64,000 nt of DNA from Rhodanobacteraceae bacterium (GTDB lineage: Bacteria > Pseudomonadota > Gammaproteobacteria > Xanthomonadales > Rhodanobacteraceae), in NCBI GenBank assembly GCA_004299705.1, contig SCQS01000008.1:1-64000 (forward strand). Reading direction: 5' to 3'. Every line of letters starts with the position of its first letter. The stretch's first letter is position 1. Under the pieces are notes generated by a model. The model did not search any database. It was given only the letters and a program-made list of their open reading frames with translations, and was not told the origin of the DNA. Below, piece after piece: positions 1 to 64,000 of the stretch. Made by a program: the position numbers and the translations under genes.

Positions 1-116
1 CGCTCCGCGCCCACCTTCGTCAGCGCCGCCGTCAGCGTCGTCTTGCCGTGATCCACGTGACCGATCGTCCCCACGTTCACGTGCGGCTTCTTGCGTTCGA
101 ATTTCTCTTTGGACAT
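1..116 (-). CDS. tuf: Elongation factor Tu, N-terminal fragment (runs off the window)
   Basis: The first 38 codons of EF-Tu are present, starting [20 protein letters not shown] and continuing through the start of the P-loop (GHVDHGKT) to the window edge. EF-Tu is the GTPase that delivers aminoacyl-tRNA to the ribosome. The start is the ATG at 116, preceded by an AAAGGTAA ribosome binding site. It lies downstream of tRNA-Tyr, tRNA-Gly and tRNA-Thr on the same strand, the layout of the tyrU-glyT-thrT-tufB operon of Escherichia coli, so this is probably the tufB-type copy. Confidence 0.97.
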
Positions 117-158
117 GGCGGGTTACCTTTGGTTTCTGTCTTCAGTGTTTGAACAGCA

Positions 159-234
159 TTTGACGCGGATGAACACGGATAAAAGCCGATTGATTTTCTT
201 GATCCGCGTCTATCCGCTTTTATCCGCGTCTAAA
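159..234. repeat. Palindromic intergenic repeat, family A (GCGGAT type)
   Basis: The arms TGACGCGGATGAACACGGAT and the near-reverse complement ending TTATCCGCGTCTA form a long imperfect hairpin in the tRNA-Thr to tuf spacer. Related copies lie at 34576-34664, 45823-45943 and 51685-51762. If transcribed, it would fold in the tuf leader. There is no U-tract, so it does not look like a classical terminator. Confidence 0.8.
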
Positions 235-263
235 GCTCTCAGCTCTTCTTGATGATCGCAGGG

Positions 264-339
<76 letters not shown>

Positions 340-371
340 CAAGGATGTTGCTTTGCGCGAAACTCATTCAA

Positions 372-445
<74 letters not shown>

Positions 446-490
446 AGCGGGGTGGACTCTGGCGGAGTGTTCGACTCCGTTGCATGAAGC

Positions 491-505
491 TGGTGGAGGG
501 AGGTG
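491..505. repeat. Duplicated 3' end of tRNA-Tyr (15 bp)
   Basis: TGGTGGAGGGAGGTG at 491-505 is identical to 530-544, the CCA end and T-stem edge of the intact tRNA-Tyr gene. It may be left from slippage or from an integration event at the tRNA 3' end. Confidence 0.6.
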
Positions 506-529
506 ATCGCACCACACTCCAGTTGTAAG

Positions 530-615
530 TGGTGGAGGGAGGTGGATTCGAACCACCGAAGGCGTAAGCCAGCAGATTTACAGTCTGCCCCCGTTGGCCG
601 CTTGGGTATCCCTCC
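530..615 (-). tRNA. tyrU: tRNA-Tyr(GTA)
   Basis: An 86-nt class II tRNA on the minus strand with acceptor GGAGGGA/TCCCTCC, anticodon GTA (CTGTAAAT), a long variable arm, T-arm GGTTCGAATCC and encoded CCA. It appears complete and is the only intact tRNA-Tyr gene in the window. Confidence 0.95.
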
Positions 616-650
616 GAATTTTGTTGCTGCAATTTCCTGCGTCGTGTGGC

Positions 651-808
651 GGGAGGTGGATGACTCGCCCCGTCCATGGGGCTCGCCCTTCGGGCCGCGC
701 CGCTTCGCGTCGCGTTCAAGTTCGCTCCCGGCGAACTTAGTCGAACCACCGAAGGCGTAAGCCAGCAGATTTACAGTCTGCCCCCGTTGGCCGCTTGGGT
801 ATCCCTCC
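651..808 (-). pseudogene. tRNA-Tyr(GTA) copy interrupted by an 80-bp element
   Basis: Positions 741-808 match the 5' 68 nt of the intact tRNA-Tyr gene (548-615) base for base, including anticodon GTA and the variable arm. The remaining T-arm and acceptor part (about 651-660) is split off by 80 extra bases at 661-740. The 3' acceptor strand reads TCCCGCC instead of TCCCTCC, giving one mismatch to the 5' strand, and the encoded CCA is lost. A mature tRNA could form only if the insert were removed, so it is treated as a pseudogene. Confidence 0.8.
661..740. mobile_element. Multi-hairpin palindromic element (family D) inside a tRNA-Tyr copy
   Basis: The insert is a string of small hairpins: GCCCC-loop-GGGGC around a central CCATGG, then GCCC-TTC-GGGC, and an 8-bp stem AAGTTCGC/GCGAACTT. 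A second copy at 25719-25808 has the same order of hairpins. Its first stem is GCGCC/GGCGC, so both arms changed together, which suggests selection on the fold. It encodes no protein and is probably a non-autonomous REP- or MITE-like element. Confidence 0.7.
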
Positions 809-840
809 GGAATTTTTGGTTGTTAAAAACGAGTCTTCCT

Positions 841-912
841 GCGATCGGCAACGGCGCAAGCCGGCAGATCACATTCCCTGTCTGCCCTTGCCGGCCGCTT
901 GGGTGACCCTCC
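841..912 (-). pseudogene. Degenerate tRNA-Tyr-like sequence
   Basis: Read on the minus strand, 912-841 begins GGAGGGTCACCCAAGCGGCC, close to the tRNA-Tyr 5' end. The anticodon stem GGCAGA/TCTGCC is kept, but its loop is expanded and contains no GTA anticodon. The T-arm is not recognisable. It is a decayed third copy of the tRNA-Tyr unit. Confidence 0.65.
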
Positions 913-1334
913 AAAACCGGTTGCTGGTACCGACACCAAGAACCCGGCGATGTTCGATGACACCCGGGTTTAGAGAGTTTGTGCCACAAAGACCGCGTAT
1001 TTTTGCGGCTCTCGGGCCGCAAGTCAACCATCCGGGGCCATGCCCGCAACAAGCCTGCGGAGCCACGCGGCAGCACGTGCCGTCCGAACATCCATAAGAC
1101 CCGTCCAGGCGCCATCCTGCCAATTTGCGTCACGATCAAAACTGCAGACCCGGAAGTGGGGCCACCTCTCTCTTTGATCGGCGTCACACTCCGTCACAGG
1201 TATTACGACTGCTTCACACATGTAATCAATCGTTTTGCATGTGCCAGATGGCATGGAAATTGCCTCTACTTGGCCGAGCCCGGCAGCACAGCGCACGACC
1301 GGGGTCATCCAACCCTTTCGGAGAGATTGAAGCC
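913..1334. other. Gene-free spacer upstream of the fimbrial operon
   Basis: No convincing gene is seen; the open frames here have no recognisable content. The stretch should hold promoters for the tRNA-tuf operon (leftward) and the fimbrial operon (rightward). A short inverted repeat CACATG-N15-CATGTG at 1217-1243 lies about 90 bp before the pilin start and could be a regulator site, but that is weak evidence. Confidence 0.5.
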
Positions 1335-1892
1335 ATGAACCTGAAACATACCCTGCTGGTTGCCGGCCTTGCCGTGGCCTGTGGCGCCCTCGCCCCCGCC
1401 GCCCTCGCGGCCCAGGGTGGCACCCCCGACGGCACCATCACCATCAATGGCCTGGTCGCCGCCAATACCTGCGCGATCGCGGTCGCAGGCGGCTCCGGCA
1501 ACACCATCACCCTGCCGACGGTGTTCACTACCAACTTGTCGGCGTCCGGCAACACGGCCGGCAATACACCGTTCTCGATCAACCTCACCGGCTGCGACAA
1601 GAATCTCACCTCCGTCTACACCTGGTGGACCGGCAGCAACATCGTTGGCGGCGATGGCAACCTCAAGAACACCCTGACGACCAATAACGCCACCAACGTC
1701 GAAGTGCGCCTGCTGAACGGCGATTCGTCGGTCATCAACCTGGCCGGTGGCCAAGGGGCGCAGAACAGCAAGTCGGCCAGCTTCAGCAGTCAGGCCGCCA
1801 CGCTGAACTACATCGCGCAGTACTACGCGACCGGTGCGTCGACGGCCGGCCAGGTGAGCACCAGCGTCAGCTTCACGCTGGTTTACCAGTAA
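1335..1892 (+). CDS. Fimbrial major subunit (type 1 / F17-like pilin)
   Basis: A 185-residue secreted pilin. A signal peptide with a hydrophobic core (LLVAGLAVACGALAP) ends near ALAAQ. The mature part begins with a donor-strand-like segment (GTITINGLVAA) and the first disulfide Cys in NTCAI, pairs with a second Cys in LTGCD, and ends in the typical pilin C-terminus SFTLVYQ. Subunits of this class are exported by Sec, capped by a periplasmic chaperone and polymerised at the outer membrane usher by donor-strand exchange. The ATG at 1335 follows GGAGAGATTGAAG; longer in-frame starts lack a signal peptide. It is the first gene of the operon with the chaperone, usher and tip protein. Confidence 0.9.
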   Translation: MNLKHTLLVAGLAVACGALAPAALAAQGGTPDGTITINGLVAANTCAIAVAGGSGNTITLPTVFTTNLSASGNTAGNTPFSINLTGCDKNLTSVYTWWTGSNIVGGDGNLKNTLTTNNATNVEVRLLNGDSSVINLAGGQGAQNSKSASFSSQAATLNYIAQYYATGASTAGQVSTSVSFTLVYQ

Positions 1893-1984
1893 GTGAGCCG
1901 AAACACCGTTTTTGCCGCGGCCGCATTGGCCGCGGCAAACATCCTGACCCATCCGTCGGCTCACCGCGCCAGGAGCACCGTCCC

Positions 1985-2731
1985 ATGAAGCGTTTCATCG
2001 GCACTGCCTTCGCAGTGATGGCCACCTGTTGCCTGTTCACCGCCACCGCCCACGCCGACGTCGTCATCGGTGGCACCCGCGTGGTGTTTCCGGCCAAACA
2101 GGGCGAAGTCACCGTGCGGCTCTCGAACGAGGGCGACAAGCCCGCGCTGGTCGAGGCCTGGATCGACACGGGTGACATCCATTCGACGCCCAACAGCGTC
2201 AATACACCCTTCCTGATCACGCCGCCGCTGTTCCGGATGGAGCCGCACAAGGATCAGAGCCTGCGCATTCTCTACATCCAAGGCGCCAAGCCATTGCCGA
2301 CCGCTCGTGAATCCCTGTTCTGGCTGAACGTGCTGGAGATTCCGCCCAAGCCAACCGGGGCCATGGCGGACAAGAACACCCTGCAGTTCGCGATCCGCTC
2401 GCGATTGAAACTGTTCTACCGGCCGGCAAACCTGCCGGGCGATTCGTTGAAGGCTCCGGATCAACTCACTTTCAAGGCTGGCGCGGATAGCCACGGCACG
2501 ACGCTGGAAGTGCACAATCCGACCCCTTACTACATCACCATCAGCAAGCTCGCGCTGGGTGCGAGCGCCGCCCCGATCGCCGGCGCCGCCGGCATGGTCG
2601 CGCCCTTCGGCAACCTGCGGTTGCCGCTCAAGGGCGTCGCGCAGGCGCCGTCTGCCGATACGCCGGTCGTGTTCACCACGATCAACGATTACGGCGCGGG
2701 TGACAGCCACAAGGGCGTCGTCACGCCATGA
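1985..2731 (+). CDS. Periplasmic fimbrial chaperone (PapD/FimC family)
   Basis: A 248-residue chaperone with an N-terminal signal peptide (cleavage near ATAHADV). The first Ig-like domain holds the family motif VVIGGTRVVFPA with the conserved Arg and the PPLFRMEP segment before LRILY. The second Ig domain follows from about residue 145. It binds nascent pilins in the periplasm, completes their fold with its own beta strand and hands them to the usher. It starts 92 bp after the pilin gene, and its stop overlaps the usher start (ATGA), indicating co-translation. Confidence 0.93.
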   Translation: MKRFIGTAFAVMATCCLFTATAHADVVIGGTRVVFPAKQGEVTVRLSNEGDKPALVEAWIDTGDIHSTPNSVNTPFLITPPLFRMEPHKDQSLRILYIQGAKPLPTARESLFWLNVLEIPPKPTGAMADKNTLQFAIRSRLKLFYRPANLPGDSLKAPDQLTFKAGADSHGTTLEVHNPTPYYITISKLALGASAAPIAGAAGMVAPFGNLRLPLKGVAQAPSADTPVVFTTINDYGAGDSHKGVVTP

Positions 2732-5472
2732 ACGCAAGGCGCGCCAGCCGCGCCTCTTCACCGGCGTTGCGGTACGCCGCGCTTGCGCTTGCCTGTGGCG
2801 TGGCGCTTGCGGCGAGCGGCTGGGCCCAGCCCGCGCACGCTGCGGCGGCCGCGGCGGCCAGTCCGGGCGGTTTCGCCGAATTCGACCGCAGCATGCTGGC
2901 CGGCGGCGGCCGCGACGCCACCGACATCGCCCGTTTCGAGCACGGCAACCCGGTCTTGCCGGGCCTCTACAACCTGGACGTCTACGTCAACAAGAACTGG
3001 GTGGGCCGCCTGGACGTCCGCTTCACGGCGCCGGCGTCGAGTGCCAGCGCGGTGCCCTGCATCACGCCCGACCTGCTCGCACGCATGGGTCTGGCGCCCG
3101 CGAACTCCGCCGGTGCCGCCGCGGCAAGGATGAAATCCCACGATGCCTGCGTGCAATTGGCCGACCTGATTCCGGGGGCCAAGATGTCCTTCGACCTGTC
3201 CGACCTGCGTCTTGACGCCAGCATTCCGCAGGCCTACATCGGCCAGATGCCGCGCGGTTACGTCAATCCGGCTTCGTGGGATGCCGGCGTGCCGGCTTTC
3301 CTGCTCAACTACAACTTCAACAGCTATCACACCACCCGTTCGGGCCAAGGCCAGACCAGCACCTATCTCGGCTTGCGTGCGGGCTTGAACATCGGCGGCT
3401 GGCAGTTGCGCCAGGACAGCACCGTCACCTGGCAGTCGGGTTCCGCCGGCCTGCCCGGCCAGCGTCACTGGCAGAACATCGACGCCTATGCGCAGCGCGC
3501 GCTGCCCAAATTGCGCGCGAAGATCACGCTGGGCGACAGCTTCACCGATGGCGCGGTGTTCGACAGCTTCGGCATCCGCGGCGTGCAACTGGCCACCGAC
3601 GACCAGATGCTGCCGCAGTCGTTGCGTGGTTACGCGCCGGTGGTGCGCGGCGTCGCCGACACCAACGCCAAGGTCACCATCAGCCAGAACGGCGTGCAGA
3701 TTTACCAGACCACCGTGGCGCCGGGGCCGTTCGTGATCCGCGACCTGTACCCGACCGGCTACGGCGGCGACCTGGTCGTGACCGTCACCGAAGCCGACGG
3801 CCGCCAGCACAGTTTTTCGGTGCCCTATGCCTCGGTCGCGCAATTGCTACGCGCCGGCGTCACCCGTTTCGACGTGGCGGCCGGCGTGCTGCGCAACAAC
3901 ACCTTGCAGGACAAACCCGGCGTCATCCAGGCGACCGTGCAGCACGGCTTCGACAATTTCTTCACCGGCTACGCCGGCGTGCAGGGTTCCGCGGGCTACG
4001 CCGCGGCCCTGATCGGCGGCGCGTTCAACACCCGCTTCGGCGCGCTGGCGCTGGACGTCACCCAGGCCCACGCGAGCATTCCCGGTTACGGCACCCGCAA
4101 CGGCCAGAGCTTCCGCATCAGCTACAGCAAGATCATTCCGGAAACCGACACCTCGCTCGCGGTCGCCGCCTATCGCTACTCCACCAGCGGATTCCTGAGC
4201 CTGCTCAACGCCGAATCGGCCCGCGACTACGCCAGCCGCGGCCTCGCCGCACTGCAATACCTGCCATCCAACGTTCCGATGATCGACGGCGTGCCGATGC
4301 TGAACCTGCTCACGCCGGCCCAACGTGCAGCGCTGGCGGGTACCACCTACAACGCCGGCAACCCGTTCACCCTGCAAGGCCTGCTGCAACAGAAGGATCG
4401 CTTCACGCTCAGCCTCAGCCAGCGGCTGGGCAACACTGGCGGTTCGCTGTACGCCAACGCTTCCATCAACAACTACTGGAACCAGCACGGCAGCGACACC
4501 CAGTTCCAGGTCGGCTACAACAATCACTACAAGCGCCTGTCCTACGGCATCTCCGTCAGCCGCGGGCGCAGCCAGTTCGGCGGTTACGACAACCAGGTTT
4601 TCGTGAACCTCAGCCTGCCGCTGGGCAGCAGCGTGCACACGCCCAGCCTTTCGCTCAACCTCAACCACGACGCCAACACCGGCACCCAGGAACAGGCCGT
4701 GCTCAACGGTTCGGCCGGCGAATGGAACCAGTTCACCTACGGTGCCACCGCCTCGCACGGCAGCAACGGCACCGGCAACACCGTCAGCGTCAACGGCGGC
4801 TACCGCAGCCCGTACGCCATCTTCAACGCCAGCGCCGGTGCCGGCAGCGGCTATTCGCAGGAATCCTTCAGCGCCAGCGGTGCGGTGGTCGCGCACCAGG
4901 GCGGCGTCACCTTCGGCCAGCCCATGGGCGACACCGTCGCGATCGTGCACGTGCCCGGCGCGGCCGGCGCGCACATCACCAACGCGCCGGGCGTGCGCGT
5001 GGACCGCTTCGGCTACGCGCTGGTGCCGTATCTCACGCCGTACCAGCTCGACACCATCCAGATCGACCCGCAGGGCCTGCCGCTGGGCGTGCAACTCGAC
5101 GCCACCAGCGCGCAAGTCGCACCCTACGCAGGCGCGGTGGTGATGGTGAACTTCAAGAGCAAGGACGGCCGCGCGCTGATCGCGCGCATCCGCATGGCCG
5201 ACGGCAAACCGGCGCCTTTCGGCGCGCAGGTATTCAATGCCAAAGGCGAACCGCTGGGCGTGGTGGGACAAGCCGGACTGACCTTGCTGCGTGGCATCGA
5301 TTCAAAAGGTTCACTGCGAGTGAAGTGGCAGGATGCGCAGGGCGCGGCGCAAGCATGCTCGTTCGCGTATTCGCTGCCAAAGCCCGACAAGAATGCGTCG
5401 GCGTATCAGCAGACCAACGTTACTTGCGTTGCACGCGTCACCGACAGCCAAACCGCAGACAAAGCGCCATGA
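2728..5472 (+). CDS. Outer membrane fimbrial usher (FimD/PapC family)
   Basis: A 914-residue usher. A signal peptide ends near HAAAA; then come the N-terminal chaperone-binding domain (about residues 45-190), a 24-strand beta-barrel with an internal plug containing the AKVTISQNGVQIYQTTVAPG region and the family motif FVIRDLYPTGYGGDL, and two C-terminal domains (from about 740) with a pair of Cys near the end (QACSFAY, NVTCVA). It recruits chaperone-subunit complexes and threads the growing pilus through the outer membrane. Length is typical. Both ends overlap neighbours: ATGA with the chaperone gene before it and with the tip-protein gene after it. Confidence 0.94.
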   Translation: MNARRASRASSPALRYAALALACGVALAASGWAQPAHAAAAAAASPGGFAEFDRSMLAGGGRDATDIARFEHGNPVLPGLYNLDVYVNKNWVGRLDVRFTAPASSASAVPCITPDLLARMGLAPANSAGAAAARMKSHDACVQLADLIPGAKMSFDLSDLRLDASIPQAYIGQMPRGYVNPASWDAGVPAFLLNYNFNSYHTTRSGQGQTSTYLGLRAGLNIGGWQLRQDSTVTWQSGSAGLPGQRHWQNIDAYAQRALPKLRAKITLGDSFTDGAVFDSFGIRGVQLATDDQMLPQSLRGYAPVVRGVADTNAKVTISQNGVQIYQTTVAPGPFVIRDLYPTGYGGDLVVTVTEADGRQHSFSVPYASVAQLLRAGVTRFDVAAGVLRNNTLQDKPGVIQATVQHGFDNFFTGYAGVQGSAGYAAALIGGAFNTRFGALALDVTQAHASIPGYGTRNGQSFRISYSKIIPETDTSLAVAAYRYSTSGFLSLLNAESARDYASRGLAALQYLPSNVPMIDGVPMLNLLTPAQRAALAGTTYNAGNPFTLQGLLQQKDRFTLSLSQRLGNTGGSLYANASINNYWNQHGSDTQFQVGYNNHYKRLSYGISVSRGRSQFGGYDNQVFVNLSLPLGSSVHTPSLSLNLNHDANTGTQEQAVLNGSAGEWNQFTYGATASHGSNGTGNTVSVNGGYRSPYAIFNASAGAGSGYSQESFSASGAVVAHQGGVTFGQPMGDTVAIVHVPGAAGAHITNAPGVRVDRFGYALVPYLTPYQLDTIQIDPQGLPLGVQLDATSAQVAPYAGAVVMVNFKSKDGRALIARIRMADGKPAPFGAQVFNAKGEPLGVVGQAGLTLLRGIDSKGSLRVKWQDAQGAAQACSFAYSLPKPDKNASAYQQTNVTCVARVTDSQTADKAP

Positions 5473-6551
5473 ACAACCATCAGGTCAACGCGTTCTTCCG
5501 TTTCCACCAAGTGCTGTGGTTGCTCGCGTTGGTTGCGGGGTTGCTGGTGCTTCCAACAAAGCCAGCCAACGCGGCCAGTGCAGGCCCCGCATGTACGCCG
5601 GCGCCAACCAGTTCAACCATCAGCATGGGAAACGTCAACGTACCGGCGAACACCCCCAACGGCACGCTGCTCGGAAGCTCATCGACCGTCACTATGTCCT
5701 TTGACTGCACAAGTGTTTTCAGCGACAACGACTATCCCAACGTAACCATCCAAGTGGGCAACCTCGCCACGTTCGACGGCAACACGACGGCGCCCAGTGG
5801 CGGGATCATGTTCAAAACGAACGTGCCGGGTATTGAGGTGGACCTCACCGCGACGCCCAATCAGGCCAGCGATGGGCCGAATGGACCAGCGGGCGTTCCA
5901 GGGTGGGAATTGGGTACGCTAAATCAAACCTCGTGCACGCGGCATGGCAGACATGGAAGAATAGAGTCTTGCCCCCCCCTCAGTGCAACATTCACAGCGC
6001 AACTGGTCAAGGTTGGCGCGGTAACTCCCGGCACGTTCAACATTTCACCCGTTGCGCAATTCACCAACTACAGCAACGGCTACAGCAACAGTGCGAACTA
6101 TTACGCCAACCTCAATATCGGCTCGGTTACCGTTACAGTACCAGCCTGCACGGTCGTCAACAGCAATCAGACCGTGACGCTGCCGACGGTTCTTGCCTCC
6201 GCCTTCTCGGCTCCACCCCCCATCGGCCAAACACCGTTCAACGTGCAACTGAATTGTTCCGCCGGGTCGCCGCTGTCCATCACCCTTTACCCTGGCACTC
6301 CGGCCTTCACAGGCGCTGCCGGCGTGCTCACGAATACCACTGGCGCGGGCTACGCTGGCAACGTGGGCGTGCGGCTATTCAGTGACAGCAGTTGCACCAA
6401 CGCGATCACCTTCGGTACCGCGATCTCCGAAGGCACGACTCAGAGCGGCACCATGAACCTCCCGTTCTGTGCGAGCTACTACCAGACCGGCTCCCCCGTG
6501 TCAGCCGGGCAGGTCACCGCCACGGCTACCTATACGCTGACCTATCAATAG
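5469..6551 (+). CDS. Two-domain fimbrial tip protein / adhesin
   Basis: A 360-residue protein with an N-terminal membrane-like signal (FHQVLWLLALVAGLLVLP, cleavage near ANAAS), an N-terminal domain of about 200 residues resembling the lectin domains of tip adhesins, and a C-terminal pilin domain starting near VTVPACTVVNSNQTVTLPTV and ending ATYTLTYQ, like the major subunit. The pilin domain would plug into the fibre while the front domain faces the outside. What it binds cannot be told from the sequence. The ATG at 5469 overlaps the usher stop. A larger open frame running through 3276-6551 exists only because the usher is open in this frame; the real start is at 5469. A TAG stop closes the operon. 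Confidence 0.85.
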   Translation: MNNHQVNAFFRFHQVLWLLALVAGLLVLPTKPANAASAGPACTPAPTSSTISMGNVNVPANTPNGTLLGSSSTVTMSFDCTSVFSDNDYPNVTIQVGNLATFDGNTTAPSGGIMFKTNVPGIEVDLTATPNQASDGPNGPAGVPGWELGTLNQTSCTRHGRHGRIESCPPLSATFTAQLVKVGAVTPGTFNISPVAQFTNYSNGYSNSANYYANLNIGSVTVTVPACTVVNSNQTVTLPTVLASAFSAPPPIGQTPFNVQLNCSAGSPLSITLYPGTPAFTGAAGVLTNTTGAGYAGNVGVRLFSDSSCTNAITFGTAISEGTTQSGTMNLPFCASYYQTGSPVSAGQVTATATYTLTYQ

Positions 6552-6657
6552 CGCCCAGTGCGCGCATCGCGCACCAACTTCGCCGCCGGCTTGCCCGAAG
6601 CAGCCCATCGCACGGCAAGGCTTATCGGCCTCGCATGAGCCCGTCATTCTCAGGCTC

Positions 6658-6873
6658 TCACCGGTAGATGATTTCCAGCACCCGGAAATCGGTTTTGCGG
6701 ATCGTCTGCACGACCATCTGACGGCTGACGACCGGTCGAATCGGGTGCGCGCCGCCGGCCGGCATGACGACCGCACCGGTGAACGTCATGGTTTCCGCGC
6801 TTGCGCCCACGGCCTGCATCGCGAACACGGTGGCGACGACGACAAGAACGATTGCCAGGACCATGCGTTTCAC
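6658..6873 (-). CDS. Small exported hypothetical protein
   Basis: A 71-residue product. The preferred start is GTG at 6873, giving a compact signal peptide (MKRMVLAIVLVVVATVFAM) cleaved near ASAET, with GAGAGG five bases before the GTG. An upstream ATG at 6912 would add charged residues before the signal and has no good ribosome binding site. The mature part is about 45 residues (TMTFTGAVVMPAGG...), with a fimbrial-subunit-like GAVV start but no disulfide Cys. It converges with the fimbrial operon. Function unknown; it might be a pilus accessory protein, but position is the only support. Confidence 0.55.
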   Translation of the reverse strand: MKRMVLAIVLVVVATVFAMQAVGASAETMTFTGAVVMPAGGAHPIRPVVSRQMVVQTIRKTDFRVLEIIYR

Positions 6874-7078
6874 GGGCGCCTCTCGGGCGTTCGGTGATTT
6901 CTGCGGTTTCATCCGCGGAATGCAGGTTCATAATTGCACTATGCGGCTGGCAAAAAGTTTGACCTGGATCATGCCTGTCCGAGCCATTTTTCGTTTTCGC
7001 GGAGTGGATCACACTTCAACCGGCTACCGCGAGCCCGGCCGCCGGATGCCTGCGATGCATTGACCGATCCTGGGCGAT

Positions 7079-7561
7079 TCAGTGGCGCGGGGAAGCCGTA
7101 TCCGGCGCCAGCCTTGCCAGCGGTTTGCCGGACGCATCCAGCAGCACGAGGCTGTCGCCGTCGCGCTCGATCCTGGCCGCATCCCGCAGCGCCGCGAACA
7201 CGCCGTGTTCCACCTGCATCGCGCCGGCAGGCTGCATGCAGGCCATCTTGGTGGACATGACCTGACCGAACACGGCACCGCCATCGGCCGATTGTTGCCA
7301 GGTCGCGCCGAACGAATTGCAGCCGGCCTTGCCGGATGCCCGGCCAGCGCGCAGGCGCAGGATCGCATGCACGCCGGCCGGCACCGGCCGACCGGCGACC
7401 TCCACGAAACGCCACGCGGTGGCATCGAGGTTCGACGTGGCCATATCGCTGGCCGACGCAGCGGAGGAAATTGGCGGCGCAGGCTCCGGATCGCGCGCCG
7501 CGTGCACGGCACAGCCGGTCATCGCCAACGCAAACATCAACACCATCGGAGTCGTGCGCAT
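7079..7561 (-). CDS. META-domain lipoprotein (HslJ-like)
   Basis: A 160-residue lipoprotein with lipobox LAMTGC near residue 17, a Pro/Ser-rich linker, and one META domain from about residue 45: TAWRFVEVAGRPVP, then GKAGCNSFGATWQ and the late STKMACMQPAGAMQVE motif with its Cys. Family members such as HslJ are outer-membrane-associated proteins linked to heat shock or novobiocin resistance; the molecular role is not settled. It stands alone, with no operon partner. Confidence 0.8.
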   Translation of the reverse strand: MRTTPMVLMFALAMTGCAVHAARDPEPAPPISSAASASDMATSNLDATAWRFVEVAGRPVPAGVHAILRLRAGRASGKAGCNSFGATWQQSADGGAVFGQVMSTKMACMQPAGAMQVEHGVFAALRDAARIERDGDSLVLLDASGKPLARLAPDTASPRH

Positions 7562-7715
7562 GTCAGATCTCGCTGCAGCGGCGCTTCCCAGACTACGCCG
7601 GGAACGCTGAATCAGCCTTGTGCAGCGTCTGTGCGAGTGGGTAGATGACATGAAGCAGGGTGGCAAGAACGGCGGATGAGGCGTCCGACGTAGATTCAGA
7701 AACTTGTCGCCAAAT

Positions 7716-7849
7716 CCCTCTCCCCCGGGAGAGGGTGCCCGAAGGGCGGGTGAGGGTCCGACTCCTCGCACGCGACCTCTGACACCTGCGACGTCACCCT
7801 GCGCAATATCCGTACCCTCACCCATGCCCCTCTCCCGGATGGAGAGGGG
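7716..7849. repeat. Palindromic repeat, family C (CCCTCTCCC type)
   Basis: Two outward-matching modules, CCCTCTCCCCCGGGAGAGGG and CCCCTCTCCCGGATGGAGAGG, flank a middle part with GGGTGAGGG and CCCTCACCC. A close relative lies at 36907-37057. It fills the gap between the META lipoprotein gene and ychF. Confidence 0.75.
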
Positions 7850-7872
7850 TTCATCAAAGCGTCCCCGTGCTT

Positions 7873-8964
7873 CTAAACATTGAAGCGAAAGTGCAGCACG
7901 TCGCCTTCCTGCACGCGGTAGTCCTTGCCTTCCAGGCGCAGGCGGCCGGCGTCGCGCGCGCCCGATTCGCCGCGGTATTTCACGTAGTCGTCGAACGACA
8001 CGGTTTCGGCACGGATGAAGCCCTTCTCGAAATCGGTATGGATCACGCCCGCGGCCTGCGGCGCGGTGGCGCCCTGCTTGACCGTCCACGCGCGCACTTC
8101 CTTCGGGCCGGCGGTGAAGTAAGTCTGCAGGCCAAGCAGCGTGTAGGCGGCACGCGCCACGCGATCAAGGCCGGGTTCGGAAAGTCCCATCGACGCCAAA
8201 AATTCGCCGCGGTCGGCCTCGTCGAGTTGTGCCAATTCCTCTTCGATCGCCGCGCACACCGGCACCACCACCGCGCCTTCAGCTTCGGCGCGCTTGCGTA
8301 CGGCATCGAGGTGCGGATTGTTCTCGAAACCGTCCTCGCGCACGTTGGCGACGTACATCAACGGCTTCATGGTGAGCAGGAACAGGTCGCGGATCGCGGC
8401 GCGCTCCTCGTCGTCCAGCGAAACCGAACGCGCGGCCTTGCCTTCATTCAAGGCGGCGCGCAGTTTTTCCAGCACCGGGCGTTTGGCCATGGCTTCCTTG
8501 TCGTTGGCCTTGGCCGCTTTCTCCACGCGCGCCAGCGCCTTGTCGACTGACTCAAGGTCGGCCAGCGCCAGCTCGGTGTCGATGGTTTCGATGTCGGCGA
8601 TCGGATCGATCTTGCCCGCAACATGCACGATGTCGGGATGCTCGAAGCAACGCACCACGTGCGCGATGGCATCGACCTCGCGGATGTGCGAAAGAAACTT
8701 GTTGCCCAGGCCCTCGCCCTGCGATGCACCCGCGACCAGACCCGCGATGTCGACGAACTCCACGGACGCCGGGATGATCTTCTGGGGGTGCACGATGTCC
8801 GCAAGCTGTGCCAGGCGTGGATCGGGTACCGGCACCACGCCGACGTTGGGATCGATGGTGCAGAACGGAAAATTCGCCGCGGCTATGCCGGCTTTGGTCA
8901 GCGCGTTGAAAAGCGTGGACTTGCCGACATTGGGCAAACCGACGATGCCGCATTGGATGGCCAT
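7873..8964 (-). CDS. ychF: Redox-responsive ATPase/GTPase YchF (Obg family)
   Basis: A 363-residue protein with P-loop GLPNVGKST at residues 8-16, the switch segment [20 protein letters not shown] with the family's hydrophobic residue in place of the catalytic Gln, a coiled-coil insert in the middle and a C-terminal TGS domain ending DVLHFRFNV. YchF binds ribosomes and prefers ATP; it takes part in stress and oxidative response. It is the distal gene of the pth-ychF pair, in the conserved prs-rplY-pth-ychF order. Confidence 0.97.
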
Positions 8965-9005
8965 TCAAAAATCTCCACGCCGACATTCCGGCGAAAACTA
9001 CACGC

Positions 9006-9106
9006 CGTCATTCCCGCGAAAGCGGGAACCCAGTGTCTTTTCTGTAATGCATCGGCGAAAAAAGCACTGGATTCCGGGTCGCCGCTGTGCGGCGTCCGGA
9101 ATGACG
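9006..9106. repeat. Palindromic repeat, family B (CGTCATTCC...GGAATGACG)
   Basis: A 101-bp element bounded by CGTCATTCC and GGAATGACG, with an internal hairpin TTCCCGCG-AAAG-CGGGAA and a second hairpin GCCGCTGTGCGGC. Related copies are at 25648-25823, 32433-32556 and 56698-56814. It separates pth from ychF. Confidence 0.8.
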
Positions 9107-9130
9107 AACAAAATCAGGGTCGCCTCGAAG

Positions 9131-9727
9131 CTACACCCCGGGCACCGAGTCCTGCTTGGTGTTCAACCGCTTCGTCGCCTCGCTGAAATCACCGACCACC
9201 GCCAGCGGCAACACGTCCAATGCACGCGCAATCGCGTCCAGCATCGCGTCTTCGTCGGCCGCTGACGGGTTGCCAAGCACCCAGGGCGTGACCCGATTGC
9301 GATCACCCGGATGCCCGATGCCAATGCGCAGCCGATGGAACTTCCCGTGCCCGAGTTGCGCCATGATGTCGCGCACGCCGTTCTGGCCGCCGTGGCCGCC
9401 ATCGAACTTCAGGCGCGCGGTACCGGGCGACAAATCCAGATCGTCGTGCACCACCAGCAATTCGTCCGGCGTGAGTTTCCAGTAGTTGAGCGCCGCAACC
9501 ACCGCGCGGCCGCTCTCGTTCATGAAGGTGTCGGGCTTCAGCACGCGCACCGGCTCACCATCGACCGCTACGCGACAGGCTGCGCCATGCACGCGTTTCT
9601 CGATGGCGAAGCGCTCGCCCGCACCCGTCGCCAGCACGTCCGCGAACCAGAAACCGGCGTTGTGCCGGTTGCGCAGGTATTCGGCCCCGGGGTTGCCGAG
9701 GCCGGCGATGAGACGGATGCCGGGCAT
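9131..9727 (-). CDS. pth: Peptidyl-tRNA hydrolase
   Basis: A 198-residue enzyme that frees tRNA from peptidyl-tRNAs dropped by stalled ribosomes. Family motifs are in place: AGLGNPGAEY near the N-terminus, catalytic His22 in RHNAGFWF, KPDTFMNESGRAV, HDDLDLSPG and GGHGGQNGVRDI. It is about the usual length. It lies 59 bp downstream of rplY on the same strand and probably belongs to the same transcript. Confidence 0.97.
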   Translation of the reverse strand: MPGIRLIAGLGNPGAEYLRNRHNAGFWFADVLATGAGERFAIEKRVHGAACRVAVDGEPVRVLKPDTFMNESGRAVVAALNYWKLTPDELLVVHDDLDLSPGTARLKFDGGHGGQNGVRDIMAQLGHGKFHRLRIGIGHPGDRNRVTPWVLGNPSAADEDAMLDAIARALDVLPLAVVGDFSEATKRLNTKQDSVPGV

Positions 9728-9786
9728 GCTGTTGCATGCGGCGACCCCACCGACGTTTTACGGCGGGGTCGCCTGCAGGCAGGCTC

Positions 9787-10512
9787 TTACTTCTTCTCGG
9801 CCGGCTTCTTGTCGCCGGCGGCGGCAGGAGCAGCGGCCTTGGCGGCATCGCCACCCGCGGCGGCGGGAGCGGCAGCGCCTTCGGCAGCAGCGCCCTCGGC
9901 GACGGCTTCGGCCGGGACTTCTTCCACTTCCTCACGCACCGCCTGCGCCGACACCACCGTGTGGTCGTATTCCTTGCCGAGCTTCAACTCGGGGATTTCC
10001 ACGCCGGCCGGCAGCTTGAGGTCGGACAAGTGCAGCACGTCGCCGAGATCCAGCGCGCCCAGATCGAGTTCCAGATGCTCCGGCAGATCCTTCGGCAGGC
10101 AGGAAATCTCGACTTCGGTGATGTTGTGCGAGATCACCACGCCGGAAGTCTTGGCGGCCGGCGATTTTTCCTTGTTGAGGAACTTGATCGACACGTACAC
10201 GCGGATCGGCTTGGACTCGTCGACGCGCAGGAAATCCAGGTGCAGCAGCACCGGCTTCACCGGGTGCTTCTGCACGTCGCGCAGCAGCACCTTCTGGCGG
10301 TTGCCGTCGACCAGCAGGTCGAGGATCGCCGAAGAGAACCACTCGTTGCGCGCCGCCAGCGAGAGTTTCAGATGGTCGAACTGGATGTTTTCCGCCGGGC
10401 CGTTTGCGCCGTAGACGACGGCCGGAACCTTGCCGGCGCGACGCAGGCGGCGGCTCGCACCTTTGCCCTGGTCGGCACGACGTTCGGCCGTGATTTCATG
10501 GATGGTTGCCAT
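9787..10512 (-). CDS. rplY: 50S ribosomal protein L25 / general stress protein Ctc
   Basis: A 241-residue long-form L25. The 5S-rRNA-binding domain covers about residues 1-95 (starting MATIHEITAERR, with GKVPAVVYG), followed by a TL5/Ctc domain to about 190 and a low-complexity Ala/Pro/Lys tail (AAAPAAAGG, then KKPAEKK). AGGTAACAAGCA precedes the ATG. It is cotranscribed with prs upstream and pth downstream. Confidence 0.96.
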   Translation of the reverse strand: MATIHEITAERRADQGKGASRRLRRAGKVPAVVYGANGPAENIQFDHLKLSLAARNEWFSSAILDLLVDGNRQKVLLRDVQKHPVKPVLLHLDFLRVDESKPIRVYVSIKFLNKEKSPAAKTSGVVISHNITEVEISCLPKDLPEHLELDLGALDLGDVLHLSDLKLPAGVEIPELKLGKEYDHTVVSAQAVREEVEEVPAEAVAEGAAAEGAAAPAAAGGDAAKAAAPAAAGDKKPAEKK

Positions 10513-10626
10513 TGCTTGTTACCTCAGGTTGCATGACGTCACCTCACGGTGACTTGGAATGACTTCCCCGCGACCAGGGAAGCCGGGATGCCGGCCGAAG
10601 CCAGCCCGGCACACGGAGGTGCCGGC

Positions 10627-10651
10627 GCGGACGCCGTTTTTCGGCGTCCGC
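10627..10651. other. Perfect hairpin in the prs-rplY spacer
   Basis: GCGGACGCCG-TTTTT-CGGCGTCCGC is a perfect 10-bp stem in the 213-bp gap between prs and rplY. Other small inverted repeats lie beside it (for example CCGGCAC...GTGCCGG at about 10602-10624). No U-tract follows the stem on the minus strand, so a processing or attenuation role is more likely than plain termination; this is inference. Confidence 0.5.
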
Positions 10652-10725
10652 GGAATACGTGGCGCGGCTTGGCCGCGACCGTATTCGCGCGAGCGGCGGC
10701 AGGATGCCCCGTCTCGCGCTATCAA

Positions 10726-11685
10726 CTAATCCACGTACAACGAACTGACCGACTCGCCATACGCCATCCTGCGCACGGTTTCGGCCAGCAACTGTGCCAC
10801 GGACAACTGGCGGATCTTGCCGCACGCGGCGCCTTCAGCGCTCAGCGGGATGGTGTCGGTCACCACCAGTTCGTCCATCTGCGATTGTTCGATGTTGCGC
10901 ACCGCTGGCCCCGACAGCACGGCGTGGGTGCAGTACGCGACCACTTCTTTCGCGCCGCGCTCCTTCAGCGCCTTCGCGGCCGCGCACAAGGTGCCGGCCG
11001 TATCCACGATGTCGTCCACCAGCACGCAAGTCTTGCCGACCACGTCGCCGATGATGTTCATCACCGTCGCTTCGTTCGGGCGCGGGCGGCGCTTGTCGAT
11101 GATCGCGAGGTCGGCGTCATCCAGCCGCTTCGCCACCGCGCGCGCGCGCACCACGCCGCCGACATCCGGGCTGACCACCGTCACGCCCTCGGTGCCGTGC
11201 TTGCGCCAGATGTCGGCCAGCAGCACCGGTGAGGCGTACACATTGTCCAGCGGGATGTTGAAGAAACCCTGGATCTGGTCGGCGTGGATGTCCACCGTCA
11301 GCACCCGGTCGGTGCCGACCGCGTCGATCAACTGCGCCGCGACTTTCGCGGTGATCGGCACCCGCGCCGCGCGCAGCCGGCGATCCTGCCGCGCGTAGCC
11401 GAAGTACGGGATCACCGCCGTGACGCTGGACGCCGAGGCGCGCTTCAGCGCGTCCACCAGCACCAGCAGTTCCATCAAGTTTTCGGCCGACGGCGCGCAG
11501 GTCGACTGCATCACGAACACGTCCTGGTTGCGGACGTTCTCGTCGATCTCCACCTGCACTTCGCCATCGGAAAACTTGCCGACCACCGCCTTGCCCAGTG
11601 GTACGCCAAGCGTGTGCGCGACATCCTCAGCCAGCTTGCGATTGGCATTGCCCGAGAACAGCATCAAGTTGGATGTGTTGTGCAT
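10726..11685 (-). CDS. prs: Ribose-phosphate pyrophosphokinase
   Basis: A 319-residue PRPP synthetase making PRPP from ribose 5-phosphate and ATP for nucleotide, His, Trp and NAD synthesis. Seen are the N-terminal [17 protein letters not shown], the flexible-loop [10 protein letters not shown], and the PRPP-binding signature [14 protein letters not shown]. The ATG at 11685 gives the standard N-terminus; the longer open frame upstream runs back through tRNA-Gln and is not coding. It lies directly downstream of tRNA-Gln and upstream of rplY. Confidence 0.97.
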
Positions 11686-11714
11686 GCCTTGAACCCTTGC
11701 TCGCAACCCGACGG

Positions 11715-11789
11715 TGGCTGGGGCGGCAGGATTCGAACCTGCGAATGCCGGGATCAAAACCCGGTGCCTTACCACTTGGCGACGCCCCA
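11715..11789 (-). tRNA. tRNA-Gln(TTG)
   Basis: A 75-nt tRNA on the minus strand: acceptor TGGGGCG/CGCCCCA, anticodon TTG in GGTTTTGATCC, T-arm GGTTCGAATCC and encoded CCA. It sits just upstream of prs. Confidence 0.96.
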
Positions 11790-12130
11790 CCTTGTAGTGA
11801 AAAATGGGGCGTCCGGCCGCCATTTTCACGAAGCTCGTCCGAAGTGAATTCGAACGAGCTTCCGCTTCGCGGCGGCACATCCCTGTGCCGCGATCTCGTT
11901 CTCACGAAACCGTCCCGGCATCCTGCCGCGCCCTGATGGCAAACGGCCGCGGCCAGCGTTTTGAAACAACCAAGCACGCGGGGCCGGACCCGGCCTCGCG
12001 TGCTGAAAAGCCGCCTATTGTCGTGGCTGGCGCAATTCGTGTCAATTCAGGCGGTTGGGTCGCGCCTATCCCCTCTCCCCCAAGCAGCCTTACCGCTTGG
12101 GGGAGAGGGGGAAAAAACCCGCGCAAGCCT
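11790..12130. other. Spacer where ispE is normally found; contains a C-type hairpin
   Basis: 341 bp between lolB and tRNA-Gln with no recognisable gene. In E. coli and Xanthomonas, ispE lies between lolB and prs. No kinase-like peptide is seen in any frame. A 16-bp perfect inverted repeat, CCCCTCTCCCCCAAGC at 12070-12085 against 12095-12110, belongs to family C. The flanking run of A is on the wrong side for a leftward terminator. Promoter elements for tRNA-Gln and prs should lie in this stretch. Confidence 0.75.
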
Positions 12131-12748
12131 TTACGGTATCGCCGTGTTCCACTGCTCGATCAGCACCCGCACCGTGTACGGATCGCGGCTGGCGTAGACC
12201 TTGCGCGGCAACGGCGGATTACGCTCGGCGTACCAGTCGCGGTAATCGACGTGCCAGCCGTCCTGGTCCAGCGTCGCCGGCAGGCCGTTGGCGCCGAAGG
12301 TGAGGATGGCCGGGCGACCCGGCGCGCGCAGGCCACGCACCCACCAGGCGAGGTCGGCGACCGGGACGTCCCAGCCGAATTCCTCGTTCAGCACGTCGGC
12401 CGCATTGCGGCCGGCCAGCGGCTGCCTGCCGGCGCCGGTCAGCACCGCGCCGTCCGGCCCGCCTTGCAACTCCACGCTCTTGCCGGTGATCGGCGCGCGC
12501 AGGGTGAACTGGTATTGCTGGCCGTTTTGTTGCCAGTTCAAGCTGCCGCTGCCACCGTGATGCCCATCCGACGCGGCAAAGCGCCCTTCGATGCCCCAAT
12601 CGTGCTGCGCCCCCAACACCTGTTCGCGTGCGGCCTGCGCCGCAAGCTGCCTGGTGGTGCCGGGTTTGCGCACCTGCACCGGGGCACAGGCGGCCAGCAG
12701 CATGCCCGCGAGCGCCGTGATCGATGCCAACGCAAGCAGGCGCCTCAT
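12131..12748 (-). CDS. lolB: Outer membrane lipoprotein insertion protein LolB
   Basis: A 205-residue lipoprotein with lipobox LLAACAP near residue 20. The LolB fold follows: WGIEGRFAASD, GSGSLNWQQ, the middle GPDGAVLTG, and the tryptophan-rich WWVRGLRAPG. LolB accepts lipoproteins from LolA and inserts them in the outer membrane. The start at 12748 overlaps the stop of the upstream TPR lipoprotein gene (ATGA), so the two are co-translated. Its partner gene ispE is missing downstream. Confidence 0.95.
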   Translation of the reverse strand: MRRLLALASITALAGMLLAACAPVQVRKPGTTRQLAAQAAREQVLGAQHDWGIEGRFAASDGHHGGSGSLNWQQNGQQYQFTLRAPITGKSVELQGGPDGAVLTGAGRQPLAGRNAADVLNEEFGWDVPVADLAWWVRGLRAPGRPAILTFGANGLPATLDQDGWHVDYRDWYAERNPPLPRKVYASRDPYTVRVLIEQWNTAIP

Positions 12749-14469
12749 GGATTGAGTTTCCGCTCGGCCTTCAGCAACGCCTGATTGTGCGGATCGAGCT
12801 TGCGCACCTTGGCGAAAACTTCCTGCGCATGTTGGTGTTGACCGAGCTTCCACAGCACTTCTCCCAGGTGCACGCCGATGTCGGGATCCTGCTGCCGGCC
12901 CCAGGCACGCCTCAGATAGGCCTCGGCCTCGTCGAGGTTGCCAAGCCGGTACTGCAGCCAGCCCCACGAATCCATGATCGCGGCCGTGTCGGGCTTGGCC
13001 GCCAACGCCTTGCGCAGCAGCTTGGCCGCCTCGGGCAGGTCGCGGTCGGCGTCGGCCAGCGTGAAGCCGAGCGCGTTCATCGCATCGACATTGTCGGGGT
13101 TCTGCGCCAGCACCTTGCGGAAATCCGCGAGTGCCGCATCGGTGTTGCCGGCGTTGGCTTCCTCGATGCCGCGGTCGTAGATCAAGACCGGGTCGCCGGG
13201 CAGCGCCTGCAGGCCACGGTCGTACGCCGCGATCGCCTTGGCGTGCTGGCCGTCCTGCGAATACATCTGCGCATCCAGTTCGTACGCGGTGCGCAAGCTG
13301 TCGGGGTCGTCGGCGTAATCCTGCTGCAACTGCGTGGCCAGCGCGTGCGCCTGCGCCGACTTTCCGGCCTTGTCCAGCAACACCGCGCTGCGCACCTGTG
13401 CCTCGAAACCATGCTGCCCATCGGGATCGACCCGGCCGTACCAGGTGAGCGCCTGGTCGTCGTGATGCAGCAACTCGGCGAGCTGGCCCAACAGGAACGC
13501 GTTGTCGTCGCGCTGCCGCGCGGGTGCGCGCTGCAGCTCGGCATAGAGACGGCGAAGCGCGCCTGCGTTCCTGGCACGCGCCGCGATCCCCACGCGCGCC
13601 GACCAGGTGGCCGAGGTCTGCGGTCCACGCGCCAACACCTGCAGGGCCTGGTCGTACTTGCCTGCCTCGCCCAGCAAACTCGCGTAGCCGAGGCGCAGGT
13701 CGGGATTGCGCGGGTGCGCGGCCACGCCCTTGGCGTAGAGCGCTTGCGCGCCGGCACGATCGCCGTTTTCGAGTTCCAGGCTCGCCGCCCAGCGGATACT
13801 GTCGGCGCCATCGAAACGCTTGACGGCCGCGTCGGCAAGCTGGCGCGCGAACGCGTGCCGGCCCAGGTGTTCACCCAGCTGGCTCAATACCACCCACACA
13901 CCCTCGTCGGCGGGCAGGCGATCGGGTTTGGCGACATCTTCCAACACCCGCCCCGCCAACGCTGAATCGCGTGCAGTCAGCAACGCGGCGGCAAAGGTTT
14001 TCCAGTCCTCCGCATTGCCGGATGCAAGCAGCAGGTCGAACTGGTGTTCCGCGTCCGCACGGTCGCCCTGCAACATCGCGAGTTGCCCGCGCGCCAATTC
14101 GAGATCATGCGGACTCGCGCCCAGCGCCTGCCAACGGCCCAGCAATCGCTGCGCCGCGTCGGCATTGCGCGTCATCAGGGCCAGTTGCACCGCGCGTTTG
14201 GCGATCGCCGGATCGCTCGAAATCTGCGCGGCCTCGGCGTAATCGGTCGTCGCCTTGGCGGTGTCGTTGTCCTGCAACGCGAACTCGGCGGCGATCAACA
14301 GGGCCGAGGCCTTGCCATTCGCGCTGCCGGCCGGCAAGTCGATCCGCGCGAGCGGTTGCTGGCTGGCCGCTTGCGCGCTGCGCGCGGGCACCTGTGCGCA
14401 GCCGGCCGCCAGCAACGCGGCGGCGAGGACCAGCCCGAACGCGCTAAAATGAAGACAGGAAGTCTTCAT
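12745..14469 (-). CDS. TPR-repeat outer membrane lipoprotein
   Basis: A 574-residue lipoprotein with lipobox LLAAGC and more than ten TPR-like helical repeats along its length; the best are near the C-terminus (ALADFRKVLAQNPDNVDAMN, then WGWLQYRLGNLDEAEAYLRR). TPR lipoproteins upstream of lolB are common in gammaproteobacteria and are thought to act in envelope assembly; the exact role is not known. The ATG at 14469 gives a clean signal peptide. The far longer open frame upstream overlaps hemA and prfA in antisense and is not coding. It is divergent from hemA across 153 bp that should hold both promoters. Confidence 0.88.
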   Translation of the reverse strand: MKTSCLHFSAFGLVLAAALLAAGCAQVPARSAQAASQQPLARIDLPAGSANGKASALLIAAEFALQDNDTAKATTDYAEAAQISSDPAIAKRAVQLALMTRNADAAQRLLGRWQALGASPHDLELARGQLAMLQGDRADAEHQFDLLLASGNAEDWKTFAAALLTARDSALAGRVLEDVAKPDRLPADEGVWVVLSQLGEHLGRHAFARQLADAAVKRFDGADSIRWAASLELENGDRAGAQALYAKGVAAHPRNPDLRLGYASLLGEAGKYDQALQVLARGPQTSATWSARVGIAARARNAGALRRLYAELQRAPARQRDDNAFLLGQLAELLHHDDQALTWYGRVDPDGQHGFEAQVRSAVLLDKAGKSAQAHALATQLQQDYADDPDSLRTAYELDAQMYSQDGQHAKAIAAYDRGLQALPGDPVLIYDRGIEEANAGNTDAALADFRKVLAQNPDNVDAMNALGFTLADADRDLPEAAKLLRKALAAKPDTAAIMDSWGWLQYRLGNLDEAEAYLRRAWGRQQDPDIGVHLGEVLWKLGQHQHAQEVFAKVRKLDPHNQALLKAERKLNP

Positions 14470-14622
14470 CCCGGCCAGCACCTGGACGTGCGACGGGCCG
14501 GTATCCAGCTTCTTGTACTCGTCAGGTTGGGTCCACACACTTCGCACCGAAAATACGGTCCTCTTTCGCCTTGCCGCAAGGTGACAGCTTAGCCTGTCGC
14601 TGCTGTCGATGCCTTCGTTCCC

Positions 14623-15894
14623 ATGCCGCTGATCGCACTCGGGCTCAACCATCTCACCGCACCGATCGCCTTGCGTGAACGGGTGGCCATCGACGCCGAC
14701 GCCACGCCGCCGGCGCTGGCGGACCTGGCCGCGCAACCCGGCGTGGACGAGGCGATGATCCTCTCGACCTGCAACCGCACGGAGTTGTATTGCAGCGTCC
14801 GCGACGGCGCCGAGCGCGTGCCGGAAGACTGGCTGCACGCCCGCAATCAAATGACCCCCGGGCGGCTGGATGAGTTCCTGTACCGGCACACCGACGACGA
14901 AGCCGTCCGGCACGTGTTCCGGGTCGCGACCGGCCTGGAGTCGATGGTGCTGGGCGAACCGCAAATCCTGGGCCAGGTGAAGGAGGCCTGGCGCACGGCG
15001 CGTTCGGCGCACACCTTGCGCGCGCCGATGGACAGGTTGCTGCAAAACGCGTTCCAGGTCGCCAAGCGCGTGCGCACCGAAACCCGCATCGGCACCGGCC
15101 CGGTGTCGGTCGCGTTCACCGCAGTGCGCTTGGTCGAACAGGCCTTCGCGGACTTGCGCGAATCCTGCGTGCTGCTGATCGGCGCGGGTGACACCATCGA
15201 GCTCGCGGTGCGGCATTTGATCGAGCGCGGCGTCAAGCGCCTGATCGTCGCCAACCGCACCGTCGAAACCGCGCAGGCGCTGGTGAACCCGGTCGGCGGC
15301 TACGCGATCGCACTGGCCGATTTGCCGAAACACATCGCCGAAGCCGACATCGTGATCTCGGCCACCACCAGCCGCGAACCGATCCTGGGCGTGCCGATGT
15401 TGCGCGGCGCGCTGCAACAACGGCGGCGTCGGCCGATGCTGCTGATCGATCTTGCGGTACCGCGCGACATCGACCCGACCGTCGCGGATCTTCCGGACGT
15501 ATTTCTGTACACCATTGACGACCTGCAGCAAACCATCGAGAGCGGCCGCCGCTCGCGCGAAGCGTCGGTGCGCGAAGCCGAGGCCATCATCGAACTGCAG
15601 GTGGAACGTTACCTCGAATGGCGGCGTGCCGCCGCGCTCGACCAACCCCTGCGCGTCTACCGCGCCCGGGCCGAAGCGCAGCGCGACGAAGTACTGGCAC
15701 GCGCGCGCGAAATGCTCGGCAAGGGCCGCGACCCCAACGAGGCGCTGGATTACCTTGCCAACACCCTCACCGGCAAGCTGCTGCACGCTCCCAGCGTGCG
15801 GCTGCGCGAGGCCGCCGAGCACGGCGACCAGGGCCTGCTCGACGCCGCCACGCGCCTGTTTTCCGACGGGGACGCGGACGGGCACGACGCGTGA
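14623..15894 (+). CDS. hemA: Glutamyl-tRNA reductase
   Basis: A 423-residue enzyme of the C5 pathway reducing Glu-tRNA(Glu) to glutamate-1-semialdehyde for heme synthesis. The catalytic Cys50 is in [10 protein letters not shown], and the NADPH-binding domain has [16 protein letters not shown]. Length is normal. It is divergent from the TPR lipoprotein/lolB pair, as hemA is from lolB in E. coli, and its stop overlaps the GTG start of prfA (GTGA). Confidence 0.97.
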
Positions 15895-16973
15895 ATCCGC
15901 ACCTGCAGCGCCGCCTCGAACAATTGCTGGAACGCCACCACGAGGTTGGCCTGTTGCTGGCCGAGCCCGACGCGGCCAGCGACGCCAAGCGCTTCCGCGA
16001 ACTGTCGCGCGAGTACGCGCAGACCCACGAACTGGCCGGGGTGTTCGCGGCATCGGGAAAAAATGCCGGCGAACTGGCGCACGCACGCGAGATGCTGGTC
16101 GACCCCGACCTGCGCGAACTCGCGCGCGACGAGATCACGCGCCTGGAAACACAGGCCGCCGAACTGGACGAGCGTCTCCAAGCATTGCTGGTCCCACGCG
16201 ATCCGCTGGACGACGCCAACCTGTTCCTGGAAGTGCGCGCCGGCACCGGTGGCGACGAAGCCGCGCTGTTCGCGGGCGACCTGCTGCGGATGTACCTGCG
16301 CCACGCTGAACGCCGTGGTTGGCGCAGCGAGATCATGTCCGCCCACGCGGGCGAGCACGGCGGCTACAAGGAAGCCGTCGCGCGCATCGAGGGCGCGGGC
16401 GCCTACGCCGCGCTGAAGTTCGAGTCCGGTACCCACCGCGTGCAGCGCGTGCCGGTCACCGAAGCCTCGGGGCGCATCCACACCTCGGCCGCGACGGTCG
16501 CGATCCTGCCCGAGCTGGAAGAAATCACCGGCATCGAACTGCGCGATGCGGATTTGAAAGTCGATACCTTCCGCGCATCGGGCGCCGGCGGCCAGCACGT
16601 CAACAAGACCGACTCGGCAATCCGCATCACCCACCTGCCCACCGGCATCGTGGTCGAGTGCCAGGACGAACGCAGCCAGCACAAGAACCGCGCGCGTGCC
16701 CTGTCGCTGCTGAAGGCACGCCTGCTGGATGCGCAACGCAGCGAACAGGCCGCCAAGCAGGCGGCCACCCGCAAACTGCAGGTCGGCTCGGGCGACCGCA
16801 GCCAGCGCATCCGCACCTACAACTTCCCGCAAGGCCGCGTCACCGATCACCGCATCAATCTCACTTTGTATCTCTTGCCGGAAATCCTCGAAGGCGACCT
16901 CGACGAGCTCACCGGCGCGCTGGCGCGCGAGGCGCACGCCGAGGCGCTGGCGCAACTCGCGGAGCCGGCATGA
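15891..16973 (+). CDS. prfA: Peptide chain release factor 1
   Basis: A 360-residue RF1 that ends translation at UAA and UAG. The catalytic GGQ tripeptide is at residues 233-235 in [18 protein letters not shown], the same positions as in E. coli RF1. It starts with GTG at 15891 overlapping the hemA stop; no ATG fits as well. Its stop overlaps the start of the glycosyltransferase gene (ATGA). Confidence 0.97.
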
Positions 16974-19090
16974 GCGGCAAGACCGCGTCCGCGCTGGTCG
17001 CGCGCATCGTCGAACAACTCGAGCGCGGCGACGTCGCGGGCGCCGAAGCGCAGGCCGGAAAATTGCGCGACGCGTTTCCGGACGACGCGGAGCTGGCGCG
17101 CCTGCACGGCGTCGCCCTGTTCATGCTGGGACGCGGCGCCGAAGCACGGCGCGCGTTCGAGCAGGCCGTGCGCCTCGCGCCCGACAGCGTGGAAGCGCGC
17201 AGCAACCTCGCCGGCGCGTTGCAGGCGGATGGCGACGTGGACGGCGCGGTGGCGTTGCTGGAACAGGTAGTGCGCGATCGCCCGAGCGATCCCGCGTTGC
17301 GCAACAACCTTGCCAACGCGCTGCGCGCCGCGGGCGATGACGAACGCGCGCGCGGGGAATATCTCGCGGCACTCGCGATTGCGCCGGACCATTTCGGCGC
17401 AATCGTCAACCTCGCCGCCACCGAATTGTCGCTGGGCCGCACCACCGAGGCTGAAACACGCTTGCGGGAGGTACTCGCCGCGCAGCCACATCCCCAGGCG
17501 TTGTTGCTGCTGGGCCACGTGCTCAATCGCCAGGCCCGCCACGCCGAAGCGCAGGCCGTCTACCAGCAAGCCGCGCAACTCGCGCCCGACGCCGCGCAGT
17601 TTCCGTACCAGGCCGGGCTGATGGCGGACGAGCAGCACCACTACGGCGAAGCCGTGCGGCTCTATCGTCGCGCGTTGCAACTCGACCCCAACCTCAAGCT
17701 CGCCGAAGGCCAGTTGCTGTTCGTGCTGCGACGCGAATGCGAGTGGGATGCGGCGGAACCCTTGAGCCGACGCGTCAAGGCGCGTGCGCTGGATGGCTCG
17801 GGTTCGGTCGATCCGTTCGCGTTCCTGGCCGAGGATGCGACGCCCGCCGAACAGCTTGCCTGTGCGCGGGCGCGCGCCGCGCGCGTCGAACGCGACGTGC
17901 AGCCGTTGACGCGACATCTGCGCTTCGCGCATGCAACGCGAGACTGCGCTGCGCCCCTGAAAGTGGGTTTTCTATCGGCCGGCTTCCACGCCCATGCCAC
18001 CGCGCTGCTGACGGCGGCAATGTTCGAGCATTTGGGCCGGCTCGACGACATCGAACTACATCTCTTCGCGAGCACCCCCGACGATGGCAGCGACGCGCGC
18101 CGTCGTTTGCACACGGCCGCGCATGGCTTTCACGTAGTAGCCGGGGAGCCCGCGACCGCTGTCGCGCAGCGCGTGCACGACACCCACATCGACGTGCTGG
18201 TCGATGTCGATGGCTGGTGCGCGGGCGGCATGCCCGGCGTGTTCGCGTTCCGGCCGGCGCCGGTGCAGGCCAGCTGGCTCGCGTATCCCGGTACCACCGG
18301 TGCGGCGTGCATCGATTACCTGATCGCCGACCGCTTCCTGATTCCCGAACCCCTGCAGGGCTTCTACTCGGAATCGGTCGCGTATTTGCCGCGCTGCTAC
18401 CAGCCTTCCGACCCCGCGCGCCCGGTCGGCGCGCCCCCGCCCCGCTCCGCCTTCGGCCTGCCCGACGACGCCGTGGTGTTCGCGAGTTTCAACAACTCAT
18501 GGAAGCTCAACGCGGCCAGCTTCTCGCGCATATGCGCGGTGCTGCGCGAAGTGCCCGGCAGCGTGCTGTGGCTGCTGGATGCCGGCCACGACGCGAATAT
18601 GCGCCTGCGGGATGCGGCGCGACTGCGCGGCCTCGACCCGCAGCGGCTGGTGTTCTCGCCCGCACTGCCGCACCTGCAACACCTTGCGCGCTACGAGCTT
18701 GCCGACCTGTTCCTCGACACCAATCCCTACAACGCGCACACCACCGCATCCGATGCGATCTGGGCCGGCTGCCCGGTACTGACCCGCCCCGGCGAAACGT
18801 TTGCGTCGCGCGTGGCCGGCAGCCTGAATCACCACCTCGGCATGCCCGAACTGATCGCCCGTGACGACAAGACTTTCGTAGACGCCGCCATCCGCTACGG
18901 CAACGACCGCTCGGTGCTGGCCGCGCTGCGCGAGCGGCTCGCCGGGCTGCGCCAGACCTCCGGCCTGTTCGACATGCAGGCCTGCGCGCGGGATTTCGCG
19001 GCGCTGTTGCGTGCGATGGACGAACGTCGTCGCAAGGGCATGTCTCCGCAAACCATCGCGCTGCCTTCAAGTGCCAGACAGCCAGAGTAA
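16970..19090 (+). CDS. TPR protein with GT41 (O-GlcNAc transferase / SPINDLY-type) catalytic domain
   Basis: A 706-residue cytoplasmic protein (no signal peptide or membrane segment). Residues about 10-270 form TPR repeats ([20 protein letters not shown] and similar). From about 320 comes the GT41 catalytic region: [17 protein letters not shown] corresponds to the first SPINDLY motif, [20 protein letters not shown] and [13 protein letters not shown] to the central part, and [20 protein letters not shown] plus the later [10 protein letters not shown] to the UDP-binding end. GT41 enzymes move GlcNAc or fucose to Ser/Thr of proteins; the bacterial homolog of Xanthomonas campestris is a structural model for OGT. 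Donor and targets here are unknown. Translation is coupled to prfA. Confidence 0.87.
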
Positions 19091-19099
19091 GCTTGTGCG

Positions 19100-19621
19100 A
19101 TGACCGCCAAAGACCGATTCGTTGCATTGAGCCTGTGCGTGCTGACGGTTTCGGACACGCGCACGCTGGAGAACGACACGTCCGGACAATTCCTGGCCGA
19201 TGCGCTGACCGAAGCCGGGCACCGTCTGCATGAACGCGCGCTGTTGCGCGACGACCGCTACGCGATCCGCGCGCAAGTCGCGGCATGGATCGCCGATGCG
19301 GCGGTGCACGGCGTGTTGATCACGGGCGGCACCGGCTTTACCGGCCGCGACTCGACGCCCGAAGCGGTGCTGCCGTTGCTGGACAAGGAAATGCCGGGCT
19401 TCGGCGAACTGTTCCGCGCGATCAGCTTCGAGGAAATCGGCACGTCCAGCCTGCAGTCGCGTGCGTTCGCTGGACTGTCCAACCAGACCTTCGTGTTCGC
19501 GCTGCCGGGTTCCACCTCGGCCTGCCGCACCGCGTGGGACAAGTTGCTGCGCGCGCAGCTCGATGCGCGCACTCGGCCTTGCAACCTGGTCGGGTTGCTG
19601 CCGAGGCTGGGCGAGCGCTGA
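19100..19621 (+). CDS. moaB: Molybdenum cofactor biosynthesis protein MoaB
   Basis: A 173-residue protein of the MoaB/Mog fold, which adenylylates molybdopterin or is tied to that step. Family motifs: LTVSDTRTLENDTSG, ITGGTGFTGRDSTPEAV and the later FALPGSTSACRTAWDKL. It starts 9 bp after the glycosyltransferase gene and is probably part of that transcript. No other moa or moe gene is in the window. Confidence 0.93.
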   Translation: MTAKDRFVALSLCVLTVSDTRTLENDTSGQFLADALTEAGHRLHERALLRDDRYAIRAQVAAWIADAAVHGVLITGGTGFTGRDSTPEAVLPLLDKEMPGFGELFRAISFEEIGTSSLQSRAFAGLSNQTFVFALPGSTSACRTAWDKLLRAQLDARTRPCNLVGLLPRLGER

Positions 19622-19651
19622 TTTCCGCGTTCAGCGCGCGATCGGAAAAGC

Positions 19652-19685
19652 CATCCCCCTCGATCCCCTGCGGAAGGGGGAAGAA
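19652..19685. repeat. Short C-type palindromic repeat
   Basis: ATCCCCCTCGATCCCCTGCGGAAGGGGGAAG-type hairpin (given here by position and key bases CCCCCT/AGGGGG). Its start resembles the repeat at 24383-24476. It lies between convergent moaB and the acylphosphatase gene and could fold in both transcripts. Confidence 0.55.
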
Positions 19686-19694
19686 AAGCGCGAT

Positions 19695-19961
19695 TCAACC
19701 CGTGGTGAAGCCGCGCAACGTTTGATCGGGCAGGTCTTCGCGCGCAACGCGCTCCACCCGCGCTGCGGGCGGGCCGTGCTGCAACCATGCGTTCAATTCG
19801 TCCAGCGCTTCCGCGTTGCCGGACGCGAGCACCTCCACGCTGCCATCAGTCAGGTTTTTCGCGTAACCCGCAAGGCCGAGTCGCAACGCAACGTCCCGCG
19901 TCGAAGCGCGGAAGAACACACCCTGCACCCTGCCCTGCACGATGAAGCGCGCGCAGGCCAT
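19695..19961 (-). CDS. acyP: Acylphosphatase
   Basis: An 88-residue enzyme that hydrolyses acyl phosphates. Both family signatures are complete: GRVQGVFFR with the catalytic Arg, and GYAKNLTDGSVEV with the catalytic Asn. The ATG at 19961 gives the canonical length; the longer open frame upstream overlaps the TlpA-like gene. It begins 4 bp after the stop of that gene and is the last gene of the YihY-TlpA-acylphosphatase operon. Confidence 0.95.
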   Translation of the reverse strand: MACARFIVQGRVQGVFFRASTRDVALRLGLAGYAKNLTDGSVEVLASGNAEALDELNAWLQHGPPAARVERVAREDLPDQTLRGFTTG

Positions 19962-19965
19962 CGCG

Positions 19966-20469
19966 TCAATGCGACTTGGATGCCGCGGCGATCGCATCAC
20001 CCAGCAGCGTCGCGTTGACCGGCCCGATGAAACGCTTGGCCAGGTGCCCGTCCGGCGCAATCAGGTCGGTGGTCGGCAGGCCCACGGGCATCGTCAGTCC
20101 AGCGGGCGGGTGCTGCATGTCGAGCCGTGCCAACGGGTAATCGACGGGGTGTTCGTGCGCGAACTTCAGGACCACGTCGAGCGGCTCGGGCTGGTAGGCA
20201 AGGCCGATCGCCGTAACCTTCTTGTGGCTGGCCACGAATTTCGAAATGGCCGGCATCTCGGCGATGCACGGCGAGCACCAGGTGGCCCAGAAATTGACGA
20301 TGACCCACTGCCCGCGGTGCGCGGCGAGGTCGAAGGTCTTGCCGCCCAGGGTCTTGATTACCAGGGTCGGACGCGCCGGCGCTGAGGCAGCCGGCACGGC
20401 ACCCGCAGCGAACGACGCCAGCAGCAGCGCCACCACGATGCATGCAAATCGGAAACCACGGACGCTCAT
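19966..20469 (-). CDS. TlpA/ResA-like periplasmic thiol-disulfide oxidoreductase
   Basis: A 167-residue thioredoxin-fold protein with an N-terminal signal or anchor (IVVALLLASFAAGAVPAA) and the redox motif CSPC in FWATWCSPCIAEMP, then the cis-Pro loop GLPTTDLI. Proteins of this type reduce disulfides in the periplasm, often for cytochrome c maturation; the partner here is unknown. The start at 20469 overlaps the yihY stop (ATGA). Confidence 0.92.
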   Translation of the reverse strand: MSVRGFRFACIVVALLLASFAAGAVPAASAPARPTLVIKTLGGKTFDLAAHRGQWVIVNFWATWCSPCIAEMPAISKFVASHKKVTAIGLAYQPEPLDVVLKFAHEHPVDYPLARLDMQHPPAGLTMPVGLPTTDLIAPDGHLAKRFIGPVNATLLGDAIAAASKSH

Positions 20470-21749
20470 GGCGATGCCTCCTCGGGCGCGACGACGGGAT
20501 GCCGCGCAAACAATGACCGCAACGGCAGCGCGAGGTTCTCGCGTTCGGCCGTCTGGGCACGCAACAGGGCATCGACGGCCGCCGGCGCCAAGCCGTCCGC
20601 CGCGGCCTGCAGGGACAGTGCATCGGCGGGCAGGCGATAACCGCCGATCCGGAACAGGTCGTCCAGATGCACGCTGTCGAGGTCGCGCACCAGCACCCAC
20701 GCGCCGGATTCGTTGCGTTGGATCAGGCCCGTGCGGCGCAGGTCGCCGAGATAGCGTTGCAGCAATTCGGGGGTCAGGAAACGCTCGCGCGCGGTCAACG
20801 TGGATTCGGCCAAACCCTCGCCCGCGTGCTGCGCGAGCGCGAACTGCTGCAGCACCCGCAGCAGGCCCACGAGCTCGCAGCCGGGCGGCAACGTTTCATC
20901 TTCGGCGCGATACTCGAACGCATCACGCGCCGCGGTGAAGGTCGCGCCCAGCAGCACGATCACCCACGACAGGTAGATCCAGATCATGAAGATCGGAACC
21001 GCCGCGAGCGCGCCGTACACCTCCGTGTAATTGGCGAAGCCCTGCACGTACACCGCGAAGCCCCTGCGCGCGAGTTCGAACAGGATGCTGGCGAGCAGCG
21101 CGCCCAGCACCGCGTCGCGCCAGTGCACGCGCCGGTTCGGCACCACCGCGTACAGGATCGACAACGCCAGCCAGGTGATCAGGAACGGTGCCAGCGCCCA
21201 CAATTTGAACCCGACCACGCCGTAACCGGCCACGCCCCGCCACAATGGTTGCGCATACACCCAGGAACTGGCCGCCACTCCCACCACGATCAACAGCGGC
21301 CCCAGCGTCAACGCGGCCCAGTACAACAGGAAGCGTGAACTGCCCTTGCGCCGCGCCGGCACCCGCCAGATGCGGTCGAAGCGATCCTCGATGCTGGCCA
21401 TCATCATCAGCGCGCTGACCACGAGGAACAGCACGCCGACCACGGTCAGCTTGCTGGCGTTGTCGGCGAACTGGAGCAGGTATCCTTGCACGGTTTCACC
21501 CGCCGCCGGCACGAAGCTGCGGAAAATGAAATGCGTCGCGCGATCGCGCAGACTGGCGAACGCGGGAATCACGGACATCACCGCCACCACCGCCGCCAGC
21601 ATCGGCACGATCGCGAACAGCGTGGTGTAGGACAAGGCGCCGGCGGTTTCGAAGCACTTGTCGTCGCGGAAACGACGCCACAGGAACCGCGCGAATGCCC
21701 GCAGGCGTTCGCGGCGCAGGCTCAGGTGATGGGCAGGGTCACGGTTCAC
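20466..21749 (-). CDS. YihY/BrkB family inner membrane protein
   Basis: A 427-residue protein with six predicted membrane segments in its first 300 residues. Family motifs include CFETAGALSYTTLFAIVPML near the start and YGALAAVPIFMIWIYLSW later. The C-terminal 130 residues form a soluble, winged-helix-like domain (ELLQRYLGDLRRTGLIQRN). The family was once called ribonuclease BN; that activity belongs to another protein and the real function is unknown. It is first in its operon and divergent from wrbA. Confidence 0.93.
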   Translation of the reverse strand: MNRDPAHHLSLRRERLRAFARFLWRRFRDDKCFETAGALSYTTLFAIVPMLAAVVAVMSVIPAFASLRDRATHFIFRSFVPAAGETVQGYLLQFADNASKLTVVGVLFLVVSALMMMASIEDRFDRIWRVPARRKGSSRFLLYWAALTLGPLLIVVGVAASSWVYAQPLWRGVAGYGVVGFKLWALAPFLITWLALSILYAVVPNRRVHWRDAVLGALLASILFELARRGFAVYVQGFANYTEVYGALAAVPIFMIWIYLSWVIVLLGATFTAARDAFEYRAEDETLPPGCELVGLLRVLQQFALAQHAGEGLAESTLTARERFLTPELLQRYLGDLRRTGLIQRNESGAWVLVRDLDSVHLDDLFRIGGYRLPADALSLQAAADGLAPAAVDALLRAQTAERENLALPLRSLFARHPVVAPEEASP

Positions 21750-21796
21750 GCTGCGAGGCTAGTCCAACCCAGATGCAAAAGGAAACACCCGGCAAC

Positions 21797-22393
21797 ATGG
21801 AAATCCTGATCCTGTACTACAGCCGCAACGGCAGCGTCGCGCAACTGGCGCGCTTGATCGCGCGCGGCGTGGAAGAAGTGGACGGCATGCGCGCGCGCCT
21901 GCGCCAGCTGCCGCCAGTCGCGCCGGTCACGCAAACGGCACAACCACCGGTGCCCGACGACGGCGCGCCGTACGCGGAATTGAAGGACCTGCACGAATGT
22001 GCAGGGTTGATCCTGGGCAGTCCCACCCGTTTCGGCAACATGGCCGCGCCGGTCAAGCACTTCCTCGATTCGACACCCGCCGAATGGGTGTCGGGTGCGT
22101 TGGCTGGCAAGCCCTGCGCCGTGTTCACTTCCACGTCCACCATGCACGGTGGACAGGAATCCACGCTGCTGTCGATGATGGTTCCTCTGCTGCACCACGG
22201 CATGCTGGTGGTCGGCATTCCGTTCACCGAAGTCGCGCTCAACCACACCACCACCGGCGGCACGCCCTATGGCGCCAGTCACGTGGCGGGCATCAACCGC
22301 GACCGGCCGATCAGCGACGACGAGCGCACGCTGGCGCGCGCACTCGGGCGACGCGTGGCCGACATCGCCAAGCGCCTCGCGGTGAACCCATGA
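21797..22393 (+). CDS. wrbA: NAD(P)H:quinone oxidoreductase WrbA
   Basis: A 198-residue flavodoxin-like protein of the WrbA family, which reduces quinones by two electrons using NAD(P)H and FMN. FMN-binding motifs: YYSRNGSVAQLA, GSPTRFGNMAAPVKHFLD and TSTSTMHGGQEST. The ATG at 21797 gives the usual MEILILYYSRNG start. Its stop overlaps the start of the next gene (ATGA), making a wrbA-DUF2069-dehydrogenase transcript. Confidence 0.95.
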   Translation: MEILILYYSRNGSVAQLARLIARGVEEVDGMRARLRQLPPVAPVTQTAQPPVPDDGAPYAELKDLHECAGLILGSPTRFGNMAAPVKHFLDSTPAEWVSGALAGKPCAVFTSTSTMHGGQESTLLSMMVPLLHHGMLVVGIPFTEVALNHTTTGGTPYGASHVAGINRDRPISDDERTLARALGRRVADIAKRLAVNP

Positions 22394-22746
22394 ACACGCA
22401 ACGGCGCATCGGCATCATCGCTTGGACGGCGCTGGCGCTGCTGCAGATCGTGTGGCACGCGTGGCTGCTGCCGCCCGCGCACACTTCCGTTGCCGCTGCC
22501 CTGGCCATCGGCCTGGTGCCACTGGCCATTCCGCTCGCGTATTGGCGCACGCCATCACGCGCGTTGCTGCTGGCCGGGATGATCTGCCTGTTCTATTTCT
22601 GCCACGGCGTCGCCGTGGCCTGGGCAGCGCCGCACGCACGCGCACTGGCGTGGATCGAGATCGTGCTCGCGGTCGTCGTGATCCTGTCCTGCGCGCGGAT
22701 GCCGAAGCGACGCCGCACGCCGGAGAGTAAGCTGTCTCCGCCATGA
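22390..22746 (+). CDS. DUF2069 small inner membrane protein
   Basis: A 118-residue protein with four predicted membrane segments (for example IIAWTALALLQIVWHAWLL and ALLLAGMICLFYFCHGVAVA) and a basic C-terminus. It matches DUF2069 proteins, which often follow wrbA in this order of bacteria; no function is established. It overlaps both neighbours by four bases. Confidence 0.88.
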   Translation: MNTQRRIGIIAWTALALLQIVWHAWLLPPAHTSVAAALAIGLVPLAIPLAYWRTPSRALLLAGMICLFYFCHGVAVAWAAPHARALAWIEIVLAVVVILSCARMPKRRRTPESKLSPP

Positions 22747-24380
22747 CGTTCGTGCAATCCGCCCCGCAACTCGGCAACCCGTATCGCGAGGATCGCGTTT
22801 TGCAGGCATGGCTGGCGCGCGTATTGCCCGAAGCGCAACGCCGCGCGGCCGAAGCGGATTTCGAGGCGCTGGCTGAATATGCGCAGCACGCCTATACGCG
22901 GCAGACAGCGACCACGCCCGGCGAACCCACGCTCACACAGTGGGACGTGTGGGGCCAGCGCATCGACCGCATCGAACTCACCGAAACCTGGCGCGAGGGC
23001 CCCGCGCTCGCGGCGAAACACGGCCTGGTCGCGGACGGCCACGACCGCACGCTGGGCGAGTTCGCGCGCGTGCAGCAATTCGCCAAGGTATATCTCTATC
23101 ACGCGGCCAGCGCGTTCTATTCCTGTCCGCTGGCGATGAGTGACGGCGTCGCAACCGCATTGCGCGATGCCACCAACACGGCGCTGCGCGATCGCGTGCG
23201 CGGCCACTTGCTCAGCCGCGATCCCGCGACTTTCTGGATCAGCGGCCAGTGGATGACCGAGAACGCGGGCGGCTCGGACGTCGCGCACAGCGAAACCACC
23301 GCACGCAAGGCTGCCGACGGCAGCTGGCGATTGCACGGCCGCAAATGGTTCACCTCGGCGATCAACGCCGAGTTCGCGCTGGCGCTGGCGCGTCCCGAAG
23401 GTAATCCTGAAGGTGCAGATGGTTTGGCGCTGTTCGGTGTCGAAACCCGCAATGCCGACGGCTCGTGGAACGGCATCACCATCGATCGCCTGAAGGACAA
23501 GCTCGGCACCCGTGAACTTCCGACCGCGGAAATCCACCTGCACGACACCCGCGCGGAGCTGATCGGTGACGCCGCACACGGTGTGCGCGCGATCACGCCA
23601 GTATTGCAGGTGACGCGACTGTGGAACGCGTTCGGTTCGCTTTCGACCATGCAACGTTGCCTGATGCTGGTCCGCGACTACGCACGCAGGCGCAAGGCGT
23701 TCGGCAAGACGCTGATCGAACAGCCCCTGTTCGCGGATTCACTGGCCGGATGGGAAGCCGGATTCGAGGCCGCGTTCCATCTTGCGATGGAAGTCGCGCT
23801 GCTGCTGGGCCGCGTCGAATCCGGCAAGGGCGACGCAGGCGACGCCGCGCTGCAGCGCCTGCTGACGCCGCTGGCGAAATTGTGGATTTGCAGATTGGGC
23901 GTGCGCATCGCCTCGGAAACCATCGAAGCCCTCGGCGGCATCGGCTATCTGGAAGACAGCGGCATCCCGCTGCTGCTGCGCGACGCGCAGGTGTTCCCGA
24001 TCTGGGAAGGCGCGAGCAACGTGCAGGCGCTGGATTTCCTGCGCGCGCTGGACAAGCTCGGCGTCGACCCGCTGGTGAACGCGGTGGACGGTTGGCTGGA
24101 AGAAGCCGACGACGCGGTGGTCGACGCGGACGCCGAAGCCATCCACGCCGCGATCCGCCACGCGGATACCTGGCTGCGCGACCACGCGCGCGACGCCGAT
24201 GCGCTGCAGGCCGGTTCGCTGCGGCTCGGCAACACCAGCGCTCGCACACTGGCCGCGGCACTGCTGGCGCGGCACGCGGCTTGGGCGCAACGCGAACGAC
24301 ACGATGCGCAATCCGCAGCTGCCCTGCGGCGCTTCTGCGCACACGGGCTGGATCGCATCATCGACTTTTCCCCAGCCTGA
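22743..24380 (+). CDS. AidB-like acyl-CoA dehydrogenase family protein
   Basis: A 545-residue flavoprotein of the acyl-CoA dehydrogenase fold, with the longer N-terminal region and layout of AidB rather than the short-chain enzymes. Seen are WISGQWMTENAGGSDVAHSE (FAD-contact loop), the middle domain LHGRKWFTSAINAE, and the end FPIWEGASNVQALDFLRAL. E. coli AidB belongs to the adaptive response to alkylation and has weak dehydrogenase activity; whether this copy acts on acyl-CoA or DNA cannot be told. No Ada-type gene is nearby. Start overlaps the DUF2069 stop. Confidence 0.85.
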   Translation: MTFVQSAPQLGNPYREDRVLQAWLARVLPEAQRRAAEADFEALAEYAQHAYTRQTATTPGEPTLTQWDVWGQRIDRIELTETWREGPALAAKHGLVADGHDRTLGEFARVQQFAKVYLYHAASAFYSCPLAMSDGVATALRDATNTALRDRVRGHLLSRDPATFWISGQWMTENAGGSDVAHSETTARKAADGSWRLHGRKWFTSAINAEFALALARPEGNPEGADGLALFGVETRNADGSWNGITIDRLKDKLGTRELPTAEIHLHDTRAELIGDAAHGVRAITPVLQVTRLWNAFGSLSTMQRCLMLVRDYARRRKAFGKTLIEQPLFADSLAGWEAGFEAAFHLAMEVALLLGRVESGKGDAGDAALQRLLTPLAKLWICRLGVRIASETIEALGGIGYLEDSGIPLLLRDAQVFPIWEGASNVQALDFLRALDKLGVDPLVNAVDGWLEEADDAVVDADAEAIHAAIRHADTWLRDHARDADALQAGSLRLGNTSARTLAAALLARHAAWAQRERHDAQSAAALRRFCAHGLDRIIDFSPA

Positions 24381-24382
24381 CC

Positions 24383-25823
<1,441 letters not shown>

Positions 25824-25833
25824 CAATAAAACA

Positions 25834-26904
25834 TCATCGCGCTGCCGAGTCCCGAGTCCCGAGTCCCGAGTCCCGGCGCTCAGGCCACACCAGCATCGCG
25901 TCGCCGTACGAATAAAACCGGTAGCGCTGCTCGACCGCGTGCTTGTAGGCCGACAACACGAACTCGCGTCCCGCGAACGCGGACACCAGCATGAGCAGGG
26001 TCGATTCGGGCAGGTGGAAATTGGTGATCAGGCCGTCGATGCTGGTGATCCGGTAGCCAGGGAAAATGAAGATGTCGGTTTCGCCGGCGAACGGCTCGAC
26101 TTCACCGTGCTCGCCGCGCGCGGCTTCCAGCGAGCGCACCACGGTGGTGCCGACCGCGATCACGCGGCCACCGCGGGCACGGGTGCGATGGATCTTCTCG
26201 ACCAGCTCGGCACCCACGTTCAACCACTCGCGGTGCATCGCGTGGTCTTCGATTTTCTCGGCACGTACTGGCTGGAAGGTTCCGGATCCGACGTGCAGGG
26301 TGATGTAGTCGAAATCGACGCCGCGCGCGCGCAATGCATCCAGCAGCACCTCGTCGAAGTGCAGGCCCGCGGTCGGCGCCGCGACCGCGCCCAGATGCTT
26401 CGCGTAGACCGTCTGGTAACGTTCGCGATCGGAAGACTCGTCGGCGCGCGCGATGTACGGCGGCAGCGGCATGTGGCCGATCTTCAGCAACAACTTTTCC
26501 AGCGGCTCGGCGCACTCGAAACGCAGTTCGAAAAACTGGCCCTCGCGGCCGAGCACGCGCACCGGCGTGCCATCGTCCAGTTCGATCAGGCTGCCTTCGC
26601 GCGGCTTCTTGCTGACGCCCAGCATGGCCACTGCGGTGTGCGTGCCGGTGACGCGCTCAAGCATGATCTCGACCGCGCCGCCCGACGGCTTGCGGCCGAA
26701 CAGCCGCGCCGGCAACACGCGGGTGTCGTTGAACACCAGCAGGTCGCCGGGATTCAAAAGCTGCGGCAGATCATGGAACGCGCGATCAGCCAGCACCTGA
26801 CGCGGCGCATCCACCACCAGCAAGCGGCTGGCGCTGCGCTCGGGCAACGGCTGCTGCGCGATCAGTTCGTGCGGCAGGTCGTAATGGAAGTCGGATTTCT
26901 TCAC
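25834..26904 (-). CDS. queA: tRNA preQ1(34) S-adenosylmethionine ribosyltransferase-isomerase
   Basis: A 356-residue enzyme adding the ribosyl part of SAM to preQ1 in tRNA, giving epoxyqueuosine after Tgt. Family blocks: [47 protein letters not shown] and [18 protein letters not shown]. The last residues, from about 343 on ([12 protein letters not shown]), are translated from the tandem GAGTCCC array and are not conserved protein. It is upstream of tgt, but the two are separated by 245 bp of nested repeats. Confidence 0.96.
25845..25876. repeat. Tandem GAGTCCC repeat (right arm), overlapping queA
   Basis: Four copies of GAGTCCC, the inverse of the array at 25599-25630. It overlaps the last codons of queA (stop at 25834) and encodes the tail with DSGLGTRDS. 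Confidence 0.85.
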
Positions 26905-26932
26905 GGGCGCACCGTGCGGGGATGACCGCTTA

Positions 26933-26984
26933 TTGTAGGAGCGCGCCTGCGCGCGACAGGTCGCCAGCAGGCTGGCTCCTACAA
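26933..26984. repeat. Palindromic repeat, family E (TTGTAGGAGC...GCTCCTACAA)
   Basis: A 52-bp element with 10-bp perfect ends TTGTAGGAGC and GCTCCTACAA and an inner GCGCGCCTGCGCGC hairpin. The second copy is at 36019-36084. The right end supplies the TAG stop of the response regulator gene at 26979-26981. Confidence 0.85.
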
Positions 26985-27581
26985 CCAGCCTTTCTGCCGC
27001 GCCAGCCGATACGCCTCGATGCGATTGGCGACCCCGAGCTTGCCGATCGCCTCGGACAGGTAATTGCGCACGGTGCCATGCGAGAGGTTGAGCTTGCTTG
27101 CAATGTCGCCGGCGCTTTGGCCTTCGCCCGCAAGCCGCAGCACCTGGCGCTCGCGATCGTTCAGCGGATCGGCTTCGGTCCAGGCTTCCAGCGCCAGTTC
27201 CGGATCGATCGCGCGGCCACCGCGCTGCACCAGGCGCAGCGAATCGGCAAGTTTCTCCGCCGGCGCGTCCTTCAGCAGATAGCCCGACACGCCGGCATCC
27301 AGTGCGCGACGCAGATAACCCGAACGCGCAAACGTGGTGACGATCACGACCTTGATCGGCAACTCATGGCGCTGGATGCGTTGCGCCAGTTCCAGTCCGG
27401 TCAGGCCCGGCATTTCGATGTCGGAAATCAGGATGTCGGGCTTCAGGCGCTGCACCTCGCGCCACGCCGCCTCGCCGTCGGCTGCCGAGCCCAGCACCTC
27501 GATGTCGGGTTCCAGCGCGAGCAACGCGGCCAGTGCGCCGCGCACCATCGCCTGGTCTTCCGCCAGCAGCACGCGCATCAT
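26979..27581 (-). CDS. NarL/LuxR-type response regulator (DesR-like)
   Basis: A 200-residue regulator. The receiver domain (about 1-120) has the acidic pair ED in LLAEDQ, the phosphoacceptor Asp in LISDIEMPG, the Thr in IVTTFAR and the Lys in YLLKDAP. The LuxR-type helix-turn-helix is at about 137-195 ([20 protein letters not shown], then [16 protein letters not shown]). The start overlaps the stop of the kinase gene (ATGA), so they form a pair. The stop TAG lies in the family E repeat. Target genes are unknown. Confidence 0.93.
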
Positions 27582-28819
27582 GCGTGGCTGCCCGCGTGGC
27601 GCGCCAGCGCAATGACCGCGTTCGGCGTGGCGGCCTTGGACGCAGCTGACTCGACCTGCACCGCCGGCAGCGGCAACGACACTTCGACGCTGGTGCCGCG
27701 CCCGCGCGGCGAGTCGATCATGAGTTCGCCGCCGCGCGCCTCGATGCGCTCGCGCATGCCGGTGAGTCCGTTGCCGCGCTCGTTGACCCCGCCGCGGCCG
27801 TCGTCACGGACGCGCATCACCACGCGCTCAGCGCCCGCAATCACGGTGACCTCGACGCGATTCGCGCGTGCGTGACGCTGGATGTTGGTGACGGCTTCGC
27901 GCAACACCATGGCAAGGCAGGTTTCGATATCGCCCGGCAACGGCTGTGGATCGTGCCAGTACTCCATCTGCGTGCCCGCGGCTTCCAGCAGCAGGCGTGC
28001 CGACGCCAGCTCCGCCGCCATCGCCGCGGCGCGGATGCCGCTGACCGCGCTGCGCACTTGCGACAGCGCCTCACGCGCCACCTTTTCCACATCGGCAATC
28101 TCGCGACGCGCGGCGCGCGGGTCGCGTTCGATCAGGCGGCCGGCCAGTTCCGATTTCAGTGCCACCATCGACAGCGTGTGCCCGAGCAGATCGTGCAGGT
28201 CGCGGCCGATGCGTTCGCGCTCGGCGCTGGCGGCGAGGCGGCGAACCTCGTCGTGCGACAAACGCAATTCGGCCTGCCGCTGCTGCGCGACATTCTGGTA
28301 AATGCCCATGATGCCAACGATCAGGCCGATCAGGATGGCGTTCACCAGATAGGGCCAGGGAAATCCGATCAAGAGCCACTCGACCGAATACAACGCCAGC
28401 AGCGCAAGCATCGACCAGATTGACAACCGCCAGGAGCTGCAGAACGCGGCTACTGCGCATGCATAAATCAGGTATGTCTCGGCGAACGGGTTGAACGGGG
28501 TCAAGGCGACGCCCAGCGCCGCGATGGCGGCGGCGTACCAGAGATTGTGGCGCCGCGAACACGAATACGCCCGCCAGTACAGGAACAAAAAAATCGGCAC
28601 GCTCGCAAGCGTCAGCCACAACCAGTCCCGGAAATGCCTGTCGATGCCGAAGATCGCCGGACCAAACACCCAACCGAGCCATACCAGCGAAAGCAGCGGC
28701 GCGAAACGCAACGCTCGTGGCCCGTAGCGGAACCGTCCGGTCGCCACCATCGAGTCCGGGGCGGCCTTCGTGAAAAGCGTATCGATTTCCGATCTGATCA
28801 TGGGCTTAGCATGCGCCAA
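27578..28819 (-). CDS. DesK-like sensor histidine kinase
   Basis: A 413-residue kinase. Six or so membrane segments fill residues about 35-180 (for example LWLTLASVPIFLFLYW and LLALYSVEWLLIGFPW). The dimerisation and phosphotransfer part (HisKA_3) has the conserved His in ERIGRDLHDLLGHTLSMVA, and the ATPase has REAVTNIQRHARAN (N box) and RDDGRGG...GNGLTGMRERIEARGG (G boxes). Its closest plan is DesK, which senses membrane fluidity; no desaturase gene is nearby, so the signal is unknown. It starts 6 bp after the ICMT-like gene, which is in the same operon. Confidence 0.92.
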   Translation of the reverse strand: MAHAKPMIRSEIDTLFTKAAPDSMVATGRFRYGPRALRFAPLLSLVWLGWVFGPAIFGIDRHFRDWLWLTLASVPIFLFLYWRAYSCSRRHNLWYAAAIAALGVALTPFNPFAETYLIYACAVAAFCSSWRLSIWSMLALLALYSVEWLLIGFPWPYLVNAILIGLIVGIMGIYQNVAQQRQAELRLSHDEVRRLAASAERERIGRDLHDLLGHTLSMVALKSELAGRLIERDPRAARREIADVEKVAREALSQVRSAVSGIRAAAMAAELASARLLLEAAGTQMEYWHDPQPLPGDIETCLAMVLREAVTNIQRHARANRVEVTVIAGAERVVMRVRDDGRGGVNERGNGLTGMRERIEARGGELMIDSPRGRGTSVEVSLPLPAVQVESAASKAATPNAVIALARHAGSHA

Positions 28820-28825
28820 CCCTGG

Positions 28826-29419
28826 CTACCACACAAACGGAACGAACCGCTTGGTACGCCGCATGTATTCACGGTACGCGTTGCCGATGCCCTCGCACAG
28901 CGCGCGTTCCTCCACGCGTACCCGATATTCGTAGCCGATCAGCGTGCCCAATGCGACCAACAGCAGGCTGAGCCAATTGGTCATCGCCAGTCCCAGGCCC
29001 AGAATGGTGACCATCGCGCCGGTATAGGAAGGATGGCGTATCAACCGGTACGGCCCGGTCTCCACCACATACTGCCCTTCGCGCGTCGCCACGCTGCGGG
29101 TGAAAAACCGGCCCAGCACCTTGATCGCATACCAGCGGAACGCGGTACCGGCAAGCATCAGCACGATCCCAACCCAGAACACCGACGGCTGCTGCCAGGC
29201 GATCGTGGTCGCCGGAACCCCGAACGCCGCGAAGAACGCCAGGAAGATTCCCGCGAACATCGACACCATGATCAGCGCGTACGAACCCCGATCGCGCCTG
29301 ACCGCGCCCTTCTCGGGGTTCTGGAAGAACGTACCAATCCACTCCGGCGCGTAGCAAAGGATAAGTGCCGCATCGAGCACCAGCAGGTGGAAGTGCGATT
29401 GCGCGATCAACCCTTGCAT
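28826..29419 (-). CDS. Isoprenylcysteine carboxyl methyltransferase (ICMT)-like membrane protein
   Basis: A 197-residue integral membrane protein with about five hydrophobic segments and the SAM-binding ICMT/PEMT-type motif GPYRLIRHPSYTGAMVTILG, then EERALCEGIGNAYREYMRRT near the end. In bacteria such proteins methylate unknown substrates, perhaps lipids. The start at 29419 is chosen because it precedes the first membrane segment. It lies 6 bp before the sensor kinase gene, so a shared membrane-related role is plausible but not shown. Confidence 0.85.
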   Translation of the reverse strand: MQGLIAQSHFHLLVLDAALILCYAPEWIGTFFQNPEKGAVRRDRGSYALIMVSMFAGIFLAFFAAFGVPATTIAWQQPSVFWVGIVLMLAGTAFRWYAIKVLGRFFTRSVATREGQYVVETGPYRLIRHPSYTGAMVTILGLGLAMTNWLSLLLVALGTLIGYEYRVRVEERALCEGIGNAYREYMRRTKRFVPFVW

Positions 29420-29638
29420 GGAGGTTCCCGGAGCGGCGACGTTTGCATGAGGCCAGTGTGCCGCGCGTGCGGCGGGCGCGCCATCCGCCGCCGTCAAGCA
29501 TCGCACCTGACAGCCGTCATGCACCCACCACGGGGTTACGCCGGGCCGGCCCGCCTGCTAGAATCATCGGACGTTTTCTTTTCTGTGTTAATCACTTACG
29601 GGCGCGGCCTCGCCGGCGGCGCCACGCTGGAGGCTCCC

Positions 29639-31144
29639 ATGAAACCGATCGACATGCTGCGCGACGTGCGCAACCAGGGCGGCAAGGTCCGCACCCACGG
29701 GCTGGACGACGCCACCGTCGAGCGATTCGCTGGACAGGATGCCGACCTCGCCGGTGCGATCGCCGACGCGCACGCAAACTTCATGCAATTGAAGTCGCAG
29801 CACCCCGAAGTGCTGGGCGTGGACGAGGACGCGCAACTGCACGCGGTGTCGTCCGGTTTCGTCAACTTCTACCCCGACGACGCGGTGTGCCCGTTCATCC
29901 CACTGGCCGCGCGCGGCGCGTGGCTCGTCACCCTGAAGGGCGCGGTGCTGTACGACTGCGGCGGCTACGGCATGCTCGGCTTCGGCCACAACCCGCCGGC
30001 GGTGATGAAGGCCCTGTCCAAGCCGCAGGCGATGGCCAACGTGATGACGCCGTCGCTGGCGCAACACGCTTTCAGCGAAGCCCTGCGCCGAGAAATCGGG
30101 CACCGCTCCGGCAAGCACCCGTTCGCGAAGTTCATGTGCCTCAACTCGGGTTCGGAATCGGTGACGCTGGCCGCGCGCATCGCCGACGTCAACGCCAAAC
30201 TGATGACCGATCCGGGTGCGAAATACGCCGGCCGCACGATCAAGCGCCTCGTGGTCAAGGGCGCATTCCACGGCCGCACCGAGCGTCCGGCGCTGTATTC
30301 GGATTCTTCGCGCAAGGCTTACGTGAACAACCTTGCCAGTTTCCGCGACGAGCACTCTGTGGTCGTGATTGCGCCGTATGACGTGGCCGCGTTGCGCCAT
30401 GCGTTCGACGAAGCCGAAAAGAACGGCTGGTTCTTCGAGGCGATGTTCCTCGAACCCGTGATGGGCGAAGGCGATCCCGGCCGCGCGGTCACCACCGAGT
30501 TTTACGCAGCCGCGCGCGAACTGACGCAGGCGCACGGCTCGCTGCTGCTGGTCGATTCGATCCAGGCCGGCCTGCGCGCGCAGGGCGTGCTCTCGATCGT
30601 CGACTACCCCGGCTTCGAGAAACTGCCGGCGCCGGACATGGAAACCTATTCCAAGGCGCTCAACGGCGGCCAGTTCCCGCTGTCGGTGCTGGCTCTGAAC
30701 GAACGTACCGCCGGCCTGTACCGCAAGGGCATCTACGGCAACACCATGACCGGCAACCCGCGCGCGCTCGACATCGCCTGCGCGGTGCTGGCCGAGATCA
30801 CGCCGGAGCTGCGCGCCAACATCCGCGAGCGCGGCGCCGAGCTGGTGAAGAAACTTTCCGCGCTCAAGGACGAACTCGGCGGCTTGATCACCAAGGTACA
30901 GGGCACCGGCCTGCTGTTCTCTTGCGAACTGGCGCCGCAGTTCAAGTGCTTCGGCGCGGGTTCGATCGAGGAATACATGCGCGAGCGCGGCATCAACGTG
31001 ATCCACGGCGGCGCCAACTCGCTGCGCTTCACCCCGCACTTCTCGATCAACGAAGCCGAGGTCGACCTGCTGGTTTCACACGTGCGCGAAGCACTGAAGA
31101 AAGGCCCGCGCCAGGAAGTGGAAGCCAAGCGCGCCGCGGCGTAA
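29639..31144 (+). CDS. Class III PLP-dependent aminotransferase
   Basis: A 501-residue enzyme of fold type I. Seen are CLNSGSESVTLAARIADVNA (PLP-phosphate contact), VKGAFHGRTERPALYSDSS, MFLEPVMGEGDPG, LLVDSIQAGLRAQG with the conserved Asp, and the Schiff-base Lys339 in YSKALNGGQFPLS. The C-terminus has GGANSLRFTPHFSINEAEVD. Related enzymes act on omega-amino groups (lysine, ornithine, GABA); the substrate here cannot be decided. It starts with a strong GGAGG site. A stem-loop follows the stop. Confidence 0.88.
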   Translation: MKPIDMLRDVRNQGGKVRTHGLDDATVERFAGQDADLAGAIADAHANFMQLKSQHPEVLGVDEDAQLHAVSSGFVNFYPDDAVCPFIPLAARGAWLVTLKGAVLYDCGGYGMLGFGHNPPAVMKALSKPQAMANVMTPSLAQHAFSEALRREIGHRSGKHPFAKFMCLNSGSESVTLAARIADVNAKLMTDPGAKYAGRTIKRLVVKGAFHGRTERPALYSDSSRKAYVNNLASFRDEHSVVVIAPYDVAALRHAFDEAEKNGWFFEAMFLEPVMGEGDPGRAVTTEFYAAARELTQAHGSLLLVDSIQAGLRAQGVLSIVDYPGFEKLPAPDMETYSKALNGGQFPLSVLALNERTAGLYRKGIYGNTMTGNPRALDIACAVLAEITPELRANIRERGAELVKKLSALKDELGGLITKVQGTGLLFSCELAPQFKCFGAGSIEEYMRERGINVIHGGANSLRFTPHFSINEAEVDLLVSHVREALKKGPRQEVEAKRAAA

Positions 31145-31171
31145 CCACCACGGCTAACGCGTAGTTAACAC

Positions 31172-31224
31172 AACGCCTGCCGCAGCCTGAATCGGCACAC
31201 GCCATTCGGGTTTCGGCAGGCGTT
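31172..31224 (+). terminator. Stem-loop after the aminotransferase gene
   Basis: AACGCCTGCCG at 31172-31182 pairs with CGGCAGGCGTT at 31214-31224, with a smaller inner stem. CGTTTA follows. It is 27 bp after the stop codon. The T-run is short, so termination strength is uncertain. Confidence 0.55.
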
Positions 31225-31307
31225 CGTTTAGCCGCATCCGCGAAGGCGGGGGTATAGTGCGCAACGTCGGCAACCGCCGGCACCTAACTTCTACCAGGAG
31301 AGAAGTC

Positions 31308-31664
31308 ATGCGGATCCGTACCTCGATGTTGGCGATGGGCCTGATCCTCGGCGCGCTGGCCGCCGCCCCGGCGTTTGCCGCCGGCGCCCCGGCCCCGGCG
31401 CAGAAAACCGAGCACAAAGCCCTGACGCCGCAACAGGAAAAGATGGCCACCTGCAGCCATGAATCCAAGGGGATGAAGGGCGAGGCCCACAAGAAGTTCA
31501 TGAGCGACTGCCTGCACGGCAAGACCACCGCTGCGGCAACGCCGATGGAGAGCCACAAGACCTCGCAGCGTGAAAAAATGAAGACCTGCAACGCGGAAGC
31601 CAAGACCAAGGCCCTGAAGGGCGCCGCGCGCAAGAGCTTCATGAGCACCTGCCTGAAAGGCTGA
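31308..31664 (+). CDS. psiF: PsiF-repeat exported protein
   Basis: A 118-residue secreted protein. The signal peptide (MLAMGLILGALAAAPAFA) is followed by two PsiF repeats, each with paired Cys: EKMATCSHESKGMKGEAHKK...SDCLHG, then EKMKTCNAEAKTKALKGAAR...STCLKG. PsiF is phosphate-starvation-inducible in E. coli, with no known activity. The ATG at 31308 follows AGGAGAG. It is a single-gene unit closed by a strong terminator. Confidence 0.92.
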   Translation: MRIRTSMLAMGLILGALAAAPAFAAGAPAPAQKTEHKALTPQQEKMATCSHESKGMKGEAHKKFMSDCLHGKTTAAATPMESHKTSQREKMKTCNAEAKTKALKGAARKSFMSTCLKG

Positions 31665-31690
31665 TCGCGGTCGTTTCACGCAACACCGAA

Positions 31691-31716
31691 CGCCCGGCAT
31701 CCGCCGGGCGTTTTTT
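31691..31716 (+). terminator. Rho-independent terminator of psiF
   Basis: CGCCCGGC-ATCC-GCCGGGCG is a perfect 8-bp GC stem directly followed by TTTTTT, 27 bp after the psiF stop. Confidence 0.92.
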
Positions 31717-31753
31717 GTGCGCGGGGAATTTGCGCCGTGCAGGCGCGGCAGCG

Positions 31754-32356
31754 TCAGTGCAGCCACCACCACAGCAGCAGCGCCGCCACGATCGCGACCA
31801 CCACCCAGCCTGCGGCTTCGATGTGCTTGTGCAACGCCTTCTCGGCGCGTTCGCCGCCCAGCCGGATCAAGCCCGCGACCAGGAACACGCGCTTGCCGCG
31901 CCCGACCGCGATGCCGCCGAGGAACGGCAGGATAGGCATACCGACGATGCCGCAGGCCCAGCTCGCGACCTTCATCGGGATCGGCACGAAGCCCGCGGCC
32001 ACCAGCAGCCAGAACGCTTTCCACGGATGCGCCTGGGCATCCGCGCCCAGCGTGCGCACCAGCGACTCCAGGTGCGGCAACCAGCCCATCTGCGCCAGCA
32101 GCGGCTTCACTGCATCGAATGCGTAGTGTCCGAGCGCATAGCCGACCAGCGATCCAAGCAGCGAAAAGAACAGGCTCAGCGAGGCGAACTGCCACCAGCG
32201 GCGCGGCTTCGCCAGCGTCATCGGCGCCAGCATGATCTCCGGCGCGACCGGAAAGATGAAGGCCTCGACAAAACTCAAGCCAGCCAAGGCAACATCGGCA
32301 CGCGGCTTGGCGGCCCACTCGATGGCTTTTTCGTACAGCGGTTGAAAGAGACGCAT
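31754..32356 (-). CDS. YqaA/SNARE-associated (DedA-like) inner membrane protein
   Basis: A 200-residue membrane protein of the VTT/DedA-like YqaA group: SFVEAFIFPVAPEIMLAPMT near the start, SLLGSLVGYALGHYAF, and LVAAGFVPIPMKVASWACG, ending in a hydrophobic tail. DedA relatives act in lipid scrambling and envelope upkeep. In Xanthomonas it follows pcm, as here, although a family B repeat separates them. The usual next gene, nlpD, is not present. Confidence 0.88.
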   Translation of the reverse strand: MRLFQPLYEKAIEWAAKPRADVALAGLSFVEAFIFPVAPEIMLAPMTLAKPRRWWQFASLSLFFSLLGSLVGYALGHYAFDAVKPLLAQMGWLPHLESLVRTLGADAQAHPWKAFWLLVAAGFVPIPMKVASWACGIVGMPILPFLGGIAVGRGKRVFLVAGLIRLGGERAEKALHKHIEAAGWVVVAIVAALLLWWWLH

Positions 32357-32432
32357 CAGGCGGTCATCCGGCGAGCGCCCGATGGCGCGAAGTGACGATC
32401 AGGGCACAGGCAATAACATCAATAACATATTG

Positions 32433-32556
32433 CGTCATTCCGGGGCCGCTCGCGTCGTTTGCGAGTGGAACCCGGAATCCAGCCTTGGTTTCAACAACCA
32501 TAAAGGCGGATTCCGGGGCCATCGCCAGTGAACCTGGCGATGGCCCCGGAATGACG
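32433..32556. repeat. Palindromic repeat, family B
   Basis: A 124-bp element bounded by CGTCATTCCGGGGCC and GGCCCCGGAATGACG, with inner hairpins CGCTCGCGTCGTTTGCGAG and ATCGCCAGTGAACCTGGCGAT (key stems only). It sits between yqaA and pcm. Confidence 0.85.
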
Positions 32557-32608
32557 ATGTCCGTGTGGCTACGCCCAAGAGGCCGGCCGATGGCGACCCA
32601 ATCGCACC

Positions 32609-33304
32609 TCAACCCAATCCGCCCAACAACGGCACGAAGCTGACCGCTTCCAGATCCTCGCGATGCCACGCATCACCCCCGCGCCGAAAACGCGTGAGCC
32701 GCTGCGCACCCGCCGGCCCCAGCGGCGCGACCAGCACGCCGCCGTCGCGCAATTGTTCGCACAGCGCGCGCGGCACCGATTCACCCGCGGCGGTCAAGAT
32801 GATCGCGTCGAACGGCGCCTCGGCGGGCCAGCCGATGTTGCCGTCGTCGTGGCGCGAGCGGATGTTCTCCATTTTCATGCTGCGGAACAGGCGCCGCGCC
32901 TTGCGCAGCAGTTCCTCGATGCGTTCGACCGTGTAAACAGTCCCCACCAGCCCCGACAGCACCGCCGCCTGGTAACCCGAGCCGGTACCGATCTCCAGCA
33001 CGCGCTCCGGCACGGCGTGTTCGATCAAGAGTTCGGTCATCCTGGCTACCACCCACGGCTGCGAGATGGTCTGGCCCAGCCCGATCGGCAGCGCGGTGTT
33101 CTCGTAGGCACGCGCGGCCAGCGCTTCGTCGATGAACAGATGCCGCGGCGTGGTGCGGATCACGTCCAGCACGCGCGGGTCGCCGATGTCTTCCGCGCGC
33201 AACGTAGCGACCAGGCGGTCGCGCGCACGCTGCGAAGTCATCCCGTGCCCGCGCGCGGATACGGCGGCGGCGCCGAACAGGCCGCTCCCGGACAATGTGT
33301 TCAT
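32609..33304 (-). CDS. pcm: Protein-L-isoaspartate O-methyltransferase
   Basis: A 231-residue repair enzyme that methylates isoaspartyl residues with SAM. Motifs: [19 protein letters not shown], the SAM-binding [16 protein letters not shown], and DAIILTAAG. The start at 33304 overlaps the surE stop (ATGA); a Met at residue 22 is an alternative. The surE-pcm pairing is conserved in many bacteria. Confidence 0.95.
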
Positions 33305-34095
33305 GCAGCCTGCTCCCCCTGCAGTTCCGCGCTCAACCCGCCGATCCATTTCGATACGTTTTCCAGCGCCTGGAAGCGCGTGAGGTCGACATGGATCGGC
33401 GTCACCGACACGAAACCGCGGCGCACCGCATCGAAATCGGTACCGGGTCCGGCGTCGTCGGCATCGCCCGCGGCGCCGATCCACCACACCGTGCGTCCGC
33501 GCGGATCGCGCTGCGCGATGCAGGGCGAAGCGCGATGGCGACTGCCCAGGCGCGTCACCTCGAAGCCCTGGATTTCCGGCCACGCACGATCCGGCACGTT
33601 GACGTTGAGAATGGTATCGGCCGGCAGCGGATCGACCACGAGACGTTTGATCAGCAGCAGCGCCGCGCGCGCGGCGGAATCGAAATGATGGCCTTGTCCG
33701 TCGTGATGCTCGCCCGGCCCCGCCAGCGACACCGCGATCGCGGGAAGCCCGAGGAAACGACCTTCCATCGCCGCCGAGACGGTGCCGGAATAAATCACGT
33801 CGTCGCCGAGGTTGGCCGAATTGTTGATCCCGGAGATCACGATGTCGGGCTCGTCGTCGAGCAGGCCCGACAACGCCAGGTGCACGCAATCGGTTGGCGT
33901 GCCGGCCACGCGATAGCGGCCGTCTTCCAGGTGCACGACCCGCACCGGCTGGTCGAGGGTCAACGAATTGCTGGCGCCGGAACGATCGCGGTCGGGCGCA
34001 ACCACCGTCACGTCCCCCAGTTCGGCCAAGTGTCCGGCGAGCACACGGATGCCTGGTGCATCCACGCCGTCGTCATTGCTCAGCAGCACCCGCAT
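33301..34095 (-). CDS. surE: 5'/3'-nucleotidase SurE
   Basis: A 264-residue survival protein that dephosphorylates nucleoside monophosphates and short polyphosphate. The metal-binding N-terminus [15 protein letters not shown] carries Asp8 and Asp9; [12 protein letters not shown] and [20 protein letters not shown] complete the active site. The ATG at 34095 is preferred over the extended frame beginning at 34137. In this lineage truD normally lies directly upstream; here ftsB does. Confidence 0.96.
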
Positions 34096-34185
34096 CGCCG
34101 ATTCCAATCCCGAAACAGAAAACCGTGCTTCACGCACAAGCCACGAGTTTAGCCGATCGCGCGCAGTGCCGACCCATGCAACGCG
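34096..34185. other. 90-bp junction where ispD, ispF and truD are normally found
   Basis: In E. coli and Xanthomonas the order is ftsB-ispD-ispF-truD-surE. Here only 90 bp separate the ftsB stop from the surE start and no remnant of the three genes can be seen. No palindromic repeat is present in the junction. Confidence 0.9.
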
Positions 34186-34527
34186 TCAATGACTGGATGA
34201 CGCCGACGCAGGCGAAGTCGACGCAGGCGCCGCGGCACTGGCCGATCCGGCCGGCGTATTGACCACTTGGTAGAACACCTCGCCGGGCTTGATCAGTCCA
34301 AGCTGCGAACGCGCACGCGCCTCGACCGCGTCCTGTCCATGCTTCAGGTCTTCCACGTCCGCATGCAGCGCGTCGTTGCGCTGCTTCAACTTGGCGTTCT
34401 GCGCCTGTTGCTCGGCCACACGCGCGCGGATCGCGCGCAAGTCGCGCATGCCGCCGTCGCCAACCCACAGCTTGATCTGCAGGCCGATCAACAGGGCGAT
34501 CAGGATCAGGGCAATCCAGCGAAGCAT
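34186..34527 (-). CDS. ftsB: Cell division protein FtsB
   Basis: A 113-residue bitopic protein with one membrane helix (WIALILIALLIGLQIKLW), a leucine-zipper-like coiled coil at about 30-70 (RVAEQQAQNAKLKQRNDALH), and the conserved ARSQLGLIKPGEVFYQVV. FtsB, with FtsL and FtsQ, activates septal wall synthesis. The Ala/Ser/Pro tail after residue 92 is low complexity. It follows eno, as in most gammaproteobacteria. Confidence 0.95.
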   Translation of the reverse strand: MLRWIALILIALLIGLQIKLWVGDGGMRDLRAIRARVAEQQAQNAKLKQRNDALHADVEDLKHGQDAVEARARSQLGLIKPGEVFYQVVNTPAGSASAAAPASTSPASASSSH

Positions 34528-34575
34528 GCGTGGCTGATAACCGCAAGGATGAATGGCTTTGAGAGCAGAGCTTTG

Positions 34576-34664
34576 GACACGGATTTACGCGGATAAACGC
34601 GGATCAAATCCGGACTGGGCACACCTTTGCAAAAAATCCGTGTTCATCCGCGTTGATCCGCGTC
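34576..34664. repeat. Palindromic repeat, family A
   Basis: Left arm GACACGGATTTACGCGGATA and right arm ending TCATCCGCGTTGATCCGCGTC form a long imperfect hairpin between eno and ftsB (174-bp spacer), which are otherwise usually close together. Confidence 0.85.
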
Positions 34665-34701
34665 GAAACGCTTCTGCAATTCTGCGTTGGTCGCCAACCC
34701 G

Positions 34702-36078
<1,377 letters not shown>

Positions 36079-36084
<6 letters not shown>

Positions 36085-36900
36085 AAGCGGGGACTGCTTG
36101 GCCACCGCGTCCAGTTTCATCAAATCTTCCAGCAACGCCTCCATCTTGCCCAGCGGCCACGCGTTCGGGCCATCGGACAGCGCCTTGTCCGGATCGGGAT
36201 GCGTTTCCATGAATACGCCCGCGACGCCCACCGCGACGGCTGCGCGCGCCAGCACCGGCACGAATTCGCGCTGGCCACCGGACTTGGTGCCCTGCCCGCC
36301 CGGCAGCTGCACCGAGTGCGTGGCGTCGAACACCACCGGGCAATTCGTCTCGCGCATCACCGCCAGCGAGCGCATGTCGGAAACGAGGTTGTTGTAGCCG
36401 AAGCTGGCGCCGCGCTCGCAGACGAGGATCCGCTCGTTGCCGACCGCGCGCGCCTTCTCCACGACATTTTTCATATCCCACGGCGACAGGAACTGGCCCT
36501 TCTTGATGTTGACCGGCTTGCCTTGCTGAGCGACCTTCTGGATGAAATCGGTCTGCCGGCACAGAAACGCCGGCGTCTGCAGCACGTCCACGACTTCCGC
36601 GACTTCATCGAAGGGCGTGTATTCGTGCACGTCGGTGAGCACCGGCACGCCGACCTGTTTCTTCACTTCGCCGAGGATGCGCAGGCCCTCTTCCATCCCG
36701 AGCCCGCGGAAACTTTTGCCGGATGTACGGTTGGCCTTGTCGAAGCTGGACTTGAAGATGAAGTTGACGCCGAGTCTGCCAGTGATCTCCTTGAGCGTGC
36801 CTGCGGTATCGATCTGCAGTTGTTCGGATTCGACCACGCAGGGACCCGCGATCAGGAATAAAGGTTGGTCGAGGCCGACTTCGAAGCCGCACAAATTCAT
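36079..36900 (-). CDS. kdsA: 3-deoxy-8-phosphooctulonate synthase (KDO-8-P synthase)
   Basis: A 273-residue aldolase condensing PEP with arabinose 5-phosphate for the LPS inner core. Motifs: [47 protein letters not shown] and the later [20 protein letters not shown]. The stop TAG is formed by the family E repeat, so the protein ends KQSPLL. The start lies six bases after GAGGGG of a family C repeat, which may serve as its ribosome binding site. Confidence 0.97.
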
Positions 36901-36906
36901 GCAGAA

Positions 36907-37057
36907 CCCCTCTCCCCTCGGGAGAGGGGCTGGGGTGAGGGTCCGGTTACCCGAACAGACAAAACTTTGCGAAGAACGTCATTCATGCAAGTTTGAAATT
37001 TCCTTTCCATGCGTACCCTCACTCGCCCTGCGGGCACCCTCTCCCGGAGGGAGAGGG
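36907..37057. repeat. Palindromic repeat, family C
   Basis: The modules CCCCTCTCCCCTCGGGAGAG and CCCTCTCCCGGAGGGAGAGG flank a middle with GGGTGAGGG and CCCTCAC, like the copy at 7716-7849. It fills the pyrG-kdsA gap and reaches within 6 bp of the kdsA start and 8 bp of the pyrG stop. Confidence 0.82.
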
Positions 37058-37065
37058 AAAAAGCA

Positions 37066-38905
<1,840 letters not shown>

Positions 38906-38941
38906 GGTTTACAATGACGATTTACGTCGACGACCATCACC

Positions 38942-40759
38942 ATGACCCTCGCCACCATACCCGACCACATCGCCGCCTTGCGCAATGTGATGCAACAGCG
39001 CGGCACCGCCGCCTGCATCGTGCCCACCGCCGACCCGCACCTGTCCGAATACCTGCCCGCGCACTGGACCGCACGCCAGTGGCTGTCGGGTTTCACCGGC
39101 TCGGCCGGCACGCTGGTGGTGACGCGGGATTTCGCCGGACTGTGGACCGATTCGCGCTATTTCTCGCAAGCCGAGCGCCAGCTCGCCGGCAGCGGCGTGC
39201 AGTTGGTGAAATTGAACGTGCCACATACGCCCGAACACGTGGAATGGCTGTGCGCACACGTGCACGCCGGCGACCAGGTCGCCTGCGCCGCGGACATGCT
39301 GTCGCTGGCCTCGGAACGTTCGCTGCGCAAGGCGCTGGCGCAATCCGGCGCGGCGCTGGTCGAGGATGACCTGCCCGCTGCGATCTGGAACGATCGCCCG
39401 CCGCTGCCACATGCAAAGGTCTACGAGCACCCGCTCGATTACGCGATCCACACGCGGGCACGGAAACTCGCGGACGTGCGCAAGGCGATGCGGCTGGCGG
39501 GCGCTAGCCACCACGTGGTGTCGGCGCTGGATGAAATCGCGTGGGTGCTGAACCTGCGCGGCAGCGACGTCGAGTACAACCCGGTGTTCCTCGCGCATCT
39601 CTTGATCGATGCCAACGGCGCGGCGCTGTTCGTCGAGTCCACCAAACTCGACCCTGCGCTGCAAAAAACACTGACCGCCGACCGCGTGCGCATCGCGCCT
39701 TACGCCGGCATCGGTGAAGCGCTCGCCGCATTGCCGGCCGGCACGAAACTGCTGCTGGCTCCAGGCGCAGTTTCCGCTGCGGTCGCGCACGCGATTCCCG
39801 CGCACGTCGCGCTGGTGGAAGCACCCGGCCCGATCAGCGCGGCCAAGGCGCGCAAGACCGGCGAGGAAATGGAGCACGTGCGCGAGGCGATGCGCCGCGA
39901 CGGCGTGGCGCTGGTACGCGGCGCGCGCTGGCTCGAACAATCCTTGCAGGAAGGCAAGCGCCTGACCGAACTCGACGTTGACACCAAATTGCGCGAACTG
40001 CGCGCGCAGCAACCGGGCTTCGTCAGCGAAAGTTTTTCCACCATCGCCGGCTACGAGGCCAACGCCGCGCTGCCGCACTATTCGGCGACGCCCGAATCGC
40101 ATGCCGAATTGCACGCCAAGGGCATGCTGCTGATCGACTCCGGTGCGCAGTACCTCGGTGGCACCACCGACATCACCCGGATGTGGGCGTTGGGCGAAAC
40201 CACGCCCGAACAGCGCCGCGACGTGACGCTGGTGCTGAAGGGCGTGATCGCGTTGTCGCGCGCGAAATTCCCGCGCGGCACCTCGGGCCAGCAACTGGAC
40301 GCACTGGCGCGCGCGCCGATTTGGGCCGCAAGCGTCGACTACGGCCACGGCACCGGCCACGGCGTCGGTTATTGCCTGAACGTGCACGAGGGCCCGCAAT
40401 CGATCCGGCCGCCGCGCTCGGGCCAGCACCTCGAAGCCATGGACGTCGGCATGATCACGTCCATCGAGCCCGGCATCTACAAACCCGGCCGCCACGGCGT
40501 GCGCATCGAGAATCTCGCCGCCACGGTGCCAGCGGGCGACGGCGAATTCGGCGAATTTCTCGCCTTCGAAACGCTGACGCTGTGCCCGATCGACACGCGA
40601 CTCATGGAACTGTCACTGCTGGATGCCACCGAAACCGCATGGCTGGATGCCTACCACGCCACGGTGCACGAGCGCCTGGCGACGCTGCTGGGTGATCCAG
40701 CCGATCGGGCGTGGCTGGATGCGCGTTGCGCGCCGCTTGGCATGGCGAAAGCCGCCTGA
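38942..40759 (+). CDS. Xaa-Pro aminopeptidase (M24B, long APP1-like form)
   Basis: A 605-residue, three-domain enzyme removing N-terminal residues before proline, using two metal ions. The two creatinase-like N-terminal domains cover about 1-310 (DPHLSEYLPAHW, ALDEIAWVLNLRGSDVEYNP). The C-terminal M24 domain has metal ligands in LLIDSGAQYLGGTTDITR (Asp, Asp), YGHGTGHGVGYCLNVHEGP (His) and ITSIEPGIYKPG (Glu). It lacks a signal peptide and is cytoplasmic. The long form is larger than E. coli PepP (about 440 residues). It stands between pyrG (divergent) and lptD. Confidence 0.93.
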   Translation: MTLATIPDHIAALRNVMQQRGTAACIVPTADPHLSEYLPAHWTARQWLSGFTGSAGTLVVTRDFAGLWTDSRYFSQAERQLAGSGVQLVKLNVPHTPEHVEWLCAHVHAGDQVACAADMLSLASERSLRKALAQSGAALVEDDLPAAIWNDRPPLPHAKVYEHPLDYAIHTRARKLADVRKAMRLAGASHHVVSALDEIAWVLNLRGSDVEYNPVFLAHLLIDANGAALFVESTKLDPALQKTLTADRVRIAPYAGIGEALAALPAGTKLLLAPGAVSAAVAHAIPAHVALVEAPGPISAAKARKTGEEMEHVREAMRRDGVALVRGARWLEQSLQEGKRLTELDVDTKLRELRAQQPGFVSESFSTIAGYEANAALPHYSATPESHAELHAKGMLLIDSGAQYLGGTTDITRMWALGETTPEQRRDVTLVLKGVIALSRAKFPRGTSGQQLDALARAPIWAASVDYGHGTGHGVGYCLNVHEGPQSIRPPRSGQHLEAMDVGMITSIEPGIYKPGRHGVRIENLAATVPAGDGEFGEFLAFETLTLCPIDTRLMELSLLDATETAWLDAYHATVHERLATLLGDPADRAWLDARCAPLGMAKAA

Positions 40760-40835
40760 ACGAGCCACGCGTCCGTCTCAACAGTGCGGGCGCGTTCTGC
40801 TAGCTTACGCGGGTTAATTTCCGGAGAGATGCCCC

Positions 40836-43109
40836 GTGCCGCGCCGACCCAAGCCGCTGACCCCGCGTGCACTGGCATTCGCGATCGCGCTGGCGGCCAC
40901 GCCCGGCATCGCACTGGCGCAATCGAGTGCGAACGTATGCCCGCTGGGCGCGTTCACCTGCCCGGTGGTCAAGAACAACTTCGCGCTGTGCAAGAAGAAC
41001 GATCTCTTGAACTTCTACGTACCCGGTCTGCCGACCGTGGTCAACCGCGCGGCCGCGCCCGCGCAGGTCTACGGCGACAAGTTTTCCAGCCCGGACAGCA
41101 ACCTCTACCATCTGACCGGCGACACCTCGCTTGAGCGCCTCGACCAGTTGCTGCGCGCCAACAGCCTCACCTACAACGCCGACACCACCGCCTACGACGC
41201 CGAAGGCAACGTGCGTTACCAGGAACAGGACATGCTGTTCTCGGCCAACAACATGCGGGGCACCACCGACCCTGAATACGGGGTCGCGAACAACGTGCGC
41301 TACCAGTTGCTGACTTCGCGCGGAAATGGTGTCGCCAACCAGGCGATCATGCTGGACGAGAACCGCAGCAAGTTTCACGCGGTCACCTACTCGACCTGCG
41401 ACATCGACAGCCGGCTCTGGTCGATCCGGGCCAGGACATTGACGATGGACGAGAACACCGGGCGCGGCGTCGGGCACGACGTCACCATGCGCATCAAGGG
41501 CGTCCCGTTCCTGTGGCTGCCCTGGATGAGCTTCCCGATCGACCACCAGCGCCAGAGCGGCTTCCTGTATCCGTCGTTCGGCAAGCGCGGCCGTGCGGGT
41601 TTCATGTTCGCGATTCCGTACTACTGGAACATCGCCCCGAACTACGACGCCACGTTCACGCCGATGTGGTTCGGCAACCGCGGCGGGATGCTGGGCACCC
41701 AGTTCCGCTATATGACCCAGAGCAGCAAGGGCATCTTCAACCTCGATTACATGCCCAACGACAAGACCACCGGCACCGACCGCGGCTACCTCACCTTCAG
41801 CAACCAGACCGCGCTGCCATGGAACCTTGAGTGGAGCACCTCCATCGCGAAGGTGACCGACAAGTCGTATTTCCAGGATTTCGGACTCAACAACATGTCT
41901 TCGCTGGTGACGTTGCTGGGCTCGTCGTCCTACGTCACCAGTTCCGGCAACTGGTGGAGCGCCGGGGTCGGGGTCGATACTTACCAGATCACCACCCCCG
42001 GCCTGCCCGACACGGCGGCACCGTACCGGCGCCTGCCGCGATTGTTCTTCAACGCCGACCAGCCGATCGGCGGGCCGGGCGGCCCCGAGTGGGGCGTGAA
42101 TGCCGAGGCGGTGCGCTTCGTCAAACCCGAAGCCATCGGCGGCGACCGCTTCGACTTGTTCCCGTACCTCGCCTGGCCATTGCAGGGCCCGGCATGGTTC
42201 CTGCGCCCCGAATTCGGCGTGCGTTACACCACCTACAACCTGCCGCAGCCGGTGGCACCCGGCGACCCGACGCACCCGAGCCGCACCACCCCGATCTTCG
42301 ACGTGGACGCCGGCCTGATCTTCGAGCGCGACCTGCACCTGTTCGGCAACGACTACACCCAGACCTTGGAGCCGCGGGTGTACTACCTGTACGTGCCGTA
42401 CCGCAACCAGAACGACATCCCACTGTTCGACACCCAGCCGCTCACCTTCGACTTCTGGCAGTTGTTCACCACCAACAGTTTCAGCGGCGCCGACCGCCAG
42501 ATGAACGCCAACAACCTGTCGCTGGCGCTGACCACGCGGATCCTGAACGAGAGCGGCGTGGAGCTGCTTTCCGCCAGTATCGGCCAGATCCGCTATTTCA
42601 CGCCGGAAAAGGTGACCCTGACGCCCGGCGGCGCGGTGATGAACTACTCGGGTTCCGACTACGTCGCCAACCTCACCATTGCCTTGAACGACAACTGGCG
42701 CGTGACGTCATCCCAGGAATGGAACCCCAACACCAACGAAACCGATGCCTCCATGGTCGGCCTGCAACGGCGCCTGTGGGGCGACGGCATCGTCAACCTC
42801 AATTACCGGTTCCGCCGCGGCCTGCTGGAACAGGCCAACATATCGGCTGAGGTCCCGATCGGCGCGGCCTGGAAACTGGTCGGCGGCTACACTTATTCGA
42901 TGAGCCAGAAGCAGGCCATCGACTCGTTCGCCGGCCTTCAATGGGACAGTTGTTGCATGGCGATCAGCGTGTTGTCCCGCCATTACGTGTACGACTTCAA
43001 GGGCGATTCCAACAACGCCATCATGTTCGAAATCCAGTTCAAGGGGCTTGGCTCCTACGGCCAGCACACCGGCACGTTCCTGCAAAATGCTATCCTTGGC
43101 TATCAATGA
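40836..43109 (+). CDS. lptD: LPS-assembly outer membrane protein LptD
   Basis: A 757-residue outer membrane protein that, with LptE, inserts LPS in the outer leaflet. A signal peptide ends near ALAQS; the periplasmic beta-jellyroll domain (about 85-230) includes LTGDTSLERLDQLLRANSLT and the CDI disulfide region; the C-terminal barrel starts near WLPWMSFPIDHQRQSGFLYP and has the late double Cys DSCCMAI. The start is GTG at 40836, eight bases after GGAGAG; an ATG seven bases earlier is in another frame. It begins the conserved lptD-surA-pdxA-rsmA-apaG-apaH series. Confidence 0.95.
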   Translation: MPRRPKPLTPRALAFAIALAATPGIALAQSSANVCPLGAFTCPVVKNNFALCKKNDLLNFYVPGLPTVVNRAAAPAQVYGDKFSSPDSNLYHLTGDTSLERLDQLLRANSLTYNADTTAYDAEGNVRYQEQDMLFSANNMRGTTDPEYGVANNVRYQLLTSRGNGVANQAIMLDENRSKFHAVTYSTCDIDSRLWSIRARTLTMDENTGRGVGHDVTMRIKGVPFLWLPWMSFPIDHQRQSGFLYPSFGKRGRAGFMFAIPYYWNIAPNYDATFTPMWFGNRGGMLGTQFRYMTQSSKGIFNLDYMPNDKTTGTDRGYLTFSNQTALPWNLEWSTSIAKVTDKSYFQDFGLNNMSSLVTLLGSSSYVTSSGNWWSAGVGVDTYQITTPGLPDTAAPYRRLPRLFFNADQPIGGPGGPEWGVNAEAVRFVKPEAIGGDRFDLFPYLAWPLQGPAWFLRPEFGVRYTTYNLPQPVAPGDPTHPSRTTPIFDVDAGLIFERDLHLFGNDYTQTLEPRVYYLYVPYRNQNDIPLFDTQPLTFDFWQLFTTNSFSGADRQMNANNLSLALTTRILNESGVELLSASIGQIRYFTPEKVTLTPGGAVMNYSGSDYVANLTIALNDNWRVTSSQEWNPNTNETDASMVGLQRRLWGDGIVNLNYRFRRGLLEQANISAEVPIGAAWKLVGGYTYSMSQKQAIDSFAGLQWDSCCMAISVLSRHYVYDFKGDSNNAIMFEIQFKGLGSYGQHTGTFLQNAILGYQ

Positions 43110-43380
43110 TTGTGCGATCGTCCATGATCGCTGTATTTGGGTGGGTGCGATATGCGATATAAGCGCATTCCCCAAACCATGGACATCAGAACGGCCATAG
43201 TGCCGCCATCCATGGCCAAGAGCTCCGTGGCCTGACTTTCCACACCAGCCGCTTCCATCAACCTGCGTCGCCAGCGGCTGCCCAACTCAACTTTTCGGCA
43301 CCCGGCGCTGTCCAATCCGGAATCCGCTCCGGAGCCACCCTCCGGCACGCCGTCACTCACCCCGGTCACATACGACGAAC
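43110..43380. other. lptD-surA spacer without a recognised gene
   Basis: 271 bp with no credible coding frame and no copy of the repeat families found elsewhere in the window. It is long for this otherwise tight operon and may hold a surA promoter; none could be picked out with confidence. Confidence 0.5.
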
Positions 43381-44811
43381 ATGAAATCATTTCCCCTCGC
43401 CAGCCTGGTTCTGACGCTCGCGACTGCGGCCTTCACGCTGCCGGCCTCCGCGCAATTGCTGAGCCCGAACGCTCCGCCCACCACCAGCGCCCAGCCCACG
43501 TCCCTGCTCGGCGCACCGGCGCCGGCTTCCAACGGCGTACAGCCGCTGGACCGCATCATCGCGGTAGTCAACGACGGCGTGATCATGCAAAGCCAGCTCG
43601 ACCAGACCATGGCGACTGTCGCACACCAGATCGAGTCTTCCGGCGGCAAGTTGCCGCCACAGGGCGTGCTTGAGAAACAGGTTCTGCAGCGCCTGATCCT
43701 CAACCAGTTGCTGGTGCAGAAGGCCCACGACAACGGCGTGCGGGTTTCCGACGACCAGGTCGATGCCGCGGTCGCCAACATCGCCCAGCAGAACAAGATG
43801 TCGGTGACGCAGATGCAGGCCGCGATGCAGCAGCAAGGCATCGACTACGCCTCGTTCCGGCAGCAACTGCGCGACCAGTTGCTGGTGCAGGCCGTGCAGC
43901 AGCAGGTGATGCAGTCGTCCTCGCAGGTGTCCGATGCCGAAATCGACAACCTCATCGCCAGCCCGGCGTTCAAGCAGGGCGAAGTGCAGCTCGGGCGCAT
44001 CCTGGTCGGCTTGCCCGAAGGCGCCGACGCCAAGCAGATCGCCGCCGCGCAGGCCAAGGCCAACCAGATCGAGGGCGAGCTGAAAGCCGGCAAGAGCTTC
44101 GCTTCGCTGGCGGTCAGCGACTCCAGCGCGCCCGAAGCGCTGGACGGCGGCAACCTCGGCTGGCGACGCGTGGACGAGTTGCCGCCCGCGGTGCAGCAGA
44201 TCGTCAACTCGCTGCAGCCGGGCCAGGTCACCCAGCCGCTGCGCGATGCATCCGGTTTCACCATCCTGAAACTGGAAGCCAAGCGCACGCCGGGCACCAA
44301 GCAGATCGTCACCGAGTACCACGCGCTGCACTTGATGATCAAACCCAACGCGGTGCTCACCCAACAGGGCGCCAAGGACAAGATCGAGAAGCTCTACCAC
44401 GAGATCGTGGACGGCCACGCCAGCTTCCAGACGCTGGCCAAGCGCGACTCGGACGACCCGACCACTGCCAACAACGGCGGCGACATGGGCTGGTTCACCG
44501 TCGACGAATGGGGCCGCGAGGTCGGCAAGCTGGTCGCCAGCATGAAGCCCGGCCAGGTCAGCCAGCCGTTCGAGAGCCCGGATGGCTCGTGGCACATCAT
44601 CAAATTGCTTGGCACCCGCCAGGCCGACAAGACCAAGGACATCGAACGCGCGCAGGCGCGCCAGGCCATCGCCGAACGCAAGGGCCGGCAAGCCTACGAG
44701 CAGTTTCTGCGCGACATGGAATCCTCGGCCTACATCAGCATTCGCGACCCCGCGCTGGCCGATGCCGATCCGTACGCGACGAACGGAAGCGGCAGCGGTT
44801 CCGCGCAATGA
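43381..44811 (+). CDS. surA: Periplasmic chaperone and peptidyl-prolyl isomerase SurA
   Basis: A 476-residue outer membrane protein chaperone. Signal peptide to about LPASAQ; an N-terminal SurA domain (LDRIIAVVNDGVIMQSQLDQ); two parvulin domains, the first with EVQLGRILVGLPEGA...GGNLGWRRVDELP, the second with YHALHLMIKPN...GGDMGWFTVDEWG; and a C-terminal helix (QAYEQFLRDMESSAYISI). It escorts LptD and porins to the Bam machine. Its stop overlaps the pdxA start (ATGA). Confidence 0.96.
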   Translation: MKSFPLASLVLTLATAAFTLPASAQLLSPNAPPTTSAQPTSLLGAPAPASNGVQPLDRIIAVVNDGVIMQSQLDQTMATVAHQIESSGGKLPPQGVLEKQVLQRLILNQLLVQKAHDNGVRVSDDQVDAAVANIAQQNKMSVTQMQAAMQQQGIDYASFRQQLRDQLLVQAVQQQVMQSSSQVSDAEIDNLIASPAFKQGEVQLGRILVGLPEGADAKQIAAAQAKANQIEGELKAGKSFASLAVSDSSAPEALDGGNLGWRRVDELPPAVQQIVNSLQPGQVTQPLRDASGFTILKLEAKRTPGTKQIVTEYHALHLMIKPNAVLTQQGAKDKIEKLYHEIVDGHASFQTLAKRDSDDPTTANNGGDMGWFTVDEWGREVGKLVASMKPGQVSQPFESPDGSWHIIKLLGTRQADKTKDIERAQARQAIAERKGRQAYEQFLRDMESSAYISIRDPALADADPYATNGSGSGSAQ

Positions 44812-45836
44812 GCGTCGGGCCGGCCCCGAACCGGCCCACCCGACTTCCGCGCCTCGCCGTCACCAGCGGTGATCCCGCGGGGGTCGGCCCGGAGCTGGTC
44901 GCGCGCCTGGCCGCGTCGCCGCTCGCTGCGGATCTGATCGCGGTCAGCGACGCCGGGCTGCTGCGGCGCGCCGCGGGACGCTGCGGCATCACGCTGAAAC
45001 TCGAACCCGACGACGACCAGCCGCGCAACCTGCGTGCGGCAGGCAGCCTGCGGGTGCGCGAAGTGCCGCTGCGCGCCGAAGAAACGCCCGGCCAGGTCGA
45101 TCCGCGCAACGCCTTCCATGTCTTGAATACGCTCGCGCAAGCCGCGGACGGTTGCATCGACGGCACCTTCGATGGCGTGGTCACCGCGCCAGTGCAAAAG
45201 TCCGTGATCAACGATGCGGGCGAACATTTCACCGGCCACACCGAGCTGTTCGCGCAACGCGCGGGTTGCGACGTGGTGATGCTGCTGGCCTCCGACGATT
45301 TGCGCGTGGCGCTGGCCACCACCCACATGCCGCTCAAGGACGTGCCGGCCGCGATCACCCGTGAATCGCTGACACGCACCCTGCGCATCGTGCACACGGA
45401 ACTGATCGCGAAATTCGGCATCGCCCAACCGCGCATCGCGGTGCTGGGCCTGAATCCGCACGCGGGCGAAGGCGGGCACCTGGGCCGTGAGGAAATCGAC
45501 ACGATCATCCCGGCATTGGATGCGCTGTGCGGCGAAGGCATGCAACTGCTCGGCCCGCTGCCGGCCGACACCGCATTCGTGCCGGCCATGCGCGCACGCT
45601 ACGACGCGGTGCTCGCGATGTACCACGACCAGGCACTGCCGGTGCTGAAATCGGAAGCCTTCGACCGCACCGTCAACATCACGCTGGGCCTGCCGTTCAT
45701 CCGCACTTCGGTCGACCACGGCACCGCGCTCGACCTCGCCGGCAGCGGCCGCGCCGATCCGTCCAGCATGTTCGCGGCAGCGGAGATGGCGTTGCGACTC
45801 GCTACCCGAAAAGCCAAAAGCCTTGACACGGATTGA
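44808..45836 (+). CDS. pdxA: 4-hydroxythreonine-4-phosphate dehydrogenase, tail read from a repeat
   Basis: A 342-residue enzyme of pyridoxal 5'-phosphate synthesis. Motifs: LAVTSGDPAGVGPEL, VVTAPVQKSVINDAG, FTGHTELFA, GLNPHAGEGGHLGREE, AMYHDQALPVLK and TVNITLGLPFIRTSVDHGTA with the metal and substrate residues. The final residues LDTD and the TGA stop come from the family A repeat that begins at 45823; the conserved protein ends just before. It is co-translated with surA. Confidence 0.96.
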   Translation: MSVGPAPNRPTRLPRLAVTSGDPAGVGPELVARLAASPLAADLIAVSDAGLLRRAAGRCGITLKLEPDDDQPRNLRAAGSLRVREVPLRAEETPGQVDPRNAFHVLNTLAQAADGCIDGTFDGVVTAPVQKSVINDAGEHFTGHTELFAQRAGCDVVMLLASDDLRVALATTHMPLKDVPAAITRESLTRTLRIVHTELIAKFGIAQPRIAVLGLNPHAGEGGHLGREEIDTIIPALDALCGEGMQLLGPLPADTAFVPAMRARYDAVLAMYHDQALPVLKSEAFDRTVNITLGLPFIRTSVDHGTALDLAGSGRADPSSMFAAAEMALRLATRKAKSLDTD

Positions 45837-45943
45837 CGCGGATAACAGCGGATAAAGCAAAGAGCGAAAATCCGACTGTAGAAAAACAGGCAAAAGCGGA
45901 TAAAGAGAGCAGCTTGGGCTTTATCTGATTTGATCCGTGTCAA
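45823..45943. repeat. Palindromic repeat, family A (long copy)
   Basis: Ends TTGACACGGATT (45823-45834) and the reverse complement of TTGACACGGATC (45932-45943), with extra GCGGATAA boxes inside. It contains the pdxA stop codon and separates pdxA from rsmA. Confidence 0.85.
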
Positions 45944-45979
45944 AACGCTTTGCTTTTGCTGCCCCCGCTACCGGTTCCC

Positions 45980-46807
45980 ATGGCACGTCCCAAAAAACAC
46001 TACGGCCAGCACTTCCTGCACGAACGCGGCGTGATCGAGCGCATCGTCGCCGCGATCACGCCACGACCCGGTGACCGCATCGTCGAGATCGGCCCCGGCG
46101 AAGGCGCGCTCACACTACCTCTGTTGCGCGTCGCGGGCCGCATGACCGCGATCGAACTCGATGACGACCTGATCGAACCCCTGCGCGCGCGCGCGGCCAG
46201 CGTCGGCGAACTCGAAATCATCCACGCCGACGCACTGAAGGTCGACCTGACCGCGCTCGCCGAGGCCGAGGGCGGCAAGCTGCGCCTGGCCGGCAACCTG
46301 CCCTATTACGTGTCCAGCCCGATCCTGTTCCACTGCCTCGCGCACGCGGACGCGCTCGCTGACATGCACTTCATGTTGCAGAAGGAAGTCGTGGATCGGA
46401 TGGCCGCGGCGCCCGGCGGCAAGGTGTACGGGCGCTTGTCGGTGATGCTGCAGCTCGCGTGCAAGGTCGAGCCCTTGCTGCGCGTCGCGCCCGGCGCGTT
46501 CCGGCCGCCACCGAAAGTGGATTCCGCGGTGGTGCGACTGACCCCGCTGCCGACTGCGCAACGTCCCGACCCAGGCCTCGCGCGGATGCTCGAAGCCGTG
46601 GTGCGCGCCGCCTTCGGCCAACGCCGCAAGACCCTCACCAACGCGCTGCACGGATTGCTTGACGCCGACGCGATCCGCGCGGCCGGCATCGATCCACGCG
46701 CGCGCGCCGAAACCATTGCGCCGGCCGGGTTTGTCGCCTTGGCCCAGGCATGCAATCCGGCGGACTTGCCTCACGGCACGCTTCCCGCCCACAATGCCGA
46801 CCAATGA
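45980..46807 (+). CDS. rsmA: 16S rRNA (adenine1518/1519-N6)-dimethyltransferase
   Basis: A 275-residue KsgA/RsmA that dimethylates two adenines of the 3' hairpin in 16S rRNA during 30S maturation. Motifs: [19 protein letters not shown], the SAM site [28 protein letters not shown] (catalytic NLPY) and [14 protein letters not shown]. The ATG at 45980 gives the family start. Its stop overlaps the apaG start (ATGA). Confidence 0.97.
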
Positions 46808-47226
46808 CCACCCGCCCCACCACCACCGACAAGCCGCGCGCGCCCCGCGAACCCGAACCCCACGCGGTCGAGGTCGACGTGGCCGCGCGCTACGTCACCG
46901 ACCAGTCCAAGCCGGAAGCGAACCGCTACGTGTTCGCTTACGAAATCACCCTGCGCAACCTCGGGATGATGCCGGCCCGCCTGCACACCCGCCATTGGGT
47001 CATCACCGACGCCAACGGCAAGGTGGAGGAAGTGCGCGGCCCCGGTGTGGTCGGCGAACAGCCGCGCCTGCAGCCCGGCGAGGAATACAGCTACACCTCG
47101 GGCGCGGTGCTGGAAACCCAGGTCGGCACCATGCGCGGCGCCTACCTGTTTCACGCCGACGACGGCACCGACTTCGAGGTTCCGATTCCCGAGTTCGTGC
47201 TGTCGGTGCCGCGAACCCTGCACTGA
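46804..47226 (+). CDS. apaG: ApaG protein
   Basis: A 140-residue beta-sandwich protein (DUF525) with core [40 protein letters not shown] and [15 protein letters not shown]. Its role is unclear; it is nearly always beside apaH. The first 20 residues are extra and Pro/Thr-rich. It is co-translated with rsmA and followed by apaH after 18 bp. Confidence 0.95.
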
Positions 47227-47244
47227 AGCGAGCGGAGTTCGCAC

Positions 47245-48081
47245 ATGGCCATCTACGCGATCGGCGATGTGCAAGGCTGTTATCCGGAATTGCAACGGCT
47301 GCTGGATCGGCTGCGCTTCGACCCGGCATCCGACCGCCTGTGGTTCTGCGGCGACCTGGTCAACCGCGGCGGCGAATCGCTGGAAGTGCTGCGGCTGATC
47401 CACGGGATGACCGAGTCCTGCGTGGTGACGCTGGGCAACCATGACTTGAGCCTGCTCGCGGTCGCGATGCGCGAACCCGAAGCGCGTGCGCGCACCAATC
47501 CCGACCTGCGCCGGGTGCTGGAAGCCGAAGATGCTTCCAGCCTGATCGATTGGCTGCGTGGGCAATCCCTGCTGCATCACGATGCCGAACTTGGCTTCAC
47601 GCTGGTACACGCGGGGCTGGCGCCGACCTGGACGCTCAAGCAGGCCCAGCACATCGCCCACGAGGTCGAGCGCGCCTTGCGCGGTCCCGGCCATCGCGCC
47701 CTGCTGCAACGGATGTTCGGCAACCGCCCGGCGCGCTGGTCGTCGAAGCTGCACGGGCACGACCGCGCGCGCGCCGCGATCAACATCTTCACGCGCATGC
47801 GCTATTGCGACGCGCACGGCCGCATCGACTTTGACGCCAAGGGCGTGCCCGGCTCGCAACGCGCGGGACTATACCCATGGTTCGAGGTGCCGGGCCTCCG
47901 GCAACGTGACACGCGGATCGTGTGCGGACACTGGTCCGCACTCGGCCGCTTCGCAGGCCTCGGTGTCTATGCGATCGACACCGGCTGCGTGTGGGGCGGC
48001 AAGCTCACGGCGCTGCGTCTGGATGGCGAGGAACCCGCGTTCATCGCCGTGAACGCGGAACCACACCGCAAGCGCGCTTGA
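47245..48081 (+). CDS. apaH: Bis(5'-nucleosyl)-tetraphosphatase, symmetrical
   Basis: A 278-residue metallophosphatase that splits Ap4A to two ADP and can remove Np4 caps from RNA. Metal motifs: YAIGDVQGCYPEL, FCGDLVNRGGES, TLGNHDLSLLAV, and later FTLVHAGLAPTW. GCGGAG precedes the ATG at 47245. The TGA stop lies in the left end of the family F palindrome at 48078-48185. Confidence 0.96.
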   Translation: MAIYAIGDVQGCYPELQRLLDRLRFDPASDRLWFCGDLVNRGGESLEVLRLIHGMTESCVVTLGNHDLSLLAVAMREPEARARTNPDLRRVLEAEDASSLIDWLRGQSLLHHDAELGFTLVHAGLAPTWTLKQAQHIAHEVERALRGPGHRALLQRMFGNRPARWSSKLHGHDRARAAINIFTRMRYCDAHGRIDFDAKGVPGSQRAGLYPWFEVPGLRQRDTRIVCGHWSALGRFAGLGVYAIDTGCVWGGKLTALRLDGEEPAFIAVNAEPHRKRA

Positions 48082-48185
48082 AAACCGGGGAAACCGGGGT
48101 CAGAGTGCAATTTCGGGTCAATCGCCGGAGTTCACCAGGTTCCTCGCCGAAATTGCACTCTGACCCCGGTTTCCCCGGTTTTCAA
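48078..48185. repeat. Family F element: 39-bp perfect inverted repeat between convergent genes
   Basis: 48078-48116 and 48147-48185 are perfect reverse complements: outer part TTGAAAACCGGGGAAACC, inner part GGGGTCAGAGTGCAATTTCGG, with a 30-bp centre. The TGA in each end is the stop codon of the gene reading into it: apaH from the left and the acyl-CoA dehydrogenase gene from the right. Confidence 0.93.
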
Positions 48186-49342
48186 CGCAGCCCCGTCTCG
48201 TTGCGCGCGATCACCATGCGCTGGATTTCCGACGTGCCTTCGTAAATCTCGGTGATCTTGGCGTCGCGGAAATAACGTTCCAGCGGCATCTCCTTGGAGT
48301 AACCCATGCCGCCGTGGATTTGTACGGCCTGGTGGGTGATCCACATCGCAGCTTCGGACGCGGTGAGTTTCGCGACCGCAGCCTCGGTCGAGAAGCGCGC
48401 GCCGGTCTTCGCGGATTCCTGTTTCATCCACGCCGCGCGCAGGGTCAATACCCGTGCAGCGTCGAGCTTGCACTTCATGTCGGCGATCTTGGCTTGGGTC
48501 ATCTGGAAAGAGCCGATGGATTGTCCGAAAGCCTTGCGATCGCGCGAGTATTCCAGCGTGGCTTCGTACGCAGCGCGCGCAAGACCAACGGCCTGCGAAG
48601 CGATGCCGATGCGGCCCGCATCCAGCACGCCCATCGCGATCTTGAAGCCGTGGCCTTCCTCGCCGATCACTTCGTCGGGCGCTGCACGATAGTCGTTGAA
48701 CTCGATCTCGCAGGTCGCCGACGCGCGGATGCCGAGCTTGGGTTCGGTCTTGCCGCGACCGAACCCCGCGCGCGCGGTGTCGATCATGAACGCGGTGATT
48801 CCGCGCGAATGCTTGTCCGGGTCGGTCATCGCGAACAACAGGATGTATTTCGCGACCGGGCCGGACGTGATCCAGCTTTTCTTGCCGTTGATCACGAAAC
48901 TGCCGTCGGCCTGCTTGACCGCGCGACAACGCATCGCGGTGGCATCGGAACCCGACTGCGGCTCGGTCAGCGCGAACGCGCCGATCGCTTCACCCGACGC
49001 GATCGGCGTCACGTACTTGTGCTTCTGTTCCTCGCTGCCGAATTTCAGCAGGCCGTTGCAGTAGAGCGTGTTGTTAACGCTCATGATGGTCGAATGCGCG
49101 CAGTCGGCTGCGGCGATTTCGATCATCGCCAGCACGTAGCTGATCGAATCCATCCCGGCGCCGCCGTACTCGGTCGGCACCTCGATACCCATCAGACCGA
49201 GCTTGCCCATCTCGCGGATGTTGTCGAGCGGGAACTGGCCGGATTTGTCGAAATCCGCCGCCACCGGCGCGATGCGCTTCTGCGCGAAATCGCGCGCGAT
49301 CGACTGGATCTGCATCTGCTCTTCGGAAAAACGGAAATCCAT
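48182..49342 (-). CDS. Acyl-CoA dehydrogenase (short/branched-chain type)
   Basis: A 386-residue flavoenzyme oxidising acyl-CoA to enoyl-CoA and passing electrons to ETF. Seen: FALTEPQSGSDATAMRCRA (FAD and substrate loop), SWITSGPVAKYILLFA, FGQSIGSFQMTQAKIADM, VQIHGGMGYSKEMPLERYFR and the catalytic Glu in ITEIYEGTSEIQRM. The ATG at 49342 follows AGGTGA. The chain length it prefers cannot be read from sequence. Its stop is in the family F palindrome. It is divergent from the sahR-like gene. Confidence 0.93.
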   Translation of the reverse strand: MDFRFSEEQMQIQSIARDFAQKRIAPVAADFDKSGQFPLDNIREMGKLGLMGIEVPTEYGGAGMDSISYVLAMIEIAAADCAHSTIMSVNNTLYCNGLLKFGSEEQKHKYVTPIASGEAIGAFALTEPQSGSDATAMRCRAVKQADGSFVINGKKSWITSGPVAKYILLFAMTDPDKHSRGITAFMIDTARAGFGRGKTEPKLGIRASATCEIEFNDYRAAPDEVIGEEGHGFKIAMGVLDAGRIGIASQAVGLARAAYEATLEYSRDRKAFGQSIGSFQMTQAKIADMKCKLDAARVLTLRAAWMKQESAKTGARFSTEAAVAKLTASEAAMWITHQAVQIHGGMGYSKEMPLERYFRDAKITEIYEGTSEIQRMVIARNETGLR

Positions 49343-49460
49343 CACGTCACCTCGTCTCGGTCGTGTCGCGCGGCCCTCACGCCGCTGCAATTCAACCCGG
49401 CATGATAACCGCGCACGCCCCGAACCGAGCGTTACGGGCGCGTGGAACTTTAATTTATCT

Positions 49461-49478
49461 CTTTATCCTGATATAAAG
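49461..49478. promoter_or_regulatory. AT-rich inverted repeat before the ArsR-methyltransferase gene (candidate operator)
   Basis: CTTTAT-N6-ATAAAG at 49461-49466 and 49473-49478, within TTTATCTCTTTATCC, stands out in GC-rich DNA and ends 5 bp before the ATG at 49484. ArsR-family proteins bind such AT-rich palindromes, so autoregulation is likely. It would also block the ribosome binding site region. Confidence 0.6.
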
Positions 49479-49483
49479 ATGGA

Positions 49484-50416
49484 ATGCTCGACCTGGTTTC
49501 CGCCACCGCGTTGCTGCGGGTACTGTCCGACCCCACCCGGGTGCGGCTGCTCGCCTTGCTGCGGCGCGAGGAACTGACCGTCGCGGAACTGTCGTCGGTG
49601 CTGCGACTGGCACAGCCGCGCGTCTCCACGCACCTGGCCAAGCTCAAGGAAACCGGCCTGGTGCGCGACCGTCGCGCCGGAGTGTCGGCCTATTATCGCT
49701 TCAACGAAAGCGGCTTCGACGGCACCGCGGATTTGCTGCGCGCGCTCGAAGACGGCGTCGACGACGCACTGCTGGATGCCGACGCGCAGCGCCTGCCCAC
49801 GGTGCTGGCCGCGCGCGCCCGCGATCGCGGCTGGGCCGACAGTGTGGCCGGCGACATGGAACGTCACTACTCGCCGGGCCGCACCTGGGAAACCCTGGCG
49901 CGCACGCTGCTGCAATTGCTGGAGACTGGCGACGTGCTGGACATCGCCTCCGGCGACGGCGTGCTGGCCGAATTGCTGGCGCCACACGCGCACTCGATTG
50001 TGTGCGTGGACTCCAGCCCCAACGTGGTCGCGGCGGCGCGCAAGCGACTGAAGACCCAACGCAACGTCGAAATCATCGAAGGCGACATGCACGCGCTCGA
50101 CGTCGGCGAGCGGCGTTTCGACCTTGTGTTGATGATGCACGCCCTCACGTACAGCGAGCATCCGCAACAGTCCATCGCCGAAGCCGCGCGGGTGCTGAAA
50201 CCCTGCGGCCGCCTGCTGGCCGCGACACTGGCGAAGCACGCGCATCGTGCGGCGGTTGCGCCGTTCGACCACAAGAACACCGGCTTCAAACGCGAGGACC
50301 TGACCGGTTTTGCGCGCAAGGCAGGGCTCGAAGTCGTGCAGTGCGAACGCATCTCGCGCGAGGCCCGCTCGCCGCATTTCGAGGTCTTGAGTTTGCTGGC
50401 GAAAAAACCGAATTGA
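49484..50416 (+). CDS. ArsR-family regulator fused to a SAM-dependent methyltransferase domain (SahR-like)
   Basis: A 310-residue protein. Residues 1-90 are a winged helix of the ArsR class (LLRVLSDPTRVRLLALLRRE, LRLAQPRVSTHLAKLKETGL) without an obvious metal-binding Cys pair. Residues about 120-300 form a class I methyltransferase fold (DVLDIASGDGVLAELLA, MLHALTYSEHP-type motif as MMHALTYSEHPQQSIAEAAR). This plan matches SahR, a repressor that senses S-adenosylhomocysteine and controls methionine-cycle genes in Proteobacteria. It lies just upstream of both metH parts on the same strand, which supports this reading. Confidence 0.82.
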   Translation: MLDLVSATALLRVLSDPTRVRLLALLRREELTVAELSSVLRLAQPRVSTHLAKLKETGLVRDRRAGVSAYYRFNESGFDGTADLLRALEDGVDDALLDADAQRLPTVLAARARDRGWADSVAGDMERHYSPGRTWETLARTLLQLLETGDVLDIASGDGVLAELLAPHAHSIVCVDSSPNVVAAARKRLKTQRNVEIIEGDMHALDVGERRFDLVLMMHALTYSEHPQQSIAEAARVLKPCGRLLAATLAKHAHRAAVAPFDHKNTGFKREDLTGFARKAGLEVVQCERISREARSPHFEVLSLLAKKPN

Positions 50417-50436
50417 CGAACAGCAACAGCAACAAC

Positions 50437-50539
50437 GGTCCGCAAATGAACGCAAAGAACGCAAATAAGAGCTTGACCCCTACCAGTCACCAAAAGGGTT
50501 CGCTTTTCATTTGCGTTCATTCGCGTTCATTTGCGGACC
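50437..50539. repeat. Palindromic repeat related to family A (TTTGCG type)
   Basis: Left arm GGTCCGCAAATGAACGCAAA and right arm TTCGCGTTCATTTGCGGACC are near-perfect reverse complements around a 40-bp centre. It lies between the regulator gene and metH and is likely transcribed. Confidence 0.8.
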
Positions 50540-50561
50540 GATGCTTTTCAGGAGCCTCCAC

Positions 50562-51665
50562 ATGACCCATGCACTTCCCTTCCTTCATCCCGACCGCGTC
50601 GAAAAGCTGCGAGTCGCTCTCGCCGAGCGCATCCTCGTGTTGGACGGCGCGATGGGCACGATGCTGCAACAGCACGAACTCGACGAGGCCGGTTACCGCG
50701 GCGAACGCTTCGCACAGGGCTGCGATGCCAAGCACACGCACGACCACGCGGGCGAACAAGCCGGTGGCGAGGGTTGCCAGCGCGACCTCAAGGGCGACAA
50801 CGACCTGTTGTCGCTGACCCATCCGGAAATCATCCGCGACATCCACGCTGCGTATCTCGATGCCGGTGCGGATTTCGTCGAAACCAACACCTTCAACTCC
50901 ACCTCGATCAGCCAGGCCGACTATGCGCTGCAACACCTGGTGCGCGAGTTGAACCGCGAGGGCGCAAAACTGGCGCGCGCGGCCTGCGACACCGCCGAGT
51001 CGAAGTCGCCCGACCGGCCGCGCTTCGCGATCGGCGTGTTGGGGCCGACCAGCCGCACCGCATCGTTGTCGCCCGACGTCAACAATCCCGGCTTTCGCAA
51101 TGTGGACTTCGACGAACTGGAAAATGCTTACGCCGATGCCACCCACGGCCTGGTCGAAGGAGGCGTCGACATCGTGATGGTGGAAACCATCTTCGACACC
51201 TTGAACGCGAAAGCAGCACTGTCCGGCATCGCGCGGGTATTCGACGAACTCGATGGTCGCCTGCCCATCATGATCTCCGGAACGATCACCGATCGCTCCG
51301 GACGCACGCTCTCTGGCCAGACCGCCGAGGCGTTCTGGTATTCGGTCGCGCACGCGCGGCCGCTGTCGATCGGGTTGAACTGCGCGCTGGGCGCGAAAGA
51401 TCTGCGCCAGCACGTCGAGGCGCTTGCGCGCGTGGCCGACTGCTGCGTCAGCGCACACCCCAACGCCGGCCTGCCCAACGCGCTGGGTGGTTACGACGAA
51501 ACGCCCGAAGACATGGCCAAGACGCTGGGCGAATTTGCGCGCGACGGCCTGCTCAACATCGTCGGCGGCTGCTGCGGCACCACGCCCGAACACATCGCCG
51601 CAATCGCCGATGCCATGCGCGGTGTGGCACCGCGTGCATTGCCCTCGCACGCTGAAGCCGCGTGA
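50562..51665 (+). CDS. metH: Cobalamin-dependent methionine synthase, homocysteine-binding part
   Basis: A 367-residue protein equal to the first module of MetH, a TIM barrel that binds zinc and homocysteine. Starts with [17 protein letters not shown]; zinc Cys are in IGLNCALGA and [14 protein letters not shown]. The remaining modules are encoded by a second gene 135 bp downstream; two-gene MetH is known in Xanthomonas relatives. Residues about 54-72 form a His/Cys-rich insert ([10 protein letters not shown]...GCQ) not present in E. coli MetH. AGGAG precedes the ATG at 50562. Confidence 0.95.
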
Positions 51666-51684
51666 GCCCCGGAGCGAAAGCTTC

Positions 51685-51762
51685 TGACGCGGATCAACGC
51701 GGATCAATTCGGATAAAAACTAAATTGGCTCTATCCGCTCTTATCCGCGTTGATCCGCGTCA
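51685..51762. repeat. Palindromic repeat, family A, between the two metH genes
   Basis: 20-bp perfect arms, TGACGCGGATCAACGCGGAT at 51685-51704 and its reverse complement at 51743-51762, around a 38-bp centre. It occupies most of the 135-bp gap between the two metH parts and would fold as a strong hairpin in their mRNA. Confidence 0.9.
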
Positions 51763-51800
51763 AAGGCCTCTGCTCTTCCGCGTCAAGAAAACGAACTGAA

Positions 51801-54602
<2,802 letters not shown>

Positions 54603-54723
54603 ATCTGCGCCGGCGGCCCGGACGAGGCAAGGCGGGAAGCACCCCGGACTTGATCCGTGGGTATCCCGCCGTCGCGACCGCCACGGCGGGCCATCACCCG
54701 CCCAGGGTAACGGACTCAAGTAC

Positions 54724-54993
54724 CTACAGCGTTGCGCCGCCCAGCGAACGCGCACTGAGCAGTGCCGCGAACCCGCCCGTGATCGCGAACAGGAAAAACA
54801 ACACGAACGTGGCCAGGGCAAGTATCAGCGCCGCACGGCAATAATTCTGCTTGCTGGGATGCGTGCCGCTTGAGAACCCCCATACGAACAACATCACCAA
54901 TCCCACGATCGGGATCGCAAGGATGATCAAGGTGATGATCCAGTCGCCCAGTGAAATCGGCGACGACTCACGTTCGGCTAGCTGTGCGTTCAT
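54724..54993 (-). CDS. Small hypothetical membrane protein, two membrane segments
   Basis: An 89-residue protein with hydrophobic stretches WIITLIILAIPIVGLVMLFV and ALILALATFVLFFLFAITGG joined by a short polar loop (GTHPSKQNYCRA). No family is recognised with confidence; the layout resembles small uncharacterised inner membrane proteins. It is a lone gene convergent with metH. Confidence 0.65.
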   Translation of the reverse strand: MNAQLAERESSPISLGDWIITLIILAIPIVGLVMLFVWGFSSGTHPSKQNYCRAALILALATFVLFFLFAITGGFAALLSARSLGGATL

Positions 54994-55137
54994 GTGTGCT
55001 CCTCGCGTCTTGGCCCCAACGGATGCGCTGCCACCGTGGCAGCAGGCGATGCAATGTGACGTCCCAATGGCGCTCGCGCCCGGCCACGATGCTAGCCGAC
55101 GTCGTGCATGTTCGCATCCGGTTGCATCACGGCGGCG

Positions 55138-55458
55138 CTAGACCGCGGCGTTGCCGGCGGGATCGTGCTTGTGGTGCCGCAGGTGCGTGACCAGGTTGTA
55201 GACCGCGACGAACGCCGGGAACAGGTTGGCCAGGATGCCCACCGAATCGTTCTTGCCGAAGATGAAGTACGCCAGCAGCAGCACGCTGCCGCACACCGAC
55301 AGCACCCAGAACATCAGCGGCATCACCACCCGCTTGAACTTGCGCGTGTAGTACAACTGCACGAACCAGCGGCTGGTGAACAGCACCATCCCCAGATAAC
55401 CCACCACCTTCCACGGGGTAATTTCGTAGTTCGTAAGCGCGTGCAGAATGTGTTCCAT
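55138..55458 (-). CDS. LAB_N (lipid A biosynthesis N-terminal) domain membrane protein
   Basis: A 106-residue protein with three membrane segments and the family pattern KVVGYLGMVLFTSRWFVQLY, SVCGSVLLLAYFIF and NDSVGILANLFPAFVAVYNL. This domain also occurs before LpxB in some proteins and with glycosyltransferase genes, and probably helps lipid or lipid-linked sugar handling. No partner gene is adjacent. The C-terminus is His/Lys-rich. Confidence 0.82.
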   Translation of the reverse strand: MEHILHALTNYEITPWKVVGYLGMVLFTSRWFVQLYYTRKFKRVVMPLMFWVLSVCGSVLLLAYFIFGKNDSVGILANLFPAFVAVYNLVTHLRHHKHDPAGNAAV

Positions 55459-55560
55459 GGCGGGATTCCGGAGAGGGGTTGGAGTCGGCGGATTGTAACA
55501 ACCGGCCTACCGCGTCGATTGACCGGCATCCCCGCCGCCCATACACTTGCCGGGTCGCAT

Positions 55561-55635
55561 GGGCGGTTAGCTCAGCGGTAGAGCACTGCCTTCACACGGC
55601 AGGAGTCGCAGGTTCGATCCCTGCACCGCCCACCA
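55561..55635 (+). tRNA. tRNA-Val(CAC)
   Basis: A 75-nt tRNA on the plus strand: acceptor GGGCGGT/ACCGCCC, D-arm AGCTCAGCGGTAGAGC, anticodon CAC in TTCACAC, T-arm GGTTCGATCC and encoded CCA. Confidence 0.95.
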
Positions 55636-55661
55636 TGCATCCCCCGGCTTGCGGCCACGCC

Positions 55662-56690
55662 ATGCCCACCATGCAAGCCATCGAAATGACGCGCTTCGGC
55701 GCACCCGACGTGTTGCGCCCGACGCAGCGCCCGGTACCGGCGCTCGGTCCCGGCGAAGTGCTGATCAAGGTCGCGGCCTCGGGCGTGAATCGTCCCGACG
55801 TGCTGCAGCGCCTTGGCAAGTATGCCCCGCCCTCAGGCGCCTCCGACCTGCCGGGCCTGGAAGTGGCCGGCACGATCGTTGCGGGCGATCTGGCTTCGGG
55901 TAACCCGTTCAACCTGCAACACGGTGACGCGGTCTGCGCGCTGCTGACCGGTGGTGGTTACGCCGAATACGCGGCCGCGCCGCTGGCCCAATGCCTGCCG
56001 GTGCCGCGCGGCTTGTCGATGATCGAGGCGGCCGCGCTGCCGGAAAATTATTTCACCGTGTGGAGCAACGTCTTCATCCGCGGCCAGCTCGGGCACGGCG
56101 AAGGCGCCCCGCACGAAAGCCTGCTGATCCAGGGCGGCTCCAGCGGCATCGGCGTCACCGCGATCCAAATTGCGCATGCGCTCGGCCAGCGGGTTTTCGC
56201 CACCGCCGGCAGCGCGGAGAAATGCGCGGCCTGCGAAAAACTGGGTGCGGAGTTGGCCATCAACTACCGCAAACAGGATTTCGTCGAAGCAGTCAGGTAC
56301 GCCACCGACGGCCGCGGCGTGGACATGATCCTCGACAACGTCGCCGGCGATTACATTCCGCGCGAGCTCGATACCTTGGCCGAGGGCGGGCGCTTGGTCA
56401 TCATCGCCACCATGGGTGGCAGCGAGGCACGCATCGATGTCGGCAAGTTGATGCGCCGCCGCCTCATCGTCACCGGTTCGACCCTGCGCGCGCGGCCGGT
56501 CGCGTTCAAGGGCGAACTTGCCCGCCAGTTGCACGCCGGCGCCTGGCCACTGCTGGAATCGGGCAAGGTGCGCCCGGTGATCCACGCCGTGCTGCCGGCG
56601 CGCGAAGCCGCGCAGGCGCACGCGTTGATGGAAAGCAGCGCGCACATCGGCAAGATCGTGCTGGCTTGGTCCTTGTGTGATGTTCCATGA
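55662..56690 (+). CDS. NAD(P)H-quinone oxidoreductase (PIG3/zeta-crystallin family)
   Basis: A 342-residue zinc-free medium-chain reductase. Seen: ASGVNRPDVLQRLGKYAPP, the catalytic-domain loop GGGYAEYAAAPLAQCLPVP, AALPENYFTVWSNVF and the nucleotide site LLIQGGSSGIGVTAIQIAHA. The family reduces quinones with NADPH. The start is either ATG 55662 or ATG 55671. It directly follows tRNA-Val and may be read from its transcript. Confidence 0.9.
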   Translation: MPTMQAIEMTRFGAPDVLRPTQRPVPALGPGEVLIKVAASGVNRPDVLQRLGKYAPPSGASDLPGLEVAGTIVAGDLASGNPFNLQHGDAVCALLTGGGYAEYAAAPLAQCLPVPRGLSMIEAAALPENYFTVWSNVFIRGQLGHGEGAPHESLLIQGGSSGIGVTAIQIAHALGQRVFATAGSAEKCAACEKLGAELAINYRKQDFVEAVRYATDGRGVDMILDNVAGDYIPRELDTLAEGGRLVIIATMGGSEARIDVGKLMRRRLIVTGSTLRARPVAFKGELARQLHAGAWPLLESGKVRPVIHAVLPAREAAQAHALMESSAHIGKIVLAWSLCDVP

Positions 56691-56697
56691 ATGACTT

Positions 56698-56814
56698 GGT
56701 CATTCCGGATGAGCCCACGAAGTGGGCGAGATCCGGAATCTGCTCTTACTATGCAAGACAACAGCAGATTCCGGGTTCCCACGCCGGCAAGCCGGCGTGG
56801 GCCCCGGAAAGACG
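56698..56814. repeat. Palindromic repeat, family B
   Basis: Begins GGTCATTCCGGAT and ends CCCCGGAAAGACG, with inner hairpins GCCCACGAAGTGGGC and CACGCCGGCAAGCCGGCGTG and the paired motif AGATTCCGG/CCGGAATCT. It follows the quinone oxidoreductase stop by 7 bp. Confidence 0.8.
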
Positions 56815-56926
56815 ACGTAAATATTCTTGCGGACATCCCACCTGAAGTCCGGCAACGACAGCGCTGTTTTCCTGCTCCATGCGCGGGCGTATTCTCGCCA
56901 ACGGAATGTTCTGCGAGGAAGCCGGC

Positions 56927-58639
56927 ATGAATGACGCCACCCGTGCATTTCGCGCCGCGCGCGACAGCCTGCTTCGCCACCGCGAGGACTACGCTGGCGC
57001 CATCGCGCACTTCGACTGGCCGCGACTCACCCACTTCAATTGGGCGCTGGACTGGTTCGACACGATCGCGCGCGGCAAAGATCGGAACGCACTGTGCATC
57101 GTCGGCGGCGTACCCGAACCCCGTACGGCGACATTCGCGCAACTTTCGGCACGCTCGTCGCAGGTCGCCAACCACCTGCGCAGCCTCGGCGTGCGACGCG
57201 GCGATCCGATCATGCTGATGCTCGGCAACGAACCCGCGCTGTGGGAAACCATGCTGGCAGCGATCAAGCTGGGCGCGCCGTTCATTCCGTGCAGCGTGTT
57301 GCTGACGCCGCGCGACCTGGCCGAGCGCATCGCGCGCAGTGGCGCCAGGCACGTCGTCACCAGCGGCGCGTACGGCGACCGCTTTGCCGACATGACGGGC
57401 GCACGCATCTGCGTGGGCGACGTGGCAATGCCGAAGGGCTGGGTGAACCACGATGCTTCGTACGACTTCCCCGACACGTTCACGCCCGATGGCGAAACCC
57501 GCGCCGACGATCCGCTGATCTATTACTTCACATCGGGCACCACCTCGCAGCCCAAACTGGTGGTGCAGACGCACGCGAGTTACCCGATCGGGCACCTGAC
57601 CACGATGTACTGGATCGGGATCAAGCCGGGCGACGTGCATTTCAACCTGTCGTCGCCGGGCTGGGCCAAGCACGCGTGGAGTTCGCTATTCGCGCCGTGG
57701 AATGGCGAGGCCACGATCGTGGCGATGAACATGGACCGCTTCGACGCCAACGCGCTGCTGCAATGCCTCGCCGACCAGCGCGTCACAACATTTTGCGCGC
57801 CGCCCACAGTGTGGCGGATGCTGATCCAGTTGAACCTGAAACCGTGGCGCGAAAAACTCTGCTTGCGTGAACTCGCCAGCGCGGGCGAGCCGCTGAACCC
57901 GGAAGTCATCGCGCGCATCCGCAACACATGGGGCCTCACCATCCGCGACGGTTATGGGCAAACGGAGACGCCGGCCGTGATCGCCAACAGTCCGGGCCAG
58001 CCGTTGCGCGAAGGTTCGGTCGGCCGGCCGATGCCGGGATTCCGCATCGAACTGCTGGACGCGGAAGGCCGGCCTGCGGAAGAAGGTGAAATCTGCATCG
58101 CGCTGACGCCCGAGCGCCCGGTCGGGCTGATGCAGGGTTACCTCAACGCGCCGGAAGCCACCGCCAAAGTGATGCGCGATGGCTTCTACCACACCGGCGA
58201 TGTCGCGATGCGCGACGCCGAAGGCTGGTACACCTACGTCGGCCGCGCCGACGACGTGTTCAAGGCCTCCGACTACCGGATCAGTCCGTTCGAGCTGGAA
58301 AGCGTGATGGTCGCCTGCCCCGGCATCGCCGAAGCCGCGGTGGTGCCGAGCCCGGACCCGGTGCGCACCGCGGTGCCCAAGGCTTTCGTGACCGTCACTG
58401 CCGGTACCCGCGTCGACTCCACGTTCGCGCGCGCGGTGTTCGTATACACGCGGCGTGAACTCGCGGCCTACAAGCGCGTGCGCCGCATCCAGTTCGTCGA
58501 CGAACTGCCGAAAACCATTTCAGGGAAAATCCGCCGCGTGCAACTGCGCGCCGACGAAGCCAAACGCCGCGTCGCCGACCAGCGCGGCGAACGCGAGTTT
58601 CTGGAAGAGGATTTTCCGGACCTGAAACGTGAGGTGTGA
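56927..58639 (+). CDS. Acyl-CoA synthetase (AMP-forming, ACSM-like)
   Basis: A 570-residue adenylate-forming ligase, closest in plan to medium-chain acyl-CoA synthetases. The P-loop reads YYFTSGTTSQPKLVV (usual TSGTTGxPK, here with Ser-Gln), followed by DGYGQTETPAVI, the hinge YHTGDVAMRDAEGWYTYVGR and the catalytic Lys in LPKTISGKIRR. It activates a carboxylic acid as acyl-AMP and then acyl-CoA. GAGGAAG precedes the ATG at 56927. Confidence 0.92.
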   Translation: MNDATRAFRAARDSLLRHREDYAGAIAHFDWPRLTHFNWALDWFDTIARGKDRNALCIVGGVPEPRTATFAQLSARSSQVANHLRSLGVRRGDPIMLMLGNEPALWETMLAAIKLGAPFIPCSVLLTPRDLAERIARSGARHVVTSGAYGDRFADMTGARICVGDVAMPKGWVNHDASYDFPDTFTPDGETRADDPLIYYFTSGTTSQPKLVVQTHASYPIGHLTTMYWIGIKPGDVHFNLSSPGWAKHAWSSLFAPWNGEATIVAMNMDRFDANALLQCLADQRVTTFCAPPTVWRMLIQLNLKPWREKLCLRELASAGEPLNPEVIARIRNTWGLTIRDGYGQTETPAVIANSPGQPLREGSVGRPMPGFRIELLDAEGRPAEEGEICIALTPERPVGLMQGYLNAPEATAKVMRDGFYHTGDVAMRDAEGWYTYVGRADDVFKASDYRISPFELESVMVACPGIAEAAVVPSPDPVRTAVPKAFVTVTAGTRVDSTFARAVFVYTRRELAAYKRVRRIQFVDELPKTISGKIRRVQLRADEAKRRVADQRGEREFLEEDFPDLKREV

Positions 58640-58715
58640 GAGCACGCCGCACGATGCCTGTGATGCATCACGACCAGCCAAAAAGCGACACCTCAAATAT
58701 CAGCATGCGGACACC

Positions 58716-58904
58716 ATGAATTCTAACGGCGGAGAGTGCCGAAGCACGTGCATTTGCAGTTCGGAGTGCGCCATGTGGTGGATGTCAACACTCGGTACAA
58801 CGCTGGCGGTATGCGTCGCAATCTCCGGTACTGCCTTTGCGGCTTCTCCTGTACAACCAACGGAACGGCTGACAAGGGACATTCCACTGCAATCTTTTTC
58901 ATAG
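58716..58904 (+). CDS. Short exported remnant or small protein
   Basis: A 62-codon frame with a signal-peptide-like stretch (WWMSTLGTTLAVCVAISGTA, cleavage near FAASP) but only about 18 residues after it. It looks like the start of a secreted protein cut short. Base composition here is less GC-rich than in neighbouring genes. The rest of the 397-bp gap (58640-59036) shows nothing else. It may not be expressed. Confidence 0.3.
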   Translation: MNSNGGECRSTCICSSECAMWWMSTLGTTLAVCVAISGTAFAASPVQPTERLTRDIPLQSFS

Positions 58905-59036
58905 TGCACGTGCGTGGCGTTTGAAAATTTACGAGCGTACCGACGTGTCGTCCCAGAAATGCCTCCGTTTCCATCGGATCGGGGCGCGCTCGATTCGATC
59001 GTGTGCGTCGTATCCCTCCCGGTGGGGACGTCGTGT

Positions 59037-59636
59037 TCATCCATCGAACTTGACCAGATCCTTGAAGATCAGTCGACCCCAGATTTTTCCGCGCGCATGG
59101 ATTAGCAGCCCACCTTCCGAAAGCCCGCCAAGGTTGACCGGCGCGAAACCGAGATTTTCCGCAAGCGCACCAATCTCCGCTGCGGCGCCGTCATCGTCGC
59201 TCGACAGAAACACGACTCTCCGGCCACCATGTAGGGCCGGGTCTTGCTCAAGGACGGGAGCGACCAAGTGGTTGAAGCCTTTCACGAGCTTGGCCCCCGT
59301 GAACGCCTTGGCGACGACGGCAGAGGACGGAAGACCGTCCAGTTCCTCAAGCGGAGCTGATGTGTTCATCGCATCGACGATGGTCTTGCCCTTCCAGTTG
59401 GGCAGCGCCTTCGCGACCTTCGGGTGCGACTCGAAACGGACAGCCAAAAAAATGATGTCGGCCTTGACGGCTTCCGCTAGGGTTTTGGGAATGATCGTGG
59501 GCCCGATTGCGGCTGCATCGGATGCAAAGCTTGCCGGATCGCGCGTGGTTGCAACGGATACTTCGATGCCCTGGCGGGCAAACGCCTTGGCAAGCGCGTG
59601 GCCGATCTTGCCAAAGCCGATGATTGCGTAGCTCAT
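59037..59636 (-). CDS. NADPH-dependent F420-reductase-like oxidoreductase
   Basis: A 199-residue Rossmann protein with the dinucleotide site IIGFGKIGHALAKAFARQGI, then IIFLAVRFESHPKV and GAKLVKGFNHLVAPVLEQDP. It matches the group annotated as NADP oxidoreductase coenzyme F420-dependent; in bacteria without F420 these probably use NADPH only. Substrate unknown. Last gene of the SDR-SDR-reductase cluster. Confidence 0.85.
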   Translation of the reverse strand: MSYAIIGFGKIGHALAKAFARQGIEVSVATTRDPASFASDAAAIGPTIIPKTLAEAVKADIIFLAVRFESHPKVAKALPNWKGKTIVDAMNTSAPLEELDGLPSSAVVAKAFTGAKLVKGFNHLVAPVLEQDPALHGGRRVVFLSSDDDGAAAEIGALAENLGFAPVNLGGLSEGGLLIHARGKIWGRLIFKDLVKFDG

Positions 59637-59663
59637 ATAGCCTCCTTCGATTTTTCGGCGCGG

Positions 59664-60431
59664 TCAGAGCTTGTAGCCGCCGCTCGCCTCGATCGTCTGG
59701 CCGGTCACCCAATGGCCTTCATCGGAAGCCAGGAACGCCACGACGGCGGCGATTTCCGAAGGCTCGCCAAAGCGTCCCAGCGCGATTTCGGCCTCGACCG
59801 ACTTTACGAGTTCGGGATTCTCCCGGAAGGCTGCATTCGCGTCCGTTCGCGTGTAGCCCGGCGCAACGGCGTTCGCGGTAATGCCGCGCGGCCCCAGCTC
59901 GGACGCGAGCGCATGTGTCAGGTTGTTGATGGCCGCTTTGGCCATCGAGTAGACGGGCGCGGCAGTCACGGGCTTGGTGGCGGCAGCGGAAGAGATGTTG
60001 ATGATGCGTCCGCCATCGGCGAGACGATCCAGAGCGGCCTGAACGATGAAGAAGGGCGCGCGGGCGTAAACCGCGATCAGGGTGTCCCAACTGTCCGGCG
60101 TCGCATCCTTGAAGCCAATCCAGCCGGAATTGCCCGCGTTGTTGACCAGAATGTCGAGGGCTTTGCTTCCGTTCCGCTTGGTGAACGCATCGTCGAGCTT
60201 TTCGAACAAGGCCGGGACGGTCGCCGGATCAACGAGGTCCGCGTGGATCGCGAACGCTGTGCCACCGGCTTTCCCGATGGCCGCGACCGCCTCGTCTGCG
60301 CCGGATTTGCTGGCGTTGTAGGTAAGCGCGACCGTGGCACCATCCTTGGCGAGACGTTCGGCGATGGCGCGGCCAATGCCCCGCGATGCACCAGTAACGA
60401 GAGCCGTCTTTCCTTTGAGGGAGTGTTTCAT
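59664..60431 (-). CDS. Short-chain dehydrogenase/reductase (SDR)
   Basis: A 255-residue classical SDR with the cofactor motif TGASRGIGRAIAERL, NNAG in ILVNNAGNSG, catalytic Ser in INISSAAATKP and the YSMAK (YxxxK) pair, then PGYTRTDANAAF. It lies between the broken SDR gene and the reductase gene on the same strand with gaps of 62 and 27 bp. Substrate unknown. Confidence 0.93.
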   Translation of the reverse strand: MKHSLKGKTALVTGASRGIGRAIAERLAKDGATVALTYNASKSGADEAVAAIGKAGGTAFAIHADLVDPATVPALFEKLDDAFTKRNGSKALDILVNNAGNSGWIGFKDATPDSWDTLIAVYARAPFFIVQAALDRLADGGRIINISSAAATKPVTAAPVYSMAKAAINNLTHALASELGPRGITANAVAPGYTRTDANAAFRENPELVKSVEAEIALGRFGEPSEIAAVVAFLASDEGHWVTGQTIEASGGYKL

Positions 60432-60493
60432 TTGATTTTCCTCGTGGGTGCGTGCAAAACCGGATCACTGGAGTGACCGGCTATCGCAGCGCG

Positions 60494-61179
60494 TCAGAGT
60501 TGTGCCAGCCCGCCGTCGACGGCGACCTCGCTGGCGGTCATGAAGCTGCTGTCCGGCGACGCGAGAAAGGCAGCCACCGCGCCGATCTCCGCCGGATCGG
60601 CCATGCGCTGGAGCGGAGTCATCGAGGCAAAGACCTTCTGACCCTCGCGCAGCGCTTCCTTCGCGAGTTCGGTCGCGGTCGCCCCGGGCGACAGCACGTT
60701 GACCCGGATGCCGGTGCCCTTCAGATCCTCCGCCCAGGCCGCGCGAGACTGCGCACGGCCGCCTTGCTCGCGCTGTAGGCGCTCATTGCCGGGGCACCCG
60801 TCGTGCCAACGCTCGATCCGGTCAGGATGATCGAACCACCCTTGCCCATCAGCGGCAACGCCTTCTGCACCGTGAAGATCGTTCCCTTCACGTTGGTGTC
60901 GAAGATTTCGTCGATGTGCTCGGCAGTGATCTCGCCGAGCGGCAGCGGGCTCCCCGCTCCGGCATTGGCGAAGACGATGTCGAGGCTTCCGCGTTCGGCC
61001 TTCACCGCCGCGTAGAGTCGATCGAGGTCGGCCACTGCAGCGTCGAGTGCTTCCTGCCGGCGGCCGAAGATGAAGACAAAGGCGCCTTCCTCGATGAAAC
61101 GCTTTGCCGCTGCGCGGCCAATGCCCGTGGCACCGCCGGTGATCACCGCGGTCTTTCCATTCAATTTGGTCGTGTTCAT
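60494..61179 (-). pseudogene. Second SDR gene, broken by a frameshift and an internal deletion
   Basis: The frame starts [20 protein letters not shown] and runs through [27 protein letters not shown] to about 60744, where it shifts: it ends in ARPGRRI, while the expected continuation [18 protein letters not shown]...VDGGLAQL is in another frame down to 60494. One missing base explains the shift. Also, [10 protein letters not shown] is followed directly by [11 protein letters not shown], about 17 residues short compared with the usual spacing in this family. Repaired, it would have about 228 residues instead of about 245. A sequencing error could explain the frameshift but not the deletion. 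Confidence 0.8.
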
Positions 61180-61293
61180 ATGCGTCGCCGGATCGGCGTC
61201 CTCTACAAAAATGTCGAGACACAATCTGGACCTCTTGACACATCAAAACAATTGACGAAACATTGCTGAATACGATCTACACTTTGGATATCC
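61180..61293. promoter_or_regulatory. Divergent promoter region between the SDR cluster and the LysR gene
   Basis: 114 bp, AT-richer than the surroundings, with TTGACACATCAAAACAATTG on the plus strand and ATTGTCAATTGTTTTGATG-like mirror parts (T-N11-A pattern typical of LysR boxes possible). The arrangement LysR / divergent target operon suggests regulation of the SDR cluster from here. Confidence 0.5.
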
Positions 61294-62256
61294 GTGCTCG
61301 ACGCCATCACCATCAATCAGTTGCGTGCGTTCGTCGCGGTATGCGATCAGGGAAGCTTCTCGGGCGCGGCGCGCAAGCTGAGGCGCGCGCAGTCGGCCAT
61401 CAGCCATGCAATCAAGGCTCTGGAAAGCGCCTTCGATGTCGAACTGTTCGAGCGCAACACCCGCAAGGCACAACTCACCGTTGCGGGGCGCAGCCTCTTG
61501 CCGGATGCACGTGCGGTGATCTCACGCACGGAGGAAATGAAGAACCGGGCCGGCGCGATTGCCAAGGTCGGAGCGCCACAGGTTTCGGTGGCGGTCGACG
61601 CCTACTTCCCGCGCGCGCACCTGATCGGTTGCTTGCGGACGCTGCAAGCGGCGTTCCCCACCGCGGCGATCAACCTGCGCATCACGACCATGCAGGGCGG
61701 CGAGAACATGGTGCTCGACGGGGTGTGTGCCCTGGCCGTCACGATCGATGACGTACCGGAGGTGAACCCGGATGCCATCGAACGGCGTTGGCTGCGCGAC
61801 GAGAGGATGGTGACGGTGTGCGCGCCGTCCCATCCGCTCGCTTCGGTACCGAAACCCGTCCCGAAGGACGAGTTTGGCCGACATATCCAGATCATCGTGA
61901 CGGACAACCAGCGTGGCGCGGAAAAGACCCAACAGGGCGTTGCCGGCAAGCGTCAGTGGCTGGTCAACGATCTCGGCGCCAAGCGTGACCTTCTCAAAGC
62001 CGGCCTCGGCTGGGGGCATTTGCCGCGGCACCTCGTCGCGGAGGATCTGGCGAGCCGACAGCTCGTCGAACTTGAACGCCGTGCCTGGCACATGCGTGCA
62101 CTCACGTTCGTTATCTCGCAGCGCCGGGGTTACGATCTCTCACCATGTGAGTCGCGACTGGTCGAGCTTCTTGGCAACGCGGATGCATCACAGGGAGAGC
62201 AAGTTGGCACTGCGTCGCCGGCAAGGCGCAAACGGCCGAAGGCCCGCCATGCGTGA
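61294..62256 (+). CDS. LysR-family transcriptional regulator
   Basis: A 320-residue regulator with a helix-turn-helix at about 8-65 (LRAFVAVCDQGSFSGAARKL, QSAISHAIKALESAF) and a substrate-binding domain from about 95. It starts with GTG at 61294. The C-terminus carries a basic tail (SPARRKRPKARHA). It is transcribed away from the SDR/reductase cluster and probably controls it. The ligand is unknown. Confidence 0.92.
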   Translation: MLDAITINQLRAFVAVCDQGSFSGAARKLRRAQSAISHAIKALESAFDVELFERNTRKAQLTVAGRSLLPDARAVISRTEEMKNRAGAIAKVGAPQVSVAVDAYFPRAHLIGCLRTLQAAFPTAAINLRITTMQGGENMVLDGVCALAVTIDDVPEVNPDAIERRWLRDERMVTVCAPSHPLASVPKPVPKDEFGRHIQIIVTDNQRGAEKTQQGVAGKRQWLVNDLGAKRDLLKAGLGWGHLPRHLVAEDLASRQLVELERRAWHMRALTFVISQRRGYDLSPCESRLVELLGNADASQGEQVGTASPARRKRPKARHA

Positions 62257-62303
62257 GCGACGCACCGTTTGCAAAGCCGGGGCAGGTTTGACCGGCACCC
62301 TGC

Positions 62304-63293
62304 TCAGGACGCCTTACAGCTCGCGCCCGCGCCATCCGTTTTAGCCAACCGATCCAGCCACACTTCCAGACCCTGCGCGTTGATCTCGGCGTCCATGTCG
62401 AGCAGTTCGCGCTGACGCGCCTCCGGCAACGGATTCCTGCGTGCGCGCAATTGGTCGAGGTGGTAGTCCATCAACGCCGTGTAAATGCGCGCGTGCCGAT
62501 CCGTTGCTGACGCATTGGCGCGGGCGATGCGCTGGTACGCGGCCAGCGCCTCGCGCAGGTCGGCCGCGAGCTTCCGCACGGTATCGATGCGGCTGTAGTG
62601 GGTCAGGTAAATGTGCTCGGGTGATTTCGCCAGCAGGCGATCCAGCGTGACGGTCCAGGCCTCGGGGTCGAACTGCACCGGGCTGGTGGTCGGAATCAGG
62701 TACGCGCCGGCCACGTCGTCGAATTCGCGGTACGACAGGCCGAACACGTCGCCGGTGAACCAGCCGCGGCTGGCTGCGTCCCAGATCGCATAGTGATGGC
62801 GGGCGTGACCGGGGGCATCGATGAACTGCAACTCACGTTCGCCAAGGGTGAGCGAAAAATCGCGGTCGGATGCGACATCGGCCACGATCACCCGTGACTC
62901 CGGCACCGACACGATTTCGCCATAGGTCGCCAGCATGGCTTCCGGCCCGTACACCGCGGTGGCGCCGGCGATCAGCTGCGATGGATCGATCATGTGACGT
63001 GCGCCGCGCGGATGGATCACCATGCGCGCGTTCGGCAATTCGCGCAGCAGCGCACCCGCGCCGCCCGCGTGGTCGAGGTGCACGTGGGTCGGCATCACGT
63101 AGTCGACCGAGCTGCGCGCGACACCGAGTTCGTCCAGCACCCGCAGCAGGTGCGGCACCGACAGGCTGGTGCCCGCTTCCACGAATGCGTGATGGCCATC
63201 GCCGCCGACCAGGTAGCACGCGGCCATGCGCGGCCTGACCTGTTGCGTATCGATGCAGACGATGTCGTCGTTCAATCGCTGGTAATGCGCCAT
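62304..63293 (-). CDS. Metallo-beta-lactamase-fold hydrolase
   Basis: A 329-residue enzyme with the zinc-binding motif THVHLDHAGGAG, the His of GHARHHYAIWD and the Asp in FTGDVFGLSY, then LTHYSRI with the last metal His. The extra C-terminal 100 residues are helical. Family members include lactonases and glyoxalase-like enzymes; the substrate cannot be told. It is a single gene convergent with the LysR gene. Confidence 0.88.
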   Translation of the reverse strand: MAHYQRLNDDIVCIDTQQVRPRMAACYLVGGDGHHAFVEAGTSLSVPHLLRVLDELGVARSSVDYVMPTHVHLDHAGGAGALLRELPNARMVIHPRGARHMIDPSQLIAGATAVYGPEAMLATYGEIVSVPESRVIVADVASDRDFSLTLGERELQFIDAPGHARHHYAIWDAASRGWFTGDVFGLSYREFDDVAGAYLIPTTSPVQFDPEAWTVTLDRLLAKSPEHIYLTHYSRIDTVRKLAADLREALAAYQRIARANASATDRHARIYTALMDYHLDQLRARRNPLPEARQRELLDMDAEINAQGLEVWLDRLAKTDGAGASCKAS

Positions 63294-63335
63294 CCCGATC
63301 TCCGAGTGTTATTGCCCATTATGGAAGGTTTGATT

Positions 63336-63430
63336 CAGTTGGCCGTTCACCCTTCGATACCTCAGGGCGAACGGCCAACTTGTGGATTCCGTTTGTGGTG
63401 AGGTATCGAACCACGAACGGGCCGGTCAAG
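63336..63430. repeat. Palindromic repeat, family G (GTTCGCCCTGAGGTATCGAA type)
   Basis: TTGGCCGTTC and GAACGGCCAA form a 10-bp perfect hairpin at 63339-63380, containing CCCTTCGATACCTCAGGGCG; a second inverted piece GGTATCGAACCACGAACGG follows. It fills the spacer between the metallo-beta-lactamase-fold gene and rlmD. Confidence 0.7.
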
Positions 63431-63464
63431 AACCAAGCCATCCTCGTGCAACCGCACGGGCTTA

Positions 63465-64000
63465 CTATCGTTCGAACAAGGCAATCGACTCGACATGCGC
63501 GGTATGCGGAAACATGTCCATCACGCCGGCGGCTTCGAGCTTGAATCCGTGCGTGCGCACCAGTTCGCCGGCGTCGCGCGCCAGCGACGCCGGATGGCAC
63601 GACACGTACACGACCCGCCGCACCGATTTGCCTGGCAGTTGCTTCAGCAGTTCCTCGGCGCCGCTGCGTGGCGGATCGAGCAGCATCAGATCCCAATCCG
63701 CGCGCGCCCACGCACTGCCGCGCACCTCGCCGGCGAGATCGCCGACATGGAACTCCGCATTGCCGATGCCGTTGGCCGCCGCGTTGGCACGCGCGCGCTC
63801 AACCAGCCCGGTGTCGCCCTCCACTCCGCATACGTACCCCGCGCTGCGCGCGATCGGCAGGCTGAAATTGCCGAGGCCGCAGAACAAATCCAACACACGA
63901 TCGTCTTGAGCTGGCGCGAGCAAGGCCAGTGTGTGCTCGATCATCTTCTGGTTGATGCGCGCATTCACTTGCAGGAAATCCAGCGGCGTGAACGCCAATT
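63465..64000 (-). CDS. rlmD: 23S rRNA (uracil1939-C5)-methyltransferase, C-terminal part (runs off the window)
   Basis: About 178 residues of the C-terminal half of RlmD/RumA. Seen: [20 protein letters not shown], the SAM site [29 protein letters not shown] and the catalytic Cys in [14 protein letters not shown], ending VESIALFER. The N-terminal TRAM domain and iron-sulfur Cys lie outside the window. The reading frame is open to the edge. Confidence 0.93.

Follow-up and report, generated by a model that had tools for sequence, protein, structure and literature searches.

The ftsB–surE junction

How does a bacterium make isoprenoids when ispD and ispF, genes of the MEP pathway, are missing from the place that they occupy in its relatives? 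The question is raised by a Rhodanobacteraceae genome (GCA_004299705.1, the host genome) in which only 90 bp (34096-34185) separate ftsB from surE. Coordinates refer to the window, the whole 64-kb stretch of DNA that was analysed. An earlier note on this DNA had reported the gap, described the flanking eno, ftsB, surE and pcm genes as intact and in order, and listed ispD, ispF and truD as missing. The gap is as described, with ftsB at 34186-34527 and surE starting at 34095. All four flanking genes score above their NCBIfam equivalog cut-offs, and PyrG in the window does so as well.

34096..34185, no strand: ftsB–surE junction, the site of ispD, ispF, truD and smr in relatives (locus comparison)
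34186..34527, minus strand: ftsB (NCBIfam equivalog cut-off passed)
33301..34095, minus strand: surE (NCBIfam equivalog cut-off passed)
32609..33313, minus strand: pcm (NCBIfam equivalog cut-off passed)
34702..36000, minus strand: eno (NCBIfam equivalog cut-off passed)
36079..36900, minus strand: kdsA (NCBIfam equivalog cut-off passed)
34146..34158, minus strand: motif GATCGGCTAAACT (sequence comparison)

No match to IspD, IspF, TruD or Smr was found between ftsB and surE in the window. The complete order seen in genome G148 is kdsA-eno-ftsB-ispD-ispF-truD-smr-surE-pcm-yqaA, with smr on the opposite strand, and genomes G200 and G192 have the same order over their retrieved stretches. The genes absent at the host junction are four (ispD, ispF, truD and smr). 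The earlier list of three was correct as far as it went but missed smr.

Ten of the 13 other genomes of the host genus that carry HMG-CoA reductase (HMGR) show the same junction; the gap measures 70-117 bp in nine of them and 314 bp in G008. The locus reaches a contig edge in G006, and G011 and G013 have no SurE match. Genomes G014 and G015, each a single contig, both carry the junction, so it is not an assembly error as the earlier note had allowed. The ftsB and surE genes lie on separate contigs in the IspF-bearing congeners G003 and G007, where the locus is already split or enlarged. One contig of each holds ftsB-ispD-ispF and another holds smr-surE (L132 and L139 in G007; L133 and L140 in G003). 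The motif GATCGGCTAAACT also lies upstream of surE in G007 and G003, which still have smr, and judged from its sequence it is perhaps a -10-like part of surE's own promoter that was spared by the deletion.

An intergenic element based on ACGCGGAT...CGCGGAT is dispersed over the window, mostly in inverted pairs, at 163-229, 34577-34663, 45826-45853 and 51687-51760. The pattern has 13 matches in the window against 0.54 expected. One copy lies between eno and ftsB, and one lies behind pdxA (inverted repeat 45809-45957).

The second MEP-related site in the window is the ispE slot, which the earlier note had called empty. That description is accurate because the 341-bp gap between lolB and tRNA-Gln is too short for ispE. 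Neither IspD nor IspE was found in its usual slot in the host. The pdxA gene is intact, and its loss together with the MEP pathway was rejected. The DXP-dependent route to vitamin B6 appears from the gene content to be kept, and an intact pdxA therefore implies a need for a source of DXP.

11790..12130, no strand: empty ispE slot between lolB and tRNA-Gln/prs (gap size)
12131..12967, minus strand: lolB, start codon uncertain (gene identification)
11715-11789: tRNA-Gln
10726..11682, minus strand: prs (gene identification)
44808..45836, plus strand: pdxA, intact (gene identification)

MEP and mevalonate genes in the host genome

The host genome comprises 3.62 Mb in 78 contigs and is 99.99% complete, with the window on contig C68. 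Genome-wide searches for IspF, Dxr, IspH and TruD found none of the four. The same searches were positive in 9 (IspF), 10 (Dxr), 7 (TruD) and 10 (IspH) of 14 controls, with E. coli among the positives in all four.

HMGR is present on contig C16 (TIGR00532, 416.7 bits against a cut-off of 259.95), and mevalonate kinase is the fused C-terminal part of the same protein (TIGR00549, 231.6 against 163.05 bits). The fusion is 757 residues long in a single frame (L002 1704-3977, minus strand). A GHMP kinase at the phosphomevalonate kinase position (L002:3981-4991) is a candidate that falls below both family cut-offs (TIGR01220, 82.7 against 165.7 bits; TIGR00549, 85 against 163.05 bits). Diphosphomevalonate decarboxylase lies on the same contig (TIGR01240, 287.2 against 171.35 bits), which is 9.9 kb long in the draft genome and also encodes squalene-hopene cyclase, an HpnG-like protein (below cut-off), HpnA and a type-1 IPP isomerase. 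The cluster of near relatives extends to a squalene-synthase-like protein (L003 and L014; below cut-off) and that of L014 further to FPP synthase, HpnH and an HpnB-like protein. A scan for HMG-CoA synthase beside the fusion, using a motif over loci up to L102, gave only two matches, both in Bacillota (the Streptococcus entericus and Enterococcus moraviensis loci). Dxs is present in the host in a shortened form.

The earlier note had suggested that the MEP pathway was lost and replaced by the mevalonate route, and had named a genome-wide gene search as the check. The absence of ispF, dxr and ispH and the finding of HMGR, mevalonate kinase and diphosphomevalonate decarboxylase in a hopanoid/mevalonate cluster support the suggestion. 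The loss is not complete, since dxs is still present, although shortened.

A gap made by faulty assembly, or MEP genes lying in unassembled parts of the genome, would also account for these absences. The host genome is in 78 pieces, and seven family genomes that have IspH and no HMGR miss IspF, showing that gaps can hide this gene. Such an artefact is nevertheless scarcely credible, given that three separate MEP enzymes are absent from the host and that G014 and G015 have the same junction and lack IspF and IspH. Both single-contig genomes carry HMGR as well.

Distribution across the family

The family sample consisted of 233 genomes, with IspF in 194, HMGR in 44 and TruD in 207. IspF occurred without HMGR in 182 genomes, both were present in 12, HMGR occurred without IspF in 32, and 7 had neither. 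The 32 are 14 of the 16 genomes of the host genus, all 16 of group g7, G035 and G198. The 12 dual genomes are G039, G134 and ten from group g22, which holds R. lindaniclasticus and R. thiooxydans (coordinates match). Among the 32 HMGR-only genomes, IspH was found only in G082, which has 4% contamination; the other 31 lack it. All seven genomes with neither IspF nor HMGR have IspH and six have a full Dxs, with none in G214. Genomes with neither pathway were accordingly rejected as a class, and the seven were taken as MEP genomes with gaps. One member of the host genus is 'Lysobacterales bacterium 66-474': its locus L014 belongs to G233, and the Dxs coordinates of G233 match those of G001.

The earlier note had grouped the loss of truD with that of ispD and ispF. 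TruD is absent from all 16 host-genus genomes, including G003 and G007, which keep ispD-ispF, and it is kept in the mevalonate-only genomes of g7 (16 of 16), G035 and G198. These patterns reject a loss of truD as a mere by-product of the ispD-ispF deletion. Its loss was a separate event, because IspF-bearing congeners lack it and other mevalonate-only lineages keep it.

Several genomes have single features of their own. The truD match of the dual genome G134 (L144) is down to 45 residues, and its ispD and ispF matches are near full-length. G125 is also without TruD. G198 has no ispF, and its IspD frame is still open (L137, about 6962-7642, minus strand). The stretch AAGRGTRMGKDRPKQY of G200 reads TAGQVVPLGSDLPPTR in the G198 IspD, with a conserved N-terminal motif lost, and G198 shows a pathway in the course of decay.

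A shortened loop in Dxs

Dxs was sought in 63 of the 233 genomes: all 44 HMGR carriers, the 7 genomes lacking both markers, G003, G007 and ten MEP-only controls. The Dxs domain match was full in 30 and split in 30, the first part ending at 184-203 and the second starting at 218-232 of 274 positions. The remaining three (G005, G011 and G214) had no real Dxs; their weak matches were taken as other thiamine-dependent enzymes. All 30 split matches come from genomes with HMGR and without IspF, and none of the 30 full matches does. The full matches belong to 24 genomes with IspF and to six gap genomes, classed as MEP because IspH is present and HMGR absent. G005 and G011 are mevalonate-only genomes without Dxs.

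Loop length was defined as the number of residues between two fixed landmarks in the Dxs proteins. It is exactly 51 in 32 of 32 proteins from MEP or dual genomes, a narrow sample with 30 proteins from one family, and 10-38 in 38 of 38 proteins from mevalonate-only genomes. The loop has 23 residues in the host genus, 10-12, 18 or 19 in g7, 22-23 in a clade of six metagenome bins, 26 in G251, 31 in G198, 33 in G035 and 38 in G238, and its endpoints differ among lineages.

The host protein passes the equivalog cut-off for Dxs (TIGR00204, 823.6 against 465.95 bits), and the six loop-less proteins checked are all well over the dxs cut-off outside the shortened loop. Against E. coli 2o1s, about residues 205-236 are missing, and the alignment of the host protein to the truncated P. 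aeruginosa and K. pneumoniae constructs (8a29, 8a8y) is unbroken. The active-site network of E. coli DXS comprises H49, R99, H299, D427 and H431 (PMC12633525). Four of these five residues are identical in the host, and R99 is replaced by Lys, the residue found in nearly all aligned Dxs rows, full-loop ones included. Among 268 columns kept in the Dxs of MEP and dual genomes, 17 differ in at least two loop-less lineages. The most widely changed column lies near the loop in sequence. MEP or dual rows have Leu there in 30 of 31 cases and Phe in the other, whereas 30 of 38 loop-less rows carry R, E, A, Q, K, V or G; Leu is kept in 8 of the 16 g7 rows. Our guess from the alignment is that this column marks a contact lost with the loop.

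Descent of dxs and of the fusion

A quick tree of 69 Dxs rows was computed with the loop left out. The loop-less Dxs of the host genus is sister to the full Dxs of G003 and G007, that of G035 is sister to that of G039, and the six metagenome bins form their own clade. Loop state requires at least 7 changes on this tree. Four independent contrasts lie on well-supported branches, and their sign test (p = 0.125) is not significant alone. A single clade for the 30 family loop-less rows was rejected (p-AU = 3e-51) for a group that was defined by pathway, yet tested after the tree was seen.

A small gene, HNH-like by eye, adjoins dxs in the loop-less genomes G000, G014, G015, G069, G074, G079, G035 and G198. 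It also lies beside the full-loop dxs of G007, G200, G148 and G192. G002 shares it in part, and it was not found in the retrieved stretches of G008 and G003. A second dxs neighbour, chloride-channel-like by eye, is common to loop-less and full-loop members of the host genus. Because the loop-less proteins pair with full-loop relatives on the tree and their genes have a neighbour in common, the sequences indicate that the native dxs is trimmed in place.

The HMGR–mevalonate kinase fusion is in one frame in 85 of 88 loci. Its hosts are Gammaproteobacteria, two Actinomycetota records and bins labelled Calditrichia and Rhodospirillales. The midpoint-rooted fusion tree has three family clades, namely the host genus, most g22 rows, and g7 with G039 and two g22 genomes; the Actinomycetota, Halomonadaceae and Marinobacter fusions are placed elsewhere. 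The three separate family clades suggest that the fusion was acquired more than once.

The occurrence of the fusion in groups as distant as Actinomycetota, Halomonadaceae, Marinobacter and Rhodanobacter could mean that one loop-less dxs spread horizontally with the mevalonate cluster. This is highly unlikely. The dxs neighbour genes are common to loop-less and full-loop genomes, loop-less rows group with their full-loop relatives while one clade is rejected, the endpoints differ, and dual genomes combine the fusion with a full Dxs. A single horizontal loop-less dxs was rejected for the family lineages; the rejection does not extend to the long branches G238 and G251.

Prediction of IspF from the Dxs loop

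The coupling between loop and pathway was also followed from the fusion. Through 48 of 70 fusion loci, 47 genomes were reached, of which 8 have a full Dxs, 9 a split Dxs and 30 none. The prediction of IspF by loop state was written down before the IspF search. It held: IspF was found in 8 of 8 full-Dxs genomes, six of which overlap with the family set by coordinates, and in 0 of 9 split-Dxs genomes, at least one of which overlaps (G233 = G001). Beyond the family set, the full-Dxs genomes of Litchfieldella and Marinobacter are new, as are up to eight split genomes; six of the latter make up one clade, which the Dxs tree places away from the family. IspF was detected in 1 of the 30 genomes without Dxs, as a partial match in G244.

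The 30 of 47 fusion-bearing genomes without a real Dxs include Wenzhouxiangella G235, G237 and G246. Since G005 and G011 lack Dxs as well, the enzyme is dispensable in some of these bacteria.

Probable replacement of the pathway and possible roles of the loop

These results make it very probable that the MEP pathway was swapped for the mevalonate pathway while Dxs was kept and its loop shortened. The order of events would be as follows. The lineage would have gained the mevalonate cluster with the fused HMG-CoA reductase–mevalonate kinase, and the MEP enzymes would have been lost. Removal of ispD, ispF, truD and smr at the locus would have left the motif upstream of surE, perhaps not in one step because the IspF-bearing congeners are already without truD. 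Dxs stayed in place, probably as the source of DXP for vitamins B6 (PdxA/PdxJ) and B1 (ThiG). DXP is known to feed vitamins B1 and B6 too (PMC13082120), and the shortened Dxs probably makes it for this purpose. Freed from the MEP pathway, Dxs would then have lost the loop near its active site. In the other mevalonate-only lineages examined that have Dxs, this loop is shortened as well, to other endpoints.

Two explanations for why the loop would be dispensable without the MEP pathway are about equally likely. The first is relaxed constraint only: the loop would give a small general benefit in speed, fold or folding, and its loss would be tolerated when DXP serves vitamins. This is a real possibility that we lean against. 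Engineered removal lowers kcat about 1.5-fold in E. coli (PMC13082120) and costs little in P. aeruginosa (PMC10504544), and some mevalonate-only Dxs sit on long branches (0.39 for G198 versus 0.039 for G200). Truncation of the M. tuberculosis enzyme, however, raises its activity 2-3 times and its stability by 7.3 degrees (PMC9068908), so the loop does not help catalysis in general. Simple relaxation also fits poorly with a loop fixed at 51 residues in every MEP or dual protein and shortened in every mevalonate-only Dxs examined, and with the high dxs scores of the rest of the six loop-less proteins checked.

The second explanation gives the loop an MEP-specific task in control or docking, for instance feedback by IPP/DMAPP, binding of a partner (Dxr, for example) or marking of the enzyme for turnover, which would be useless or harmful when DXP is made only for vitamins. 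We put it just short of an even chance. The coupling of loop to MEP has no exception among genomes having Dxs, the Leu column is changed in most loop-less rows as if a contact were lost, and the greater activity and lower degradation of the loop-less M. tuberculosis enzyme (PMC9068908) fit a restraining or turnover part. Against this, the available text of PMC10504544, PMC13082120 and PMC9068908 gives no loop role, partner or effector, the Leu–loop contact is itself guessed from sequence and half of the g7 rows keep Leu, and loss of the loop slightly slows the E. coli and P. aeruginosa enzymes (PMC13082120, PMC10504544). A general form of this second explanation has a shade less than that chance: the disordered DXS loop may be an MEP-dedicated accessory that is not for making DXP and is discarded at each MEP-to-mevalonate swap that keeps Dxs. 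If so, loop length would mark a DXS as feeding isoprenoids or vitamins only.

The family displays all stages of replacement (MEP only, both, mevalonate only) and amounts to an experiment of nature on DXP synthase, a drug target that controls entry to the MEP pathway. Repeated shortening solely where the MEP pathway is gone makes the role of the loop directly testable. An annotated dxs gene does not mean that the MEP pathway is present, and such bacteria are predicted to be insensitive to MEP-pathway drugs such as fosmidomycin.

Comparison with known systems

Mevalonate use in place of MEP is known in bacteria: of 4,249 species, 12.03% have the mevalonate pathway and 2.42% both (PMC13001223). 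The bacteria of that survey resemble the present ones in lacking MEP enzymes, in often having mevalonate genes in operons and in mixed use within a genus. The words Rhodanobacter, Dyella and Xanthomonad are absent from its main text. To that survey the present data add the shortened Dxs and, within a single family, a series from MEP-only through dual to mevalonate-only genomes. The mevalonate pathway and squalene synthase are described as specific to Wenzhouxiangella versus Marinicella, and the available text places Wenzhouxiangella in Xanthomonadales (PMC7691419). It has the same HMGR–kinase fusion as the host but, unlike the host, the three Wenzhouxiangella/Wenzhouxiangellaceae genomes reached (G235, G237 and G246) show no real Dxs. 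Among the titles and abstract beginnings listed for non-subscription papers, none was found to connect the DXPS loop with use of mevalonate or to report the HMGR–kinase fusion.

The host Dxs resembles a catalogued DXS subfamily, NCBIfam PRK12315 (NF008968), whose 582 positions make it shorter than canonical DXS. Five of six loop-less proteins align to it in one stretch; three of three full ones and the loop-less G238 do not. The host (517.3) narrowly and G069 (510.9) barely exceed its cut-off of 510, and G035, G198, G238 and G251 fall below. On the tree, the family rows come out as native Dxs.

The same loop has been cut by structural groups for crystallisation, with small effects, at residues 198-240 in E. 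coli (PMC13082120), 207-245 in P. aeruginosa (PMC10504544) and 190-234 in M. tuberculosis (PMC9068908), and one of these sources calls it poorly conserved (PMC10504544). Reported activities after truncation go both ways, being 1.5-fold lower, similar and 2-3 times higher, respectively. The gap in the host Dxs (about 205-236) falls inside the engineered E. coli cut. Unlike the engineered cuts, the shortening seen here arose in nature, happened repeatedly and goes together with loss of the MEP pathway.
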